Shown: piece by piece, positions 1-64,000 of the stretch | Numbering within the stretch: the stretch's first letter is position 1 | Layout: every line of letters begins with the position of its first letter | Assembly: GCF_026151205.1 (NCBI RefSeq) | Contig: NC_087075.1 | Location: 5,970,858-6,034,857 of the forward strand | Direction: 5' to 3' | DNA: 64,000 bases | DNA from: Bolinopsis microptera | Lineage: Eukaryota; Ctenophora; Tentaculata; Lobata; Bolinopsidae | Position numbers and translations under genes: made by a program | The notes under the pieces: model-generated | Seen by the model: the letters and a program-made list of their open reading frames with translations, nothing else | Databases searched by the model: none | What the model was told of the DNA's origin: nothing

Positions 1-1943
1 AGAAGACTCGACAAAAGCAGATTGACCCCTCAAGTGACCCAAGAGTGGACAGTGCAAGGAGGGGACTGTTCTTGGCCAAGGACCAATACCATCAGGAGCC
101 TTGTGAGGAGAAGAGAGAGGAAGTCGCCACTAAAAAGGATTTGTTAAAGGCCTGCTACAAAGAGGTAGAGGAGGAGATCCTGAAAGGAAAGATCAGGAAA
201 GTTGAGGATACTGCTGATCGTTGTAAGAACAAGGAATCCTGGAAGCTTGTCAACGATATTTCAGGGAGGACAAATCCCAGCTGTGGACTCGTGGAAGGGG
301 GCAGCTCAACAGAACGTCTTGAGAACTGGAGGAAGCACTTCTCTGGGTTACTTGGACAGCCACCCACAGTCCCTGACAATAGTATTCCGATCAGGAATAT
401 ACACCCTCCACTGAATATAGAGGATGGCCCGTTCACCATTGAGGAACTACGTCTTGCCAAAAAGCAGATAGTAGAAGGCAAAGCTTATGGTGATGATGGT
501 ATCTCACCTGAAGTGATGAAGAGGGTGGACATCGATGACGTCATCCTGAAGTTCTGCAACGATGCATTATGTGATGGTCTCATGCCCGATCAATGGAAGC
601 TCAGTAATATTGTTCCTGTGCCAAAGAAAGGGGACCTCACTAAGACCGACAACTACAGAGGAATATCTCTGACATCGATAGTCAGTAAAACTCTGAACAA
701 AATGTTGCTGAACAGGATGAAGCCAAGTCTTGAGGAAGTTTTAAGGGACAACCAGAATGGCTTTAGACCTGGGCGCTCTACAACATCGCACATCCTTGCT
801 CTACGAAGAATTATGGAGGGTGCTAGAGCCAAAAATCTTAAGGCCACCATGGTTTTCATTGATTTCAAAAAGGCGTTCGATAGTGTGCATAGAGGTTTGC
901 TCATGAAGATATTAAAAGCATATGGCATACCAGAAGCCATAGTGCGGCTCATTGAGGGTATCTATACGAGCACAAAGGCTAAAGTAGTTACAGCCGATGG
1001 TATAACAGAAATTTTTGATATCCTGGCTGGAGTACTGCAAGGAGACACTCTTGCCCCGTACTTGTTCATTATCGTGATTGACTATATCATGACAGTGACT
1101 ATAGACGATGATGACTCGGACTCTGGGTTTACCCTCAGGCCTGCACGGAGTAGAAGGATTGGTGCCGAGAAGATCGCAGACGTCGAGTTTGCAGATGATG
1201 TTGCCCTTATCACTGATACCATTGAAGGGGCAAAACTACTCCTGGACAGGCTTGAGAAAGCAGCACTGAGTGTTGGGCTAGCCATGAACGGCTCTAAAAC
1301 TAAGTTCATGACTCTGAACATGACAGAGGAGGCGAGTAGTCTTAATAGCTGTTCTGGAAATCAGCTGGAAAAGGTGACAGACTTTGTTTACCTTGGAGCT
1401 TGGATAGCAACAACAGAGAGGGACCTGCGGGTCAGAAAAGCTAAGGCTTGGGCAGCCTGCCACAAGCTAAAGAAGATGTGGAAGTCTGACCTTAGAAGAG
1501 GACTAAAGATCCGTCTATTTGTTGCTACTGTGGAGTCAATACTTCTTTATGGTTCTGAAACCTGGACGTTGACAGAGCAATTGAAGAAACGCATTGATGG
1601 CTGCTACACTAGAATGCTAAGGATGGCACTTAATGTGGATTGGAAGCAGCGAAAAACCAACAAAGAAGTCTATGGCAACCTACCGAGAGCAACCATGAAG
1701 ATCCAAGAGCGCAGGATGCGACTAGCAGGCCATATCCACCGGCACCCAGAACTAGTCGCAAACCGCTTGCTACTCTGGGAACCAACTCATGGGGTGCGGA
1801 GTAGGGGGAGACCAGCCATGACCTATGTTGATAGCCTACGAGCTGACACGGGTCTCAACGACACTGGAGAAATGGGCGGACTTATGGCGGATAGAGTTTT
1901 ATGGAGACAGCGCATCAATACTCGGACGCTGAAGCCGCCTTAA
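1..1943 (+). CDS. RTE-type LINE reverse transcriptase, 5' cut by window edge
   Basis: The frame is open from base 3 to the TAA at 1941-1943, so the ORF continues beyond the left edge; no start codon needs to lie here. Reverse transcriptase blocks appear in order: a PVPKKGD/NYRGISL block near residue 190, GFRPGRSTTSHI near 240, the catalytic FIDFKKAFDSVH near 275, GVLQGDTLAPYLF near 335 and the catalytic FADD at residues 382-385 (counted from base 45). The tail has YGSETWTL, the RRMRLAGHI block and a GRPAMTYVDSLRAD block, which are typical of the C-terminus of RTE-like endonuclease/reverse-transcriptase LINEs. The endonuclease domain is expected upstream and is not in the window. No stop or frameshift breaks the visible part, so this copy may be young. 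RTE is the best clade fit; another endonuclease-type LINE clade is possible. Confidence 0.9.
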   Translation, partial: KTRQKQIDPSSDPRVDSARRGLFLAKDQYHQEPCEEKREEVATKKDLLKACYKEVEEEILKGKIRKVEDTADRCKNKESWKLVNDISGRTNPSCGLVEGGSSTERLENWRKHFSGLLGQPPTVPDNSIPIRNIHPPLNIEDGPFTIEELRLAKKQIVEGKAYGDDGISPEVMKRVDIDDVILKFCNDALCDGLMPDQWKLSNIVPVPKKGDLTKTDNYRGISLTSIVSKTLNKMLLNRMKPSLEEVLRDNQNGFRPGRSTTSHILALRRIMEGARAKNLKATMVFIDFKKAFDSVHRGLLMKILKAYGIPEAIVRLIEGIYTSTKAKVVTADGITEIFDILAGVLQGDTLAPYLFIIVIDYIMTVTIDDDDSDSGFTLRPARSRRIGAEKIADVEFADDVALITDTIEGAKLLLDRLEKAALSVGLAMNGSKTKFMTLNMTEEASSLNSCSGNQLEKVTDFVYLGAWIATTERDLRVRKAKAWAACHKLKKMWKSDLRRGLKIRLFVATVESILLYGSETWTLTEQLKKRIDGCYTRMLRMALNVDWKQRKTNKEVYGNLPRATMKIQERRMRLAGHIHRHPELVANRLLLWEPTHGVRSRGRPAMTYVDSLRADTGLNDTGEMGGLMADRVLWRQRINTRTLKPP

Positions 1944-1959
1944 GTCAAGTAAGTCAAGT
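1944..1959 (+). repeat. Short repetitive LINE 3' tail
   Basis: Directly after the LINE stop there is an AAGTC-rich repeat (taagtcaagtaagtcaagtc), after which sequence shared with Helitron family A resumes. Short tandem tails are usual at 3' ends of RTE-like LINEs and mark the insertion junction. Confidence 0.55.
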
Positions 1960-2152
1960 CATTTGGGTCACAAAATGATCAATTAAACCACTTACCACCG
2001 ACCGATTTGAAAACCTTATTCATTTGGCTTCGTCGGAGTTTTGTCGGCACTATACCGAAAAAAACCAGTCCCGTATCTCTTACCGTTTTCTTGATTTAGC
2101 CGTTAGGAAATTACACGCGAACGAACACATATTTTGAGATTATTAGTATAGA
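1958..2152 (-). mobile_element. Helitron family A, 5'-end relic interrupted by the LINE
   Basis: This stretch matches, in reverse orientation, 9556-9675, and matches 12925-13158 and 56426-56573. Read on the minus strand it starts with TCTATACTAATAATCTCA, a typical Helitron 5' terminus, and carries the shared block around 1980-2100. Homology stops exactly where the LINE tail begins, so the LINE inserted into this element. Confidence 0.6.
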
Positions 2153-5052
2153 ATATAGATTACGCATGCACGAACCGTCTAGGAGCGTATAATAATAATA
2201 ATAATAAGCTTATAGTATGATACAAACAGTAAATATACAAGGAAACGAGTAAACTGTATGGATACATAGCCTTGTCAAGTTTCAGTGACTGGATATGCCG
2301 AATTTAATTAGAACAGATAATATTGATAAAGTTGTCATAATGTCGGACAAAAACTGAAGAAAACGTCAACACTCTAAAATAATTTTGAAAATGCTGCGCT
2401 GTAATTATTGCCGTCAGTGCGGTCCGATCCCTCTAAAGCACTAAAGCGAGCGAATTAGTAAGAGCCCTGTAATTATAGTGTCATCAACTGACCCTGGTTT
2501 CACGTCTCTATCTAGTATCTACAACCCCATAAAATTCCTAAAAGTAAGAGCGACGAATTTCCTAATAAAGATACAATTTTTGGCTTTAGCGGATAGGAAT
2601 CTATTAAAATAATATGTATATAAATAATAATTATGCTTTATATTCTGTCATGAGTCCACAATCAAGATTGATAAAAAGTATTTGATAAACTAATTACAAC
2701 ACTACAAATCTATTGAATTTATTGAGAACGTTACAGAAGGAATTTATTTTATGTAGTTTGAGGGGTCCTCACTCTTCTATAACGTCCAACAATGGCGTTT
2801 CTTCAACATTCATTATTCTAATTTGACACCGAGGATTGGTATTGTTCTTTCTATAACTGTATCATAAAATGGTTCTGCTGCCCGCCTACTTCGAGTGTTT
2901 CCCTTGTTTGAAATAATATATATTTTCACTCAAATGCGAGTGTTTTCAACGCGCTACAAACTGCTAAACTAAAATATATTAAGAGCTATTATGATTGATT
3001 GATTGATAGATTGATTGCAGATTCATTGATGATTCATACTGCATACATGATTCATGAAACTAAGAGTTGGATAAATACGTTATGGTTGCTTTGTACTAAA
3101 TTATATATATTTATATGCATTATTACCCGATATAAAACGCATCGCCGCCGATTTAATATCCTTATGCAAAGTTGTTAAATCATTGAAGTTAATCTTCGAT
3201 TTACGAGATTTAATTAAATTATAAAATATCGCGACATAATGCAAAACGGATAACTGATAATCCATATCTTACAATATATTGGATTATTGAGATCGTCTTA
3301 AGAAGCTGGATCTGCTTGCTCTTAACTATGGTTACTGTTAGGATCAAATGTTTTTCATGAGGTAACATCAAAAATATCGGAAAGTAGAATTACTATAAAA
3401 AATTAGGGAAAAAATACAAAAGTTCATTATTATTATCATCAGATTAAAAAACAATAGAGGTCTTGTCTAATGGATAACGTGTGATTAACGTGTGAAGCTG
3501 GATCACAATCCCTCAACAGATTAAAATTGAGTCACTCTAGTCACGTATTATACACAGTACACGCGATGTGTTAGAACTAGAATCTTATTGATGTGAAGTT
3601 GTAGAGTTATGAAGTCATAATATTGCACTGAATACTCTAGTTCAAATTAGCTGACCACCAGCTCAACTAGTCCCAGTAATCCTACGTCGATCTAAATGTA
3701 AAAGCGTTTATGAGGATTATTCTAGGTTTGTAAAACCGTGAGACATTACATTTACAGCGTGAGACGCATTGAAAATTGATTGTCGTGTTAAACTAAACAA
3801 TTGTGTAGCCCAACGTTGTATACTACGGTGATTAATGATCCAACATAAGATAAAGGCTGCAAATTTGGCGAATTGTCCAGCTTAATTGCAGTGGCTTTTG
3901 TATCAAAATTTGCCGCACTTAAAAAGGGTTAATGTTTAGGCAGGTACGTGGTGCCTATTGTTAGGGAACTGAGTTATATGACCACCATTTACGTCATCAG
4001 ATTATTAATATGCAAGATTGAATGTCCCGAAAAAAGTTCATTACAGCCTTCTCAAAATCAATAAGAACAGTACTACCAGCGGAATCACACTATTTTCAAA
4101 ATATTACCGCACCTATATGTTGCCTCTGTCAGGAAGCTTCGACCCTTCCCATCAGGAAGAGTACACGTAACATGGGTTAAACATTCTTTGAAATGGTAAC
4201 AAGTTGAAATAGTTCAATCAGCATTACGAAATATCAAGAACTCAACAGTTTTTAATGATGTCCTTTAAAAGCTTAAACTATGATAAGCAGTCGGTTAAGA
4301 CTGCTTTTTAAACGAGTTTAACCGGTTGTTCTAGCGTGGATTTAGATATTAAAGATAGCATCTATAAGATTCTAAAGCCAGTGTCGTAACAATTCACAGT
4401 AGTAACGATATCTAATCGTCGTTGATAATCACAGAGCCATAGCAGCCAGCAGTGCGGCCGGGAAGCTCCTCTCTTAGAGTTAGAGTAAAAAGACTAAGAG
4501 ATTAGCTTTGATATAATCTATTTTAAATGTTCCACTGTAAGAGTCATAAGATGAAATCCGCCTGATAGATCGGCTTTGCTGTTTCCTAATTATAACCCAA
4601 AGCCAAACCATAAACCAAATTCTAACCTTTCCCAAACCCGGAGACCCCATTCTGTACAATATTAATCCTAACATTTGCAAGAAAGTAAGCATTTAAGCAA
4701 TTAAAAGATTTCTATAGAGAAGCGGGTGGACAGAGACCTAACATATCAGAGGAGAGGTGGTTGTCCAGGAATCCGGACAGGAATCAGACTGATTTCACAT
4801 TTTTGTTGATTTGGCATTTGCAGATGGACAGTAGGAAACTGTTTTAATAAAGGAAAGGAATATTTATGCACAAAACAAGTATGCATGGGATGCAGCCAAG
4901 TATGGAGACAAATATGCATTATGCAGCCGGCCTTTAATATGACGTTGGGTAAGTACTCAAATAGGTGACCTTTCCTGTGCACTGTGCAGCTTCGGGCAAA
5001 TATAATAGGAATCCTAAAGACTTCCCCGATAGTAACGGCTTAATGGGCCGCA
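2153..5052. other. AT-rich stretch without recognised gene
   Basis: Only short random frames are present. It holds small simple repeats: (AAT)n near 2191-2205 and a GATT repeat near 2994-3016. No domain, splice-supported exon or RNA gene was recognised. Confidence 0.6.
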
Positions 5053-5128
5053 TTGCAGGAACCCGTCAGTAATATGGCAACAAATTTATATATACAATAT
5101 ATATCGTCTCGCTTGATACATAGTAAGA
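5053..5128 (-). mobile_element. Micro-Helitron of family B, about 76 bp
   Basis: On the minus strand it starts TCTTACTATGTATCAAGCGA, very close to the 5' end of the family B copies at 56653 and 59107, and is preceded by A. After about 45 bp it passes a GCCATATTACTGAC block also found in family B and then a GGGTTCCTGC block that matches the family 3' end. The final CTAG appears mutated to CAAT. It looks like an internal-deletion derivative that kept both termini. Confidence 0.5.
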
Positions 5129-5264
5129 TATAGTGAGACCTTTACATTAACGGTAAAGAGTTTAATTTATTTATAAACATAATAATTTTATGGGAAAAGG
5201 TTTCCATAAAAGTATTATTTGCAGCACTGTAGCGACCATCAGTCCAATCTGCATCAAACTTATA

Positions 5265-6707
5265 ATTTACCCTCTCACAGTCGGACTCCTGGATAAGTTA
5301 TAACCCTCTCACAGTCGGACTCCTGGATAAGTTATAACCCTCTCACAATCGGACTCCTGGATAAATTATAACTCTCTCACAGTCGGACTCCTGGATAAGT
5401 TATAACCCTCTCACAGTCGGACTCCTGGATAAGTAATAACCCTCTCACAGTCGGACTCTTGAATAAGTTATAACCCTCTCACAGACGGACTCCTGAATAA
5501 GTAATAACCCTCTCACAGTCGGACTCCTGGATAAGTTATAACCCTCTCACAGTCGGACTCCTGGATAAGTTATAACCCTCTCACAGTCGGACTCCTGGAT
5601 AAGTTATAACCCTCTCACAGTCGGACTCCTGGATAAGTTATAACCCTCTCACAGTCGGACTCCTGGATAAGTTATAACCCTCTCACTGTCAGACTCCTGG
5701 ATAAGTTAAAACCCTCTTACAGTCGGACTCCTGGATAAGTTATAACCCTCTCACAGTCGGACTCTGATAAGTTATAACCCTCTCACAGTCGGACTCCTGG
5801 ATAAGTTATAACTCTCTCACAGTCGGACTCCTGGATAAGTTATAACCCTCTCACAGTCGGACTCCTGGATAAGTAATAACCCTCTCACAGTCGGACTCTT
5901 GAATAAGTTATAACCCTCTCACAGACGGACTCCTGAATAAGTAATAACCCTCTCACAGTCGGACTCCTGGATAAGTTATAACCCTCTCACAGTCGGACTC
6001 CTGGATAAGTTATAACCCTCTCACAGTCGGACTCCTGGATAAGTTATAACCCTCTCACAGTCGGACTCCTGGATAAGTTATAACCCTCTCACTGTCAGAC
6101 TCCTGGATAAGTTAAAACCCTCTTACAGTCGGACTCCTGGATAAGTTATAACCCTCTCACAGTCGGACTCCTGGATAAGTTATAACCCTCTCACAGTCGG
6201 ACTCCTGGATAAGTTATAACCCTCTCACAGTCGGACTCCTGGATAAGTAATAACCCTCTCACAGTCGGACTCCTGGATAAGTTATAACCCTCTCACAGTC
6301 GGACTCCTGGATAAGTTATAACCCTCTCACAGTCGGACTCCTGGATAAGTTATAACCCTCTCACAGTCGGACTCCTGGATAAGTTATAACCCTCTCACTG
6401 TCAGACTCCTGGATAAGTTAAAACCCTCTTACAGTCGGACTCCTGGATAAGTTATAACCCTCTCACAGTCGGACTCCTGGATAAGTTATAACCCTCTCAC
6501 AGTCGGACTCCTGGATAAGTTATAACCCTCTCACAGTCGGACTCCTGGATAAGTAATAACCCTCTCACAGTCGGACTCCTGGATAAATAATAACCCTCTC
6601 ACTGTCGGACTCCTGGATAAGTAATAACCCTCTCACATTCGGACTCTTGAATAAGTTATAACCCTCTCACAGTCGGACTCCTGGATAAGTTATAACCCTC
6701 CCACAGT
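5265..6707 (+). repeat. 34-bp satellite array, about 42 copies
   Basis: The unit reads roughly cctctcacagtcggactcct followed by ggataagttataac. Diagnostic variants recur at fixed offsets: an actctctcac unit at 5371 and 5811, and a ctgtcagac/gttaaaaccc variant pair near 5685, 6091 and 6397. This shows that blocks of about 9 to 13 units were duplicated. No open reading frame is possible across it because 34 is not a multiple of three and stops recur. Confidence 0.95.
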
Positions 6708-7380
6708 TTGAAATACTATATTATTGAGTATATTTTACCAAACTAAGAACTTCTTATTTCAGTGCAGAACTTCCTATTTTTCTGAGAACCCCTGAGAACA
6801 CTCTTACAGCACTGTATTTAAGCTTTTTGACATAATTCCAATATCTCCAGTTACGACAGATGAGGGATTTCCGTATTGTCAGCAAAATATATATAATATC
6901 GTATTTCCCTTCCTGTCACAAAATACTCCAAGTATTTATCACATGAGACCTAAAATGTGTGCCTTAGTGACCATACCAACTTAAACGGGAATAGTGGATC
7001 AACTGAAAAATTGGGCGACTCTTGTCAGACTCCGAAATTAGGTTCTGCGGACAATAGTTTTTGTCAAATCCTACCATACGATTTTCTTGAAACTTTCCAT
7101 AAAGTATGATGGTTATAGGACGAATAATCTGCGCAAGTTTGAGCGAATTTCTATCTGCCAAATTTGGGATGGGGGTTTTCCAATCAAAAATTATTTTTGA
7201 ATCTGAGTAATTCAGCATGGATTTCTCATTTTCTTCAAAAATTGTCCACTCAAAAATTTACCAAATCATTCTTCATAATCATATCAATGCTCAAAAGTCA
7301 AAATACTCAAAATCAATTTTTCAGAATGAGTTCTTCGCCTCTAATTAAATGAGAATTCAGCCATTTTCGTCAGGACTCTC
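6708..7380. other. Intergenic, part of a dispersed repeat
   Basis: No gene recognised. The segments near 7148-7171 and 7436-7475 match 34655-34715, so a dispersed repeat lies here, split by the poly-C tract in this copy. Short frames at 6964-7352 on both strands overlap this repeat and are not convincing. Confidence 0.45.
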
Positions 7381-7394
7381 AATATACTCATCCC

Positions 7395-7395
<1 letters not shown>

Positions 7396-7427
<32 letters not shown>

Positions 7428-7435
7428 ATATCACT
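7396..7435 (+). repeat. Poly-C tract, 40 bp
   Basis: An uninterrupted run of 40 C residues. The complementary G-run could form G-quadruplexes, and length is likely unstable. Confidence 0.97.
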
Positions 7436-7469
7436 TCAAACACAAGAAAATAGTGCTGTCGGACAAGAG

Positions 7470-7676
7470 TCATGTTATTGTTACCGTGGAGCAACTCCCT
7501 AAACTCCCTATTATACTGTGGGACGTAGAGTTGTGTCTGAAGGTGGAATAGTGAATAAGACCCAATCCCCCATAAAGATCATTCTGTAACAAAGGTGGGA
7601 CTCCTTTTTTGAGAATCCAGCTTTCGCGGTTGTCGTTAAAATTCTTGCCGCTGAAAAAGAAAGGGCCGAAGTCCAT
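7470..7676 (-). CDS. Hypothetical small ORF, 68 aa
   Basis: A frame with a real ATG at 7674-7676 and a natural stop, beginning MDFGPFFFSGKNF. Composition is protein-like (KKGVPPLLQNDLYGGLGLIH) rather than low-complexity, but no family was recognised. It may be an exon, a fragment of a repeat, or chance. There is no neighbouring exon that I can join to it. Confidence 0.2.
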   Translation of the reverse strand: MDFGPFFFSGKNFNDNRESWILKKGVPPLLQNDLYGGLGLIHYSTFRHNSTSHSIIGSLGSCSTVTIT

Positions 7677-7782
7677 ATCACTTCCTCCCGTGCATTAAGA
7701 TACCCAGAAAAACAGAATAATAAATAAACTCTGCAGAGAATAGACTTTTATGACTGAAAAATCTCAATATAGACCTTTGTTA

Positions 7783-8022
7783 TCACGAGACTTGTTTAAA
7801 CCACGTGTTATACCACGTGATCGTAAGATCAATATTTGAGAACATTGACACAAACGAGAGAAAAACATATTTCTTTTGTGACATGCTGATAGCGTGAACA
7901 TTATGCCTTATATGAAGTACATTTTTTTGCATGTCCCCTCGGCTATCACTCCTCTTTTGTTCTAACTTTAAATGCGAGTCAAAGTTTGAACACGCGTCAA
8001 GGGATTCGGACGCGGAGCTCAT
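7783..8022 (-). CDS. Hypothetical ORF or first exon
   Basis: Begins with ATG at 8020-8022 (MSSASESLDACSNFDSHLKL) and stays open for 79 codons. The first 35 residues look more protein-like than the rest. No domain recognised and no clear downstream splice partner. Could be chance. Confidence 0.15.
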   Translation of the reverse strand: MSSASESLDACSNFDSHLKLEQKRSDSRGDMQKNVLHIRHNVHAISMSQKKYVFLSFVSMFSNIDLTITWYNTWFKQVS

Positions 8023-8059
8023 ACGATAAAAGAAGTTAAAAGCAGTCGTACTGGAGTGG

Positions 8060-8447
8060 GTTGCGAAACTCGAGCGTGCTAAATCACTCTACAGTCGATC
8101 TTCGAGATTGTTCTAAAAGGGCCCCCGATGGTTGTAACCAATTTCAATCGATGCATTTTCGGACGCTGATTCCAAATCACCCCCCATGGGTTAAAATGCT
8201 CTCCTGACGAGATATTGGCGAAAAACTGTATCGATCACGTGATATGACCGTATAAGGAAGTTAGTCTAATTTCTCGTTAGGGTTAGGGTTTTAGCATATG
8301 TTTTTGTTAAGGATTGGGTTAGGGTTAGGGTTGGGATCAGATTAGAGGGTTAGGGTTTCAAAAAGTCGTTCAGAACCAGCTAGAGAACGGGTTAAAAAAG
8401 TCACGGGACAGTCGAGTTTAGAGTGATTAATCATCATCCTGCGCAAC
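8060..8447 (+). mobile_element. MITE with imperfect terminal inverted repeats and TTAGGG motifs
   Basis: The ends are related inverted repeats: GTTGCG near 8060 with an aaatcactcta block, mirrored by agtgattaat and CGCAAC ending near 8447. It has no coding capacity. Several TTAGGG units occur inside (8277-8345). A second copy, in reverse orientation, fills the loop of the foldback element at 59721-60134, proving it is mobile or was captured. Superfamily not determined because the target duplication is unclear. Confidence 0.6.
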
Positions 8448-8727
8448 TTGTATTGTGGATTATACGTGTTCACTGTTGCACAATCTGCAAGGGACATTTT
8501 GAGAGGGACACGGGCAGAGATCTTTTTCCTAGATTGAAATCAGAAATGCACGATCACAGCTAGTGCACGTTAACCCTGAGCGCACCAGTTTGCGCTTTTA
8601 GTCGGACACCCCTTAAAAGTTTGGTTTAGGTTACGGGTTTTAGTTTGTCGGCCTCACCTGCCATGGAGTCTGAACTTAAGATTTTCATAAAAATGTTGAA
8701 ATTGAATACAGAATAGCAAATAGCATG

Positions 8728-8997
8728 TTAATTAGCACGTTCCAGTCGCTGAAAGACAGATCGTTTATCTTTGCGTTGACAATTGGTTGCCTCCCACGAT
8801 GCGCAAATTAGTACCAAATTAAAAGCACGGTTGATTTTTCCAGCCGCTTTATTCCCCTCCCACGCATTCGTTTCACTTATAATTTTCTTCATATCCCCGT
8901 GAGAAGCGAGCCACCGGCCAGCAAGCTGAACTCTCCAAGCCTTCCTCAATAATTTGTCTAACAGCATTTTTTGCTTTGCCGGATTTTCTATCATCAT
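8728..8997 (-). CDS. Hypothetical first exon
   Basis: A minus-strand frame starting at a real ATG (8995-8997) with residues such as LLDKLLRKAWRVQLAGRWLA, followed by about 60 protein-like codons. A possible GT donor lies after the codons for NRAFNL near 8815. Composition and the lack of repeats suggest genuine coding sequence. No family was recognised, and no acceptor exon downstream on this strand was found. Confidence 0.28.
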   Translation of the reverse strand: MMIENPAKQKMLLDKLLRKAWRVQLAGRWLASHGDMKKIISETNAWEGNKAAGKINRAFNLVLICASWEATNCQRKDKRSVFQRLERAN

Positions 8998-9529
8998 GCT
9001 GGGAGATACAACACGATTCGTACGATAAAAAATACTTTACGGTCGCATTTCAACATAAAACTTAAAAATACTGTTAGCCCTTCTCAAGATCTATTCAATG
9101 AGCCATAAACCAAAAGTAAACAATAAAAGATGAAAACAGCAATACCTTAAATCTACGCTTATTTGAGAACCAAATTGGATCGCCGATTTATGCTGCGCTA
9201 CGGCGATGAATTACTACGGTCTAGGGGTGGAACCATTTAGTTGTGGGATATCATGCAACGAATTTTACCCAGTAATGCAGAGTTTACGTGGCAACATTTA
9301 GCGAATATTGTGGTAAATACTTGATTCGAGACTAAAAACGGGACGGTAGAACTTCAAAACGGTTCATCCATTAATTTGAAAATATACAACTCAAACTATC
9401 CCACGTTTAAGCGTTTATAAAAGGTTTGCAGTAGCATTCTTATAGGAAATTATCGAAAATATCAAATCGGCGTTAATATGCAGTAATTTGGGAAAAGCTG
9501 CGCGAATTCATATAATTATAGTGCTATCC
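8998..9529. other. No gene seen
   Basis: AT-rich sequence without recognised exon, repeat array or RNA gene. Confidence 0.5.
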
Positions 9530-9555
9530 CGCAGTTACCTAGGGACCCCAGGCTA
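9530..9555 (+). repeat. Family D fragment with CCTGGGGACCCCAGG-type palindrome
   Basis: The string ending ACCCCAGGCTA also occurs at 14534-14552 and, reversed, at 46008-46020. In the other copies the sequence continues; here the Helitron A copy begins at the next base, so the Helitron inserted at an A/T step in this repeat. Confidence 0.45.
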
Positions 9556-9676
9556 TCTATACTAATAATCTCAAGTGCCGAGAAAATTTTGACGAAGCCA
9601 AATGAATAAGGTTTTTTAAATCGGTCGGTGGTAAAAGATTTAATTGATCATTTTGTGACCCAAATGAGATACTAAA
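9556..9676 (+). mobile_element. Helitron family A, 5' end
   Basis: Starts TCTATACTAATAATCTCAAG, preceded by A, as expected for Helitron insertion between A and T. The next 110 bp match the other family A copies (block around tcggtcggtgg). No 3' hairpin with CTAG was found downstream, so the 3' part is lost or hidden by the CCCT expansion. Confidence 0.55.
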
Positions 9677-9697
9677 GTGTGTGTGTGTACTCTCCCA

Positions 9698-9955
9698 CTC
9701 CCTCCCTCCCTCCCTCCCTCCCTCCCTCCCTCCCTCCCTCCCTCCCTCCCTCCCTCCCTCCCTCCCTCCCTCCCTCCCTCCCTCCCTCCCTCCCTCCCTC
9801 CCTCCCTCCCTCCCTCCCTCCCTCCCTCCCTCCCTCCCTCCCTCCCTCCCTCCCTCCCTCCCTCCCTCCCTCCCTCCCTCCCTCCCTCCCTCCCTCCCTC
9901 CCTCCCTCCCTCCCTCCCTCCCTCCCTCCCTCCCTCCCTCCCTCCCTCCCTCCCT
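9698..9955 (+). repeat. (CCCT)n microsatellite, about 64 copies
   Basis: A pure tetranucleotide array of 258 bp. The opposite strand is (GGGA)n, a homopurine tract able to form G-quadruplex or triplex DNA. Frames through it are open in several phases (poly-GREG, poly-PPSL) and are artefacts. Confidence 0.98.
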
Positions 9956-12200
9956 AACTCCACAGCTGACTAAATGGTGTCCATGTTGAGGGTGAACCGA
10001 GAACTGGGTGAACTGGGTAGAACTGAAGTGGCCAGGAAGGTTAATGGAATGAGGATATAAACGGTCGATCAAGCCATGAATTATATTTAACAACTACAGC
10101 GTGGTTATTGTAAGGAAAATTAACTAAAAGGGGCTTTTATCCAGGACGGTTAATGGGGATTGCAGGGACCCAATAGTATCACCTTAGTCAACTAATATTA
10201 TCAGAACAACAAAGCATTACTTATTACATTGGAATTTAAACAGATAGTATATCTTTAATAAAGATTCTTTATACACGGGGCAACTACTTGATAATGATAA
10301 ATTTACTTAATACTCAGAATACCATTGCCACTCTCAGAAAGTGAGTACCTGCGTCAAATAATTGCTTCTAGTATAACTTGATATTATCACTCATTCGAGG
10401 AATATAATATAGAATCAAATAATAACGGTCTTATTTCCCGAATAAACGTTAATTTAAACCACCATCAACGACAAGTCCAAACGAAACCCCGGCGGAGAGA
10501 ACTTCCCTGTCTGTCAATCTACTTTTTCAGCAAATTGAATCAGTTGCTAGGCTGGATATACGAGTACAATAAAGCCTTGTATCAAGAAATAACGGTTCAC
10601 AGTGATTAAGTTTAACCATCGCTGGCATTTGTCCAATAATTGGCTGTTTACGGGGTTAACAAAACATGTTTAGTCGGCAGCAATAAAGTTGTTTAAATGC
10701 AGCTGTTATGCTGGGAAAAATATCTAAAAATCTATAACATGGATGAGTTTATATTTTGGCACATCGATTTCTTGGTCTTCAACCCCCAGGGTGTTGAAAG
10801 ACCAAAAGTGTGTCAAAGTGATATAATATGGAAACAACACGTGGCAAGGATGGTGTAAAAATAATCCAGCCAATCAAACTGATCACAGGCTAGCTATACA
10901 CCACATCTCCGCAAGCAACCCTGTTACTAATGTATCATCTTTATGGGAGGGTTTGGATCACTTTCTTACAAAGAGTGTTCATTCCGTAACTTGCTCTGGA
11001 GTATGTCCTACTGAAACGCAAATTCAAGGAAAACAGGGTCACTATGTCTTATAGGTTGTTTATTTGAAGTTTTCAAATCAAATCCAATTCAAACCAATCC
11101 AATATAATATGACATGCTATAACGTATAACATAACAAAAAGCAATACAATATAGTTGGCGAGTGGCAAAGCAAACCACTTGCCAGTTGCCAATAATCCGA
11201 CGAAAGACATCATACAAGAGGTGATAATAGTAAATGTAATACAACTGTTTACTGTACACATATACAGTCTAGCAACAGGAATACGGTACAGAAGCGGAAC
11301 AACTGATATGGCCAAAATGTGGCCAACCGTTCAGTCAAACTACTGTACTACCCCGGACATGGTCCTTACATCACCAATATTATTCATTAATTAGTGTCTC
11401 ACAGGCCTTGTTTATAACTGTATAATGTGAACTTGACTCGGTAGGATATGGCGGATGGGCGGTGGTATATAAATAAATAAATAAATTCTAACATTTATTA
11501 CACGCTTTGACATTAAAATATACCAAACAAAGATGTACATTTAAGTCATTCAATCGAGACTTAGTGTTGAAATACCAAGATTATGGACTTTTTTTATCAG
11601 TTCAGATTTTATGAACAAATATTTGTATGACGTTACCAAAATTATGCACTTTCATATCAGAACTGTAACCAGATCGTATTACCTTGGTACCAGGTAGGTA
11701 TTAGTATTACTGTGGTACACCTTGGTACATATTACCATGGTAATGACATGTACTGACATACGTGTTAAACTTGACTGTTGTCAAGAAGTATAAGGAGTAT
11801 GTTAGGTATTTGTCAAGTCATTTGTTCCTACTCAACTTTTAACAAGTTTTAAGTTAGCAAGTTTTGACATTTTACACACTGACCTTACTTCTACCAGCAA
11901 ATTTAATGACGGGTTGCGATGAATTAAAGACGGTGAAGCCGTTAAAATGGTCAAAATTAAATGCGCTGAAGCCTTCGCCAAAGTTAACCGTCTTTATATA
12001 ACGAACTAATTGCAGTAGTAATATAACTGGGTATTACCATTTAAAGTATTTAAGTGTAAGAATACGAGCTCCAAATTCTTTGGTGGGGCCGTAAAAGAGC
12101 TTGTCTCTTGGTACGTTCTAGACACTCGAGGGGCTGCAGTAGACTCAGATGACGAAATAAATATGACTTATTGATAACTCGATGGCAGTTATCGGTCTCT
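9956..12200. other. Intergenic, no gene recognised
   Basis: Short frames only. An AAAT/AAATA microsatellite lies near 11470-11485. No domain, exon with convincing splice sites, or RNA gene was seen. Confidence 0.5.
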
Positions 12201-12211
12201 AAATGGTCTGG

Positions 12212-12275
12212 CCGCATATATATATTATGTATTATTATGTATATTATATATATATATATATATATATTATTATTA

Positions 12276-12327
<52 letters not shown>
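12212..12327. repeat. (TA)n tract
   Basis: Interrupted TA dinucleotide repeat directly outside the 3' end of the Helitron. Strong local AT palindromes; unstable in copying. Confidence 0.9.
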
Positions 12328-12329
<2 letters not shown>

Positions 12330-12362
12330 GTATCAATGTATGTGATTGTATATTAATACTAG

Positions 12363-12385
12363 TGTAACCCGGCCTACGGCCGGGA
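12363..12385 (-). other. Helitron 3' terminal hairpin
   Basis: Seven-base-pair GC stem around a three-base loop (cccggcc/ggccggg), located five bases from the CTAG terminus. In the Helitron family this hairpin acts as the rolling-circle termination signal. Confidence 0.75.
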
Positions 12386-12704
12386 TTTCACTGCCGCAGT
12401 TAAAAAGGGTAGGAGTAATTACCCGCTGAGTCAAAACCCGGATTCGGCGAGCAATTGTATTTGGAGTGCCCTCACGTATCCAATAGTATGCTTAAAAAAT
12501 TGTAATTCTTAATCAATAATCAATAGAAATTAACCCTGCACCACACCAGCCTATCATATTTGTCAACATGCATTACATTGTCGTATGAAAGTATGAACTC
12601 TCTCTACAGTCCAAACAGACCGTTTGAGCACTCCCTCCCCTAATAAGTTTATAGTATCATATGACCATGTAATATATACGCCATGTACAGAGGGAAAAAG
12701 AGGG

Positions 12705-12867
12705 AGTGTCACGCCACGCCCACTGTAATTGGGCGTGGCTTACGAAACTTTCAGGAAATCTAAGTTTGACCCATATCTATAATCTCTGAAATTTTGGTGC
12801 AATTTGGAGACGAATTACGTGAGTTATTAAGAGGTTGCGTGTGGGTAGTCACTTATGGGCCACCCTG
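12705..12867. mobile_element. Mariner-like MITE family C, copy 1
   Basis: Shares about 160 bp with 41700-41880, 45282-45438 and 45648-45816. One end reads, reversed, CAGGGTGGCCCATAAGT, a Tc1/mariner-type terminus, next to a TA. No transposase frame. Confidence 0.6.
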
Positions 12868-13158
12868 TATATATACGCTACATATGCAGAGAGAGAGAGA
12901 GAGCTAGCCCCGTAACTCTTGCCGTTCTTCTCAAGCCATTTTATGTAACATATTTTGTGGTACAAAACCATCAATTAAACCACTTACCACCGGCCGATTT
13001 TTATAAAATTTGCTTATGGGCTTCATCAGAGTTTTGTCGGCACTATACCGAAAAAACCAGTCCCGTAACTATTACCGTTTTTTTGTATAACCGTTCGGAA
13101 ATTGCACACAGACAGACAGACACACAGACAGACACACATTCTGGTGTTATTAAGTTGA

Positions 13159-15190
13159 TTAAATGTATAGACACTCCTTTATTACACCCTTTTCACTCAC
13201 TTCATTTCACTCGATTCACTTCATATTTTATTACTACTGACTACAGTATCTGCCAAAACGAACATGGCCCATGTAGGAAGGGGCCTTGATGTTGTCTCCC
13301 ACTTGGACCTGCATCCGTAGCTGACGGTCGGCCTCCACTCTCTAAAAACTTACCTTTAGTGAAGGCCGATGGTCAACAAATAGCGATGTTAGAGCTTGGT
13401 GTGAACAAATCCTGACCTCCTTTTACACCATTGGAGACGACTCTCGCAAATGCGAGAGAAAAGATCCCGGGGAGGGCACCATTGGTTTTGGTAGGTTGAA
13501 TATTTTTTTTAAATGTATAGACACTATAATCCTGACTGAGAGAATTCCTGAATAATGACAGAAACTGGCTATCAATCAGCTAAAATGTCAATTTGAAAGT
13601 GGAACAGTCCAGTGAAGAAGAAGCAGTCTCACTCCTATGCCAAAAATAGTACAGCAAGAATAAATTCCGTCATTTTACGATATCCATTTGATTAATTGTA
13701 CCGTCTGCAACAAATTGTCGGACAAATATCTATGATTTTAGAATAATTATGATATTGGAAGAAGTTTGGACTGCGAATACTGAAAAGTGGTGCTTTACCT
13801 CAATTTTGAGAATTTGTTTAATCAATTTCTTGGAAGGGAGTCATTTCAATGGAAGAATGTCTCATTTATGATTTATTGATCATATGTTTTTTTCAACTAT
13901 GACACAATTTTACTGTGAGAAAATCCTAGACCTAAAGACAACAGAGACCTAAAACAATAGGTGAAAATTCAAATTACAAAAATGCAAATTACAAAAATGC
14001 AAATTACAAAAATGCTAATTACAAAATCGTTTCCCACAACGTTACTGCAAAACACCCAGCTAAATGAAGTTAATGTCCTTATTTATTGACTTTTTTATAA
14101 CACGTTTAATGATATTTCACTTGATGGTAAGTTACAACGTTTGCTGTTCTACCAGAGAGCCTATAAAAAGAAGATACTTTACTTTACTTTACTTAACGTT
14201 GTTTAGCTGCAAGGCAGCAGGGTCATCTATGAAAACCACCCTTTTTCTTTAACTTCGGACAACCATGGCCGGCACCAGCACTTACAGGAAACCGAAGGAT
14301 CGATAACTAAGGCCAGCAATACTATATAATTGGTGTTAAGTTTTCTGCTTAAATACTCCACTAGTGTTCTGCTGTTTCATTGCCATAATTATTAATTAGT
14401 CCCCTGGGGATTGATATCATGAAACCTTAGGTTGGACAACTATAACCGTTAATTTTACTTGTTATCGTGGGAACTAAAAGAAATGAAGCACTGAGATTTG
14501 AGAATAAGATTACCTAAACAGAGGAATATTTACCTGGGGACCCCAGGCTATAATGTTCATAAACATAAATAAAGATTCGGCGGAATGACAGGCTGAGCGC
14601 CGCCCAGTAATGAACATTGAACATGTAAATCGAAACAACGTATATTATGAAAGTACTAAAATAGATCATCGCTGTCAGATACATAGAAAATCATCTCAAG
14701 AAACGTGGCAACACATTTAAAAGCGTATTCCATTAGATTCAGAGTCAACAGTCTGGAATTATATGCTCATTCCAATTATAAAAGAAGCGCATTTGAAAAC
14801 TAATCGGACTGAATTCAATAGAATACAGAATTGAACATTGTACTTGTCTATTGTCTAATAAACATGCATCAAACGAATAGAATAAAAAATTACAACAATT
14901 TGACAATGTCTGAAAAGAGTAAAAGTCAGACTAAAAGGTTAAGAATCTAGTAGTTAGTACGTTAGAAACAAGTAGAGAGTATATTCTTGCAAGTCTTCAG
15001 GAATCAATAGTTTAAACGTTTCTAACAACAACGTCAAGCTTTTTGGACTTGACGTGTTTGGGAGTGAGTCTGAATTGGTGTTTAGTTATTTATTTAAGAA
15101 AATAAACCAAGACAGATTCGATGAAATCTCCATTAGAGTACGATATGTGGTCAGAAACTTAAACACTGACTAAGTCATTCTAGAATAACG
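13159..15190. other. Intergenic, short repeats only
   Basis: Holds a 15-bp tandem (aaattacaaaaatgc, about 4 copies, 13968-14030) and a family D copy near 14534-14612. A frame of about 65 codons without ATG near 13370-13570 looks coding-like (WCEQILTSFYTIGDDSRK) but no family was recognised. Confidence 0.4.
14534..14612 (+). repeat. Dispersed repeat family D
   Basis: Contains the ccagg palindrome, a gttcataaa block, a gcggaatgacag block and gcgccgcccagt. It matches 45950-46020 in reverse orientation and its left part is found at 9530-9555. Nature unknown. Confidence 0.5.
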
Positions 15191-15198
15191 GCACTAAA

Positions 15199-15556
15199 GA
15201 AGGACTGGACGGTCCACCGGTCCAACATCGAAGTCTACAGTAAACTGCAAAGATTGACTATGAAATCTTGGTAATAAGGACGCGACTTTGAGCTAGTTAC
15301 AGATCGCTTATCACTGCTGGAACCCAATCGTGGAGTGAGAAGAAGAGGAAGACCAGGCATGAATTACGAGGACAACCTCCAAGCTGATATTCCGAGAGTA
15401 GACAATACAGTACTGGGGATAAACCAAATTCTGTGGAAACAATCAAAATATTCCGGAGGATTTAACGAAAATGGTGTCGAACTAGAGTACGCTACCTGGA
15501 CTCCAGTTCGACACGTACCGAAGTTAAAAGTTCTACTGTTGAACTACTGTAAGTGA
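15199..15556 (+). pseudogene. RTE LINE C-terminal relic
   Basis: Two consecutive frames match the C-terminal region of the LINE at the window start. The first, near 15199-15276, reads KKDWTVHRSNIEVYSKL, resembling the NVDWKQRKTNKEVYGNL block. After a frameshift the second, from about 15290, reads TDRLSLLEPNRGVRRRGRPG, matching the LLWEPTHGVRSRGRP block and its DSLRAD follow-up (here DNLQAD). Stops and the frame change show decay. Confidence 0.75.
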
Positions 15557-17000
15557 TTGAGTGAATATTTATTTGCCGCATGGAATATAAACATATATTA
15601 TAGCGAAATTTAGCTCTTTGATAAATTACACAACTTTTTATTTACATAATTCCTCTCTATTACAAGGTCGTGTCGTTTGTCTATAACAGTTTAGCTACAA
15701 GAACAAAACATTATCATTAGCATATAATAATTATCGCTAATAATATTCATGATAACTTACCTCGTACAAATTTGCAGGTGTACCAGATCATGTTTTGCTC
15801 GTATTCAGATTATATATGGGCTAAGGAATGCTGGATTTCCAGCTGGCTCGCTGCCAGATTATAGTCAATAACGGTCAGGTCCCTACAGTGGCTACACTAA
15901 TTCACTGTACTTTCAGATAGAACAAAAGTAATATAGAACAAAAGTAAGGTACAAACTAGTCATTTAACTATACTACGCTATACAACAACTAAATTACACA
16001 TGACGATGAATGATGATGCATATAATTATAATGATAAAAGATCTTTAAACATTATACTTCACATCTACACGTTAATAATATATATATATAACTGCTATAT
16101 CGTCATAGACTCAGATACTATATTAAACCCTTTGACAATACCATGGCTCGTTTCCATAAAAAATAATAGACATGAATTACAGCAACAAGTTAACAAAGTA
16201 TTCTTTATATCTTGAAGTACTACCCGCAACCAGGCACTACCTGACCTGATTAAGAAAGATAACCAAGTGATGGCAATTATGCTTTTAACCCATTGTAGGC
16301 CAAGATAATACGTTGTTACAGAGCAACCATTTATTGGGTTAGCATTAAGAGTGACAACAATATAAATTATAAAGGAGCATTCTACGATTATACCAGTGTT
16401 ATCCTACAGTAAAACTAAGATATACTTTCTATAGTCACCTAGGATAGTAGGTCACCAGTATTACAGGACAACATTGAATAGCTGGTAATAATGTGTTGGA
16501 AATATAATATGTTGTGACGGGTAATGTAATGTAATAAATCTAGACCGATCTGTCGTTTGGTCTAGACAAATTTCCACGGACGAATAATTGAAACTATTAT
16601 GTGGTGGATGCAACTGCTCAGCAATCCAATATATATTGAGATTATCATAACAATACCTTTGGATCGGTCTCCAGATCAACTTATATCCTGCACAGGATAA
16701 GTTGAAGTATTATCCCTGTGCGTTCCTGGTACCGACGTTATATGTGTTAAATAATAAAGACCTCTATTATTACAATTAGAAATCTCAACTGCCAATTCTA
16801 AATCGTTGCACAGTATATACGCTTATATTTATAAGCTTATAACTTTGCATCTTCTTCACTGGAACTGATCGACCCACGCCACAAGAAACTGAGCCCATTA
16901 TTCTTACAGAAATACTTTTCTTCGAAATGTTATGATAATAGAATCTGACGTCAATATTGTAGATATGTTTCAGTAAGAATAATATAATAAGATATAGACC
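15557..17000. other. Intergenic, no gene recognised
   Basis: AT-rich DNA with short frames on both strands; none has a motif, repeat relation or splice support. Confidence 0.5.
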
Positions 17001-17122
17001 ATTATTGACTAATATTTGCGAGTTAAAATATCGTCATGCAACGTCAAGGAATAGCTCAACCATCAAACCTGACATCAAAGACGTCAAAAACTTTTATGAT
17101 TTAACGGTTGAGGAATGGATTA

Positions 17123-17997
17123 CCTTACTCGGGATTATTATAACCGGGATAAAGTGGTGGGTTTTGGAAGATTCCGCCATATTTTTCCCGGTCAAAAATT
17201 TTACCAGTCATAAAAAAACCCGCCGACTCAGATTATGGGGTTCCAAGGGGGTGGTGATCATCATGTTTTACCTGAAGTCTCATATGTGCTAGAGAAGACT
17301 TTTGAAGCAGTGGATGTAGGGCTGTAACTTTATTGGCGGTTGCTACCATAATTTCGTTATAAAAATCACAATTTGGTTATAAAAATTAGATTTCAGGGTG
17401 GACCGTGATTTTCACTTTTCTTGCCCATGAAGTGAGTAAACTGTGCCACTATTTCATGGTCACCGTGGATTGATTACTGGAGCAGTTGAAGATGCAAAGC
17501 CAAGACGTTCCCCAATACCAAGCGGTGGGCAGGAAATTAAGCTCCGGCTGACCTTCAGAGCAGTAGCCCCATTAGCGGACAAAATGAAAGTCTTGTTAAT
17601 ACAACAATACAACTTCGAATTTGACGGTCAGCAGCAGGGGGATATCAATAATGATAATGGAGGGGACATTAGCGATAATGAGAATGAGAATACGCTTTAA
17701 TGAAGATTTGACTTATTATTGCTATAGATTTATTTTCCTTTAAATACTAGACGTGTCTTTTTTTCTATTTCTGAGTAATATCAGTAACTGTAAATTGAAA
17801 TAACTTGTTTAACAAGTAACAAAAACAGAAATTTCGGTGGAAAATTTGTTGACCTCTGAAAAAAAACTTGAAAGGTCGGCCACCGGTAAATACATGACCG
17901 GGATAAATTGGCGGGTTTTGTGAAAGTCTGCCATATTTTTCCCCGTTATTAATTTTCCCAGTCATAAATTAACCCGCTATAATATTCCCGAGTAAGG
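17123..17997. mobile_element. TA-flanked MITE family E, copy 1 (875 bp)
   Basis: The ends are inverted repeats: CCTTACTCGGGATTATTA on the left and its near-complement (taatattcccgagtaagg) on the right, each bordered by TA, as in Tc1/mariner-like elements. Subterminal blocks (gccatatttttccc) are also inverted. A second copy lies at 40799-41543. No complete transposase is encoded, but this copy has an internal open frame (see 17443-17700) absent from the second copy. Confidence 0.7.
17443..17700 (+). CDS. Hypothetical ORF inside MITE E copy 1
   Basis: A frame of 85 codons inside the MITE (the first ATG is well inside it; the track start is not ATG). It includes residues EDAKPRRSPIPSGGQEIKL and ends in an acidic, Asn/Glu-rich tail before TAA. 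No transposase motif is visible. As the second MITE copy lacks it, it could be captured host sequence or a transposase remnant. Function unknown. Confidence 0.25.
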   Translation: MPLFHGHRGLITGAVEDAKPRRSPIPSGGQEIKLRLTFRAVAPLADKMKVLLIQQYNFEFDGQQQGDINNDNGGDISDNENENTL

Positions 17998-17999
17998 TA

Positions 18000-18615
18000 G
18001 TCACATAATAACGCATAATAAAGATATTGTAACTAAAAAGTATCGAGCTTTACAATCGCAATCCTTAGGCAACAAAAGGTTAACGCGTGAAATAACTTAT
18101 ATATAGAATATAAATATCTAATAACTATAACAGATATAGAAAATTATACAACAAAGGGCACTCTATCACAGGATCACAGGATCGCAGGAAGGACGGTCAA
18201 CAAAGAGATTTTAAAATATGTGCATATTTCAAATTCAAATTAGACACGCAGTCAGGTTTAAACAGCTATAATTCCTTCTGTTCCAGTGTGTCGCTGCTAG
18301 TGTTATTTACTGTTCCAATCTTAGACAGACATCAAAAACAAGGAAATGTTATAGAAGATACGTCAGCATGTGAGGAACACTAATGATAGATTTTCTGGTT
18401 CCCTTGGAATTTTCAACACAAAAATTGCATGGTAAACATCTGTTATTTGGTCAAAAGATCAAAAATTAAAAAACCAAGATTTACAAATATCAATACTATG
18501 TCACTGTTCTTGTAAGAGTATGTTTACATCATCAACACACAGAACGTGCAAATTTGGGTTTACAGTGCAACACATAACATACGAAGTCTGAAAGCGTGTA
18601 GCTGCATTTATAACA
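18000..18615. other. No gene seen
   Basis: AT-rich spacer between MITE E and the GA tracts, with no recognised feature. Confidence 0.5.
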
Positions 18616-18616
18616 C

Positions 18617-18960
<344 letters not shown>

Positions 18961-19585
18961 CCAAAAATGTAACCTGGACACGCTCTGACACGAGTCTAAC
19001 ACTAACAGCCGCTAGCGAGAAGTCCATTATACCGAAACATGTCATGTCATTCGTGCAGACTGCAAATAGCGACAAATATTTGCTAAATGAAGTTTAATAT
19101 TTGTAGGGTTTGAGGCAGTATCAAGTCTTATTGCAGGAGACTAAGGCTTCGAAGCTAAACACCAACTTCAAACTATTAACAAACTTCATATACTTTTAGT
19201 ACGTTGGAATATAATCAATCATGGACGCCGGATGGTTGAACAGACAGAAAAATACGGCTCTATAGTGACGAACAATTCAATTGTTGATGAAAGATATTCA
19301 TATCCAGGTATGTATTAATATGATTAGTTGGATTTATCGAGATTTCTGAAAATTCCTAACCAAAGACAAATCTAAAGATATTATATACTTTTAATTAGGC
19401 GAAGGTCAAATGTGACGATGTTTAAAATTCACGTTCGGTAGCGTACTTAAGTGCCGCCCTCACGCCGCCTCTAGGCTCCAAAAAGCAATGTAATTCTGCT
19501 ATTGTTAATTTGTATTTAGTATTAAACGACATATTTTGACTGCTCGCGCATCCGCAAAGTTAGATACGTCATACAGTAACTGACA

Positions 19586-19700
<115 letters not shown>

Positions 19701-20145
19701 GAATATTGCATTACGATGGTACAAAAAAGTTGATAAACGTATCTAAGATGACTCCAAAGAAAATGTCGATATATTTAGCTCCAGGAGAGTTCTGTTATTT
19801 CAAGACTTTAAGAGAGAGTTTAATTGTATCAAGGATAGAGGAAAGAGAATAGAGATTAGAGAATATGGAGAATATAGCAGGCAGCACTTATATTGTTAGC
19901 AGGCAGCACTTATATTGTTTTGCTGGCTCTTTGATAAGACTATAAGATCTAACACTCCATCAACATCTTGTGACCTTGAATACCGCCAGCAAGAAGAAGA
20001 CATGCAAGAAGACCAGCAAGAAGACCTGATAGAAATTAAGATTCACAGTCTGCCGGAGGTGACCATGCCTGACTGAACCAGGAAAAGTATAAAAGAAAAG
20101 CCTGCTGTTCACTGAAAACACGCTGGATACTATGAATTTGAAGAA

Positions 20146-20315
20146 CTATAAGTAACTAACTAAAGTATAAGTAACTAAAGTATAAGTAACTTACTAAAGT
20201 ATAAGTAACTTACTAAAGTATAAGTAACTAAAGTATAAGTAACTAAAGTATAAGTAACTAAAGTATAAGTAACTAACTAAAGTATAAGTAACTAAAGTAT
20301 GAGTAACTAACTAAA
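20146..20315 (+). repeat. Short tandem repeat, unit about 15 bp
   Basis: Repeats of agtataagtaactaa with 4-bp length variants (aacttact/aactaact). Confidence 0.9.
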
Positions 20316-21380
20316 ATGTAATAACAAGGATAACAACTCATCAAGTAAGGATATAAATTATAATAATAAATGTGTAACTGTAATCGAGCAATCCGGCAAA
20401 CCACTTTTAGTACAGTGTTAGAGTGCAAACGCACGTACAGTGTTAAAATGCAGACGCCCGTAGGATAACAGATTTGTCAACACTCAACAAGTGTTGGAGA
20501 GTCCGACGCGCACCAAAGACTACGTCATGACATTGTACCTGATTTTTTCCTTTTCACCCTTTTGAAAAAAGGCAATAGTGAAAGGTTACGAATGGACGTT
20601 TTTGCAGAAAAACGTGGATTTTGGAGATTGCAGTAGGTGGGTTTGTACATGTCGTGGGTACTTCCGTATGTTACCATGCAACGAAAAAGTTGCGCGCGCG
20701 CGAGGATTGCTTGCGGAGATGTGATGTATAGATAGCCTGTGATCTATGAATGCGCGGCGCAACTGTGTTTTACTGTATACGATGTAATGTATAATATTAG
20801 GTTATAAGCCCAATTTGTCCGTGGCACGCGTAGTGTATTGATGTGTACACGAGTATAGTTTACAAATACCTTTGCTTACAATTTAAGTTCTTTGCTTTAC
20901 AAGTTAAGTTCTTTGGCAATTGAACTGAATTTCAAATGTTTCCTGTACTTAATGCATAATTTATCAATATTATTATCATGAAGATTGAAGTGAGCTGATT
21001 GGAGCTTATATGTTATACTTAAATTTATAGTAAATGTGAAATGGAAACCTAGCGTCCGCCAAAACGAAACAACGGGCGCAATTCTTGTTATGGAAAAGGA
21101 ATATCAATAAATGTGTAACAATATAGTAATAAGCCGGGATATAGTTTCACCACGCCTTCTAACAACATTTATGACGTCACGTCTTTTCGCGCCACAAAGG
21201 ATCAGCTGACAAATACTGGATGACTGAAAAGGTCGTTAAATTCGCATTTCACAAAAACACATGACTTTGAAATAGAGTCAGACGACTATCATGACACAGC
21301 AGCACAGACTATAGAAGTTATTTGAATATTCTAATGTTCTTTTGCAGAGACAAAAGGACAACTGAATGCAGACAAAATCT
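20316..21380. other. Intergenic, no gene recognised
   Basis: Contains a short gcgcgcgcg run near 20692 and a block near 20410-20470 (acagtgttagagtgcaaacg) that resembles 30875-30905, so a dispersed repeat is likely. No gene seen. Confidence 0.45.
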
Positions 21381-21388
21381 AGAAAATT

Positions 21389-21588
21389 ATTCAAAGACAG
21401 CCGACACTATCTAATACAAAAGAGTACAAAATATTAACAGAATTCTTCGATGCTGCTGATGGCGTTACTTATAATAATACATCTCAACTTTTTCTGGAGG
21501 ATATCCGAGTTCAGAATCAAACATCAAATGACAGATACTACGTCTTGCTGAATGGGTTCTCACTTCTCTCGCATCTGTTTTGGGAATA
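21389..21588 (+). pseudogene. Coding-like fragment, family unknown
   Basis: An ATG-less frame reads about 66 codons, for example NTKEYKILTEFFDAADGVTY and later VLLNGFSLLSHLFWE, ending at TAG. In the same frame, codons for TKGQLNADK lie just upstream past a TAG, and a further fragment with KLPSPSEKSYEVKEK follows near 21620. This looks like a decayed transposon or gene ORF. I could not name the family. Confidence 0.3.
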
Positions 21589-22110
21589 GGCGTTTCCATG
21601 GCTTGGAAATAACTTAAACTTCCTTCTCCCAGTGAAAAATCGTACGAGGTAAAGGAAAAAGTAAAAACATTGTCAACAAATTACAAAATTATGTTGACAG
21701 TCCTTTTTGCTGAAGCTAATCTAATCAGACAGTCTGCTCCAGATAGATAGTTGAAAACTTCAAACAAAGACCGGGTCAGAACATGGATAACGGATTTAGA
21801 GATATGCTCATTTTTACTACGGGTGATTTAACGGTTGAGCAGTTATAATGTAAGGGGGTAGTCTACCCGATCATTATGTTAAGAGAGCGGTTATTTGGTA
21901 ATAATAATATAACATCAAATTAATAAATTAAAATTATGATGAAAATAAAACTAGGAATATCTTTTTATCAATACTTATTAAGGATATAGTATCCTAAAGG
22001 AAGACTAGAATATTCCAAAGAAACCTTTGGAGAATAATCCTAACAATAATCCGTATAAAAACTTGTCTCGACTAAGGAGTATGTCGTGTTTGTCGTGTTT
22101 TTCTGAGTTG

Positions 22111-22192
22111 CATCTTCCCTCCTCAATTAAGCATCTTCCCTCCTCAATTAAGCATCTTCCCTCCTCAATTAAGCATCTTCCCTCCTCAACTG
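22111..22192 (+). repeat. 21-bp minisatellite, 4 copies
   Basis: Unit catcttccctcctcaattaag. The last copy differs by two bases. Confidence 0.95.
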
Positions 22193-22367
22193 AACATAAT
22201 TTTAACAGTATCGTATATACAAGAGCAGTGAGCACAATATGCTGTCGACCCATAAGAGCTCACTACGCAGTGTTCGGACAGGAATATACTTACTACGCTT
22301 TAAACTGCAACACATTAAACGTGAACTTCATTAAAAGGTGGACATACTTACAATTTACAAAAATGCT

Positions 22368-22912
22368 TGAGGTATGTAGTGAGCTTGAGGAATGTAGTCA
22401 GCTTGAGGAATGTAGTCAGCTTGTGGAATGTAGTCAGCTTGAGGAATGTAGTCAGCTTGAGGAATGTAGTCAGCTTGAGGAATGTAGTCAGCTTGTGGAA
22501 TGTAGTCAGCTTGAGGAATGAAGTCAGCTTGAGGAATGTAGTCAGCTTGAGGAATGTAGTCAGCTTGAGGAATGTAGTCAGCTTGAGGAATGTAGTTAGC
22601 TTGAGGAATGTAGTCAGCTTGAGGAATGTAGTCAGCTTGAGGAATGTAGTCAGCTTGAGGAATGTAGTCAGCTTGAGGAATGTAGTCAGCTTGAGGAATG
22701 TAATCATCTGGAGGAATGTAGTCAGCTTGTGGAATGTAGTCAGCTTGAGGAATGTAGTCAGCTTTTGGAATGTAGTCAGCTTGAGGAATGTAGTCAACTT
22801 GAGGAATGTAGTCAGCTTGAGGAATGTAGTCAACTTGAGGAATGTAGTCAGCTTGAGGAATGTAGTCAGCTGGAGGAATGTAGTCAGCTTGAGGAATGTA
22901 GTCAGCTGGCTA
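22368..22912 (+). repeat. 18-bp minisatellite, about 30 copies
   Basis: Unit cttgaggaatgtagtcag with point variants (gtggaa, tttgga, caactt). As 18 is divisible by three, several frames on both strands are open over hundreds of bases (LEECSQ, RNVVSL, KLTTFL repeats). None has flanking domain evidence; the array is best read as non-coding. It ends about 70 bp left of the Gypsy element. Confidence 0.95.
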
Positions 22913-22984
22913 ACAGGAACATGACAACTAGAAGTGTAAAAGATCCCACGAGTCAACTATTGGTTAATGTAATGTAGTATCAAT

Positions 22985-23069
22985 AGTGTTATGATTGTTA
23001 CTAACGATGTTACTTATCTTAGCATGGAGCTTTAGCTCACTCTTATTACAAAGGTAAGAGCAAGTCATT
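22985..23069 (+). repeat. 5' LTR, about 85 bp
   Basis: Identical to 29023-29107. With the TCAAT target duplication the LTR starts AGTGTTATG and ends GTCATT; TG..CA boundaries (22987-23072) are the alternative. It is very short for a Gypsy element. It contains a consensus-like splice donor (CAAAG/GTAAGA) near 23054. Confidence 0.9.
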
Positions 23070-23073
23070 TCAT

Positions 23074-23090
23074 TGGTGACTGAAGTGAAT
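23074..23090 (+). promoter_or_regulatory. Primer binding site
   Basis: TGGTGAC follows the 5' LTR within a few bases. Its first seven bases match the complement of the tRNA-Trp 3' end, as in several Gypsy clades; the rest (tgaagtgaa) fits less well. Confidence 0.5.
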
Positions 23091-23102
23091 ACGAACGACG
23101 CT

Positions 23103-24392
23103 ATGGATGAACAGATGAAAGAGGTACAGGCCAGCTTGGCTTTGTTGATGAAGAACAACAAGGAAATGTCGGAAAAGATCGCAGTCCTGGAAGTAGAGAA
23201 CCGGGAGATCAAGAAGAATGCTGGCAATGTTCAGGAGCGGATCCAGGAGAATAAAGCGAAGTGGGAGGAAATGAACAAGGAAGCAGTAGAGTTGCTCCAG
23301 CGGATGACATTGGCCCAAGAGGACTTGGCGAATGACAATGTCGAGGCGGAGTACTTTCAGAAGAGTTGCGCAGAAACAGTACTAGCCTGTACAATGCTGA
23401 CGGGCAGTTATGGCGGAGAAATGGCCCAAGGAAGCATCAAGGTGAAACAGGAGCCAGTAGAGGAAGAAATGCTGGGGACGCCGTACGACGCGATGGGAAA
23501 GGAAGAGAGGATAGACCTATCTTTCGGACACGACGGGGACTACTCTGCAGTTTCAATGAGAAGGTTCATCGAGAGATATAAAGTGGTCAAAGAGCTGAAC
23601 ATGCGGGCACGACTGAGAGGATGGGACTCCCCATCCTACAGGGCTGGGAAGCTGACGCTTTGTCTGCAAGGGGAAGCATTTGACTACGTGAGTTTTGCGA
23701 GCTCCATGCTGAATCCGTGGACAAGTAACGACGAATTACTTGTAAGTAAGTTGAAGGATAAATTCACGAATGTACAGGCAATCGAACTGAACATTCTTGG
23801 GTTTGAGAAGAGTATCCAGGAGCCCAGGGAGACAATCAGTGACTACATGACCCGACTGCAAATGACGGTGAAAGAGGCATACGACGGAGATAGCCAATTA
23901 GACCTCGACAGAAGGGTAGCATGGAAGTTTGTAAGTGGATTGGGGGACGAGAGGATCAAGCGGAAGCTGCTAGAGGGTGGCTGGATGAAATCACGGCAAG
24001 AGGCGAAACCCCTGGAGGACCTCCTGAAGGTAGCGGATATAGCAAAGAAGACGGACGACGCAGTAAAAGCCATGGGTAAGGAGACCGGCAGCATCAACGC
24101 AGCACAAGAATATTCGGTTAGCGCGTGGGAGCAGAAGTCATCGTCACATGCTGGAGACAGGAGGAAGCAATCATCCGGTGAGTCAGGCCGGTCAAACAGG
24201 AGCAACAGTTCGAGAGGAAGTGGTGAATCATCAGACGGGCTACCACTAGAATTCCTTGAATGCTTCTACTGTAAAAAGAAACACCGAGGGGGATGGTTTC
24301 ACTGCGCAGTGCGAAAGAAGGAGGACCCTACGTGGAGACCGGCAAGAAGAGGTGACAAGGCTGGAAGAGGAAGGGGTACGGATTTTCGGTAG
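23103..24392 (+). CDS. gag: Gypsy Gag polyprotein
   Basis: The first ATG in frame is at 23103-23105, giving about 429 codons to TAG at 24390. The N-terminal 90 residues are charged heptad-like sequence (EMSEKIAVLEVENREIKK), probably coiled coil. A retrotransposon Gag core follows, with RMRARLRGW-like helix, LCLQGEAFDYVSF and YMTRLQMTVKEAY blocks. Near the C-terminus is a variant zinc knuckle, C-x2-C-x3-H-x5-H-C, rather than the canonical C-x2-C-x4-H-x4-C, followed by a basic RG-rich tail suited to RNA binding. The role is assembly of the virus-like particle and packaging of element RNA. It overlaps the open pol frame by 37 bases. Confidence 0.9.
   Translation: MDEQMKEVQASLALLMKNNKEMSEKIAVLEVENREIKKNAGNVQERIQENKAKWEEMNKEAVELLQRMTLAQEDLANDNVEAEYFQKSCAETVLACTMLTGSYGGEMAQGSIKVKQEPVEEEMLGTPYDAMGKEERIDLSFGHDGDYSAVSMRRFIERYKVVKELNMRARLRGWDSPSYRAGKLTLCLQGEAFDYVSFASSMLNPWTSNDELLVSKLKDKFTNVQAIELNILGFEKSIQEPRETISDYMTRLQMTVKEAYDGDSQLDLDRRVAWKFVSGLGDERIKRKLLEGGWMKSRQEAKPLEDLLKVADIAKKTDDAVKAMGKETGSINAAQEYSVSAWEQKSSSHAGDRRKQSSGESGRSNRSNSSRGSGESSDGLPLEFLECFYCKKKHRGGWFHCAVRKKEDPTWRPARRGDKAGRGRGTDFR
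24356..24392 (+). promoter_or_regulatory. gag-pol overlap (probable -1 frameshift region)
   Basis: Both frames are open here: gag up to its TAG at 24390, pol from just after a TGA at 24353. No X-XXY-YYZ heptamer of the standard kind is visible. The GGAAGGGG and GATTTTCGG runs are the only obvious slip candidates. Confidence 0.5.
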
Positions 24393-27300
24393 AGCCCCCT
24401 ATAGACGGGCAGAATGATGGGGGCGGGGAGAATACTGGAGAGCAACCTAGCAGCAGAGAAAGGGAGGAGCATGACGTGAAACCTTGGGCATGTGCCAGAG
24501 CCCAGTTTCGGGTCATTACTCCTGAGAAGGGTGGTAAAGGACGGCGGAAGCAGTTACATCAGATGAAGGGGATCGCTTCAGAGGGTCTGAACTCGACACC
24601 ATATATTAGGATTAAGTGGGAGAATGGAGTTGAGGAAACTGCACTGTTCGATACAGGGGCCCAGTGGTCATTAATATGTGAAGACTTACTTACAGAACAG
24701 GAGAAGGCCACAATGGAGAAATCGGCGTTATGTGGAAGAGGAGTATCCGGCGAAAGAATACCTGTCACGGGAGAGATACGAAGAACTGTCTCTGTGGGTG
24801 GACTGACTTTTGCCCACCAGCGATTCATTGTGGTTGAGAAGATGATCTGCTCGATGATATTGGGGATAGATTTCTGGTCTAGGATAGCCAACATATCATT
24901 TGACTTCAACAAGAGTGTGATGACTATCAATGGTAACAGTGAAGAGATAGAGTTGCTATGCCACCCAGCCGCAGGCAGGAGCAGCGTCGCAGGGACCATC
25001 GAGGAGGAGAACTCAGTGGAAGTGGTAGTGGATGCCGAACGTAAGATCCCTACCAGGAGTGAGGCGTTAGTGACATGTTACATCCCCAACATGGAGATGG
25101 GTAAGGAGTATATGGTTCAACCAATAACGTTTGACGATAAGCTAGTAAGCACACCTTACGGGATTGTTCAGGGAACAAAGAGCGGTAAGGTACAGATCAG
25201 GGTAGCAAATCTAGGAGAGGAAGAGGTGACCCTGGCAGAAGGGGATCCCATTGCTACAGTTGAACTCGGGACCATATGGGTATCGAACCACAATGCGGGT
25301 AAAGCGTTCACCAGGGCTACAAAGAAAGGCAAAGCAACGGAATTGAGCGAGTTGGTGTGCAGTGAGCTGGAGCCGAGCAAGAGGGGTCAAATAATAGGAC
25401 TTCTAAACAGATATGAAGGTGTGTTCTATAAGGGAGGAGAGCTGCCTATTGTTAGAGTGGGTGTGGAGCACACCATAAGGCTGAAAGAGGACAGCTCACC
25501 AGTAGTGAGCAAGCCGAGGAGGTTGTCAAAAGAGCTAGCCGATGAAGTCCGGGAACACGTCGATGAGCTACTCAAACAAGGAGTAGTCAGGGAATCTAAC
25601 AGCCAATGGGCATCACCCATAGTGTGTGCACGCAAGAAAGACGGGAGCCTGAGGATGGCGATTGATTATCGGATAACCAATGAGAAGTCAAATACAGCGA
25701 CTTTACATCCAATACCACTCATTGACGATCTTTTGGACAGGCTGGGGAAGGCTAAGTACTTTGCAGTCCTTGATGCAAAGTCGGGATACCACCAGTTACC
25801 ACTACGAAAGGAAGATTCGGAGACAACGGCATTTGTAGTACCATGGGGGCATTATGAGTTTGCAGGAAGAACCCCGTTTGGTTTGAAAGGTGCAGGATAT
25901 TCGTTCCAAAGGATGATGTCAGTGATCTTGGGGAGTTCAAACTTCGTCGATGCACTGTGCTATTTGGACGACATCCTAGTCTGGGGGGAAACTTGGGAGG
26001 TATTCATGAAACGGCTCAAGAAGGTGCTGGAAAAGGTGAAGGATGCAGGCCTGGCCTTGGCATCGAAGAAGTGCCAGTTTGGAGTCAGGGAGGTCAGTTA
26101 CTTGGGATGCACCATCAAAGAAGGCATGGTGAAGATAAACGAACAGAGAGTGCAGCAACTGAGGAGCATAGAGCGCCCTCATAATGTACGAGAGCTTAGA
26201 AGGGCTTTAGGTGCGTTTGGCTACGTGCAAAGGTGGCTACCAGGATTGTCACAGATTGCCAGGCCATTGTATAATGCGATCACGGACCAGCCGTATGCCC
26301 GGCTGAAGTGGACGGAGGAAATGAATGAATCATTTTCAACAATAAAGAAATTGATTGCGGACGCAGTGTCGTTGAGTTTGCCCGACATGGATAAGCCATT
26401 CACCTTAGTAACAGACTGTAGTCAAATGGCAGCAGGAGCCATGCTGGCACAGAGGTGCATGGAAGCACCGGATACCCTGAAGCCTGTGGCATTCTACCAC
26501 CACGCGTTATCCAAAGCAGAACAGGGATACTCAGCTACCGAGAAGGAGTTGTTGGCGATGGTTAAGGCAGTAGTGAAGTTCAGAGTGTATCTAGGCAAGC
26601 AGTTCAACCTTATTACGGACCACCAAGCACTGAGTTGGCTTCGTTCACTTGAACCGGAGAATGAGACGGGGAGAAGGGGACGTTGGTTAGACCTGATTCA
26701 GCAGTTTGACATGAAAGTCACTCATAAGAAAGGGAAAAGCCCAGAGATGAGAATAGCTGATTACCTTTCACGGGTCAAATGTGACGGAAATGTAGCTGTA
26801 AAAGACCGTAGTGAAGTGTTTGTCGTGATGACCGCTGGAGGCGAGGAGGCGATAACTGTCAGTCGAGAACAGATCCTGAGCGAGCAGAGCAATGACGCAG
26901 CAGTACAAACGATGCGTAAGGCGGTTTTGAAAGGAACAGATCTGAACCCCGGGAATAGCGAATCAGAATCGTGGAGGAAGCCCAGCGGGAGCAACGATGA
27001 GGAAGTCAAAGCGATGTGGAAGCATAGGGACAGGATTTTCATCGACTCAGAGGGGATATTAAGATTACGGTTCAACGGGGGAAAGAAGCGGGAAAGCAAC
27101 CCTTTCGGAACAGTGGAAAAGAACAGGATAATAGTTCCTAAGACGTACAGGGACAAAATTATGAATCTTGTTCATAGGAGTGCTACAGCGGCGCATATGG
27201 GGAACACACGCACCTGGAAGAGGGCACGAGATAACTTTTGGTGGCCGAACATGAGGCAAGACATAGAACAATACGTTCAGGCATGTGAAGAGTGTGGTCT

Positions 27301-28477
27301 GAACAAACACGTTAACAACCCGAATAAGGCGCCAGTGTCCAAGACGAGTATACCCGGAAAACCTCTGGAGGAGATGATGCTTGATTTTCTTGGTCCATTC
27401 CAAACAGCGAGGGAGCATCCATACAGGTACGTCCTCCAGATGCAATATGTGTTTAGTCGATTCATAATCTTTGTACCGAGCATTGATGCAAGAGCAAAAA
27501 CGGCAGCAGATGCAGTGGTCGAAAGATGGATAAGTCTTTTCGGGATCCCGGAAAAGATGAGATCGGATAGAGGTCCACATTTTATTGCAGAGGTGTTCGA
27601 GGAACTGTGTAAAAGAGTGGGTATCAGACACAAGTTGGGTTCACCGGGACACCCCCAGAGCCAGGGGCAAGTAGAGAGGCAGAACCAGTTAATGAACCAG
27701 ATCAGATGCCTTTGCGAGAACGATGGGGAGAAGTGGCCGGAGGCCTTATACCTGGTACAAGGGAGCCACAACAACTCGATCAACGCTACAACAGGTTTTA
27801 CTCCAGCTAGGCTTTTGTTTGGCAGGGATTTTAACCGACCAGACGACATGATTGCTCAGGAGAGGGATAAGGTGAAGACGCCTGGAACAACTGTATTGGA
27901 GGAGAGGGACGAAGAATGCAGACTGTTGACTGAGCAAGCACGAACAAACCTGGTTGAATATCAAGAGGAGAGAGTGGAATCAGCAGAGAAAGAAGGACCC
28001 TGCAATACCCCGTACGAAGTAGGCGACTTGGTGCGTTATAGGCTCACGGACGAAGCAAGGAGCAATAAAGGCGGGAAGACATCCCCCCGCTACTCGGAGC
28101 CGTACAGGATAACAGTGATCAAGGGTGACGGATATACTTACACGATGGAGCCAGTGGATAAGGACAGTAGAGGCACGCGTAAAGATAGACGGTTCAACTA
28201 CTTGAAAACGCACAAGAGAGTAGTGAGCAGTGAGGTGGCTCCGGAGCCGGACAGCCCTACGATGACACCACCCCAGCGAGATGAACTACACCCTCAAGTG
28301 AACGACGGTGTTCCAGAGGTCATGGAACAGTCCCCGGTAGCTCCACCTGATGCGGCGCTAACCGTTCGGAGATCCGGGAGGACTAGGAATCCAGTGAGGT
28401 TACTGCAGGCGGACGGGAAGAAGAAGCGGTACGAAGATGCAGAGGCCAGCGGACAACCAGACGCAGATGAGGATTGA
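24356..28477 (+). CDS. pol: Gypsy Pol polyprotein (PR-RT-RH-IN)
   Basis: The frame opens at 24356, 37 bases before the gag stop and in the -1 frame relative to gag, so expression by -1 frameshifting is inferred; no classical slippery heptamer was found. Counting from 24476: protease LFDTGAQWSLI with DTG at residues 59-61 and ILGIDFW flap-end motif; reverse transcriptase with FAVLDAKSGYHQ and YLDD at 496-499; RNase H with TDCS near 646 (usual TDAS) and TEKELLA; integrase zinc finger H900, H907, C937, C940, and catalytic D970, D1031, E1067 with the D-35-E spacing. A GPY/F-like segment follows near residue 1230. All catalytic residues are present and there are no stops, which argues for a functional protein. 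Confidence 0.95.
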   Translation, partial: QGWKRKGYGFSVEPPIDGQNDGGGENTGEQPSSREREEHDVKPWACARAQFRVITPEKGGKGRRKQLHQMKGIASEGLNSTPYIRIKWENGVEETALFDTGAQWSLICEDLLTEQEKATMEKSALCGRGVSGERIPVTGEIRRTVSVGGLTFAHQRFIVVEKMICSMILGIDFWSRIANISFDFNKSVMTINGNSEEIELLCHPAAGRSSVAGTIEEENSVEVVVDAERKIPTRSEALVTCYIPNMEMGKEYMVQPITFDDKLVSTPYGIVQGTKSGKVQIRVANLGEEEVTLAEGDPIATVELGTIWVSNHNAGKAFTRATKKGKATELSELVCSELEPSKRGQIIGLLNRYEGVFYKGGELPIVRVGVEHTIRLKEDSSPVVSKPRRLSKELADEVREHVDELLKQGVVRESNSQWASPIVCARKKDGSLRMAIDYRITNEKSNTATLHPIPLIDDLLDRLGKAKYFAVLDAKSGYHQLPLRKEDSETTAFVVPWGHYEFAGRTPFGLKGAGYSFQRMMSVILGSSNFVDALCYLDDILVWGETWEVFMKRLKKVLEKVKDAGLALASKKCQFGVREVSYLGCTIKEGMVKINEQRVQQLRSIERPHNVRELRRALGAFGYVQRWLPGLSQIARPLYNAITDQPYARLKWTEEMNESFSTIKKLIADAVSLSLPDMDKPFTLVTDCSQMAAGAMLAQRCMEAPDTLKPVAFYHHALSKAEQGYSATEKELLAMVKAVVKFRVYLGKQFNLITDHQALSWLRSLEPENETGRRGRWLDLIQQFDMKVTHKKGKSPEMRIADYLSRVKCDGNVAVKDRSEVFVVMTAGGEEAITVSREQILSEQSNDAAVQTMRKAVLKGTDLNPGNSESESWRKPSGSNDEEVKAMWKHRDRIFIDSEGILRLRFNGGKKRESNPFGTVEKNRIIVPKTYRDKIMNLVHRSATAAHMGNTRTWKRARDNFWWPNMRQDIEQYVQACEECGLNKHVNNPNKAPVSKTSIPGKPLEEMMLDFLGPFQTAREHPYRYVLQMQYVFSRFIIFVPSIDARAKTAADAVVERWISLFGIPEKMRSDRGPHFIAEVFEELCKRVGIRHKLGSPGHPQSQGQVERQNQLMNQIRCLCENDGEKWPEALYLVQGSHNNSINATTGFTPARLLFGRDFNRPDDMIAQERDKVKTPGTTVLEERDEECRLLTEQARTNLVEYQEERVESAEKEGPCNTPYEVGDLVRYRLTDEARSNKGGKTSPRYSEPYRITVIKGDGYTYTMEPVDKDSRGTRKDRRFNYLKTHKRVVSSEVAPEPDSPTMTPPQRDELHPQVNDGVPEVMEQSPVAPPDAALTVRRSGRTRNPVRLLQADGKKKRYEDAEASGQPDADED

Positions 28478-28631
28478 TGGAATTTAGGGTATTTCAGAGG
28501 GTAATAGGACATTTGGGACATGATAGAAATGATACAAATATGTTATACTATTTATCATAACTATTGGATTAATATGATACATAACGATATTATATTATAC
28601 ATGACAGTCAGTTCATGACCGTCATTTTGTT

Positions 28632-28880
28632 ATAACGCGAGGAACGGACATTATTATTATCATGAGGGACATTATTTACATGATTAATAATATATTATTG
28701 ACAATGAGAATCTTGTTATAACGTGATGAACAGACATTATTATTATCATGAGGGACGTTATTTACATGATTAATAATATTTTATTGACGATAAGAATCTT
28801 GTTATAACGTGATGAACGGACACTATTATTATCATGAGGGACATTATTTACATGAATAATAATATTTTATCACGTTGGAC
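28632..28880 (+). repeat. 86-bp tandem repeat in Gypsy 3' region
   Basis: About three copies with exactly 86-bp spacing (catgaggg at 28661, 28747, 28833). AT-rich and non-coding; lies between pol and the 3' LTR. Confidence 0.9.
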
Positions 28881-29022
28881 TTTTACCCCAATGTCAATAT
28901 CCAGCTTATTGATTGGGAAGGATGTAAAGGATACGCAGATAGATAACGATTCAAATAAGTATCATTTGGAAAGACGTCTAGTAACATACATTGGAAGATA
29001 ACGTGGAATCTGAGATATGAGG

Positions 29023-29107
29023 AGTGTTATGATTGTTACTAACGATGTTACTTATCTTAGCATGGAGCTTTAGCTCACTCTTATTACAAAGGTAAGAGCA
29101 AGTCATT
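29023..29107 (+). repeat. 3' LTR, about 85 bp
   Basis: Identical to the 5' LTR. Preceded by a purine stretch (gatatgaggag) that could serve as the polypurine tract. Confidence 0.9.
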
Positions 29108-29112
29108 TCAAT

Positions 29113-29854
29113 ATCTTAATCTCTATAAAAGTTAACCAAATTGACTACATGGCTGCTGTCGGACCACGGGTCTTCCATGTGAATCGTGTATCACAGTTTG
29201 TGGTCAAATTATCGAGACCTTTAAACACTTGAAACAATTTCGTTTTAGTTCGGCTAAACAAAAACTTTTTCAATCCGTCGGTTTCAAAATCCCCAGACTG
29301 ATTTCTATCTCAAACATGACCTTTAAACACGACAGGTAACGGTAGAAAACGAATATTAAAGCACTAATTATAACCCTACCAAGGGATGTGAGTCAGCCAA
29401 ATATAGCTAAGAGTAAGAAGATTTGAATAAAGCTTTCCATTAAATTGTTCTGTAAGTTTATTAACTAAACAGTTCACTAGCTCAAAACAAGCCGCATGAC
29501 CAGGTTCATTGTTTAATGTTTAAAATGTTTAAATTGCCATGTGGCATGTGAGGGTAAGTAATTAATAAATTAACCATAACCCAATATTTAAAAATAAATA
29601 AAGCATATGTTACAATTTAAAACATTTAGGACAAAATAGTTTTGGTATGTTCGGAGCGCAAGTAGTTAATAATTGAACCATAACCTAATATTTAAAAATA
29701 AATAAAGCATATCTTGCAATTTAAAAAACATTTAGCCTATGGTTGCAAAACAATATGGTTGAAAAACAATATGGTTGCAAAACAATATAGCCACAACTTG
29801 CAACAAACTCTGAAACTAAGAAAAAATATGTGGGATATTTACGTACATTGCAAA
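29113..29854. other. Intergenic, no gene recognised
   Basis: Contains an imperfect local duplication (cataacccaatatttaaaaa near 29575 and 29675) but no coding feature. Confidence 0.5.
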
Positions 29855-30111
29855 TCTTACTATATATCAACTTTAACGCGACTTTCTGCAAAAACCGTAA
29901 AAAATACACAACTGAAACTTTTTTGACTTGGTCAAATGCTTTCATGCTTTTCAAATCAGCATGAAAAATTAAAAATTGGCCAAGGAATAGGAATTTTAGA
30001 CCCCAAAATTTGAACCCCCAAGTGATGTCAAAAACGCGAATTAAATAGGTAGTAATTATTTTAGTCTCTTGAGTCTTGATACCACTTTAGGGTTAGACGG
30101 CTTCCTGCTAG
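29855..30111 (+). mobile_element. Helitron family B, 257-bp copy
   Basis: Starts TCTTACTATATATCAACTT after A and ends CTGCTAG before T. Compared with 56653-56965 it lacks about 55 bp directly after the first 14 bp. The inner sequence (aaaaaccgtaaaa, gactTggtcaaatgc, ggttagacgg) matches the other copies. No coding capacity. Confidence 0.75.
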
Positions 30112-30957
30112 TATATGTAAAGCGAAGAAAGATTACCAACATTGCAAGAGGGTTGACAATATATAACAATGTACATAACAATGTATAATGAGCTAAGTAA
30201 AAATGATCGTAAATAATATAAGTTGCAAAGTTGCAAGTCAAACAAGACCGACTTATATAATTACAAACTGATACAGAGTGTTAGATAAATTAATTTGCAA
30301 CTTTCATACAAACACGAGATGAAGGATTATGCTTATAAAATTCCAATTTTTTTATTCGAAAAACGAGTTAAAAGGGCCTCCTATACTATAATGTCAATGG
30401 CAACAACTGTGAACTTGAGGGCAATGTTACGAATATTGCACAGATTCACAGAATCAAAGTGTTACAGGATTAAGAACTAAGTGGATACATGCAGTTGTTC
30501 GTTCAACACTTTGATACGATATGATATTACATAATATATTAAGTTACCTTATCAGACATAATTGTCACGGACATAATTTTTCACGCTCATGACCGCCCAA
30601 AAATGTCCAGAAAATTGTGGTGATTTTTCAATAAGAGTTTTATTCTTTTTCTAAACTCTAGATTGTGACTGAGGAGTGATTATATTTGTCCTAGTATACT
30701 AATAAACTAATATAGTAAATAGTAATCGGCTACACACATATCTACGCATATATAGGGACACATCAAGATCAATGTTTCCCGCAATCAGACTGTTTATAAT
30801 ACTACAACTTGTAATAGAGCCCAGTGCAACGTTATAAGTTAATATTATCGTGTAAACTAGCAAACTACTTAACGTACAGTGTTATAGAGTGCAAACGTCC
30901 GTAGCCACTGCTGCAATGATATCTTATTCCAACCCAAAGTAGAAATATGTAGAGACA
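30112..30957. other. Intergenic, no gene recognised
   Basis: Short frames without motifs. The block 30875-30905 resembles 20410-20440. Confidence 0.45.
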
Positions 30958-31142
30958 TTCTTTTAATCTTTTCTATCCTGGAGTATAGAGAGAGGACACG
31001 TACTTCAGAGAGGGGACTAGACTAGAGGACTAGACACGTACTTTAGGTAATGAATGACTATAATCAAGAACAAGGCAACATTCATTACCCGAAGTACGTC
31101 TCCTCTCTGTACTCCAAGGTGGGAGAGATTAAAAGATGAATA
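30958..31142. repeat. Imperfect inverted repeat, hairpin element
   Basis: The left arm (cttttaatcttttctatc, then ggagtatagagag, cgtacttc) is mirrored by the right arm (gaagtacgtctcctctct, then ggagagattaaaagatgaat). The whole is 185 bp with a loop of about 60 bp containing gtaatgaatg and its complement. It looks like a MITE or foldback remnant. Confidence 0.65.
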
Positions 31143-31315
31143 TGTAACAGGTAACATAGGGTAATAGGGTCCTCGGACAGAACCAGACAATTCAGATACT
31201 ACTACAGCTCAAGTCAGCCTGGAGAACAATTAAATTGTGAATAGCGGGATATAATTACGTAATTATATAATTACCTACATAACAACTACCGAGTGGAGTT
31301 GGGTTAAAAACATAT

Positions 31316-31383
31316 AAGAGATACGATGATTTAACTTGTAGAAGCTTTCAATAAACATGTGTTAATCGTGATCAGGTAAAGAG
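31316..31383 (-). mobile_element. Copy of the Penelope-like element tail region
   Basis: Reverse-complement match to 35221-35288 over about 65 bp (gattaacacatgtttattga and following). That segment lies in the 3' region of the Penelope-like relic, so this is probably a second, very short copy in opposite orientation. Confidence 0.5.
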
Positions 31384-31904
31384 CTTATTATAGTAGAGTG
31401 ATGGGAGTTATACTCTACAGTTAGAGTTTATTACTAGTACTAGTAGACCAATTAGATGCTTCCAAGCTGATTAACTTTTCTGAAATTTCTGGGTACACGA
31501 CACACGTACTGTAGTTCGACATTAAGTACTCGAGTTTGACAAACCCTAAAATTTGACTCAGTCGAACTAGAGAGCGCTTCCTGGACTCTTGTTATACACG
31601 TACTATTACTAGAGTGTGTTTCGAACTAAAGTACGTGAATCATCGCTGATAAATCTATGTTGTTGGGACTTGATGTTCGTGTTGAAATTGGTTACTTTGT
31701 ATAAATAATGTGCTTACCTTTCATAATTCATGTGCAACTTCAATTCTTTGGAAATTTAATGCACGCACCATCCTAACCTTTCTTATATATCTCTTGAGTC
31801 TTGCGCTCAGACATTTTATATTTTTGCCAATGAGATATTTTTCCCAGATATCTTTTTTAAAATTTTATATTTTACGTCAGTTTTTTAAATTTTTCTATTA
31901 TTTC
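31384..31904. other. No gene seen
   Basis: Contains a degenerate block near 31495-31640 (cacgtactgtagttcgac) related to the 17-bp array at 33893. Otherwise featureless. Confidence 0.45.
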
Positions 31905-32092
31905 GTAATATTATTTCGTAATATTATTTCGTAATATTATTTCGTAATATTATTTCGTAATATTATCTCGTAATATTATTTCGTAATATTATTTCGTAAT
32001 ATCATTTCGTAATATTATTTCGTAATATTATTTCGTAATATTATTTCGTAATATTATTTCGTAATATTATTTCGTAATATTATTTCGTAATA
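31905..32092 (+). repeat. 13-bp tandem repeat, about 14 copies
   Basis: Unit aatattatttcgt, with two single-base variants. AT-rich. Confidence 0.96.
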
Positions 32093-33890
32093 TATTAAAG
32101 ATGTGTAACATTTTATCAAATTTTTAGGTAAAAGTTTTGGAAATTCGAGAAAAAATATTTTGGATGCCATCATATGCCACAATATTGCTAAAGCTTATCT
32201 GAAAGAGGAGACGAATCTCTAACAGATTCCAAAAGAAATAGGGTGCCAAATGATGCCGACAGAATCTATAATTTTTCCAAAATCAGCTTGACTTCAGTGA
32301 AACTAAAAAGTTGTTTTTTGGTCATTATTAGGTCTGTATACACTAATTTGAATGATTTAAAGGATTATTTTCAGAAAATATCAGCAATTCTTTCTTTCTT
32401 CTTTTCTTGTCGCGTAACTAAATTTTGCTCAAAAAAGCAGTATTTTTGTCCCAAAACATTCTAATGTTTATCAAAAACCATGTATAGATGCATCAAACGA
32501 AAGCTCTTGATGACCCCATCATGATCAAATTAAAAACACAAAGAAGCAGTTTAGAATTGATATAAGTGATAAATAGTCTAAAAATTGAATCAAAAAGTCC
32601 AAAATTTCACCCAATTTCTGTCTAATCTTGAACCTTTGAGAGGTCATAAAAAATCATGCCACAATATTACATTGTAAATTTTTCTTAGATTATTCTAGTT
32701 GACCTTTACTTACAGATAGAGAAAATTATAGATGCTTACCAAAGTGAATTTGCTACTTATTTTTGTAATTTGTCCCAAAAAATGGCAAAAAATTCCATTT
32801 TACACAAAAAATCAGTTAAAATTAATATTTGAGGTCAAACATCCTTCTAATCACTCTGGAAACCCTTTTAAACGTTATTTTGGGGCAAGATACCCCCAGT
32901 ATAGGAAACATATTTTGTGGTATGCCAAACCGCTAAGTCATGGCTATGCCTACCTCGCATGGGCGCCCAGACCACTGGTATTATAATATTATTTCTCCCT
33001 TTTTGTTCGTCATTTTGTTTGATCTATGTTTGCTATTATCCAAAAAACATGTTGCGCAAACTACAATGAGATGAAAGACTCACAGTCACAATAGAACGCG
33101 ATTTTATCTTTTAACTTTATTTTTTGAGTTCGTGTCAGTATGGTCCCATTCTGTCTGACAAAGCCGACAATCTCTTAAACAATAGTTCATTTTTGTGTCT
33201 TTTATTAAGTCATGATACAACTTAACGTATGACATCCTTTAAAAGCCACCAAATAACAATCACTGAAGAACCTGTGGCTGAAACTCTGTAAAAATTGTCG
33301 GTATTAATATGCGCCGTTTTAGAGTGTTTATCCCTATTAAAGTATTAAACATATCACTACTTGCAGACATTTGTTTAATGAATATTGATAATTCCCTCGA
33401 TGATAGAAGACAATGGGTAATTTATGATATACAGCAAATCAAATAACCCATCAGCTTACAGCGACCGATAAGCTTGATAAATTGCTGTCACGTGCGTCTG
33501 CCTTTACATTACGAGGTTTACGAATTAGAAAATGACAAAATTCTTCATTCCTGCATCTTACTAAGGTAGTGTAAACGAGAACTACCAGTACCACGTCAGA
33601 TGTACTGATATTGCGCAGATTACGGTGGATATATACAAGTTTCTCCACTTTTTCCGTGCCCACACACTGTTTTGTTAAAAGTGCGTTTAAAATATTTGTT
33701 CGTGTGTAAAGTGCGTTCGGTTTTAAAATTACGTTTAGTGCGCACGAACCAACTATGGGTCTGGTAACTTAGCCCATTATTATGGCCCGGGATAATTTGC
33801 TGCTACAGATACAAACGTAGCTGTAACGAGTTAATCGGTTAACCAAGTCTTAACTTAGCTTAAGTTTAACTACTGAAGCACACTCGGTAA
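32093..33890. other. AT-rich intergenic, no gene recognised
   Basis: Frames at 32243 and 32732 are AT-rich and lack motifs. No exon-like segment with good splice sites was found. Confidence 0.5.
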
Positions 33891-33892
33891 AC

Positions 33893-34133
33893 GTACTGTA
33901 GTGCGACACGTACTGTAGTGCGACACGTACTGTAGTGCGACACGTACTGTAGTGCGACACGTACTGTAGTGCGACACGTACTGTAGTGCGACACGTACTG
34001 TAGTGCGACACGTACTGTAGTGCGACACGTACTGTAGTGCGACACGTACTGTAGTGCGACACGTACTGTAGTGCGACACGTACTGTAGTGCGACACGTAC
34101 TGTAGTGCGACACGTACTGTAGTGCGAAACCTG
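33893..34133 (+). repeat. 17-bp tandem repeat, about 14 copies
   Basis: Unit acgtactgtagtgcgac. A decayed flank at 34134-34275 contains the same words in both orientations (gtcgcactacagt), giving hairpin potential. Three-frame ORFs on the minus strand are by-products of the 17-bp period. Confidence 0.95.
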
Positions 34134-34275
34134 AAGTTCGACAAGACCTCCCTCTTTCGCACTAGATTTCGTGTCGCACTACAGTCCAGGAAGAGTGCTA
34201 TAGTGCGACACGTATTGTAGTGTGAAACCTGTAGTGCGACAGTGTCCATCTTTTTTTCGCACTACAGTACGGGAA

Positions 34276-34834
34276 TCAGCGCACTCCTGTTGCTAAGCTG
34301 CTCATTTTTAATTTTTTTCCCAGTAATTTAACCGAAATGGAGCACTCGATTTACCTCACTTTAGTCAATTATAATATTCCGCGACTACAGTCAAACCTTT
34401 TGTGTTCATTCAAACCTCTATAAGTGCATGGTATAGAAAAATAAACCAGTACGTAGACCCAATCCCCAGTATCTGTAGCCTCTCAAGTAACCTTTCAAAC
34501 ATCTCATTAGAGCAGCTCATATGCACGTATTGTGTCGCATTGTGATGCGATACAGCTGGATATGTACTCAAATCACCAACCAAATGCGATAAGATCTATG
34601 ATAAGTCACATTTCTTGCACAAAACGAGCTAATTAACGATAACTTTTGGGAAGTTTCTATATGCCAAATTTGAGATATCACTTCAAACACAAGAAAATAG
34701 TGCTGTCGGACAGGAGTCGCTGTCGGAGAGAAGTTACCTTATTAATATAGAGGTTTGATTGTATACATTAAAAACGAACTGTGATGGGAACGCTTAAGGT
34801 CTTCGCCTCACATTAAGTAGTATTTAAACGGTAG
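34276..34834. other. Intergenic with dispersed repeat
   Basis: 34655-34715 matches 7148-7171 plus 7436-7475 (gatatcacttcaaacacaag). No gene seen. Confidence 0.5.
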
Positions 34835-35107
34835 ACAGACAGAATCAAATCAGCCCCTGCACATCATGCCCTGACCACCGGCCACACCATCTCCTGGAAC
34901 AACATCGAAGTCCTCAAATCCCTCACCTCACGCTCCCAACTTGACCTCACAGAACACGCAGCTATACAAATACGACAACCAGCTATGAACAGAACAGACC
35001 GCGCACCCAAATGTAGTTCCCTCTGGGACCCCATTCTTCCTAAAATTGCCAAATCCTTAAAGTCCAGACCATCTGGCATTTCCTTCTCAACCTCAACAGA
35101 AGACTAA
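34835..35107 (+). pseudogene. Penelope-like element, C-terminal fragment
   Basis: An ATG-less open frame of 90 codons after a TAG at 34832, ending at TAA 35105-35107. It reads HHALTTGHTISWNNIEVLKS, then LTEHAAIQIRQPAMNRTD, and ends SGISFSTSTED. The order His-rich entry, a W-x4-VL-x3 block, an E-A-x-I-x3-P-x-MNR block and a W-D-P-I/L block is that of the region after the GIY-YIG nuclease in Penelope-like retroelements. The reverse transcriptase and most of the nuclease are missing, as expected of a 5'-truncated insertion. A 180-bp 3' untranslated part follows. Confidence 0.65.
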
Positions 35108-35290
35108 ATTTTTATTGACATTGTACTGTAATTTTCACTTTCCCACCCACACCTCCCCCACCCTCCATCCCTGACACCACTCAATCACATATAAGCATTG
35201 TCCACCACATCACATTCAGCTGACGACGATTAACACATGTTTATTGAAAGCTTCTACAAGTTAAATCATCGTATCTCTTTACCTGACTTG
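35108..35290 (+). mobile_element. Penelope-like element 3' region
   Basis: Continues from the coding fragment: pyrimidine-rich segment, then gctgacgacgattaacacat and gaaagcttctacaagtt. The last 68 bp recur reversed at 31316-31383, supporting an element end near 35290. Confidence 0.5.
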
Positions 35291-37673
35291 GTCCTTCAAC
35301 GGCACTTTATTGGCACTTTATTGGCACATCACTCCTTAGTGCTGTGCCAACTTATCTAAACTTGATTTAGTATTCCTTAGAACTAAGAAACACAATTTGT
35401 CACGTTTCTGCTCGTTATAGGCCGACAACTAAGCCTTCTGATATCATGGGCAGTCCGTAGTGAAGAGGCCACTTCCCATTATTCTGTTCCGTCAAACAGA
35501 GTAAGATCACAGAGGTGCTTAGTGGTTGGTCACCGTCTTTAAAATACATTGTACTATACTACTACACGGGCTCCGCGATAAAGGGCTTCGCGATAAAAGG
35601 AATATTCAAATAAGCGGTACGCTAAACACGCTGAAGTACGTGTCCAGCCTGTCCCCTGTCCCTCAAGTTATAAGAGCAAGAGAGAGAGAGGTGAGATTTG
35701 GAGAGGTGTTCAAGAGTAAGATAATATCAGCATCATTAGCACGTGAGTGTTGAATAATCATTAAATCAGCTAATGATGTGCAGCACGACCATTATGCTCA
35801 CAGTACTTATTGATATTATAAAGGAGCAAGATGCTATCGGCGAATTAGAGATACCGTGCCGTCAAACCTAGATTTGCAACCTGTTATTGCCATTGGGTGA
35901 TCACGGCCATTATACAGCAAACCATGCAATACACTCATATTAGCTACAAGAGAAACGCCATTTTCTGACGTGAAGAAAGTTAGGACTCCTCAAAATCTAT
36001 TAAATTAATTCCTTCTGTAACGTCCTCAATGAATGTAATAGATGTGTAGTGCTGTAATTAGTTTAACATGTTGATTTCGAGCCAGGATTCATAGGAGCAA
36101 AGCCAGTGGCGAAACGCAACTCGGTCGACCGACCGTTTAAGTGGACGGAATAATACAAAAATCGGACGGTTATTTTTTTCAAAGTGACCAAAATTCTGGG
36201 AAAGTGCTGCTTCCCTAAGGTGCCACCCACGCAGAATGAAGATAGAGAGGGTAGCGGGGGCGGTGGTTAAGTCACTGAGCAAAGTTCTGACAGAGAGACA
36301 CAGAGAACTCCCTTTAGTAACCTTATATTATGAAATGCATAATTTTGTCAACGAGTTAATCGTTTAGAAATAATTTTTAACTGTAATGCAAAGCAAGGAC
36401 CAAAAATGGTGTTATTTCGATTGATTAAAGAACCAAAAAAATGAATCGAGGTCAGAGAAATTTTTTCAGCAGTGAAAAAAGTTCTGGTTTAAATATTTGA
36501 GCTACGTAAATTTATCAGATATAGTCAATATTTTGCGTACTTAAATCCAAAAAGTATATCTCGATAATGGTATAAATTACAGACCTCTTTAGACTTTAAC
36601 TTAAGTTTTTTTAAAGTCAATTCATAGACCTCGTGATCAACTTAGACGTCATGCCTCAACAATTACTGGAGTTCAGACAGCCCTTTTAGGGATTAAATAA
36701 GGGGTATATTGGAATCCCAAGAACGGCATAACTATAAAACATAAAAAGTTTTAGTTTGGAAGTTACTCCGAGTGGGAGAGAAAGCTAACGAAGGTGGCTG
36801 TTTATTGAGAAGCTAAAATCTTCACTGTAGTTACAAAGTTACAACAAAGTCTTCATGTTATGTATCCTGGGTTTGGACAGGATATTACCCGCTTGAAATA
36901 TTTCCATCGCGTTACATAATACTCAATAAATGTAATAGATTTGTAGTGTTGTAATTAGTTCGTGAGACTATGCCACAATATAAAACTGGCAAAATCGTCA
37001 CGACCACGGAATCTATAATGTGGCGAAGAAAAGAGCGAGTGACTGCGACAGATTAATTCATTACAGAGCAATTAAAATGTAACAATAGAACAGTTTAACC
37101 GCCCTCGCAACTGTGAGATATCATTTAGGTCGGTCAAGCGTGAAATGGTGAACACTAACAGTACAGTAACTATAGAGGGCTGAACCACGTGTTAAACCAC
37201 GTGACAGGTCACGTGACAGGTCACGTATCATTTTACACCTCAAATGGGCTCGTGCACGTGGGCATGTCTCATGGCCATGGCCGGGTGATATTAAACATGT
37301 TGGGGTTGGGAATATAATACAGCAACGTGATTAGCTTGTCAACAAGAATCATGTGCCGAATCGAGCTGGTGAGACCAAGAAACCTGAAACAGACCACCAA
37401 GTTATCGAGAGTTTTACTTCTCTTCAATATGGTGGTTAATTTGGGTATGAGTAGCTAATTTTGAAAATGAATCCATCCCAACTTGCCACACTTCTCAACA
37501 ATGAGATAATTCAACTGCAGTAAGGAAATAAGGAGATAAAGTTTCGCAGGTTTGGTGAATTAATGACAGATATAAAGCCAAGACGTATTGTTCATTCCAA
37601 AATAAGTCAAAAATGTAAACCCCTACTTTATTTGTAATAGTTAACGCGATAACCACATCACGGTTCACGGCTC
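35291..37673. other. Intergenic, no gene recognised
   Basis: Contains a pair of related 36-bp blocks (aatgtaatagat.tgtagtg, 36028 and 36925) and a group of CACGTG-type boxes at 37190-37230. Short frames are not convincing. Confidence 0.45.
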
Positions 37674-37829
37674 ATTGTTAAGTATTCTGTGCAAAATTAT
37701 CTTTATCCCGGTTACTGCGACAAGTAAAAATGCTCTTATTAGGGAAAGGAGTTTACTTAATATATAAGAGCATTTTTACTTGTCGCAGTAACCGGGATAA
37801 AGATAATTTGACACAGAATACTTAACAAT
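37674..37829. repeat. Near-perfect hairpin, 66-bp arms
   Basis: Left arm 37674-37739 and right arm 37764-37829 are complementary at 64 of 66 positions by my count, with a 24-base loop. The arms start with ATTGTTAAGTATTCTGTG. It may be a small foldback MITE or, if transcribed, a double-stranded RNA source. Confidence 0.9.
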
Positions 37830-37946
37830 GCGACTCATAAACATTAAACAATACTCCAATCCGGATTTTACACGCTCATTGTTAAGCATTGTTAAGCATT
37901 GTTAAGGAACATCTTCAAACGAACCTGGAGCCCACTGTGAAGTTCA

Positions 37947-38075
37947 CGGTGGCCTTGCAAATGTTGGTTTGGCATCGTCAAACACCAAATCAGCGAACTT
38001 GGAAACCATGGCTGGGGTATTGGGGTAAGTGGCAACGAACATTTTCCAACTTGTTGCAGACACGTGCGAGTCCTA
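37947..38075 (-). pseudogene. Possible globin-like exon relic
   Basis: After a possible acceptor (tgtattttag) the minus strand reads about 42 codons including SWKMFVATYPNTPAMVSKFA and then DLVFDDAK before a TGA. The pattern of an aromatic helix, YPxT, and KFADL resembles the segment after the first conserved intron of globins. The match is short, no haem-binding histidine region follows, and a stop cuts the frame, so it is a relic at best or a chance match. Confidence 0.18.
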
Positions 38076-38524
38076 AAATACACAGGAGTCTGTCAAAGGT
38101 TTTTGTCCGCGGAATCGGGTAAAATCCTTCCAGTAACTGGGAGTCCCACTAGTTACAGCACTGAAGACTTTATGAATAAATAACGGAACCTTTTAACATT
38201 CAAAAATTATGCTTAAATTATTCCACTGATGCTTAATATATCGACTGGAATCTATCAACGCCGACGTCCGACTAATTAGTAAAAGCTGTAAGTGTAATGT
38301 CCTGAAAATCAAATTTTTATTTTATTTATAAGAATTGGCGTAACGCAGTACCTGGCACTTATTGTTGAAAAAGCTTGCCTTTTCATCGAAGAAGCCCAGA
38401 TAAGGTCTGATTACTGCACTTGTGGCTGTCAACGACATCGTTTGTCTGATATCAGTTAACATTACAGGCATATTTAAGTGACCCATTTAGCATGTGCATA
38501 TCACTTATCGTACAGCGATCAGAG

Positions 38525-38716
38525 AAATCTAATAAATTTTCTGGTAATTGCTTTGTCGCTCATTCCATAGTTTTTACCAAACATGGCTTGGAAATTGGAC
38601 AAATGTAAGTTGAAATCAGCGAATGAGTTTTGATTGTCATTGGCTAGCCGGATCATAAACGATTTTGGTCCCATTTTCATCTCAGGGACTTGGATTTCTG
38701 CGTGAGTTTGCGCCAT
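38525..38716 (-). CDS. Hypothetical short ORF
   Basis: From an ATG near 38714 the minus strand reads about 65 codons (MAQTHAEIQVPEMKMGPKSF and on) to a stop near 38519. The composition is protein-like, with no repeats. No family was recognised; could be a transposon fragment or a terminal exon. Confidence 0.25.
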
Positions 38717-39239
38717 TAAGAGAAATACCAAGTAAAACTACTTCTGCATAGCTTATTAAAATGACTGAGTTTCGAATAAAATTAATAGGTTGACAGAGGA
38801 AGTAGTTACAGTTTAGGTACAGCAAAATACAAAATGCCACTGCCAGATTTTAGCAGTAAAGATATAACCGGCGAGTTTGACCGGCATGTTATAATCGTAA
38901 TGTCTTAATCAATGTGAAATTCCGGAAATCTGACCGAATCAATCATTTTATTATTTTACTGAATCAGATTGGAAATAGCAATCTGGTGCCCGGGTTTAGG
39001 ACAACATCGGCCATACACCGAACAAAGGTCAGCATCAATGACAACAGTCTTCTGATCATCAAACATCAATAATTAAATGTTTAATTTCAACACATGCCTG
39101 AAACAATTTACCGAACACTTGCAAAACAGATGGAGGACAATCATATAAGATTCCGCGATTTTTAGTAGGTTTATCCATGTTGGGGTTTCACGGAAACCCC
39201 AACAAAACAGTTGGCCCTTTTGGCCCCTTGCCCAGATTT

Positions 39240-39290
39240 TATGGGGAGGGGGGGGCGATGGCCCCCTGCCCCCCGCTACCTACACCCCTG
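39240..39290 (-). mobile_element. hAT-like terminal inverted repeat (one end)
   Basis: On the minus strand this starts CAGGGGTGTAGGTAGCGGGG, followed by a G-run and gggggccatcgcccccc. This form of GC-rich terminus is common in hAT elements. The partner end and the 8-bp target duplication were not found. Confidence 0.4.
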
Positions 39291-39993
39291 TGTTTCACTA
39301 TCCTCACCAGATCTTACATTTACTTCTCCCCGGGACTAATCGTACTAATAAGTAGTAAAAATACGGGCAAGATACTGCAGACAATCGAGAATGATACGGA
39401 CCAATTTGCTTGAAACAAGTACTGGATGTTGAGAATTATCACTTCACAATGGTGGCAGAGGTGACGAGCTGTCAATAACTCAATTAAAATGATATTCTCA
39501 GAGAAACCTGTATCCTTGGAAAAGGAGCCAATTTTAAATAACCGTTCTTGTTAATTAACCGAGCTAAAACGTGCACACATTAATTTTTTTAGTGACTCAC
39601 AACTGAACAAGACATGCCCTATCATGCACTCTCTATCTAGGTTTAATGATGCAGTCTATATTCGTGTCCCCTGCTGATCTCCATTCTGATTACCCGTGTA
39701 CGACACTTTAATATCGTACCGGTATATCTTTTAAGTACCGTGTACGACACTTCTCTATTGTACCCTTGTACACTTTAATTACCCGTGTACGCCACTTCGT
39801 TACCGTACCTTTGTGAGCAGGCAGTGTTGACCATTGGTACGCCCGGGAGGACTGATCTGGTTGCCAATCTTATTTTACACTACACTACCGGAAAACAGTT
39901 TGAACTATACTGCTAAACGTTTGTGACATTGTGTAGCATCAGTTGATAATAACTAAGTTACAATTTCACACGGACAACAATTGCAAGGGAACG

Positions 39994-40102
39994 ATGGAGG
40001 GAACTAATGGAGCTTACAATGGGGGCATTGAACCGACAATATCACGAGCAAGAAGAAGTCACCGTCACCATCTTGCTGCTAAACTATCTTCACGGGTATC
40101 AG
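39994..40102 (+). CDS. Candidate first coding exon
   Basis: ATG in a good context (acgATGG) opens a frame MEGTNGAYNGGIEPTISRAR followed by a basic, His-rich stretch, and reaches a good donor (TCAG/GTAGAT) after base 40102, phase 1. The read-through frame stops soon after, which fits an intron. No family recognised and no second exon assigned, so this is only a candidate. Confidence 0.25.
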
Positions 40103-40734
40103 GTAGATGTATTTAAAACTGTAACGATGCGGCTAAGGTTTCACTTTTTGACAAAGCGCAATTCCTTCTGGAGTCTGGATATAATCTTGAAAAATCCCGA
40201 TACCCCGCCCTGCCTTGTCAGAATAAAGTGTGTATTTTATTTTTAATAAGGCAAAGTAAGTTTTACGTGCTCGAATTGGATTACTTTGCCAGAACTACTT
40301 ACTTAGTATAGGGCGTGAACACTGCCCGAGGTAAGGTGTTAAATGACAAACGTCGAGAAGTATAATTCCGTTCTGTATTTTAAATACTTTCTCACTTAAA
40401 CTTATAAATATAAACTTAGTATTTATCTAATATTGACAGTTCCGTACTTTTTTTAAATTTATTCGATAAACGTATTGAAAGATGAAGCTAATATTAATGA
40501 TTTGATGGGATTAATATTTAATAAGTATTTTAAATAACTAATAATAATTTGTAATTTAATAATTAATTATTATTATTCACAAATAACTACAAGCGACATG
40601 AGTGTGGGACAATTCGGAATTCCAAGATTTTTATGATAAGTATCATGTTAGAGTTCAACAGCTATCCTCTAGATTGCAATGAGAAAAATGAGTCGCACAT
40701 TGCCCTGTATAATATTAACATATGGATAAAGTTT

Positions 40735-40790
40735 GGTTATTTTACGATAGTCTAAACGCGATAGCTAGCGCTAGTCGCTACCCAAAGTTT
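40735..40790 (+). mobile_element. Degenerate foldback-family fragment
   Basis: Reads ggttattttacgatagtc, then aaacgcgatagctagcgct, resembling the end of the foldback element at 59131 and the fragment at 58045. Confidence 0.5.
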
Positions 40791-40798
40791 TAAGGTTA

Positions 40799-41543
40799 CC
40801 TTACTCGGGATTATTATGACCGGGATAAAGTGGCGGGTTTAGGGTAATTTCGCCATATTTTTCCCGAACCACATTTTCACCGGTCGTTAATAAACCCACC
40901 GACTCAGCTTTTAGGGTTCCAAAGGGGTATGGGTGCTCATATTTTAATCGTTGTCTTATATTCACTAAAGAAGACTATTGGGACACTTGTTGTAGGTTTC
41001 TCGACTTCATTTGGCTAAAATTGCAAAAAATTCACCTTTTTGCCAAATTCTTGTCATATATCCTTATTGTCAAAGTTGATTTAAATAGGCCAATTTTTAA
41101 TTTTTTAGGTATTGACTATCTCTACATAATGAAATAGGACTCAAAGTAAAAGTAACAGTTAAATTAAAACTTGAAATAAATAAAACTGTCAATAACATGA
41201 ATCAGTTTCATCAGTCATTTATTCATAATTCTAAACAATGTGAACGATGCATTCTTTCGAAGTTTGATTAACCACGAGTCATTATTTCTGTCTACTTTCA
41301 ACAATTATTGATAATTCGACTTGTTTCACAAGTTTTAGCAATGCGAAAATTTCTAAACTTGCTTATCTCTAATAAGGAAATTTACATCTGAGACAAAATT
41401 TTTGAATCTAAAATTGAAAGGTTGGACACCGGTAAAATGGCGACCAGGAAAATGTGGTGGGTTTTGAGCAATTTCGCCATATTTTTCCCGAACCATATTT
41501 TAACCGGTCGTTAATAAACCCGTCGTAATAATCCCGAGTAAGG
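40799..41543. mobile_element. TA-flanked MITE family E, copy 2 (745 bp)
   Basis: Same termini as copy 1 (CCTTACTCGGGATTATTA and its complement), bordered by TA at 40797-40798 and 41544-41545, with the same subterminal inverted gccatatttttcccg blocks. The interior differs from copy 1 and has no ORF. Confidence 0.7.
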
Positions 41544-41699
41544 TAGCAAATAACAAACGGCAAATATCAAACCACTAAGCTTCGTGGACGGTTGATGCAG
41601 TAGTAACAGTTACTTTAACCAGAACTAGCCAGTAATACTGCAGTCCCATATAAGTAGTCCAGAACTATTGCTTCGTTAGAAATATTGGTCAAGTATATA

Positions 41700-41880
41700 C
41701 AGGGTGGCCCAAAAGTAATTACCCACACGCAACCCTTTATTAACTCACATAATTCGTGTCAGAATTTCACAAAAATTTCAGAGAATATAGCTATATGGGT
41801 CAAACTTAAAATTACTGAAAGTTTTGCAAAATTTCATTGATTACAGAGGGTGTGGCATACCACTCCCTCTTTTTCACTAT
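41700..41880. mobile_element. Mariner-like MITE family C, copy 2
   Basis: Starts CAGGGTGGCCCAAAAGTAAT after TA and is the reverse of copies 1, 3 and 4. The far end is not defined. No transposase. Confidence 0.6.
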
Positions 41881-42064
41881 TGTGGCTATGAAGTGACTTG
41901 ACCAATACCCCTAAAGACGCTTTAGTTCGAGTTTTGGCATGCAAGTCTAAACATCTGCGTACCAGAAATAGCAGCAAGTAAAAGTAGTTCCAATATTTTA
42001 ACTTTTTAAACAAAACGACAATAATCCACTCAAAGAGTAGGTCCTTTAAGAACCGAGCTGATGG

Positions 42065-42598
42065 TACTATATTAATATAGTGACTCGCAATAGTAATATA
42101 TTGGTAATACTAATAGTACGGGTTACCAGCCTGGCTATTACCAGTACTATATTAATATAGTGACTCGCAATAGTAATATATTGGTAATACGAATAGTACG
42201 GGTTACCAGCCTGGCTATTACCAGTACTATATTAATATAGTGACTCGCAATAGTAATATATTGGTAATACTAATAGTACGGGTTACCAGCCTGGCTATTA
42301 CCAGTACTATATTAATATAGTGACTCGCAATAATAATATATTGGTAATAGTACGGGTTACCAGCCTGGCTATTACCAGTACTATATTAATATAGTGACTC
42401 GCAATAGTAATATATTGGTAATAGTACGGGTTACCAGCCTGGCTATTACCAGTACTATATTAATATCTAGTGACTCGCAATAGTAATATATTGGTAATAG
42501 TACGGGTTACCAGCCTGGCTATTACCAGTACTATATTAATATAGTGACTCGCAATAGTAATATATTGGTAATAGTACGGGTTACCAGCCTGGCTAATG
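42065..42598 (+). repeat. Tandem repeat, about 7 copies of 71-80 bp
   Basis: Unit begins tactatattaatatagtgac and ends ggttaccagcctggctatta. The first three units are 80 bp; later ones lack the actaat step. Rich in AT palindromes. Confidence 0.93.
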
Positions 42599-42952
42599 GC
42601 TATTACCAGGGTGGTTAATGGTTATAGGCTGCTCGAGTACGTTCTAGACTGGTATAACATGACTATCACCAGGTTGATTACCGGCCTATAACCATGGTAA
42701 GGACTTGTAATACATACGATTGTTAGCCTAAAGAAAGGGACGACCGAAATTTTCAATGCGGTAATAATTTGGAGCTGCACGGTTAGCGAGGTAGGTAACT
42801 TATATCTTTATATAGGACACTATCAGTTCCACACTGGACTCTCTGTTAAGAAGTATGAGTGTAATAATCAGTGATGAGACTAATACGACAACAATAGTGT
42901 ACATAATGGTTATACATGGGAAGTTGGTCGTTTAGCTCCGGACAGTCTATGC

Positions 42953-43115
42953 ACGGTCCCTACACAATGAACACTTGATGCACGGTCCCTGCACGGTCCC
43001 TGCACGGTCCCTGCACGGTCCCTACACAATGAACACTTGATGCACGGTCCCTGCACGGTCAGTCCCTGCACACTCCCTGCACGGTCTATGCACGGTCTTA
43101 TATGCACGGTCCCTA
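42953..43115 (-). repeat. 11-bp GC-rich tandem repeat
   Basis: Repeats of ctgcacggtcc interspersed with a duplicated cacaatgaacacttgatg segment. Confidence 0.9.
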
Positions 43116-43377
43116 CACAGTAACATATGAACACCGGCTACTAGCCGGCTAGTAATAAGGATAAACGTAGATTTTACAACAAATGACTTTATGCCACCTG
43201 CTAAAGTCGGCATTAAGCTCATATTTCGAATACCATTCTAATAACTTTGAATAATTATAATCTATTATCCCAATTATCCCAATTTCAATTTTCATCTGCT
43301 ATCGGGTGTACGATATGGACTGTGAACAAGGCATGACCATTGTCCATAGTGCTTGAATACTGTCTTAATAAATTCGG

Positions 43378-43865
43378 TATGCGAATTATGCAAAGCAGTA
43401 ATTTACACTACACATGTCATTAGGAATGACATGTGTAGTGACTCATTACGTAAAACAAAAAGCAAAAGGACCACGGTAAACTGTTGGATGCCAATGCTAA
43501 ATTCCATGTATATGCTGTAGTAGACTATGTTATAATGCTGTCTTAATTAAGTGGGTATGTGAATTATGTGAATATACGAGGAATGAGGATGCAGCTCTTT
43601 TCACAGGTGTCGATAACGGATAATATCACGATAGAAGCTACAGAACAGAAAAAAAGAGAACATCGGGCAAGAAACAGGGTATCCTGGAGAGGTCTCATAC
43701 ATCAGAAAAAAGAGTGTGGTGCAGGCCACCCCAACTACGAGGAGTACACAGTAACTAATTATGTGAATTATGTAAAGCACAAATTTACAGTACGCTTGTC
43801 ATTATACATAATATGACAAAAAGCAAAAGGGTCTACGGTAACCTATTGGACGCCAATGTTGAATC
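43378..43865 (+). repeat. Imperfect tandem duplication, about 375-bp spacing
   Basis: 43378-43490 and 43753-43865 share gaattatg.aaagca, acaaaaagcaaaagg, the acggtaa.ct block and the gatgccaatg.t block. No coding content established. Confidence 0.65.
43406..43440. repeat. Perfect 16-bp hairpin
   Basis: CACTACACATGTCATT and its exact complement around a three-base loop. Located inside the first copy of the 43.4-kb duplication and absent from the second. Confidence 0.85.
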
Positions 43866-45000
43866 CGGTCTTATAATAATTAGCGCCTGGAACTAATCCT
43901 AGCACTGAGTAACTGTGCTCTCAAATCACTAAATTAATAAGTTATTCGAATGCCTCGCCGTGATAATATAATGGTATCATCCACCGCAGTTGAGTAACGT
44001 TTTAATTTTTCGCCCAGCCCATTACTATTTATTGCCGTATTTTATACATATTTATGCATCCCCGCTCTCCACCACCAGATAGGATTTTTGCGCAACAGAG
44101 GGGCGAGACATTCAATAGACAATACATGGTTTTATGTATTAACGTCAGTAAAAAGATTGCTTTTAAATCGCAACTAGCGTAAAATACTATAAGTTACTCC
44201 CTAAACAACAAAAAACATGAACTTAACATGAACAACATGTGCTTAATAAAACTCTAAGATAAACTCCTTGTTAAGTTTGAAACATTTAATACCACACCAC
44301 ATTTGTAACATACGATGTAACTGAGTCGATATATTTTAATGTTGCCATTGGGTGGAAAGACCCCATACATCGTAGTCCGGTAGTTTCATTGAGAAGTCCG
44401 TATTTCTCATCTAAGATAAAGATAGGTTCACACCTCACACTTCACACACTTTCCTATGCGATACAAGTAGGTATGGTTACAAAAGAAACACCTCCTATGA
44501 GAATTAGTATTATAACTACTTAACTATAAGTGTAACTGATGTGTCTGATGTTGCAGTACAATTCGTCACTACTGTTACTGGTGATATCAAACCAATTATG
44601 TAATATTATAAGAGTGTATTTATAATGCGGATCACACATGTCATATATACACATACTTCAAAACCAACCCGTGTCTGTCTGATAGCTAGAGAACAACATC
44701 AAATTTTCTCAAAAGTATAAGACTCAGATTTTCTAGGACAAAATGTATGCAATCAAAGGACCTGAGGGTCATATCACCAAAACACAGATGTTGAGAGCAA
44801 AATGCACCTCCTGCACAAGTATGGGCCCACGAAAATCTTGAATTTTAAATAGAATTTCAAATAGAATCACACAAAAATATCAAAAGCAATCAAATCATAT
44901 AATAAAGTGAAATCCATGATGTGATGATATGCACTAAAATGAGAAATGAGTAATATAGACAACAGGGATTTAAGCTCTTATGAACATATTGTTAGCTTTT
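43866..45000. other. Intergenic, no gene recognised
   Basis: AT-rich; no domain, repeat array or RNA gene recognised. Confidence 0.5.
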
Positions 45001-45012
45001 AGGTAGACTGCC

Positions 45013-45283
45013 TCACATCTCTGTCTCGAGGAAATAATCAAGATCATACTCAAAGTCCTCCGGCAGAATTTTATCCCACATGTAGGAGGTCAATTTGCTT
45101 TTGAACTCAGAAATAGTCTCTATCTCACGTATAGCTAGAGGAATATGATTCCATTTGGAATGGGTCCTAAAGAAAAAGTTCTTAGCAAAAGCGTTAGAGC
45201 TTGCTCGTGGTAAGATTATTTTTTGGCGATTTTTTACAAATGGCAATTTCATAGATCTCTGTCTTATATACAAGGAATGGCGT
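45013..45283 (-). pseudogene. LINE C-terminal relic (CR1/jockey type)
   Basis: The minus-strand frame reads PRASSNAFAKNFFFRTHSKW, then NHIPLAIREIETISEFKSKL, and ends at a stop near 45013. The F-x-R-x3-W-N-x-I/L-P block followed by a FKSKL block is the usual C-terminus of CR1/jockey-like LINEs. Everything upstream, including the reverse transcriptase, is missing; the frame runs into a MITE copy. Confidence 0.65.
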
Positions 45284-45438
45284 GCCACACCCACTGTAAT
45301 TAATTAAACTTGACGAAACTTTCAGGAAATCTAAGTTTGACCCATATCTATAATCCCTGAAATTTCTGTGCAATGCTAAGAAAAATTACGTGAGTAATTA
45401 AAGGGTTGCGTGTGGGCAGTTACTTCTGGCCCACCCTG
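45282..45438. mobile_element. Mariner-like MITE family C, copy 3
   Basis: Ends ggcccaccctg before TA at 45439; body as in the other copies. Confidence 0.6.
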
Positions 45439-45647
45439 TAGCTTCATAGTAATCTGCGGGACGGTACCCATCTTAGGAAATAGGAAAGTGGTATAACCAG
45501 GTACTTGCAATTGCGGTTTATAATGGAACACATTTCGAAACATTAAAAGCTTTTTGTATTCCATTTAGTGGGCGGCGCTCAGTCTGTCATTCCGCAGAAT
45601 TTTTAAAACAAATGGCAGTTTTATGGAGCTCTATCTGGGATACAGGG

Positions 45648-45816
45648 ATTGGCGTGCCACACCCACTGTAATAAATTAAATTTGACGAAACTTTCAGGAA
45701 ATCTAACTCTAAGTTTGACCCATATCTATAATCCCTGAAATTTCGGTGCAATTCTAAGAAAAATTACGTGAGTTATTAAAGGCTTGCGTGTGGGCAGTTA
45801 CTTTTGGGCCACCCTG
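45648..45816. mobile_element. Mariner-like MITE family C, copy 4
   Basis: Ends gggccaccctg before TA at 45817; nearly the same as copy 3 apart from a small insertion. Confidence 0.6.
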
Positions 45817-45992
45817 TAGCTTCATAGTAATCTGGTGCCCACCTTAGGAAATAGGAAAGTGGTCAATTGTCAAAACATGACAGGTACCACTTGCAATTGC
45901 GGTTTATAATAGAACACATTTAGAAACATTAAAAGCTTTTTGTATTCCATTTACTGGGCGGCGCTCAGTCTGTCATTCCGCAGAATCTTTAT

Positions 45993-48261
45993 GAACACAA
46001 TAGCCTGGGATCCCCAGGTTGAGATAAGTATTCCACCCAATCAGATAATGGAAAACAACATTTGGAAAAAAAAAACCAATAGTCTTACACACAAATGCAA
46101 TTATTAAAAAAAGTAGTTCTGATGCCCGAAAAGCAACGTTAATTAAGATAGACACCTGCAAGATTAATTAGTCCGGCGCAGAAAATAAACCATTAATTGC
46201 AGGTGCAGCCTGAATACTAGCATCTCGTCCTAATTAAAGGTAGTCTGAAAGTTCAATAGAATGTCTCATAATGAAAGCTACAGAGATCTAAATACAAGGT
46301 ACTATAGAGCACCTGTTATAAAGACTGGCGAATCATACCCAAACCAGCAATAACTGGCGCATGAATTATCAGAATTATGCAGTAATGAAGATCATGTCCA
46401 TTCTTATATCTGCTTGTACGCTTGGTTGATTCTCTAGCTAATTCAAAACTCGATAAATCTAAGCAATTACCCCACACACTTTGGGACCCAATCTAGCTGA
46501 ATTGAAAATATCACAACGATAAATTCGTGTCCCTACCCGGAAATCCACCGACTATTCTTCATAATTATTTAGTATTAACCTCGCGTCAACTTATTGAATC
46601 AAAATACAAGCTGTTGGATTTATCAACAAATCGATTTTTATCAATAGTTCCAGGTGCCTGCCATGCACGACGCATTTGCACGTGCCTATCGTTTTTTTTC
46701 GGGGTCTAATTATCCTAACATTGTCAAGGTGCTGAACAGTATGAGTATCCACTAGCCAGGTGTATTATCATCGCAGCTGGTGTTGGAGATAAGGTAACTA
46801 TGATTAGAATATAATGAGATACTCCGGTCTCTAGACCATCTAGCTCATTATGAGCGTGAAGTTCCAGAGACCGGAGACCATGGACCGGAATATGTTTCTG
46901 TGAATCCGAGTGATGACGAGCTTTTTAGCAAGGAAATTGGCATTAGTCGTGCTAATTGGCATTAGTCGTGCTAATTGGCATTAGTCGTGCTGCTGTGAAT
47001 GATTTATAAATGTTTCAGGGAAAAAATCCTTTTGTTAAAGGTTTACTGTTTAATTGCTACCCGCCAGTTTTATCAGTATATGTGCGAAAAATTATTATTG
47101 AGTGTGGTGACCTACAAATATTCCCAGAAGGGCGAACTTCTGTAGGCAAAATAGGCAAATAATATAATAGCTCCGGAAGAAGAACAAGTTGAAGGCGAGA
47201 AACGGCGGAGGTTGGAATGATTGGCATTTATTAACATTATACCGTAAGCAGCATCGTAGGTAAGGGCCACTACTATACCATAGAACTATACATACCGGAA
47301 GGTACCGTTGTTCGAGCCAACCATTTAGTGGCGAATAAAATTGGCAAATCTACCTTCCTACAAAAATCAAAGCTTCTAATAATCGAGGTTACTACTAGTT
47401 ATGAAGAGGCCGTCTTTAATAAAAAATGCCGCCAATAAAGTAGGCCACCACTGCTAAACAGTCGCTGAGTTCTCATCAAGTAAATAATAATTCAGCTTTG
47501 AGTAGTGATCAGTACGTGGTCAGAGTACGAAGGTGGTCTCCCTGACTCGCATGAGTTTCTTTGAGTATACCAATAATTATAAACATCTGCCAGTCTTGTC
47601 CATGATGCTTCGAAATCAGTAAGCACATTCTTTCTTTTTTGTTTGGAACATCATCAAGTTTAATAAGCTATCCGGTGCGTGCTTAAATATAAATGTTTAA
47701 TTAAATTGTGGTATAAATAATAATGTGATTGACGGTAAATTATCTGATTTAAATATTCTAAAAAGTTAAAATATTGAAAAGCTGTATGATAAGCAAAACA
47801 ATAATATATACATAATCTCGAATACATTATTGCTATAAAACAGCATAACTTACGAGACATATTTAAATGGTACGAAAGTCGGTGGTTTTTCGAAAAAAAA
47901 AACACCATATTTTCGCACTACCAAAATTTAGGTCATCATCATTGTTTTCCCCATATTATTTTTCACGTATTTTCCTTAATTATGACTTGATCAATCTAAT
48001 ATCTACTTATCAATATAGTAAGTTATAAATAGGATTCATCACAATTAATGAACACTAGTATTCGATTATGAATTGCTTTAAAAATGATATTGGATACGTT
48101 CCATTAAAAATAAGCAAGCTCTGACACTACTTTATTATATTGGCCACAGCGGTGATATTTCGGGATTAGTAGTAAATCTTTCAAAGTACGAAATATCTCT
48201 TTAAAAGAGCATCCTAGGCACCTTATAGATATCAAAACGCATAAAAAAGAAAACAAAAACA
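45993..48261. other. Intergenic, no gene recognised
   Basis: Contains a 19-bp repeat in three copies (ttggcattagtcgtgctaa, 46935-46990) and an inverted ccggtctct/agagaccgg pair near 46834 and 46872. No gene recognised. Confidence 0.5.
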
Positions 48262-48618
48262 TCAACCATCTTCTAACTTCTTCCACTCCTCCCTATCTAA
48301 AGCTAAAAATCTAAGGTCTTCGAAATCAGTCAAATTCTTAAGTCTAATATCAAGATTTCTACTAGTCAAGTCTTTTCTAATAACATCTAATAAGTTTAAA
48401 CATGGTCTACCCCGTCTCCCTTCCATAAAAATATCAGAATTTATAGCAAATAACATAGAGGTGTATGCTGGTGAGTCTTCCTGTCCTCTTAAGATATGTC
48501 CTAACATTCTCCATCGAAACTTAGAGACTCTCACAGACAAGGGAGTGACATAACAACGAGCATAGAGTGCCTCATTAGAAATAACCCCAGTAGGCCATCT
48601 GATGTTGAGGATTCTTCG
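48262..48618 (-). pseudogene. LINE C-terminal relic (RTE-like)
   Basis: An open minus-strand frame without needed ATG reads RRILNIRWPTGVISNEALYA, then VSKFRWRMLGHILRG and EGRRGRPCLNLLDVIRKDL. The RRILNIRW, RW-x-MLGHILR and RRGRP blocks in this order match the RTE-like tail seen at 1600-1900, though it is a different subfamily. No stops in 119 codons; the upstream reverse transcriptase is absent. Confidence 0.7.
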
Positions 48619-49490
48619 GAGGTGTTTATTTCGGGATTAGTGGAAGATAACAAACACTGTCGGTCTACTATACGTCCTCTGGAGGATTATAAGTTAAGTT
48701 GAGGCTAACTTTCAAAGGCCCCGGAGAAATTGTTTACAAGATGGAACAGCTACGTATAACTAACATTATAAGCTATTATATATTTAGGTACATTACATAT
48801 ACGAATCGATAAAACGGAGTACGATGGAGGCTTGAAGTCGTCTTTTCTCGATCAGCGTGCCTTCAGGAATCTCTAATACAAAGCCGAACCGCATGGAGAA
48901 CGGCACTATGCACAAGACAACGGCACCTTGTCTTTATGTTTAGCTTGTACTAGCTATTGCCGGCTATTGTATAAGTTGCTGGGGTGGAATCGAAATCCCA
49001 AAAACACAGGCTGAATAAAATGTGTGCAATTGCAAAGCGATCTATAAGACTGCTATATTTGGTAACATCCTCGATTTTGATCATAAAGAATACTACTTAA
49101 CATGTGCACGTTCGAGAACTTATAATAAACATATACAATGGCTAGCAAGAACTACTGTCTTGAACACACTAAACCGCTGCACTGCAGTCACTGAGCAGAA
49201 CATTATCATTGATTATGAATCCGGAGAATCTGCACATGTATCATACATTTATGGAACTATTCAAAATCCTTGAATTTGATGTCCCTAGTCAGTCCATTAA
49301 AGATCTTTTCAAGTTCTGGCCTAAAAATGAAAAACTTCGTCTGACGATTTGGAAAATTTGGGTTCAGTTGTCGTCTTGGGATTTACGCTGATTGGGCACC
49401 CAATTAAGCTGATTGGGTGCCCAGTTAACTGACTGTTAACTGTTTGGGAACTAGGTTCAATTGGGTTCAGTCGTCGGTCACCCTTATATT
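48619..49490. other. Intergenic, short coding-like frames
   Basis: Frames at 49022-49273 and 49209-49391 overlap in different phases and could be one frameshifted fragment, but no motif was recognised. An ATTGGGCACCCAAT palindrome occurs at 49391-49430. Confidence 0.4.
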
Positions 49491-49504
49491 ATAAAGAACG
49501 TGAT

Positions 49505-49690
49505 ATTTGGCTCTCGGAGTTAAAGGAGATTGCGCAAATTTGGTCCTCAGATTTAAAGAAAAAATGCGCAATTTGTCGCGGAGAACTGAAAAATCGCGAT
49601 TTGTCGCGAGGATCTGAGAAAATCGCAATTTTTCGCGGCAAACTTCAAAAATCGCGATTTGTCGTGGAGAATGGGAAAAATTGCGATTCC
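49505..49690. repeat. Diverged tandem repeat, unit about 42 bp
   Basis: About four to five copies built around aaatcgcgatttgtcgcg, an internally palindromic core. Confidence 0.75.
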
Positions 49691-50289
49691 GCACGTGCCG
49701 ATTCCCTTTTGACTTTGGCGTGTAGTAGGAAAAATATTAAAAATGAAGCTCCCCTTTAATCTTCCCTGCTATAGAAAGTTTTAAATCATGTTTGAAACTC
49801 GAATCAAGATCAACACGTTTAACCGAAAATGGAATAAACATAGAATTATAACTAAGCAGTGGTATAGAGCAGTAAACACTGGGGTAGACTAGGTTCAGAG
49901 AAAAAAGTTCGTCACCGTATCGTCAGAACCAAAAATACGTAGGTACATGAATCTCGCTTCAAGTTCAATCACTGCACAACGGATATAATAATATATCATT
50001 ATATTTAATGATAATATTAATGGTCAACCAGAGGGGATATAGGTGATGATGTGGGATAAACGAGTCCAGCCTAATATAGTATTAAGTGTGACAAAGTGCT
50101 GACTAATTGAGCTATAAAATGACTAGAGCTATAAAATGACAACGACGTTATGGCTACAACAAGTACGTTATTGGAATTTTAACCTGAGCCTGTTATGTAC
50201 GGCACACACGCGTGATCAGTCACGCTCGCAAATTTGTGTCAGAGTCTAAAGAGTAAAACCGTTGTTTTACATATCTGCGCGCGCGCCAA

Positions 50290-50393
50290 TCAGAGGCTGC
50301 CACGTGACTGGTTGCCAGGGCGATTGGTTGTCACGTGACTGGTTACCAAGGCGGATGATCGTCACGTGACTAACACGGTACTTGTCACGTGTT
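50290..50393 (+). promoter_or_regulatory. CACGTG box cluster
   Basis: Four CACGTG sites within about 100 bp (at 50300, 50331, 50362, 50386), mostly as TCACGTGAC. Such sites bind bHLH-ZIP factors such as USF/MITF-TFEB. They lie just ahead of the small membrane-protein ORF, so a promoter role is inferred. Confidence 0.45.
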
Positions 50394-50501
50394 GCAGAGG
50401 TCCGTGAGACTAAATTAGAAGACAGAAAGTGCAGAGGAAAGTTATCGCTATTATCGGCTATCGCCCTTAACATCTATCTTACCATTACAAGTGTTTATTT
50501 T

Positions 50502-50690
50502 ATGAAGCTGATGCAGAAGAGAAATGTTTCCCGGAAGATAAAACTTTGTGATCGAGAAAACCTTACTAAAACATTGTTTACCCTGGTCACCCTGTTCGGC
50601 CTGTTGACTGTGTATATTGCAATGTTTCGTGAATTTCGCATCTTCTTCAGCGGTTACAAGCAAAAGCTTGAGTCGTTCACGAATAAGTGA
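50502..50690 (+). CDS. Small membrane protein, hypothetical (62 aa or longer)
   Basis: The first in-frame ATG gives MKLMQKRNVSRK and 62 residues to TGA at 50688. The frame is open further upstream to about 50382 and there encodes another hydrophobic stretch (LLSAIALNIYLTITSVYF), so either a non-AUG start or an upstream exon joined at the ttgcag acceptor ending 50396 could add a helix. The second hydrophobic segment is TLVTLFGLLTVYIAMF, followed by a basic tail. This suits a small one- or two-pass membrane protein. No family recognised. The CACGTG cluster directly upstream supports a real transcription unit, but chance is not excluded. Confidence 0.35.
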   Translation: MKLMQKRNVSRKIKLCDRENLTKTLFTLVTLFGLLTVYIAMFREFRIFFSGYKQKLESFTNK

Positions 50691-51616
50691 CTAATGTTAA
50701 AAGTCATCTGGAATTAAAACAGACGAATTTACAAACAAGCATGCCATATAGCTTAGATTATTAAATACTGCTGTTTAAGTTGAACAAAATGTTTAGTTCA
50801 ACAAAATGATTGAAAGCTCTGTTCCAATCATTAAAGCATTAATTCAACCAAGAATATTAAATAATTAAAATGTTGAGTTGAAATTAGTACTGAGTTAACA
50901 AAAACTTTAATTATCACTAATTTGTCCATCTTGTTGTTGGGTATAATTTCTGGAACAACAATAGCATTATGATAATATTAATATTATATGCAGGGTAGAT
51001 TATGGTTGCTCTGACAAACCTGCCGTACGCCCGTACTAGCATTACGAAGCCTGTAATGACAGTCCTGCCAGCCTGAAGAGAAGGTTTGTCTAGCATAGTT
51101 CATCACATGATTACAGATTCCCAAGAATTGTTCATGATTATATTTTACACAAACGGGAAACCCGAAAACAGGAAATGAATAAAAGTAACTCCGTTGAAAC
51201 ATTACATAATAAACTGATAGCGGTTATTGTCGTAAATAAAAGTTAAAATTGAACCACTTTAAAGATCGTTAAATTGCTCGTTTACCGGACAGTCTTTAAG
51301 AATCCTATAATGAGTTATATAGTAATATTAATTAGTATTACCTAAAATATATTGCCACTGTTTAAAGGGTTAAAGCATGAAGGATCTCTACGTGAATTTT
51401 AAATGGTTCATTCACGGCCATTCACAACAACTGCATTTGCCACTATTAAGATTTTAAAGGATTAAAGCATGAATGGCGTCTACGTCAACGTGGGTCGTGG
51501 GAAGCTTCGTGAAATACGATGCTGACTTGCATTACCTAACCAGATTCGCAACACCTCGACACTTGTGAATCTTGAGATGGTAAGTATTACGGTGGAGTTG
51601 ACGTAGGTGGGTGTCA

Positions 51617-51650
51617 CGTGGTTGGTAAGTCACGTGGCAAGTCACGTGGT
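51617..51650 (+). promoter_or_regulatory. CACGTG triplet
   Basis: Three gtcacgtgg sites spaced 12-16 bp apart, about 360 bp upstream of the candidate signal-peptide exon. Further single sites occur at 51866 and 51898-51925 (variants). Confidence 0.4.
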
Positions 51651-52002
51651 AAGCTTTGTGATGGGAGGAGGGATGAAATGTTATGACGTACACTCGCCAG
51701 CGCCTCAAATTCCTGTTTAATTCCTGTTTAATTCCTGTTTAATTCATGAGGTGATGACACCTTCCGTCAAACATCCAGTTATGACTCTACTCTGCAGTCT
51801 GCACACATAATCTACACACATGGTTTTCACTCACAGGTAAGGACAAATCTGCCAGGTAATGATACCACGTGTCCACACTGATTTCCTACACGCGGTCTAC
51901 ACGTGGTCTACAAGTGGTCCATCACCGCAAAGAATATGTCATAATTACCGACTGACCAGCTCGTTTCTTACGAGCAAATATTTCAGTAATAATCAGTTCA
52001 AA

Positions 52003-52056
52003 ATGAAACGTCTGTTTTCTTTGTTTGTTGTTTGCGTGTTGATGCACTATGTCGAG
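52003..52056 (+). CDS. Ly6/uPAR-like gene, candidate exon 1 (signal peptide)
   Basis: ATG in the context aaaATGA opens MKRLFSLFVVCVLMHYVE, a textbook signal peptide: basic start, then a hydrophobic core. The best donor (GAG/GTTAGT) follows base 52056 and leaves phase 0. The next exon needs phase 1, so either a weaker donor 4 bases later (A/GTTTTT, phase 1) is used or another first exon exists. It is placed with the downstream exons because of order, strand and the secretory role expected of the family. Confidence 0.45.
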
Positions 52057-52149
52057 GTTAGTTTTTTGTGTTTTTTGTTTCAGATACTGCCGTCAGAGGA
52101 ACAACTCCACCGAGGAATATTTTAAGAAGCTCTCGACCTATAAAGGATA

Positions 52150-52479
52150 ATCTCTGGAGTTAAATCTTTCGATTAGAATATAACGTTCGTAAAATTTGAA
52201 AATAAAACGAACATAAGACGCCAACATAGACACAATCGTATGTTGATTTGCCATTGATATCTCAGAAAGATAAAAATGTAGGGAAGATTCCAAATATCTG
52301 TTTATCTGTTTGACTGGGTCGAATGCTTTTATAAATATAAGTATAACCTTTTAACTAGTATGAAGAAATACAAATCGGCCAAGAAATGAATAATTTAGGT
52401 CCCGAAAAATGAACCACCAGGCGTTGTCAAAATCAGGAAATGAGTTAGACGGATTCCCGGAATCCGGGATTCCGGCTAG
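52150..52479 (+). mobile_element. Helitron family B, diverged copy
   Basis: The 3' end is clear: gttagacgg, a ccggaatccgg hairpin, then CTAG before T at 52480. Internal blocks (gactgggtcgaatgc, ggccaagaaatgaat, aatgaaccaccaggcgttg) match other copies. The 5' limit is uncertain. Confidence 0.55.
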
Positions 52480-53167
52480 TATTTACAACTTACTGACATT
52501 GACAAGTAAAGCTGCATTGTAGAGTATTTGTCAAAGAAATTTTAGATTGGAATCACCCGTATAACTGACCAGATCGCACGTGAAGTGACGTGATGTCGGA
52601 AAGGTTACGTGATTTCTGGCTGAGACTCGTGTCTGACTACAGGAACATACTACAAGCCATTAGACCAAAAAGTCTAAAAGTGGTGAGGCTGAAAATTCTG
52701 TATATTCAAAATATATATCTGATTGAAGGTGTATTGGGAAAGAATAAAGAAGGAAGCTTCAAAGTTCTTTCTTGTCATTTAAAGTTATGGTATGCCACAG
52801 AGTATGGATAAGTCGGTAACAGTGAATGGTGATATGATCTCACATTCCGTAGTAACTGACCGTAGTAACTTCTTCGAGTCGAAGAAGTGGTTAGGTTATC
52901 ATCATCATAACCCGACAGTTTACTATTTTATGACCAATTGTGTAGTTGGTCTTTTGGACATTGTTGCCACTATGCCAGCAACCAATGGAAATAAACGTTT
53001 ATGTAATCAATCTAATCGGCAAATGAAGCGTTATTTTTAGCGGTTTTATTAATTCAAAGCAAACCAATCGAGTGACGAGTAAGATATTTGAAATATAGCT
53101 CGTAAATTTTGAACGGAGTCCAGCAATTACTCTTCCAGTTTGTCTTTAAATTCAACACTCTAATCGG

Positions 53168-53312
53168 GGATTACGTACTTCTAGCTCACTATTACGTACT
53201 TCTAGCTCACTATTACGTACTTTTAGCTCACTATTACGTACTTCTAGCTCACTATTACGTACTTCTAGCTCACTATTACGTACTTCTAGCTCACTATTAC
53301 GTACTTCTAGGC
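53168..53312 (+). repeat. 21-bp minisatellite, about 7 copies
   Basis: Unit attacgtacttctagctcac; open in one frame (LAHYYVL) only because the period is divisible by three. Confidence 0.95.
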
Positions 53313-53489
53313 GGTCCAGCGACAAGCCAAGCGGCGGTGTATGAGATGCTACGACATATCAGCAGCAGGGTCCGCTTGGTTTTTAGCGGACGAGAAAACC
53401 GCTGAAGCAATTCAGCGTTTCTACGATGAGGCTGAGGAAGAATCAGTCGACGGGGAGATATTAGAGGCCAGCTCAAAAAGTGGTATGTA
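53313..53489 (+). pseudogene. Coding-like segment with a frame change
   Basis: GC-richer than its surroundings. One frame reads GGPATSQAAVYEMLRHISSR; from about 53370 another frame reads SAWFLADEKTAEAIQRFYDE and continues EAEEESVDGEILEASSKSG to a possible donor (AGTG/GTATGT). Joined by eye they look like one acidic protein interrupted by a single indel, or a true exon starting at the gcagcag acceptor. Family unknown. Confidence 0.35.
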
Positions 53490-53987
53490 ACTAGGATTGT
53501 ACCAACAGTTGTAGGGATTAATATTTTATAATGTTGGCGCAATGGGCTAGCCGTTAGAATTATATACTAATCTGGGAACCTAGGACTACTTATGAGTCTA
53601 GATAACGGCGACCACACCATTACAATGAATATGCTGAATAGTTATGCAAATCATTTACAAATGTTCAAGTTAAACATCAATGAATCTGTGGAGAGACGTA
53701 TAAGTTAAGGACCCCAATTTTGTTATCATTAGTCAACATGGACTTTAAATGACTTTAAATTACTTTAAGTTTTAATGGACTTTAAATAACGATTTCTGGT
53801 ATTCGTTCTCCGAAGACGAATTGTACTCGATTTATTAACGAGTAATCAAAAGAAATATTTATGACTTAGAGTGATTTAACTCAATCGTGGTCACAACTTA
53901 AATTTTTTCTCTCTTTCTCTGCTATTGTCGAACGTCGCTGGCCTCCTGCCGTAAAATTGTATATGTTAACAAAAATATGATTTTCAG

Positions 53988-54099
53988 GGGGAAAGTTGCG
54001 GAACTGTCCGATTTTCCAGAATGTAACTACAAATTCCACGGATAGTCCGGACGTTGTGGAATGTGAAGTTTGGGAAGTCTGCACTACAATACACCTAAC
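53988..54099 (+). CDS. Ly6/uPAR-like gene, exon 2
   Basis: A strong acceptor (gattttcag) ends at 53987 and a donor (CTAAC/GTTAGT) follows 54099. Between them, entering in phase 1 and leaving in phase 2, the frame reads GKLRNCPIFQNVTTNSTDSP, then VVECEVWEVCTTIHLT. It starts with the L-x-x-C type entry and carries three cysteines and two NxT/NxS glycosylation sites, as the first finger exon of Ly6/uPAR proteins does. The phase 1/phase 2 pattern is the one known for this family. A TGA lies in frame just before the acceptor, confirming the exon boundary. Confidence 0.55.
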
Positions 54100-54871
54100 G
54101 TTAGTGGAGCTTATCCAAGATTTCAAAAAACTGGAACCTAAAAAGTAAAATGTTATCCAAAATTTAGATGAAAAATCTCAGTTTTGTATGTTGTCAAATA
54201 GTTTGTGAGACATCAAAACAAACAATGCAAGTAAAACCCCTCTTTACTTTGACCCTTATTAGCTTATTACTTTAACGAACACTTATTTATGGAGCAAATG
54301 AAAGGGTTCACTTAAATAGCAGTATAATTAAATCGTAAATTACCATGTCTATTACTATCACGTCATGATGCTCGAGAATTTGATTCGAAGGCGGATGACG
54401 AGTGAGCCATTATAAAAGAATAATTGTATCACGTGAATATATTGACATGGGGTAAACGATAACTTCACTATTTTATAATAGAATTAAGATTATAAATAGT
54501 GGAGGCTATTATCAGTAATTAGTAGGTACAATATAATGCCATTCCAGATATCCATAATCCATATTCCAGACATGGCACATGCTAATACATATCACGTGGC
54601 ATGCTAATACAGGTCACGTGGCGCGTTTATATGCGACTCGCAGTGAGATATTCATCAATCATCTCACACGACCAAACCTCGTGACATGAATAAAGAAGTT
54701 GGGGGTACAGTTATATAATAGACCACAGACGTGAACAATTACACTTGAGTCTAATCAACATAATCACGGTCACATGATTTTATTTAAATAAATTTAATAA
54801 ATTGAAGGATTGCCGGGCGGGCAGGCGCCCTTTACTGAGGTTGTATTACCGCTGTATCGATAGTAACTGGT

Positions 54872-54943
54872 AACATGCGGTAACATGCGGTAACATGCAG
54901 TAACATGCGGTAACATGCAGTAACATGCGGTAACATGCGGTAA
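54872..54943 (+). repeat. 10-bp tandem repeat, about 7 copies
   Basis: Unit gtaacatgcg with some gtaacatgca copies. Confidence 0.93.
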
Positions 54944-55096
54944 CGTTATATTTTACTAATACTAGTGATTCGGCCTGAATAACTGTCTCAAAATTCAAAT
55001 AAAGTAATCTGCCGAGATCTTATTCTTCACAGTCAACCAATCCTGGATTAATCTACGTTGAAAACAAGCTTTCAAACACAAGGAAACATTTTACAG

Positions 55097-55185
55097 GGTA
55101 ACAGTGGACTACCAAATGCCTCTCACGCCAGTGAACGCAAGTTTTGATATGATTCAAAGTGTGAGGGGATGTGCTCTGGAAAACA
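55097..55185 (+). CDS. Ly6/uPAR-like gene, exon 3
   Basis: Acceptor ttttacag ends at 55096. Entry phase 2 matches the exit phase of exon 2 (AC+G gives Thr). The frame reads VTVDYQMPLTPVNASFDMIQ, then SVRGCALEN, where R-G-C-A is the hallmark of the third finger in Ly6/uPAR domains. Two donors are possible: A/GTAACG after 55185, leaving phase 1, which fits the strong acceptor of exon 4; or AGG/GTGAGC after 55202, leaving phase 0 and adding NASLR. Both keep the frame with a suitable exon 4 acceptor. Confidence 0.55.
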
Positions 55186-55849
55186 GTAACGCCAGTCTCA
55201 GGGTGAGCTAAGATCTATTTATGTATCAGCCCACAAGAAAATATAAATAATAGTAAAATATTACAAATATTATATAAATAATAGTGAAATATAACAACAA
55301 GAGTTGAGATCTATATAAATATATGTCAGAGTTCAGACCACAATAAAATATAAACTACAGTAAAATGAAATAATAAATACATAGAAAAAATTAAGTTATT
55401 ACCTTGAATATTTGGTCAAATCAATTTTTGAATGAGTTGAAGTGGTGTGGTGCTGCCTGCTGTGAATAAATTAAGAAAATAAAAGTGCATCATGGAAGAA
55501 TCGATAACAACATCGCAACATTAATCGAGTTCTGTGTTTATAATAAATAGAGCGACGAGTTTAAGCAACAAGTTTTACACACAGTCACAATAATCTTCAC
55601 GTTATCCTAAGTGTGATGAATTGGAGCAGTGGAGCACCTTTATGATTGTAAAACGTTCAATAATTGGTCAAGTAACACTGGTTGCTACATAAGTGCAAAT
55701 ATCTTATACTTGCAGTTGCTGAGTTGCCGCTGAAATATTACTCGAAACCACTTTAACTAAGTTAATTCTAGATAAAGACTTTAGGTTAACCTTAACATCA
55801 CGTGGAGCTTTCCTAGCACTGTTTCATTACCTCCCCTGAGTAATATGAA

Positions 55850-56071
55850 CTATAACAACGTCGGACAATGTCTTTTGCAACACGATTTACTGTAATATCT
55901 AGAGGCTGGAACAAGTTTGTCATGTTGGCGCGCGGGGACTAGCTCATGAACTATGTTGTTGAGTGCCATAATTTCGTTGACTTTTTCCGCCAAGTGACCC
56001 TTGAAAACATCATATACTAGTAGAGTTTTCAGTGCCTCCGGCAGACCAAGGAGAACCTTTTTGTCGTTAAC
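55850..56071 (-). pseudogene. pogo/Tigger-like DDE transposase relic
   Basis: The minus strand, between stops, reads VNDKKVLLGLPEALKTLLVY, then DVFKGHLAEKVNEIMALNNI and VHELVPARQHDKLVPAS. The order of a LL-x-x-D-x-F-x-G catalytic Asp block, an E-K/V block, NNI and a VPA block matches DDE nucleases of the pogo/Tigger/CENP-B group. Only this core fragment is present, with stops on either side. Confidence 0.5.
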
Positions 56072-56425
56072 TTACGGCACAATAAAGTTCTCATAGTTGT
56101 CATATTCTGGACAAAAAGTTCGAAGTGGAAAAATGTTTGAAAAAAATTCAACGGACTTTAACTTGGATGGACCTTAAGATGAACGTTAGAGCCTCCAGCG
56201 TTCAATTAATGTCCGTCCAAATAAGGTCCAATAAGGTATTATGCGTAGCAGTTTAAACAAATCGGGTTTAACAGATTGCAGATAGTGATACTGATACGGT
56301 AATCGAAAATTGCCGGAAATAAGTTGGTCTGAAATATTCATAGTTGGTCAGTACGCACTGTACGAACTTTTAAAAGGTGCCGAACTGTACGAATTTTAAA
56401 AAGCTGTCGAGGAATTTTTACCGAA

Positions 56426-56573
56426 TTTTAAACCACTTACCACCGACCGATTTGAAAAACCTTAATCATTTGGCTTCGTCAGAGTTTTGTCGGCACTCTT
56501 TGGGCACTATACAGACAGACATACACTAGACAGACACACACACACACACATCTATTGAGATTATTAGTATATA
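56426..56573 (-). mobile_element. Helitron family A, 5'-end relic
   Basis: Matches family A (ttttaaaccacttaccaccg, gttttgtcggcactat); its 5' end on the minus strand reads ATACTAATAATCTCAATAG. Includes a CA/CAGA microsatellite. No 3' end found. Confidence 0.6.
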
Positions 56574-56652
56574 TTGGTTATAATATACTAGATTCGTTCG
56601 TTAATAATACTCACCGATTATAGCGAGGAAGAAGTCAATAGCAGCGATTATA

Positions 56653-56965
56653 TCTTACTATATATAAAGCGAGACGATATATATGGATGGATCCGTGCCA
56701 TTTTACTGACACCACGGCATCAACTTTAACGCCACTTTCCGCAAAAACCGTAAAAGATATACAACTGAAACTTTTTTGACTGGGTCAAATGCCTTTATGG
56801 CCTTCAAATCAGCATAAAAAAATAAAATATTGGCCAAGGAATAAGAATTTTAGTACCCAAAATTTGGACCCCCAAGTGGTGTCAAAAACGCGAATTAAAT
56901 AGATATTAATTATTTTAGTCTCTTGAGTCTTGACACCACTTTAGGGTTAGACGGGTTCCTGCTAG
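56653..56965 (+). mobile_element. Helitron family B, uninterrupted 313-bp copy
   Basis: Starts TCTTACTATATATAAAGCGA after A and ends TTCCTGCTAG before T, the A^T insertion signature of Helitrons. It carries the site AAGCGAGACGATAT intact, which serves as the empty-site reference for the foldback insertion at 59131. No coding capacity. Confidence 0.8.
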
Positions 56966-57390
56966 TTTATATAGAGCACATAGTTTTCCCAGCCCAAAAC
57001 ATTTCCAAGTTCAGTGATGTTCAGTCTAGGGATGTAGTGAACAGTGTTACTTGTCACGGAGGGAGGCATTCTTGCCTTGGTAAATTTCATTATAGGAGCG
57101 ACCCCTGATGTACAGTGGTACAAAAGTCAGTCACAAACCGATGCCGACTATTTGGAGTATAAAATAAAATAAAATCTCGGTTATGTAATTCTCGTTATAT
57201 AGCACCACGCAGGAGAAAATATCGCGTCTAGACCATCGTAAGTTTGACGCAGTTAAACTAATGGCAAGAATATACCCTCTCACAGGTTGAGATGTATCGG
57301 GAGTGGGAATACTATATGTAATTATAATCTGCTTTACAAAGTTGTCGATCTCTTTTAAATTGCACGTTCATCTATAAAAGTTCAGCACTG

Positions 57391-57540
57391 AACTTTCTAC
57401 TTTTCGATGTGCTGTGCACCTATGGAATGGTTGTTTAAGAAACAGCTTATCAATTCAATTAAATAACTTTAAAATCTGGTTTATAAAATGCAATCGTTTA
57501 ATGAGTGCTGTAGCATCAATCCTGATCTCTATGATATATT
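57391..57540 (+). pseudogene. LINE C-terminal relic
   Basis: The frame reads FSTELSTFRCAVHLWNGCLR, then NNFKIWFIKCN, ending at TAG 57538. The R-x-x-x-LWN and FK-x-x-(L/F) blocks are those of CR1/jockey-like LINE C-termini. Everything else is lost. Confidence 0.45.
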
Positions 57541-58044
57541 AGTAGTGATATCGCAAAGAAATCCAATTTAAATCAATGATATTGCGTCAAGTGAAAATTA
57601 TTTTTAGTGGTCGCTTTCTTTGAACAAAATTCTTAATGATTTTAAACCATGAAATAAATCTTGACTCATATCTGATTTCGTGATAATAGTACTGGTAGAT
57701 AAAGAGTATTTTAACCTCGCTAAAAGCACCGGTCGTTTGAAAAGGTACTTATCTATCAAAGGCCTGACATCTGAGTTAATTTAAGACTTAAGTTCTTTCA
57801 ATTAAAGTTCGAAAATTTATGAAGCGAATTTTCCCGAACTAATCCCGAACTGAAAAAAGGTGCCGAACTGTACGAATTTTTTACGACTTTTGTACGAACT
57901 GACCAACTATGGAAATATTAAGTGTTATGATATTGTAGCCGATCCAAAATTTATGCTTAAAACTGAAGCTTAGTAATTGGTCCAGGGTTTTTTGGTCAGG
58001 GTTCAATATTTCATTGTGGGGCTATATATGATCATGAACACGGA

Positions 58045-58110
58045 TATCGGTTCTTTTGCGATAGTGAGATAGTGTAAACGCGATAGCTAGCGCGATCCAG
58101 CGCTAACTGG
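58045..58110 (+). mobile_element. Foldback-family end fragment
   Basis: Contains ggttcttttgcgatagtg, as at 59131, then gcgatagctagcgcgatcca and gcgctaactgg. A solo end of the same family. Confidence 0.6.
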
Positions 58111-58234
58111 AAACCTCCATCTTGACACTAAATTGTCTGAATTCACTGGAAGTATCATAGGACTATACTGAAACTAAAGCGATTTTAGCTTATAAATTGC
58201 AGTTGCAGACAGAGCCCAGGGGTCAACCAACAAA

Positions 58235-58390
58235 CACGTGAAGTATAATGACAACGACTACCAACGATTATATTTTAAACGGTTTTATAGCAGTTTGTTA
58301 GTATTTACTGTTTATTTACTGAATACTGCCATGAACACCGTTTAAAATATGCGATCATAGTTTGGCGCGGTTGCCATTATACTTCACGTG
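58235..58390. repeat. Imperfect hairpin, arms about 60 bp
   Basis: CACGTGAAGTATAATG on the left pairs with CATTATACTTCACGTG on the right; inner parts (attttaaacggt/accgtttaaaat) also pair. The loop is about 40 bp. Confidence 0.8.
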
Positions 58391-59106
58391 TATTTTGTTA
58401 TAAACCGTCTGTAACAAACTCTTGAAACTACTCAGAGTAAACCTCTTAAACCAACAATACTAATTACTGATTAAATCACCGCACGTGAGTAAAACCTGTC
58501 GTTTCGACAATTTTACGACGATCTCACAAAATAATGATAGAATACCGTTCAAATTCCAACGCATAGTTTCTCTTGAAATTGCTGCAAGGTATAGGTACCT
58601 AATCTGAAGTCAACAACTAAATTGGTTCGGATCAAATTATCAAAAATGGTGGAAGCGAAATAATTTATGATATCGACCAATAGCCCCCGGCAGTATCTAA
58701 GAAAACTTAACATTACACCGTGACACCCCAAACTCCACCCAAACTCCTCATGAAAATCAACCTGATCCGATGAATTCAACTCCGAAATATGGGATGAAGC
58801 TTAATCAAATTAAGATTATCTAAACGTTAATATATAATAATAACGAATATAAATATATCGCAAACGCGATGGCATTATAATTATAATAACATAATATAAT
58901 AATAGTATATAATAAATAACATCAAAACATAAAGCTTGATTGACGTTTCTTAACTTCCTCAAATCAGGCGTGTCAATCATTCGAAAATAAAACGAGGATA
59001 GCAGACGTAAACGGTACCGAGGACACCATGGCTAACCTGACCATGACTGCTAGAGGCTGTAAGTAAACTGAAAGTGTTTGCAGCTGAATTTTTGGATATT
59101 ACCATA
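58391..59106. other. Intronic or intergenic spacer
   Basis: No repeat array. An ATG in strong context (ccATGG at 59029) with ten codons and an excellent donor (GGCT/GTAAGT) near 59060 could be an exon, but the peptide is too short to classify. Confidence 0.35.
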
Positions 59107-59130
59107 TCTTACTATATATAAAGCGAGACG

Positions 59131-60751
59131 GGTTCTTTTGCGATAGTCAAAACGCGACAACTAGCGCTGGATGGCGACAACTAGCGCTATCCAGCGCTAG
59201 TTGTCGCCATCCAGCGCTAGTTGTCGCTATCCAGCGCTGGATAACGCTGGCCAGCGCAAAATATATATGTTCGATAATTGTCGCTATCCAGCGCTAGTTG
59301 TCGCCATCCAGCGCTAGTTGTCGCCATCCAGCGCTAGTTGTCGCTATCCAGCGCTAGTTGTCGCTGGCTATGCGACACTGTCGCACGCGATAGTTTGCGA
59401 TGGCCAGCGCAACTGGCCATCGCAGAAAACAGTTCGATAACTAGCGCTGGATGGCGACAACTAGCGCTGGATAGCGACAACTAGCGCTGGCCATCGATAT
59501 CCAGCGCAAAATTTTTGCGCTATTACTCGTCAGCTAGCGCTGGCCAGCGCTAGCCAGCGCTAGTTGTCGCTATCCAGCGCTAGCCAGCGCTGGCCAGCGC
59601 TAGTTGTCGCTATCCAGCGCTAGCCAGCGCTAGTTGTCGCTATCCAGCGCTAGCCAGCGCAAGCCAGCGTTAGCCAGCGCAATGTATCAAAATCATATTG
59701 ATATACTTGCGATATTACTCGGATGATGATTAATCACTTTACAGTTGACTGTCACGTGCCTTTTTTAATCCATTCTCTGACTCTAGCTGGTTCTGAACGA
59801 CTTTTCGAAACCCCAACCCTCTAAGTCTAATCTGATCCCATTCCCAACCCTAACCCTAACCCAATCATTAACAAAAACATATGCTGAAACCCTAACAATA
59901 ACGAGAAATTAGACTAACTTCCTTATACGGTCATATCACGTGATCGATACATGTACAGTTTTTCGCCAATATCTCGTCAGGAGAGCATTTTAACCCTATG
60001 TCATGGGCCCAAGGGGGTTGATTCGGAATTAGCGTCCGAAAATACATCGATTGAAGTTGGACACAACCACCGGGGGCCCTTTTAGAACAATCTCGAACTC
60101 GAAGATCCACTGTAGAGTGATTTAGCACGCTCGATATTATATTAGTGTTACTCGTCAGCCAGCGCTGGCCAGCGCAATATAGTTGCGATATTACTCGTCA
60201 GCTAGCGCTGGCCAGCGCTGGCTAGCGCTGGCTAGCGCTGGCTAGCGCTGGTTAGCGCTGGCTAGCGCTGGTTAGCGCTGGCTAGCGCTGGCTAGCGCTG
60301 GCCAGCGCTAGCTGACGAGTAATAGCGCAAAAATTTTGCGCTGGATATCGATGGCCAGCGCTGGCCAGCGCTGGCTATCGCTTAGCGCTGGCCAGCGCTA
60401 GTTGTCGCTATCCAGCGCTAGTTGTCGCCATCCAGCGCTAGTTATCGAACTGTTTTCTGCGATGGCCAGTTGCGCTGGCCATCGCAAACTATCGCGTGCG
60501 ACAGTGTCGCATAGCCAGCGACAACTAGCGCTGGATAGCGACAACTAGCGCTGGATGGCGACAACTAGCGCTGGATGGCGACAACTAGCGCTGGATAGCG
60601 ACAATTATCGAACATATATATTTTGCGCTGGCCAGCGTTATCCAGCGCTGGATAGCGACAACTAGCGCTGGATGGCGACAACTAGCGCTGGATAGCGCTA
60701 GTTGTCGCCATCCAGCGCTAGTTGTCGCGTTTTGACTATCGCAAAAGAACC
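59131..60751. mobile_element. Foldback transposon, 1,621 bp, with 8-bp target duplication
   Basis: Starts GGTTCTTTTGCGATAGTC and ends with its exact complement. The outer arms (about 59131-59490 and 60390-60751) match base for base in my reading over more than 300 bp; the inner arms differ by indels. Arms are built of repeated gcgacaactagcgctgga-type units rich in the AGCGCT palindrome, and are more GC-rich than the surroundings. GCGAGACG flanks both ends (59123-59130, 60752-60759) and is single in the empty site at 56653-56965. No ORF of transposase type. Foldback elements of flies are related to P or hAT transposases; the 8-bp duplication allows either. Confidence 0.85.
59721..60134 (-). 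mobile_element. MITE copy in the foldback loop
   Basis: Reverse-complement match to 8071-8440 almost end to end, including the TTAGGG-type motifs and a gatatgaccgtataaggaag block. It lacks the outermost bases of the 8-kb copy. Confidence 0.75.
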
Positions 60752-61269
60752 GCGAGACGATATATATCCGTACCATTTTACTGACACCACGGCATCAACT
60801 TTATAACGCGACTTTCCGCAAAAACTGTAAAAGATATACAACTGAAACTTTTTTGACTGGGTCAAATGCTTTAATGGCCTTCAAATCAGTATGAAAAAAT
60901 AAAAAATAGGCCAAGAATTAACAATTTTAGTGCCCAAAATTTGGACCCCCAAGTGGTGTCAAAAACGCGAATTGAATAGGTAATAATTCATTTAGTCTCT
61001 TGAGACTTGACACCGGTCATACATCAGTATTCCGGCGGCAGTAAGGGTTAAACGGGTTTCTGCTAGTATTGGAAACGCGTCTAAGTGCTAAACGACTATG
61101 AAATATTTTACCTCTTTTTTTTTTCTTAGCAGAGTCTACCAATGGCCAACATATTTCACAAGTCTGTCAGGTACCGAGAAACATGAATGCAGGAGACCCT
61201 GCTAGTAGAACTAGTTTGGGACTTAGGTACACCGACCAAGGCCACTTTGCTTAAATACTTTATTATAGG

Positions 61270-61372
61270 TTACACTGCACCAAACTAGCAAAAAAACGCA
61301 ACAACCTAGCAAATAAACGCAACAAACCATCAAATAAACGCAACAAACCATCAAATAAACGCAACAAACTAG
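61270..61372 (+). repeat. 21-bp tandem repeat, about 4 copies
   Basis: Unit caaataaacgcaacaaaccat with variants at both ends. Confidence 0.9.
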
Positions 61373-61377
61373 ACAGT

Positions 61378-61800
61378 CTGTGACTGATAGAATTACACGG
61401 GTTATCACAGTGCAGAGTAGACAATAATTTACTGAGCAGTAAATATGCTCGATAAATCTAAATTCAAGAGTAATTTTACGGAATGACCTCGTTTGATTAT
61501 CGGTAAACTGCGTTTTCAGTTGTAAATGGCTACTGGAAAGCAGGTCTTAATTAACCATATCCTGATTATGCGTATTCTTGCTATGCGAAGATGTATAATT
61601 CAATTTAACTTAACATTGCATCCACGAATCATTTCCTTGTGTTTGAACTGAAAAGTTTGCGACTGGAAGAATTACACAAGTTATCACATACCACATACCT
61701 ACAGCGCAGAGAAGACAATAATTCACTGAGCAGTAAATATGCTCGATAATTCACAACTCACAAGTAATAATATTTCAGGTGAGGTGAAGGAGTGCGATTA
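61378..61800 (+). repeat. Imperfect local duplication upstream of the terminal Ly6 exon
   Basis: 61378-61460 recurs at 61650-61760 (gaattacac.ggttatcaca; gagcagtaaatatgctcgat). Confidence 0.7.
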
Positions 61801-61883
61801 AGATTATTTCTTTGTGTTTGAACTGAGTGATATTACTAATATTACTAATATTACTAATATTACTAATATTACTAATATTTCAG

Positions 61884-61987
61884 GTGAGGTGAAGGAGTGC
61901 GATTCCGATCTCTGCAACTACAGTTCGGTAGCCCTTCATCTCATATCCTGGTCCCTAGTGGCGGCAGTTCTTTCCTCGTTACTCTGA
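61884..61987 (+). CDS. Ly6/uPAR-like gene, terminal exon (DLCN and GPI tail)
   Basis: The acceptor tttcag ends at 61883; in phase 1 the exon reads EVKECDSDLCNYSSVALHLI, then a hydrophobic SWSLVAAVLSSLL and TGA at 61985. C-x3-L-C-N is the diagnostic last motif of Ly6/uPAR domains, and the following short spacer plus hydrophobic tail fits a GPI-anchor signal, so the mature protein would sit on the outer cell surface. With exon 3 ending at 55185 the junction restores Ser. An alternative acceptor (gtgag, ending 61888) fits the phase-0 donor of exon 3. The intron of about 6.7 kb is filled with transposons; one or more small exons inside it cannot be excluded. Confidence 0.6.
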
Positions 61988-62021
61988 GGGCAAACTAGCT
62001 GTGAGAAGATCAGCAATTTTA

Positions 62022-62310
62022 CAGTGGTACCTCGCTATAACGCGCATTTAGGGAGGGAATAATCTAGATTTAAAACCGCGTTATAGCGGGGCATTGTGGA
62101 TATTCACATATTACGTAATCAATTTTTGGACAATTTTAACCCCCACTCCCCCCTCCGTAATCAGTTTTACACACGGCTATTGTGTCAAAATTACACTAGC
62201 GTAATCATTTGGAAACCACCCCTCCCCCTCGGCTGATTACGTAATATGTGAACGACCCCTTATACTTATAGCGAGGTTTGCGTTATAGCGGGGTTTAATC
62301 TTGGAGAATG
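62022..62310 (+). mobile_element. Tigger/pogo-like terminal repeats with a nested MITE
   Basis: CAGTGGTACCTCGCTATAAC opens a segment of repeated ataacgcg/gcgttatagcgggg words typical of pogo/Tigger ends. Nested in it is a second MITE with termini ttcacatattacgtaatca and tgattacgtaatatgtgaa (62102-62252). Confidence 0.5.
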
Positions 62311-62719
62311 GAGGCATTGTGGTTATGACTGTGCAGATAATTTAAAAATACGGGTACTGAAATTACAGTGAGGAAACTGAGGATGAGCAAAGTGAGTTTT
62401 CCTCTCGATTGAAGCTCTGAAACAACTCTTATATAGACGAGTCAAGCAATTCAGAGACAATGACTGTTATTTGGAAATTCAGTCTGCGGACTAGAAGTTG
62501 GAAGTGGGAGTTAAAATAATTTACAGACTTGAATATGGGTATTACTTGAATGACTTAATTTGAGATTTTGTTAAGGTTATTGTAGCGAATTGCTTAAGTT
62601 ACTAAAAATGATTTTTAATATAATATGTTTGTTTTGTTGAGCGTTAACTGAAAGGCTACGAATTACAATACAGCAATTGCAGACTAAGTGGGTGGAGTCT
62701 GCTGCAGCTTCTGTCAGAC

Positions 62720-63092
62720 TATGCTGAAAAGCCTAACCTGGCAGATTTATCTTCGAGAATATTCCTTTTCTACGTACAAAATTTTCCGAATCTCAATCAT
62801 AATTGATTTGGTTTTATAAAATATCAAATAAAACGATGCTGTTTAATAAAGTAATAAAATGTGTCAATATGTGGCCATATGAGTAATTCTAAATCGTGGG
62901 TGGTTTTGTAACCATGCTAAAAAGCCTAACCTGGCAGATTTATCTTCCAGAATATTCCTTTTATACGTACAAAATTTCCCGAATCTCAATCATAATTCAT
63001 TTGGTTTGATAAAAGAATAAATAAAACGATGCTGTTTAATAAAGTTATAAAAATGTGTTAATATGAATAATTCTAAATCGTGGGTGGTCTTA
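62720..63092 (+). repeat. Tandem duplication, about 190-bp unit
   Basis: Two copies starting gcctaacctggcagatttat (62731 and 62926) and ending taaatcgtgggtggt (about 62905 and 63090), with a few substitutions and small indels. Confidence 0.9.
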
Positions 63093-63396
63093 CTGCCGTA
63101 TCGAATAAGAAACAGTTGACACAAATATATTTTGGAAAGTAGCTTAATCAGCAATAAGATATTGTCAAAAACGTCAATAGAAAAGGCAGTTCTTATCCCT
63201 GATCACGAGTGTTTCATGCTAGAGATAAAAACAGCCGGACCTCAGCTCCTGAGTATCAAGTTTCAGTGTATGTCGTTTTAATTTTATAACAAAACTTGTT
63301 AACGTATATGTTTTGGCTGCCGATATTTTGTTGAAGTTTTTCTTGTAACACTAACATAGTGGTGCAGTATAAGGAGTGCCCTCTGAAAGAACATAA

Positions 63397-63497
63397 ATGT
63401 CCGGTAAGGACCGGAACTCTCCCAGTACCTCCGGGGCGCAGTTTGGGGTTTGTTCCATTTGCAAGGACAACACCGTATCTGATATCAATTCTACAAG
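63397..63497 (+). CDS. RING-finger protein gene, exon 1
   Basis: ATG at 63397 (context taaATGT) opens MSGKDRNSPSTSGAQFGVCS with the first RING pair C-S-I-C, followed by KDNTVSDINST, and a good donor (ACAAG/GTACCT) after 63497, phase 2. It joins the exon at 63634 across a 136-bp intron to complete the zinc-binding pattern. The N-terminal leader before the RING is only about 18 residues, as in TRAIP-type ligases. The frame has no hit to a transposon, so this is probably a host gene. Confidence 0.65.
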
Positions 63498-63633
63498 GTA
63501 CCTACGTACTTAAAATTACATTCCTTCCATTCTAGATGGAATAAGCATAATCTTGACAATGTTTACCAAGCGCAAAGCAACTACTTTTATGAGCCAGTTT
63601 AAGTTATACTTTTCTCCCTTTTTTGCTATGCAG

Positions 63634-63746
63634 GTGCGGACACATTTTTCACGGAGACTGTGTGAAAAGATGGTTAGAGAACTCGACTATATGCCCTGTG
63701 TGCAGAACAAATATAACAGGGGACGAACTCATCAAGATATACCCCG
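63634..63746 (+). CDS. RING-finger protein gene, exon 2 (continues beyond window)
   Basis: After the acceptor tgctatgcag the frame, entering in phase 2, reads RCGHIFHGDCVKRWLENSTI, then CPVCRTNITGDELIKIYP. With exon 1 the ligands are C-x2-C-x12-C-x-H-x2-H-x2-C-x10-C-x2-C, a complete C3H2C3 RING (RING-H2) with the Pro after the seventh ligand and the Trp that contacts E2 enzymes. It therefore should be an E3 ubiquitin ligase. A donor (CCCCG/GTAATC) lies after 63746; reading through instead gives 14 more codons to TAG at 63788. A TRAIP/NOPO-like protein is a reasonable guess because of the N-terminal RING and the basic block after it, but other RING families fit too. Confidence 0.65.
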
Positions 63747-63790
63747 GTAATCAACATCCCCTTTTTGACTACATCTATTACTATAACTAG

Positions 63791-64000
63791 CTCGCAATTA
63801 AGTCCGATCTACGCCAGATAACCCCTCCATACATACCTGTCCCGCATCAGGGTTCGCAGTTCCTCTTTAGAGTTTGTCCAAACTTCCGTCAGTAACATAC
63901 CACTTCTTGCAGCTAAATTTGTAGCAGTTGCTGAACTGTAAATTGTTCATTCAGTTCTTTGCAGAAGTTGTTATATACCCATCATAAGCCAATGATCCAT
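63791..64000. other. Probable intron or 3' flank of the RING gene
   Basis: No further exon can be recognised before the window ends. Confidence 0.4.

Follow-up and report, generated by a model that had tools for sequence, protein, structure and literature searches.

A new family of foldback transposons with AGCGCT-unit arms in Bolinopsis microptera, and its candidate helpers

The foldback elements FB, Tetris, and Tm1 have long inverted arms that consist of tandem repeats and vary in length, and they include transposase-less copies, short derivatives, and target duplications, all of which also characterize the family described here (PMC4079207, PMC3169594). The target duplications are mostly 9 bp in Tm1 and 8 to 10 bp in Tetris, as opposed to 8 bp in the present family, and the same sources place foldbacks in rye, Arabidopsis, sea urchin, Chironomus, and root-knot nematodes, so that the original prediction went too far in calling such elements poorly known outside flies (PMC4079207, PMC3169594). 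Galileo, of the P superfamily, resembles the present family in its long repetitive arms and its deletion derivatives, and the lengthening of its arms has been ascribed to tandem repeats and the recruitment of core sequence (PMC3573991). Merlin elements share with the present family their 5'-GG ends and 8-bp duplications; the published features of Merlins comprise GG ends, duplications of 8 to 9 bp, inverted repeats of 24 to 462 bp, and, in some elements, internal tandem repeats (PMC8101967).

Three features set the new family apart from the FB-like elements: 8-bp duplications in 31 of 32 copies, GG ends, and palindromic AGCGCT units at 10 or 20 bp. The TU elements of sea urchin share the foldback structure and are described as having 8-bp duplications and 15-bp units, and the ends of Galileo differ from those of the new family. 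The kind of element is known, and the family is new.

The window analyzed here is a 64,000-nucleotide stretch of the B. microptera genome (contig NC_087075.1), and it contains a 1,621-bp foldback element, most of which is made up of the inverted arms (Table 1). The outer 363 bp of the two arms are exact inverted copies with zero mismatches, in agreement with the original prediction of arms identical over more than 300 bp; arm complementarity amounts to 369 nucleotides (nt) at 99%, and the inner arms are inverted at 86% or less. Both termini read GGTTCTTTTGCG and start with 5'-GG, and GGTTCTTTTGCGATAG is the end sequence of the family. Among the 51 AGCGCT words in the window, 48 sit in the element, and 38 of the 47 spacings between neighboring words are multiples of 10 (i.e., 10 or 20 bp), which bears out the description of the arms as composed of AGCGCT units. 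Tandem arrays of these units are present in the arms of both the window copy and its sister copies. In addition, bases 24 to 97 of the left arm form a palindrome (z = -15.3 versus shuffles for the folded 120-nt stretch). The sole ATG-initiated open reading frame (ORF) of at least 50 amino acids encodes 63 amino acids and runs from the right flank into the right arm, matching the earlier statement that no transposase is visible, and there are no Rfam matches in the window. Elsewhere in the window, positions 22325-22956 and 18504-19094 hold long short-period tandem repeats that are open in several frames.

Table 1. Coordinates of the foldback element, its insertion site, and related features in the window
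Feature	Position	Strand	Basis or remark
Foldback element, 1,621 bp	59131..60751		window sequence
Left tip, 23 bp	59131..59153	+	identical in 24 of 25 copies compared, all 25 selected by the 16-mer
Left arm, outer part, 10/20-bp AGCGCT unit arrays	59131..59499	+	
Right arm, outer part	60383..60751	-	
Left arm, inner variable array	59500..59711	+	
Right arm, inner variable array	60142..60382	+	
Palindrome inside left arm, 35-bp stem, 4-nt loop	59154..59227	+	folding
Left 8-bp target duplication, GCGAGACG	59123..59130	.	
Right 8-bp target duplication, GCGAGACG	60752..60759	.	
Helitron-like host repeat, foldback element 24 bp from its 5' end	59107..61066	+	flanks versus paralogue, 90%
Uninterrupted paralogue of host repeat, empty site	56653..56965	+	GCGAGACG once, at 56669-56676
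Related single end	58049..58093	+	exact 16-mer, then divergent
Older related single end	40735..40772	+	87% over 38 bp
Nested MITE-like element forming the core, 414 bp	59720..60133	+	
Left duplication of nested MITE, ATATTACT	59712..59719	.	
Right duplication of nested MITE, ATATTATA in window copy	60134..60141	.	ATATTAGT in most sister copies

The word GCGAGACG borders the element on both sides, and its only other occurrences in the window are at 56669 on the forward strand and at 5105 on the reverse strand. Removal of the element and one duplication leaves flanks that can be aligned with the paralogue at 90% across 290 columns. The paralogue carries the word once, as claimed, and provides an empty site 2.4 kb from the element. 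As judged by eye, both copies of the host repeat start at a TC preceded by an A and finish at a CTAG followed by a T, which are hallmarks of a Helitron; the label Helitron-like fits the proposed nesting of the element in a Helitron. Two additional family ends had been reported in the window: that placed at 58045 holds as an exact 16-mer beginning at 58049, and that at 40735 holds as the more diverged match listed in Table 1. For both, an exact partner end is absent from the window. That the 1,621-bp sequence is a foldback cut-and-paste element is virtually certain.

In the 264.65-Mb genome, there are 399 exact occurrences of the 16-bp tip, 206 on the forward strand and 193 on the reverse, against 0 for the reversed control; this corresponds to roughly two hundred copies of the family. 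When split by preceding base, 308 of the 399 ends were listed, and pairing these by position alone yields 87 inward pairs and 134 unpaired ends. The smallest listed pair spans 95 bp and the largest 11.4 kb. Of the 87 pairs, 39 are 1.3 to 1.8 kb long, 16 are 95 to 257 bp long, and the remainder lie between these classes or extend up to the maximum, so that "giant," as the element had been called, is too strong a word for the window copy. One 12.2-kb pair is doubtful and probably false, another end being situated only 0.8 kb away.

No transposase was detected in any of the copies read, suggesting that the family is probably moved in trans. Searches (tblastn) with seven Merlin proteins returned a best E value of 0.56 against 28 loci (L001 to L028) and 0.52 against six further stretches, and nothing at an E value of 0.001 against L067 and L068; the best match in the window (E = 0.058) is at 5216-5344, outside the foldback element. 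Copies L009 to L013 and L061 to L068, for all of which except L013 the ORFs were also listed, were considered as the autonomous partner and rejected, there being no Merlin match in them. The interior of L009 is satellite-like DNA (by eye), that of L010 contains a GIY-YIG gene with a Penelope-like look, and that of L061 contains a reverse transcriptase gene (Pfam). A nested element of approximately 7.9 kb, whose inverted ends are 311 bp long (93%), resides in an 11.4-kb foldback copy (L065:351-L066, joined 351-8249). The remaining insertions found inside copies are nested elements of ordinary kinds.

Among copies read at both ends, the window copy included, 31 of 32 possess a perfect 8-bp target duplication, and the remaining copy matches at 7 of 8 positions. 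This count leaves out L001 (the window copy again), L002 (the same place as L019), L006 (whose right end is absent from the locus), and L008, in which the 8-bp duplication becomes perfect only after a one-base shift of the left end. Other copies thus have the same ends and the 8-bp duplications that the original prediction expected of a transposon. A faulty assembly could mimic arms that are identical over 363 bp, and the structure might then represent an assembly inversion artifact or a local inverted duplication instead of a transposon; however, the same ends occur with 31 perfect duplications that differ in sequence, in copies on eleven contigs, and the paralogous empty site lies nearby. 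The perfect duplications of these dispersed copies exclude an assembly artifact, and we consider this explanation vanishingly improbable. With respect to the transposase, the literature assigns the majority of foldbacks to Mutator (PMC4079207), Mutator-type (MULE) genes are present in this genome (88 matches), and at the MULE locus L085 the inverted repeats are of the array type, with 15-bp units, but it is unlikely that a MULE transposase moved the element. The duplications are exactly 8 bp in all but one of the 32 copies, as opposed to mostly 9 bp, with a range of 8 to 10, in the Mutator foldback Tm1 (PMC3169594), and the nearest of 87 MULE matches is 4.3 kb from an end, and outside the element, among the 308 of 399 ends listed. 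Mutator elements in general make duplications of 8 to 11 bp, mostly 9 bp, and those of the present family measure 8 bp wherever they are perfect. The end in question belongs to a 230-bp mini copy, and the next-nearest MULE match is 8.7 kb away. The inverted part shared at MULE locus L084 begins CGACTCCTG with no duplication seen. At L085:820-4103, an element that has Merlin-type ends and shows the duplication TAATATTG encloses a MULE-type gene.

The original prediction envisaged a partner of the P or hAT type, and movement of the same element by a hAT or P-superfamily transposase, as in Galileo, is likewise improbable. The 8-bp length of the duplications favors it, hAT genes are present (150 matches among 365 candidates, of which 150 were scored), and Galileo is an instance of a P element with a foldback structure (PMC3573991). 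However, none of 148 hAT matches is located inside the 87 end pairs, a comparison that covered the 150 scored candidates out of 365 and the 308 listed ends out of 399, and the P-type transposase that distinguishes Galileo was not found here, as the P-element Pfam models PF21787 and PF12017 gave 0 matches, a weak point being that the controls were equally silent. Moreover, GG termini do not fit the known ends of hAT or P elements.

The whole is best explained, with fair probability, by a non-autonomous foldback-type terminal-inverted-repeat DNA transposon for which Merlin is the likeliest helper. Taken alone, the assignment of the helper to the Merlin class (IS1595-related) is about an even call, and Merlin fits because of the GG ends, the duplication length, and the style of the arms. 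There are 58 matches to Merlin genes in the genome, four of which were checked with Pfam. Six elements with Merlin-type ends that were read at both ends (L031, L033, L035, L045, L049/L059, and the outer element of L085, which has L035-type ends) have GG ends and 8-bp duplications; as two related families, the L029 and L035 types, account for five of them, about three families are represented. The L049/L059 element is itself foldback-shaped: its inverted array arms are 0.9 kb long and match at 90.7%, and its transposase is truncated. This Merlin-type element measures 5,416 bp (L049:238 to L059:2598; G000:C12:5852182-5857597) and has the duplication TAATCCAG, and a second ORF at L059:624-1616 encodes a CxxC...GHxxxxC stretch and PPAPQ repeats without a Pfam match. 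At L069:1601-3043, on the reverse strand, a 481-amino-acid frame joins part of a Merlin transposase to a PPAPQ-repeat protein.

Most of the 44 Merlin loci scanned, out of 58 matches (L029 to L058 and L069 to L082), likewise carry short-unit arrays: anywhere in the stretch fetched, 10/11-bp arrays occur in 32, 14/15-bp arrays occur in 6 more, and neither occurs in 6, compared with two 10/11-bp arrays in the 62 kb of the window outside the foldback element. The array units differ between Merlin families; they are mostly 11 bp, as opposed to 10 or 20 bp in the foldback family. Because the MULE locus L085 also has array-type inverted repeats, arrays are not specific to Merlin. In the 3.2 to 5.8 kb fetched for each of the 44 loci (of 58 matches in total), there was no 16-mer end at fewer than 3 mismatches and no locus with more than 2 AGCGCT words, and no Merlin match was within 7.7 kb of an end among the 308 of 399 ends listed. 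Unlike Merlin, the foldback family has no transposase in the copies read, and its tip shows no likeness to the Merlin tips read beyond GG. No DDE_Tnp_IS1595 transposase was found in the copies read, and none of the 44 loci scanned (of 58 matches) shows the ends of this family in the stretch fetched; because this defining transposase was sought and not found, Merlin membership is not claimed. A fragment resembling the inner arm (86%, approximately 100 bp) occurs inside the Merlin elements L041, L047, and L049, where it may reflect chance nesting; in L041, a 5'-truncated Merlin gene adjoins the arm-like stretch (likeness by eye, with a 13-bp exact match).

If the family moves in this way, a DDE transposase supplied in trans would bind the tip, and probably also the AGCGCT units that recur at even spacing along the arms, and would excise the element and then insert it with an 8-bp staggered cut. 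A somewhat more tentative proposal, for which the chances fall a little short of even, is that Merlin took foldback form in this genome, with several Merlin families bearing arms made of units near one helical turn that may be multiple transposase sites, and that the AGCGCT family represents the far end, all arms and no gene. A Merlin helper would bring the foldback form to a superfamily not linked to foldbacks in the literature searched, and Merlin would join Mutator and P as a superfamily reaching foldback architecture independently. In that literature, no paper names foldback elements together with Merlin and transposons, two papers on which the looser wording falls mention foldback and merlin once each, and the tip and unit words appeared in four papers, none of which is on transposons by its title.

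The numerous copies, intact duplications, empty site, mini copies, and two cores of this family allow the growth and shrinkage of arms to be read directly. The 120-bp mini copy L018, the only mini compared in this manner, consists of 97 bp matching the left arm of the window copy and 58 bp matching the end of the right arm, with an overlap of 35 bp. When the outer 300 bp of one arm are compared with those of the other, the longest direct repeat that they share exactly is also 35 bp. Since the overlap corresponds to this repeat, a deletion between direct repeats during repair would be enough to make L018. The arms share direct repeats because each is built of palindromic units, and the loss of the stretch between such repeats in repair would produce mini copies. 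Conversely, array slippage and the recruitment of core sequence would produce longer arms; in L011, the arms reach approximately 2 kb or more and include core sequence, comparable to the lengthening in Galileo.

The element has probably been mobile recently. The MITE differs by 3.0% between copies (gaps left out), and the left tips differ by approximately 1.0% (copies chosen by similarity left out); for the right tips, the median difference is 0, the mean is 5.3%, and the maximum is 29%. Strong homogenization of the arms was considered, and the case for it is weakened by the divergence of the MITE, left tips, and right tips. There is a weak target-site preference: the duplications start with C or G in 45 of 62 cases (31 duplications, both strands), and their middle is A/T rich.

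In the window copy, a nested MITE-like element with duplications of its own makes up the core. Among 14 sister copies, 12 have MITE duplications that agree at 7 or 8 of the 8 positions; the agreement is 6 of 8 in the window copy and L004, and 5 of 8 in L022. The MITE also stands alone, with the 8-bp duplication CTTTAAAG at L045:111-486 and as a solo relative, 83% identical, at 8070-8439 in the window, ruling out the window core as the remnant of an autonomous element. Another core occurs in L010, L011, L012, L064, L065/66, L067, and L068 and, in part, in L026 and L027, defining a second subfamily with the same arms and a different core. Over the initial 300 bp of the left arm, the seven fuller second-core copies are 94 to 99% identical to the window copy, as opposed to 74% for L026 and 82% for L027. 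Shared ancestry of the second core with the Merlin interior was considered and rejected, as the short matches also occur outside Merlins. Within the window, positions 14529-14610 match the second core at 75% over 100 columns.
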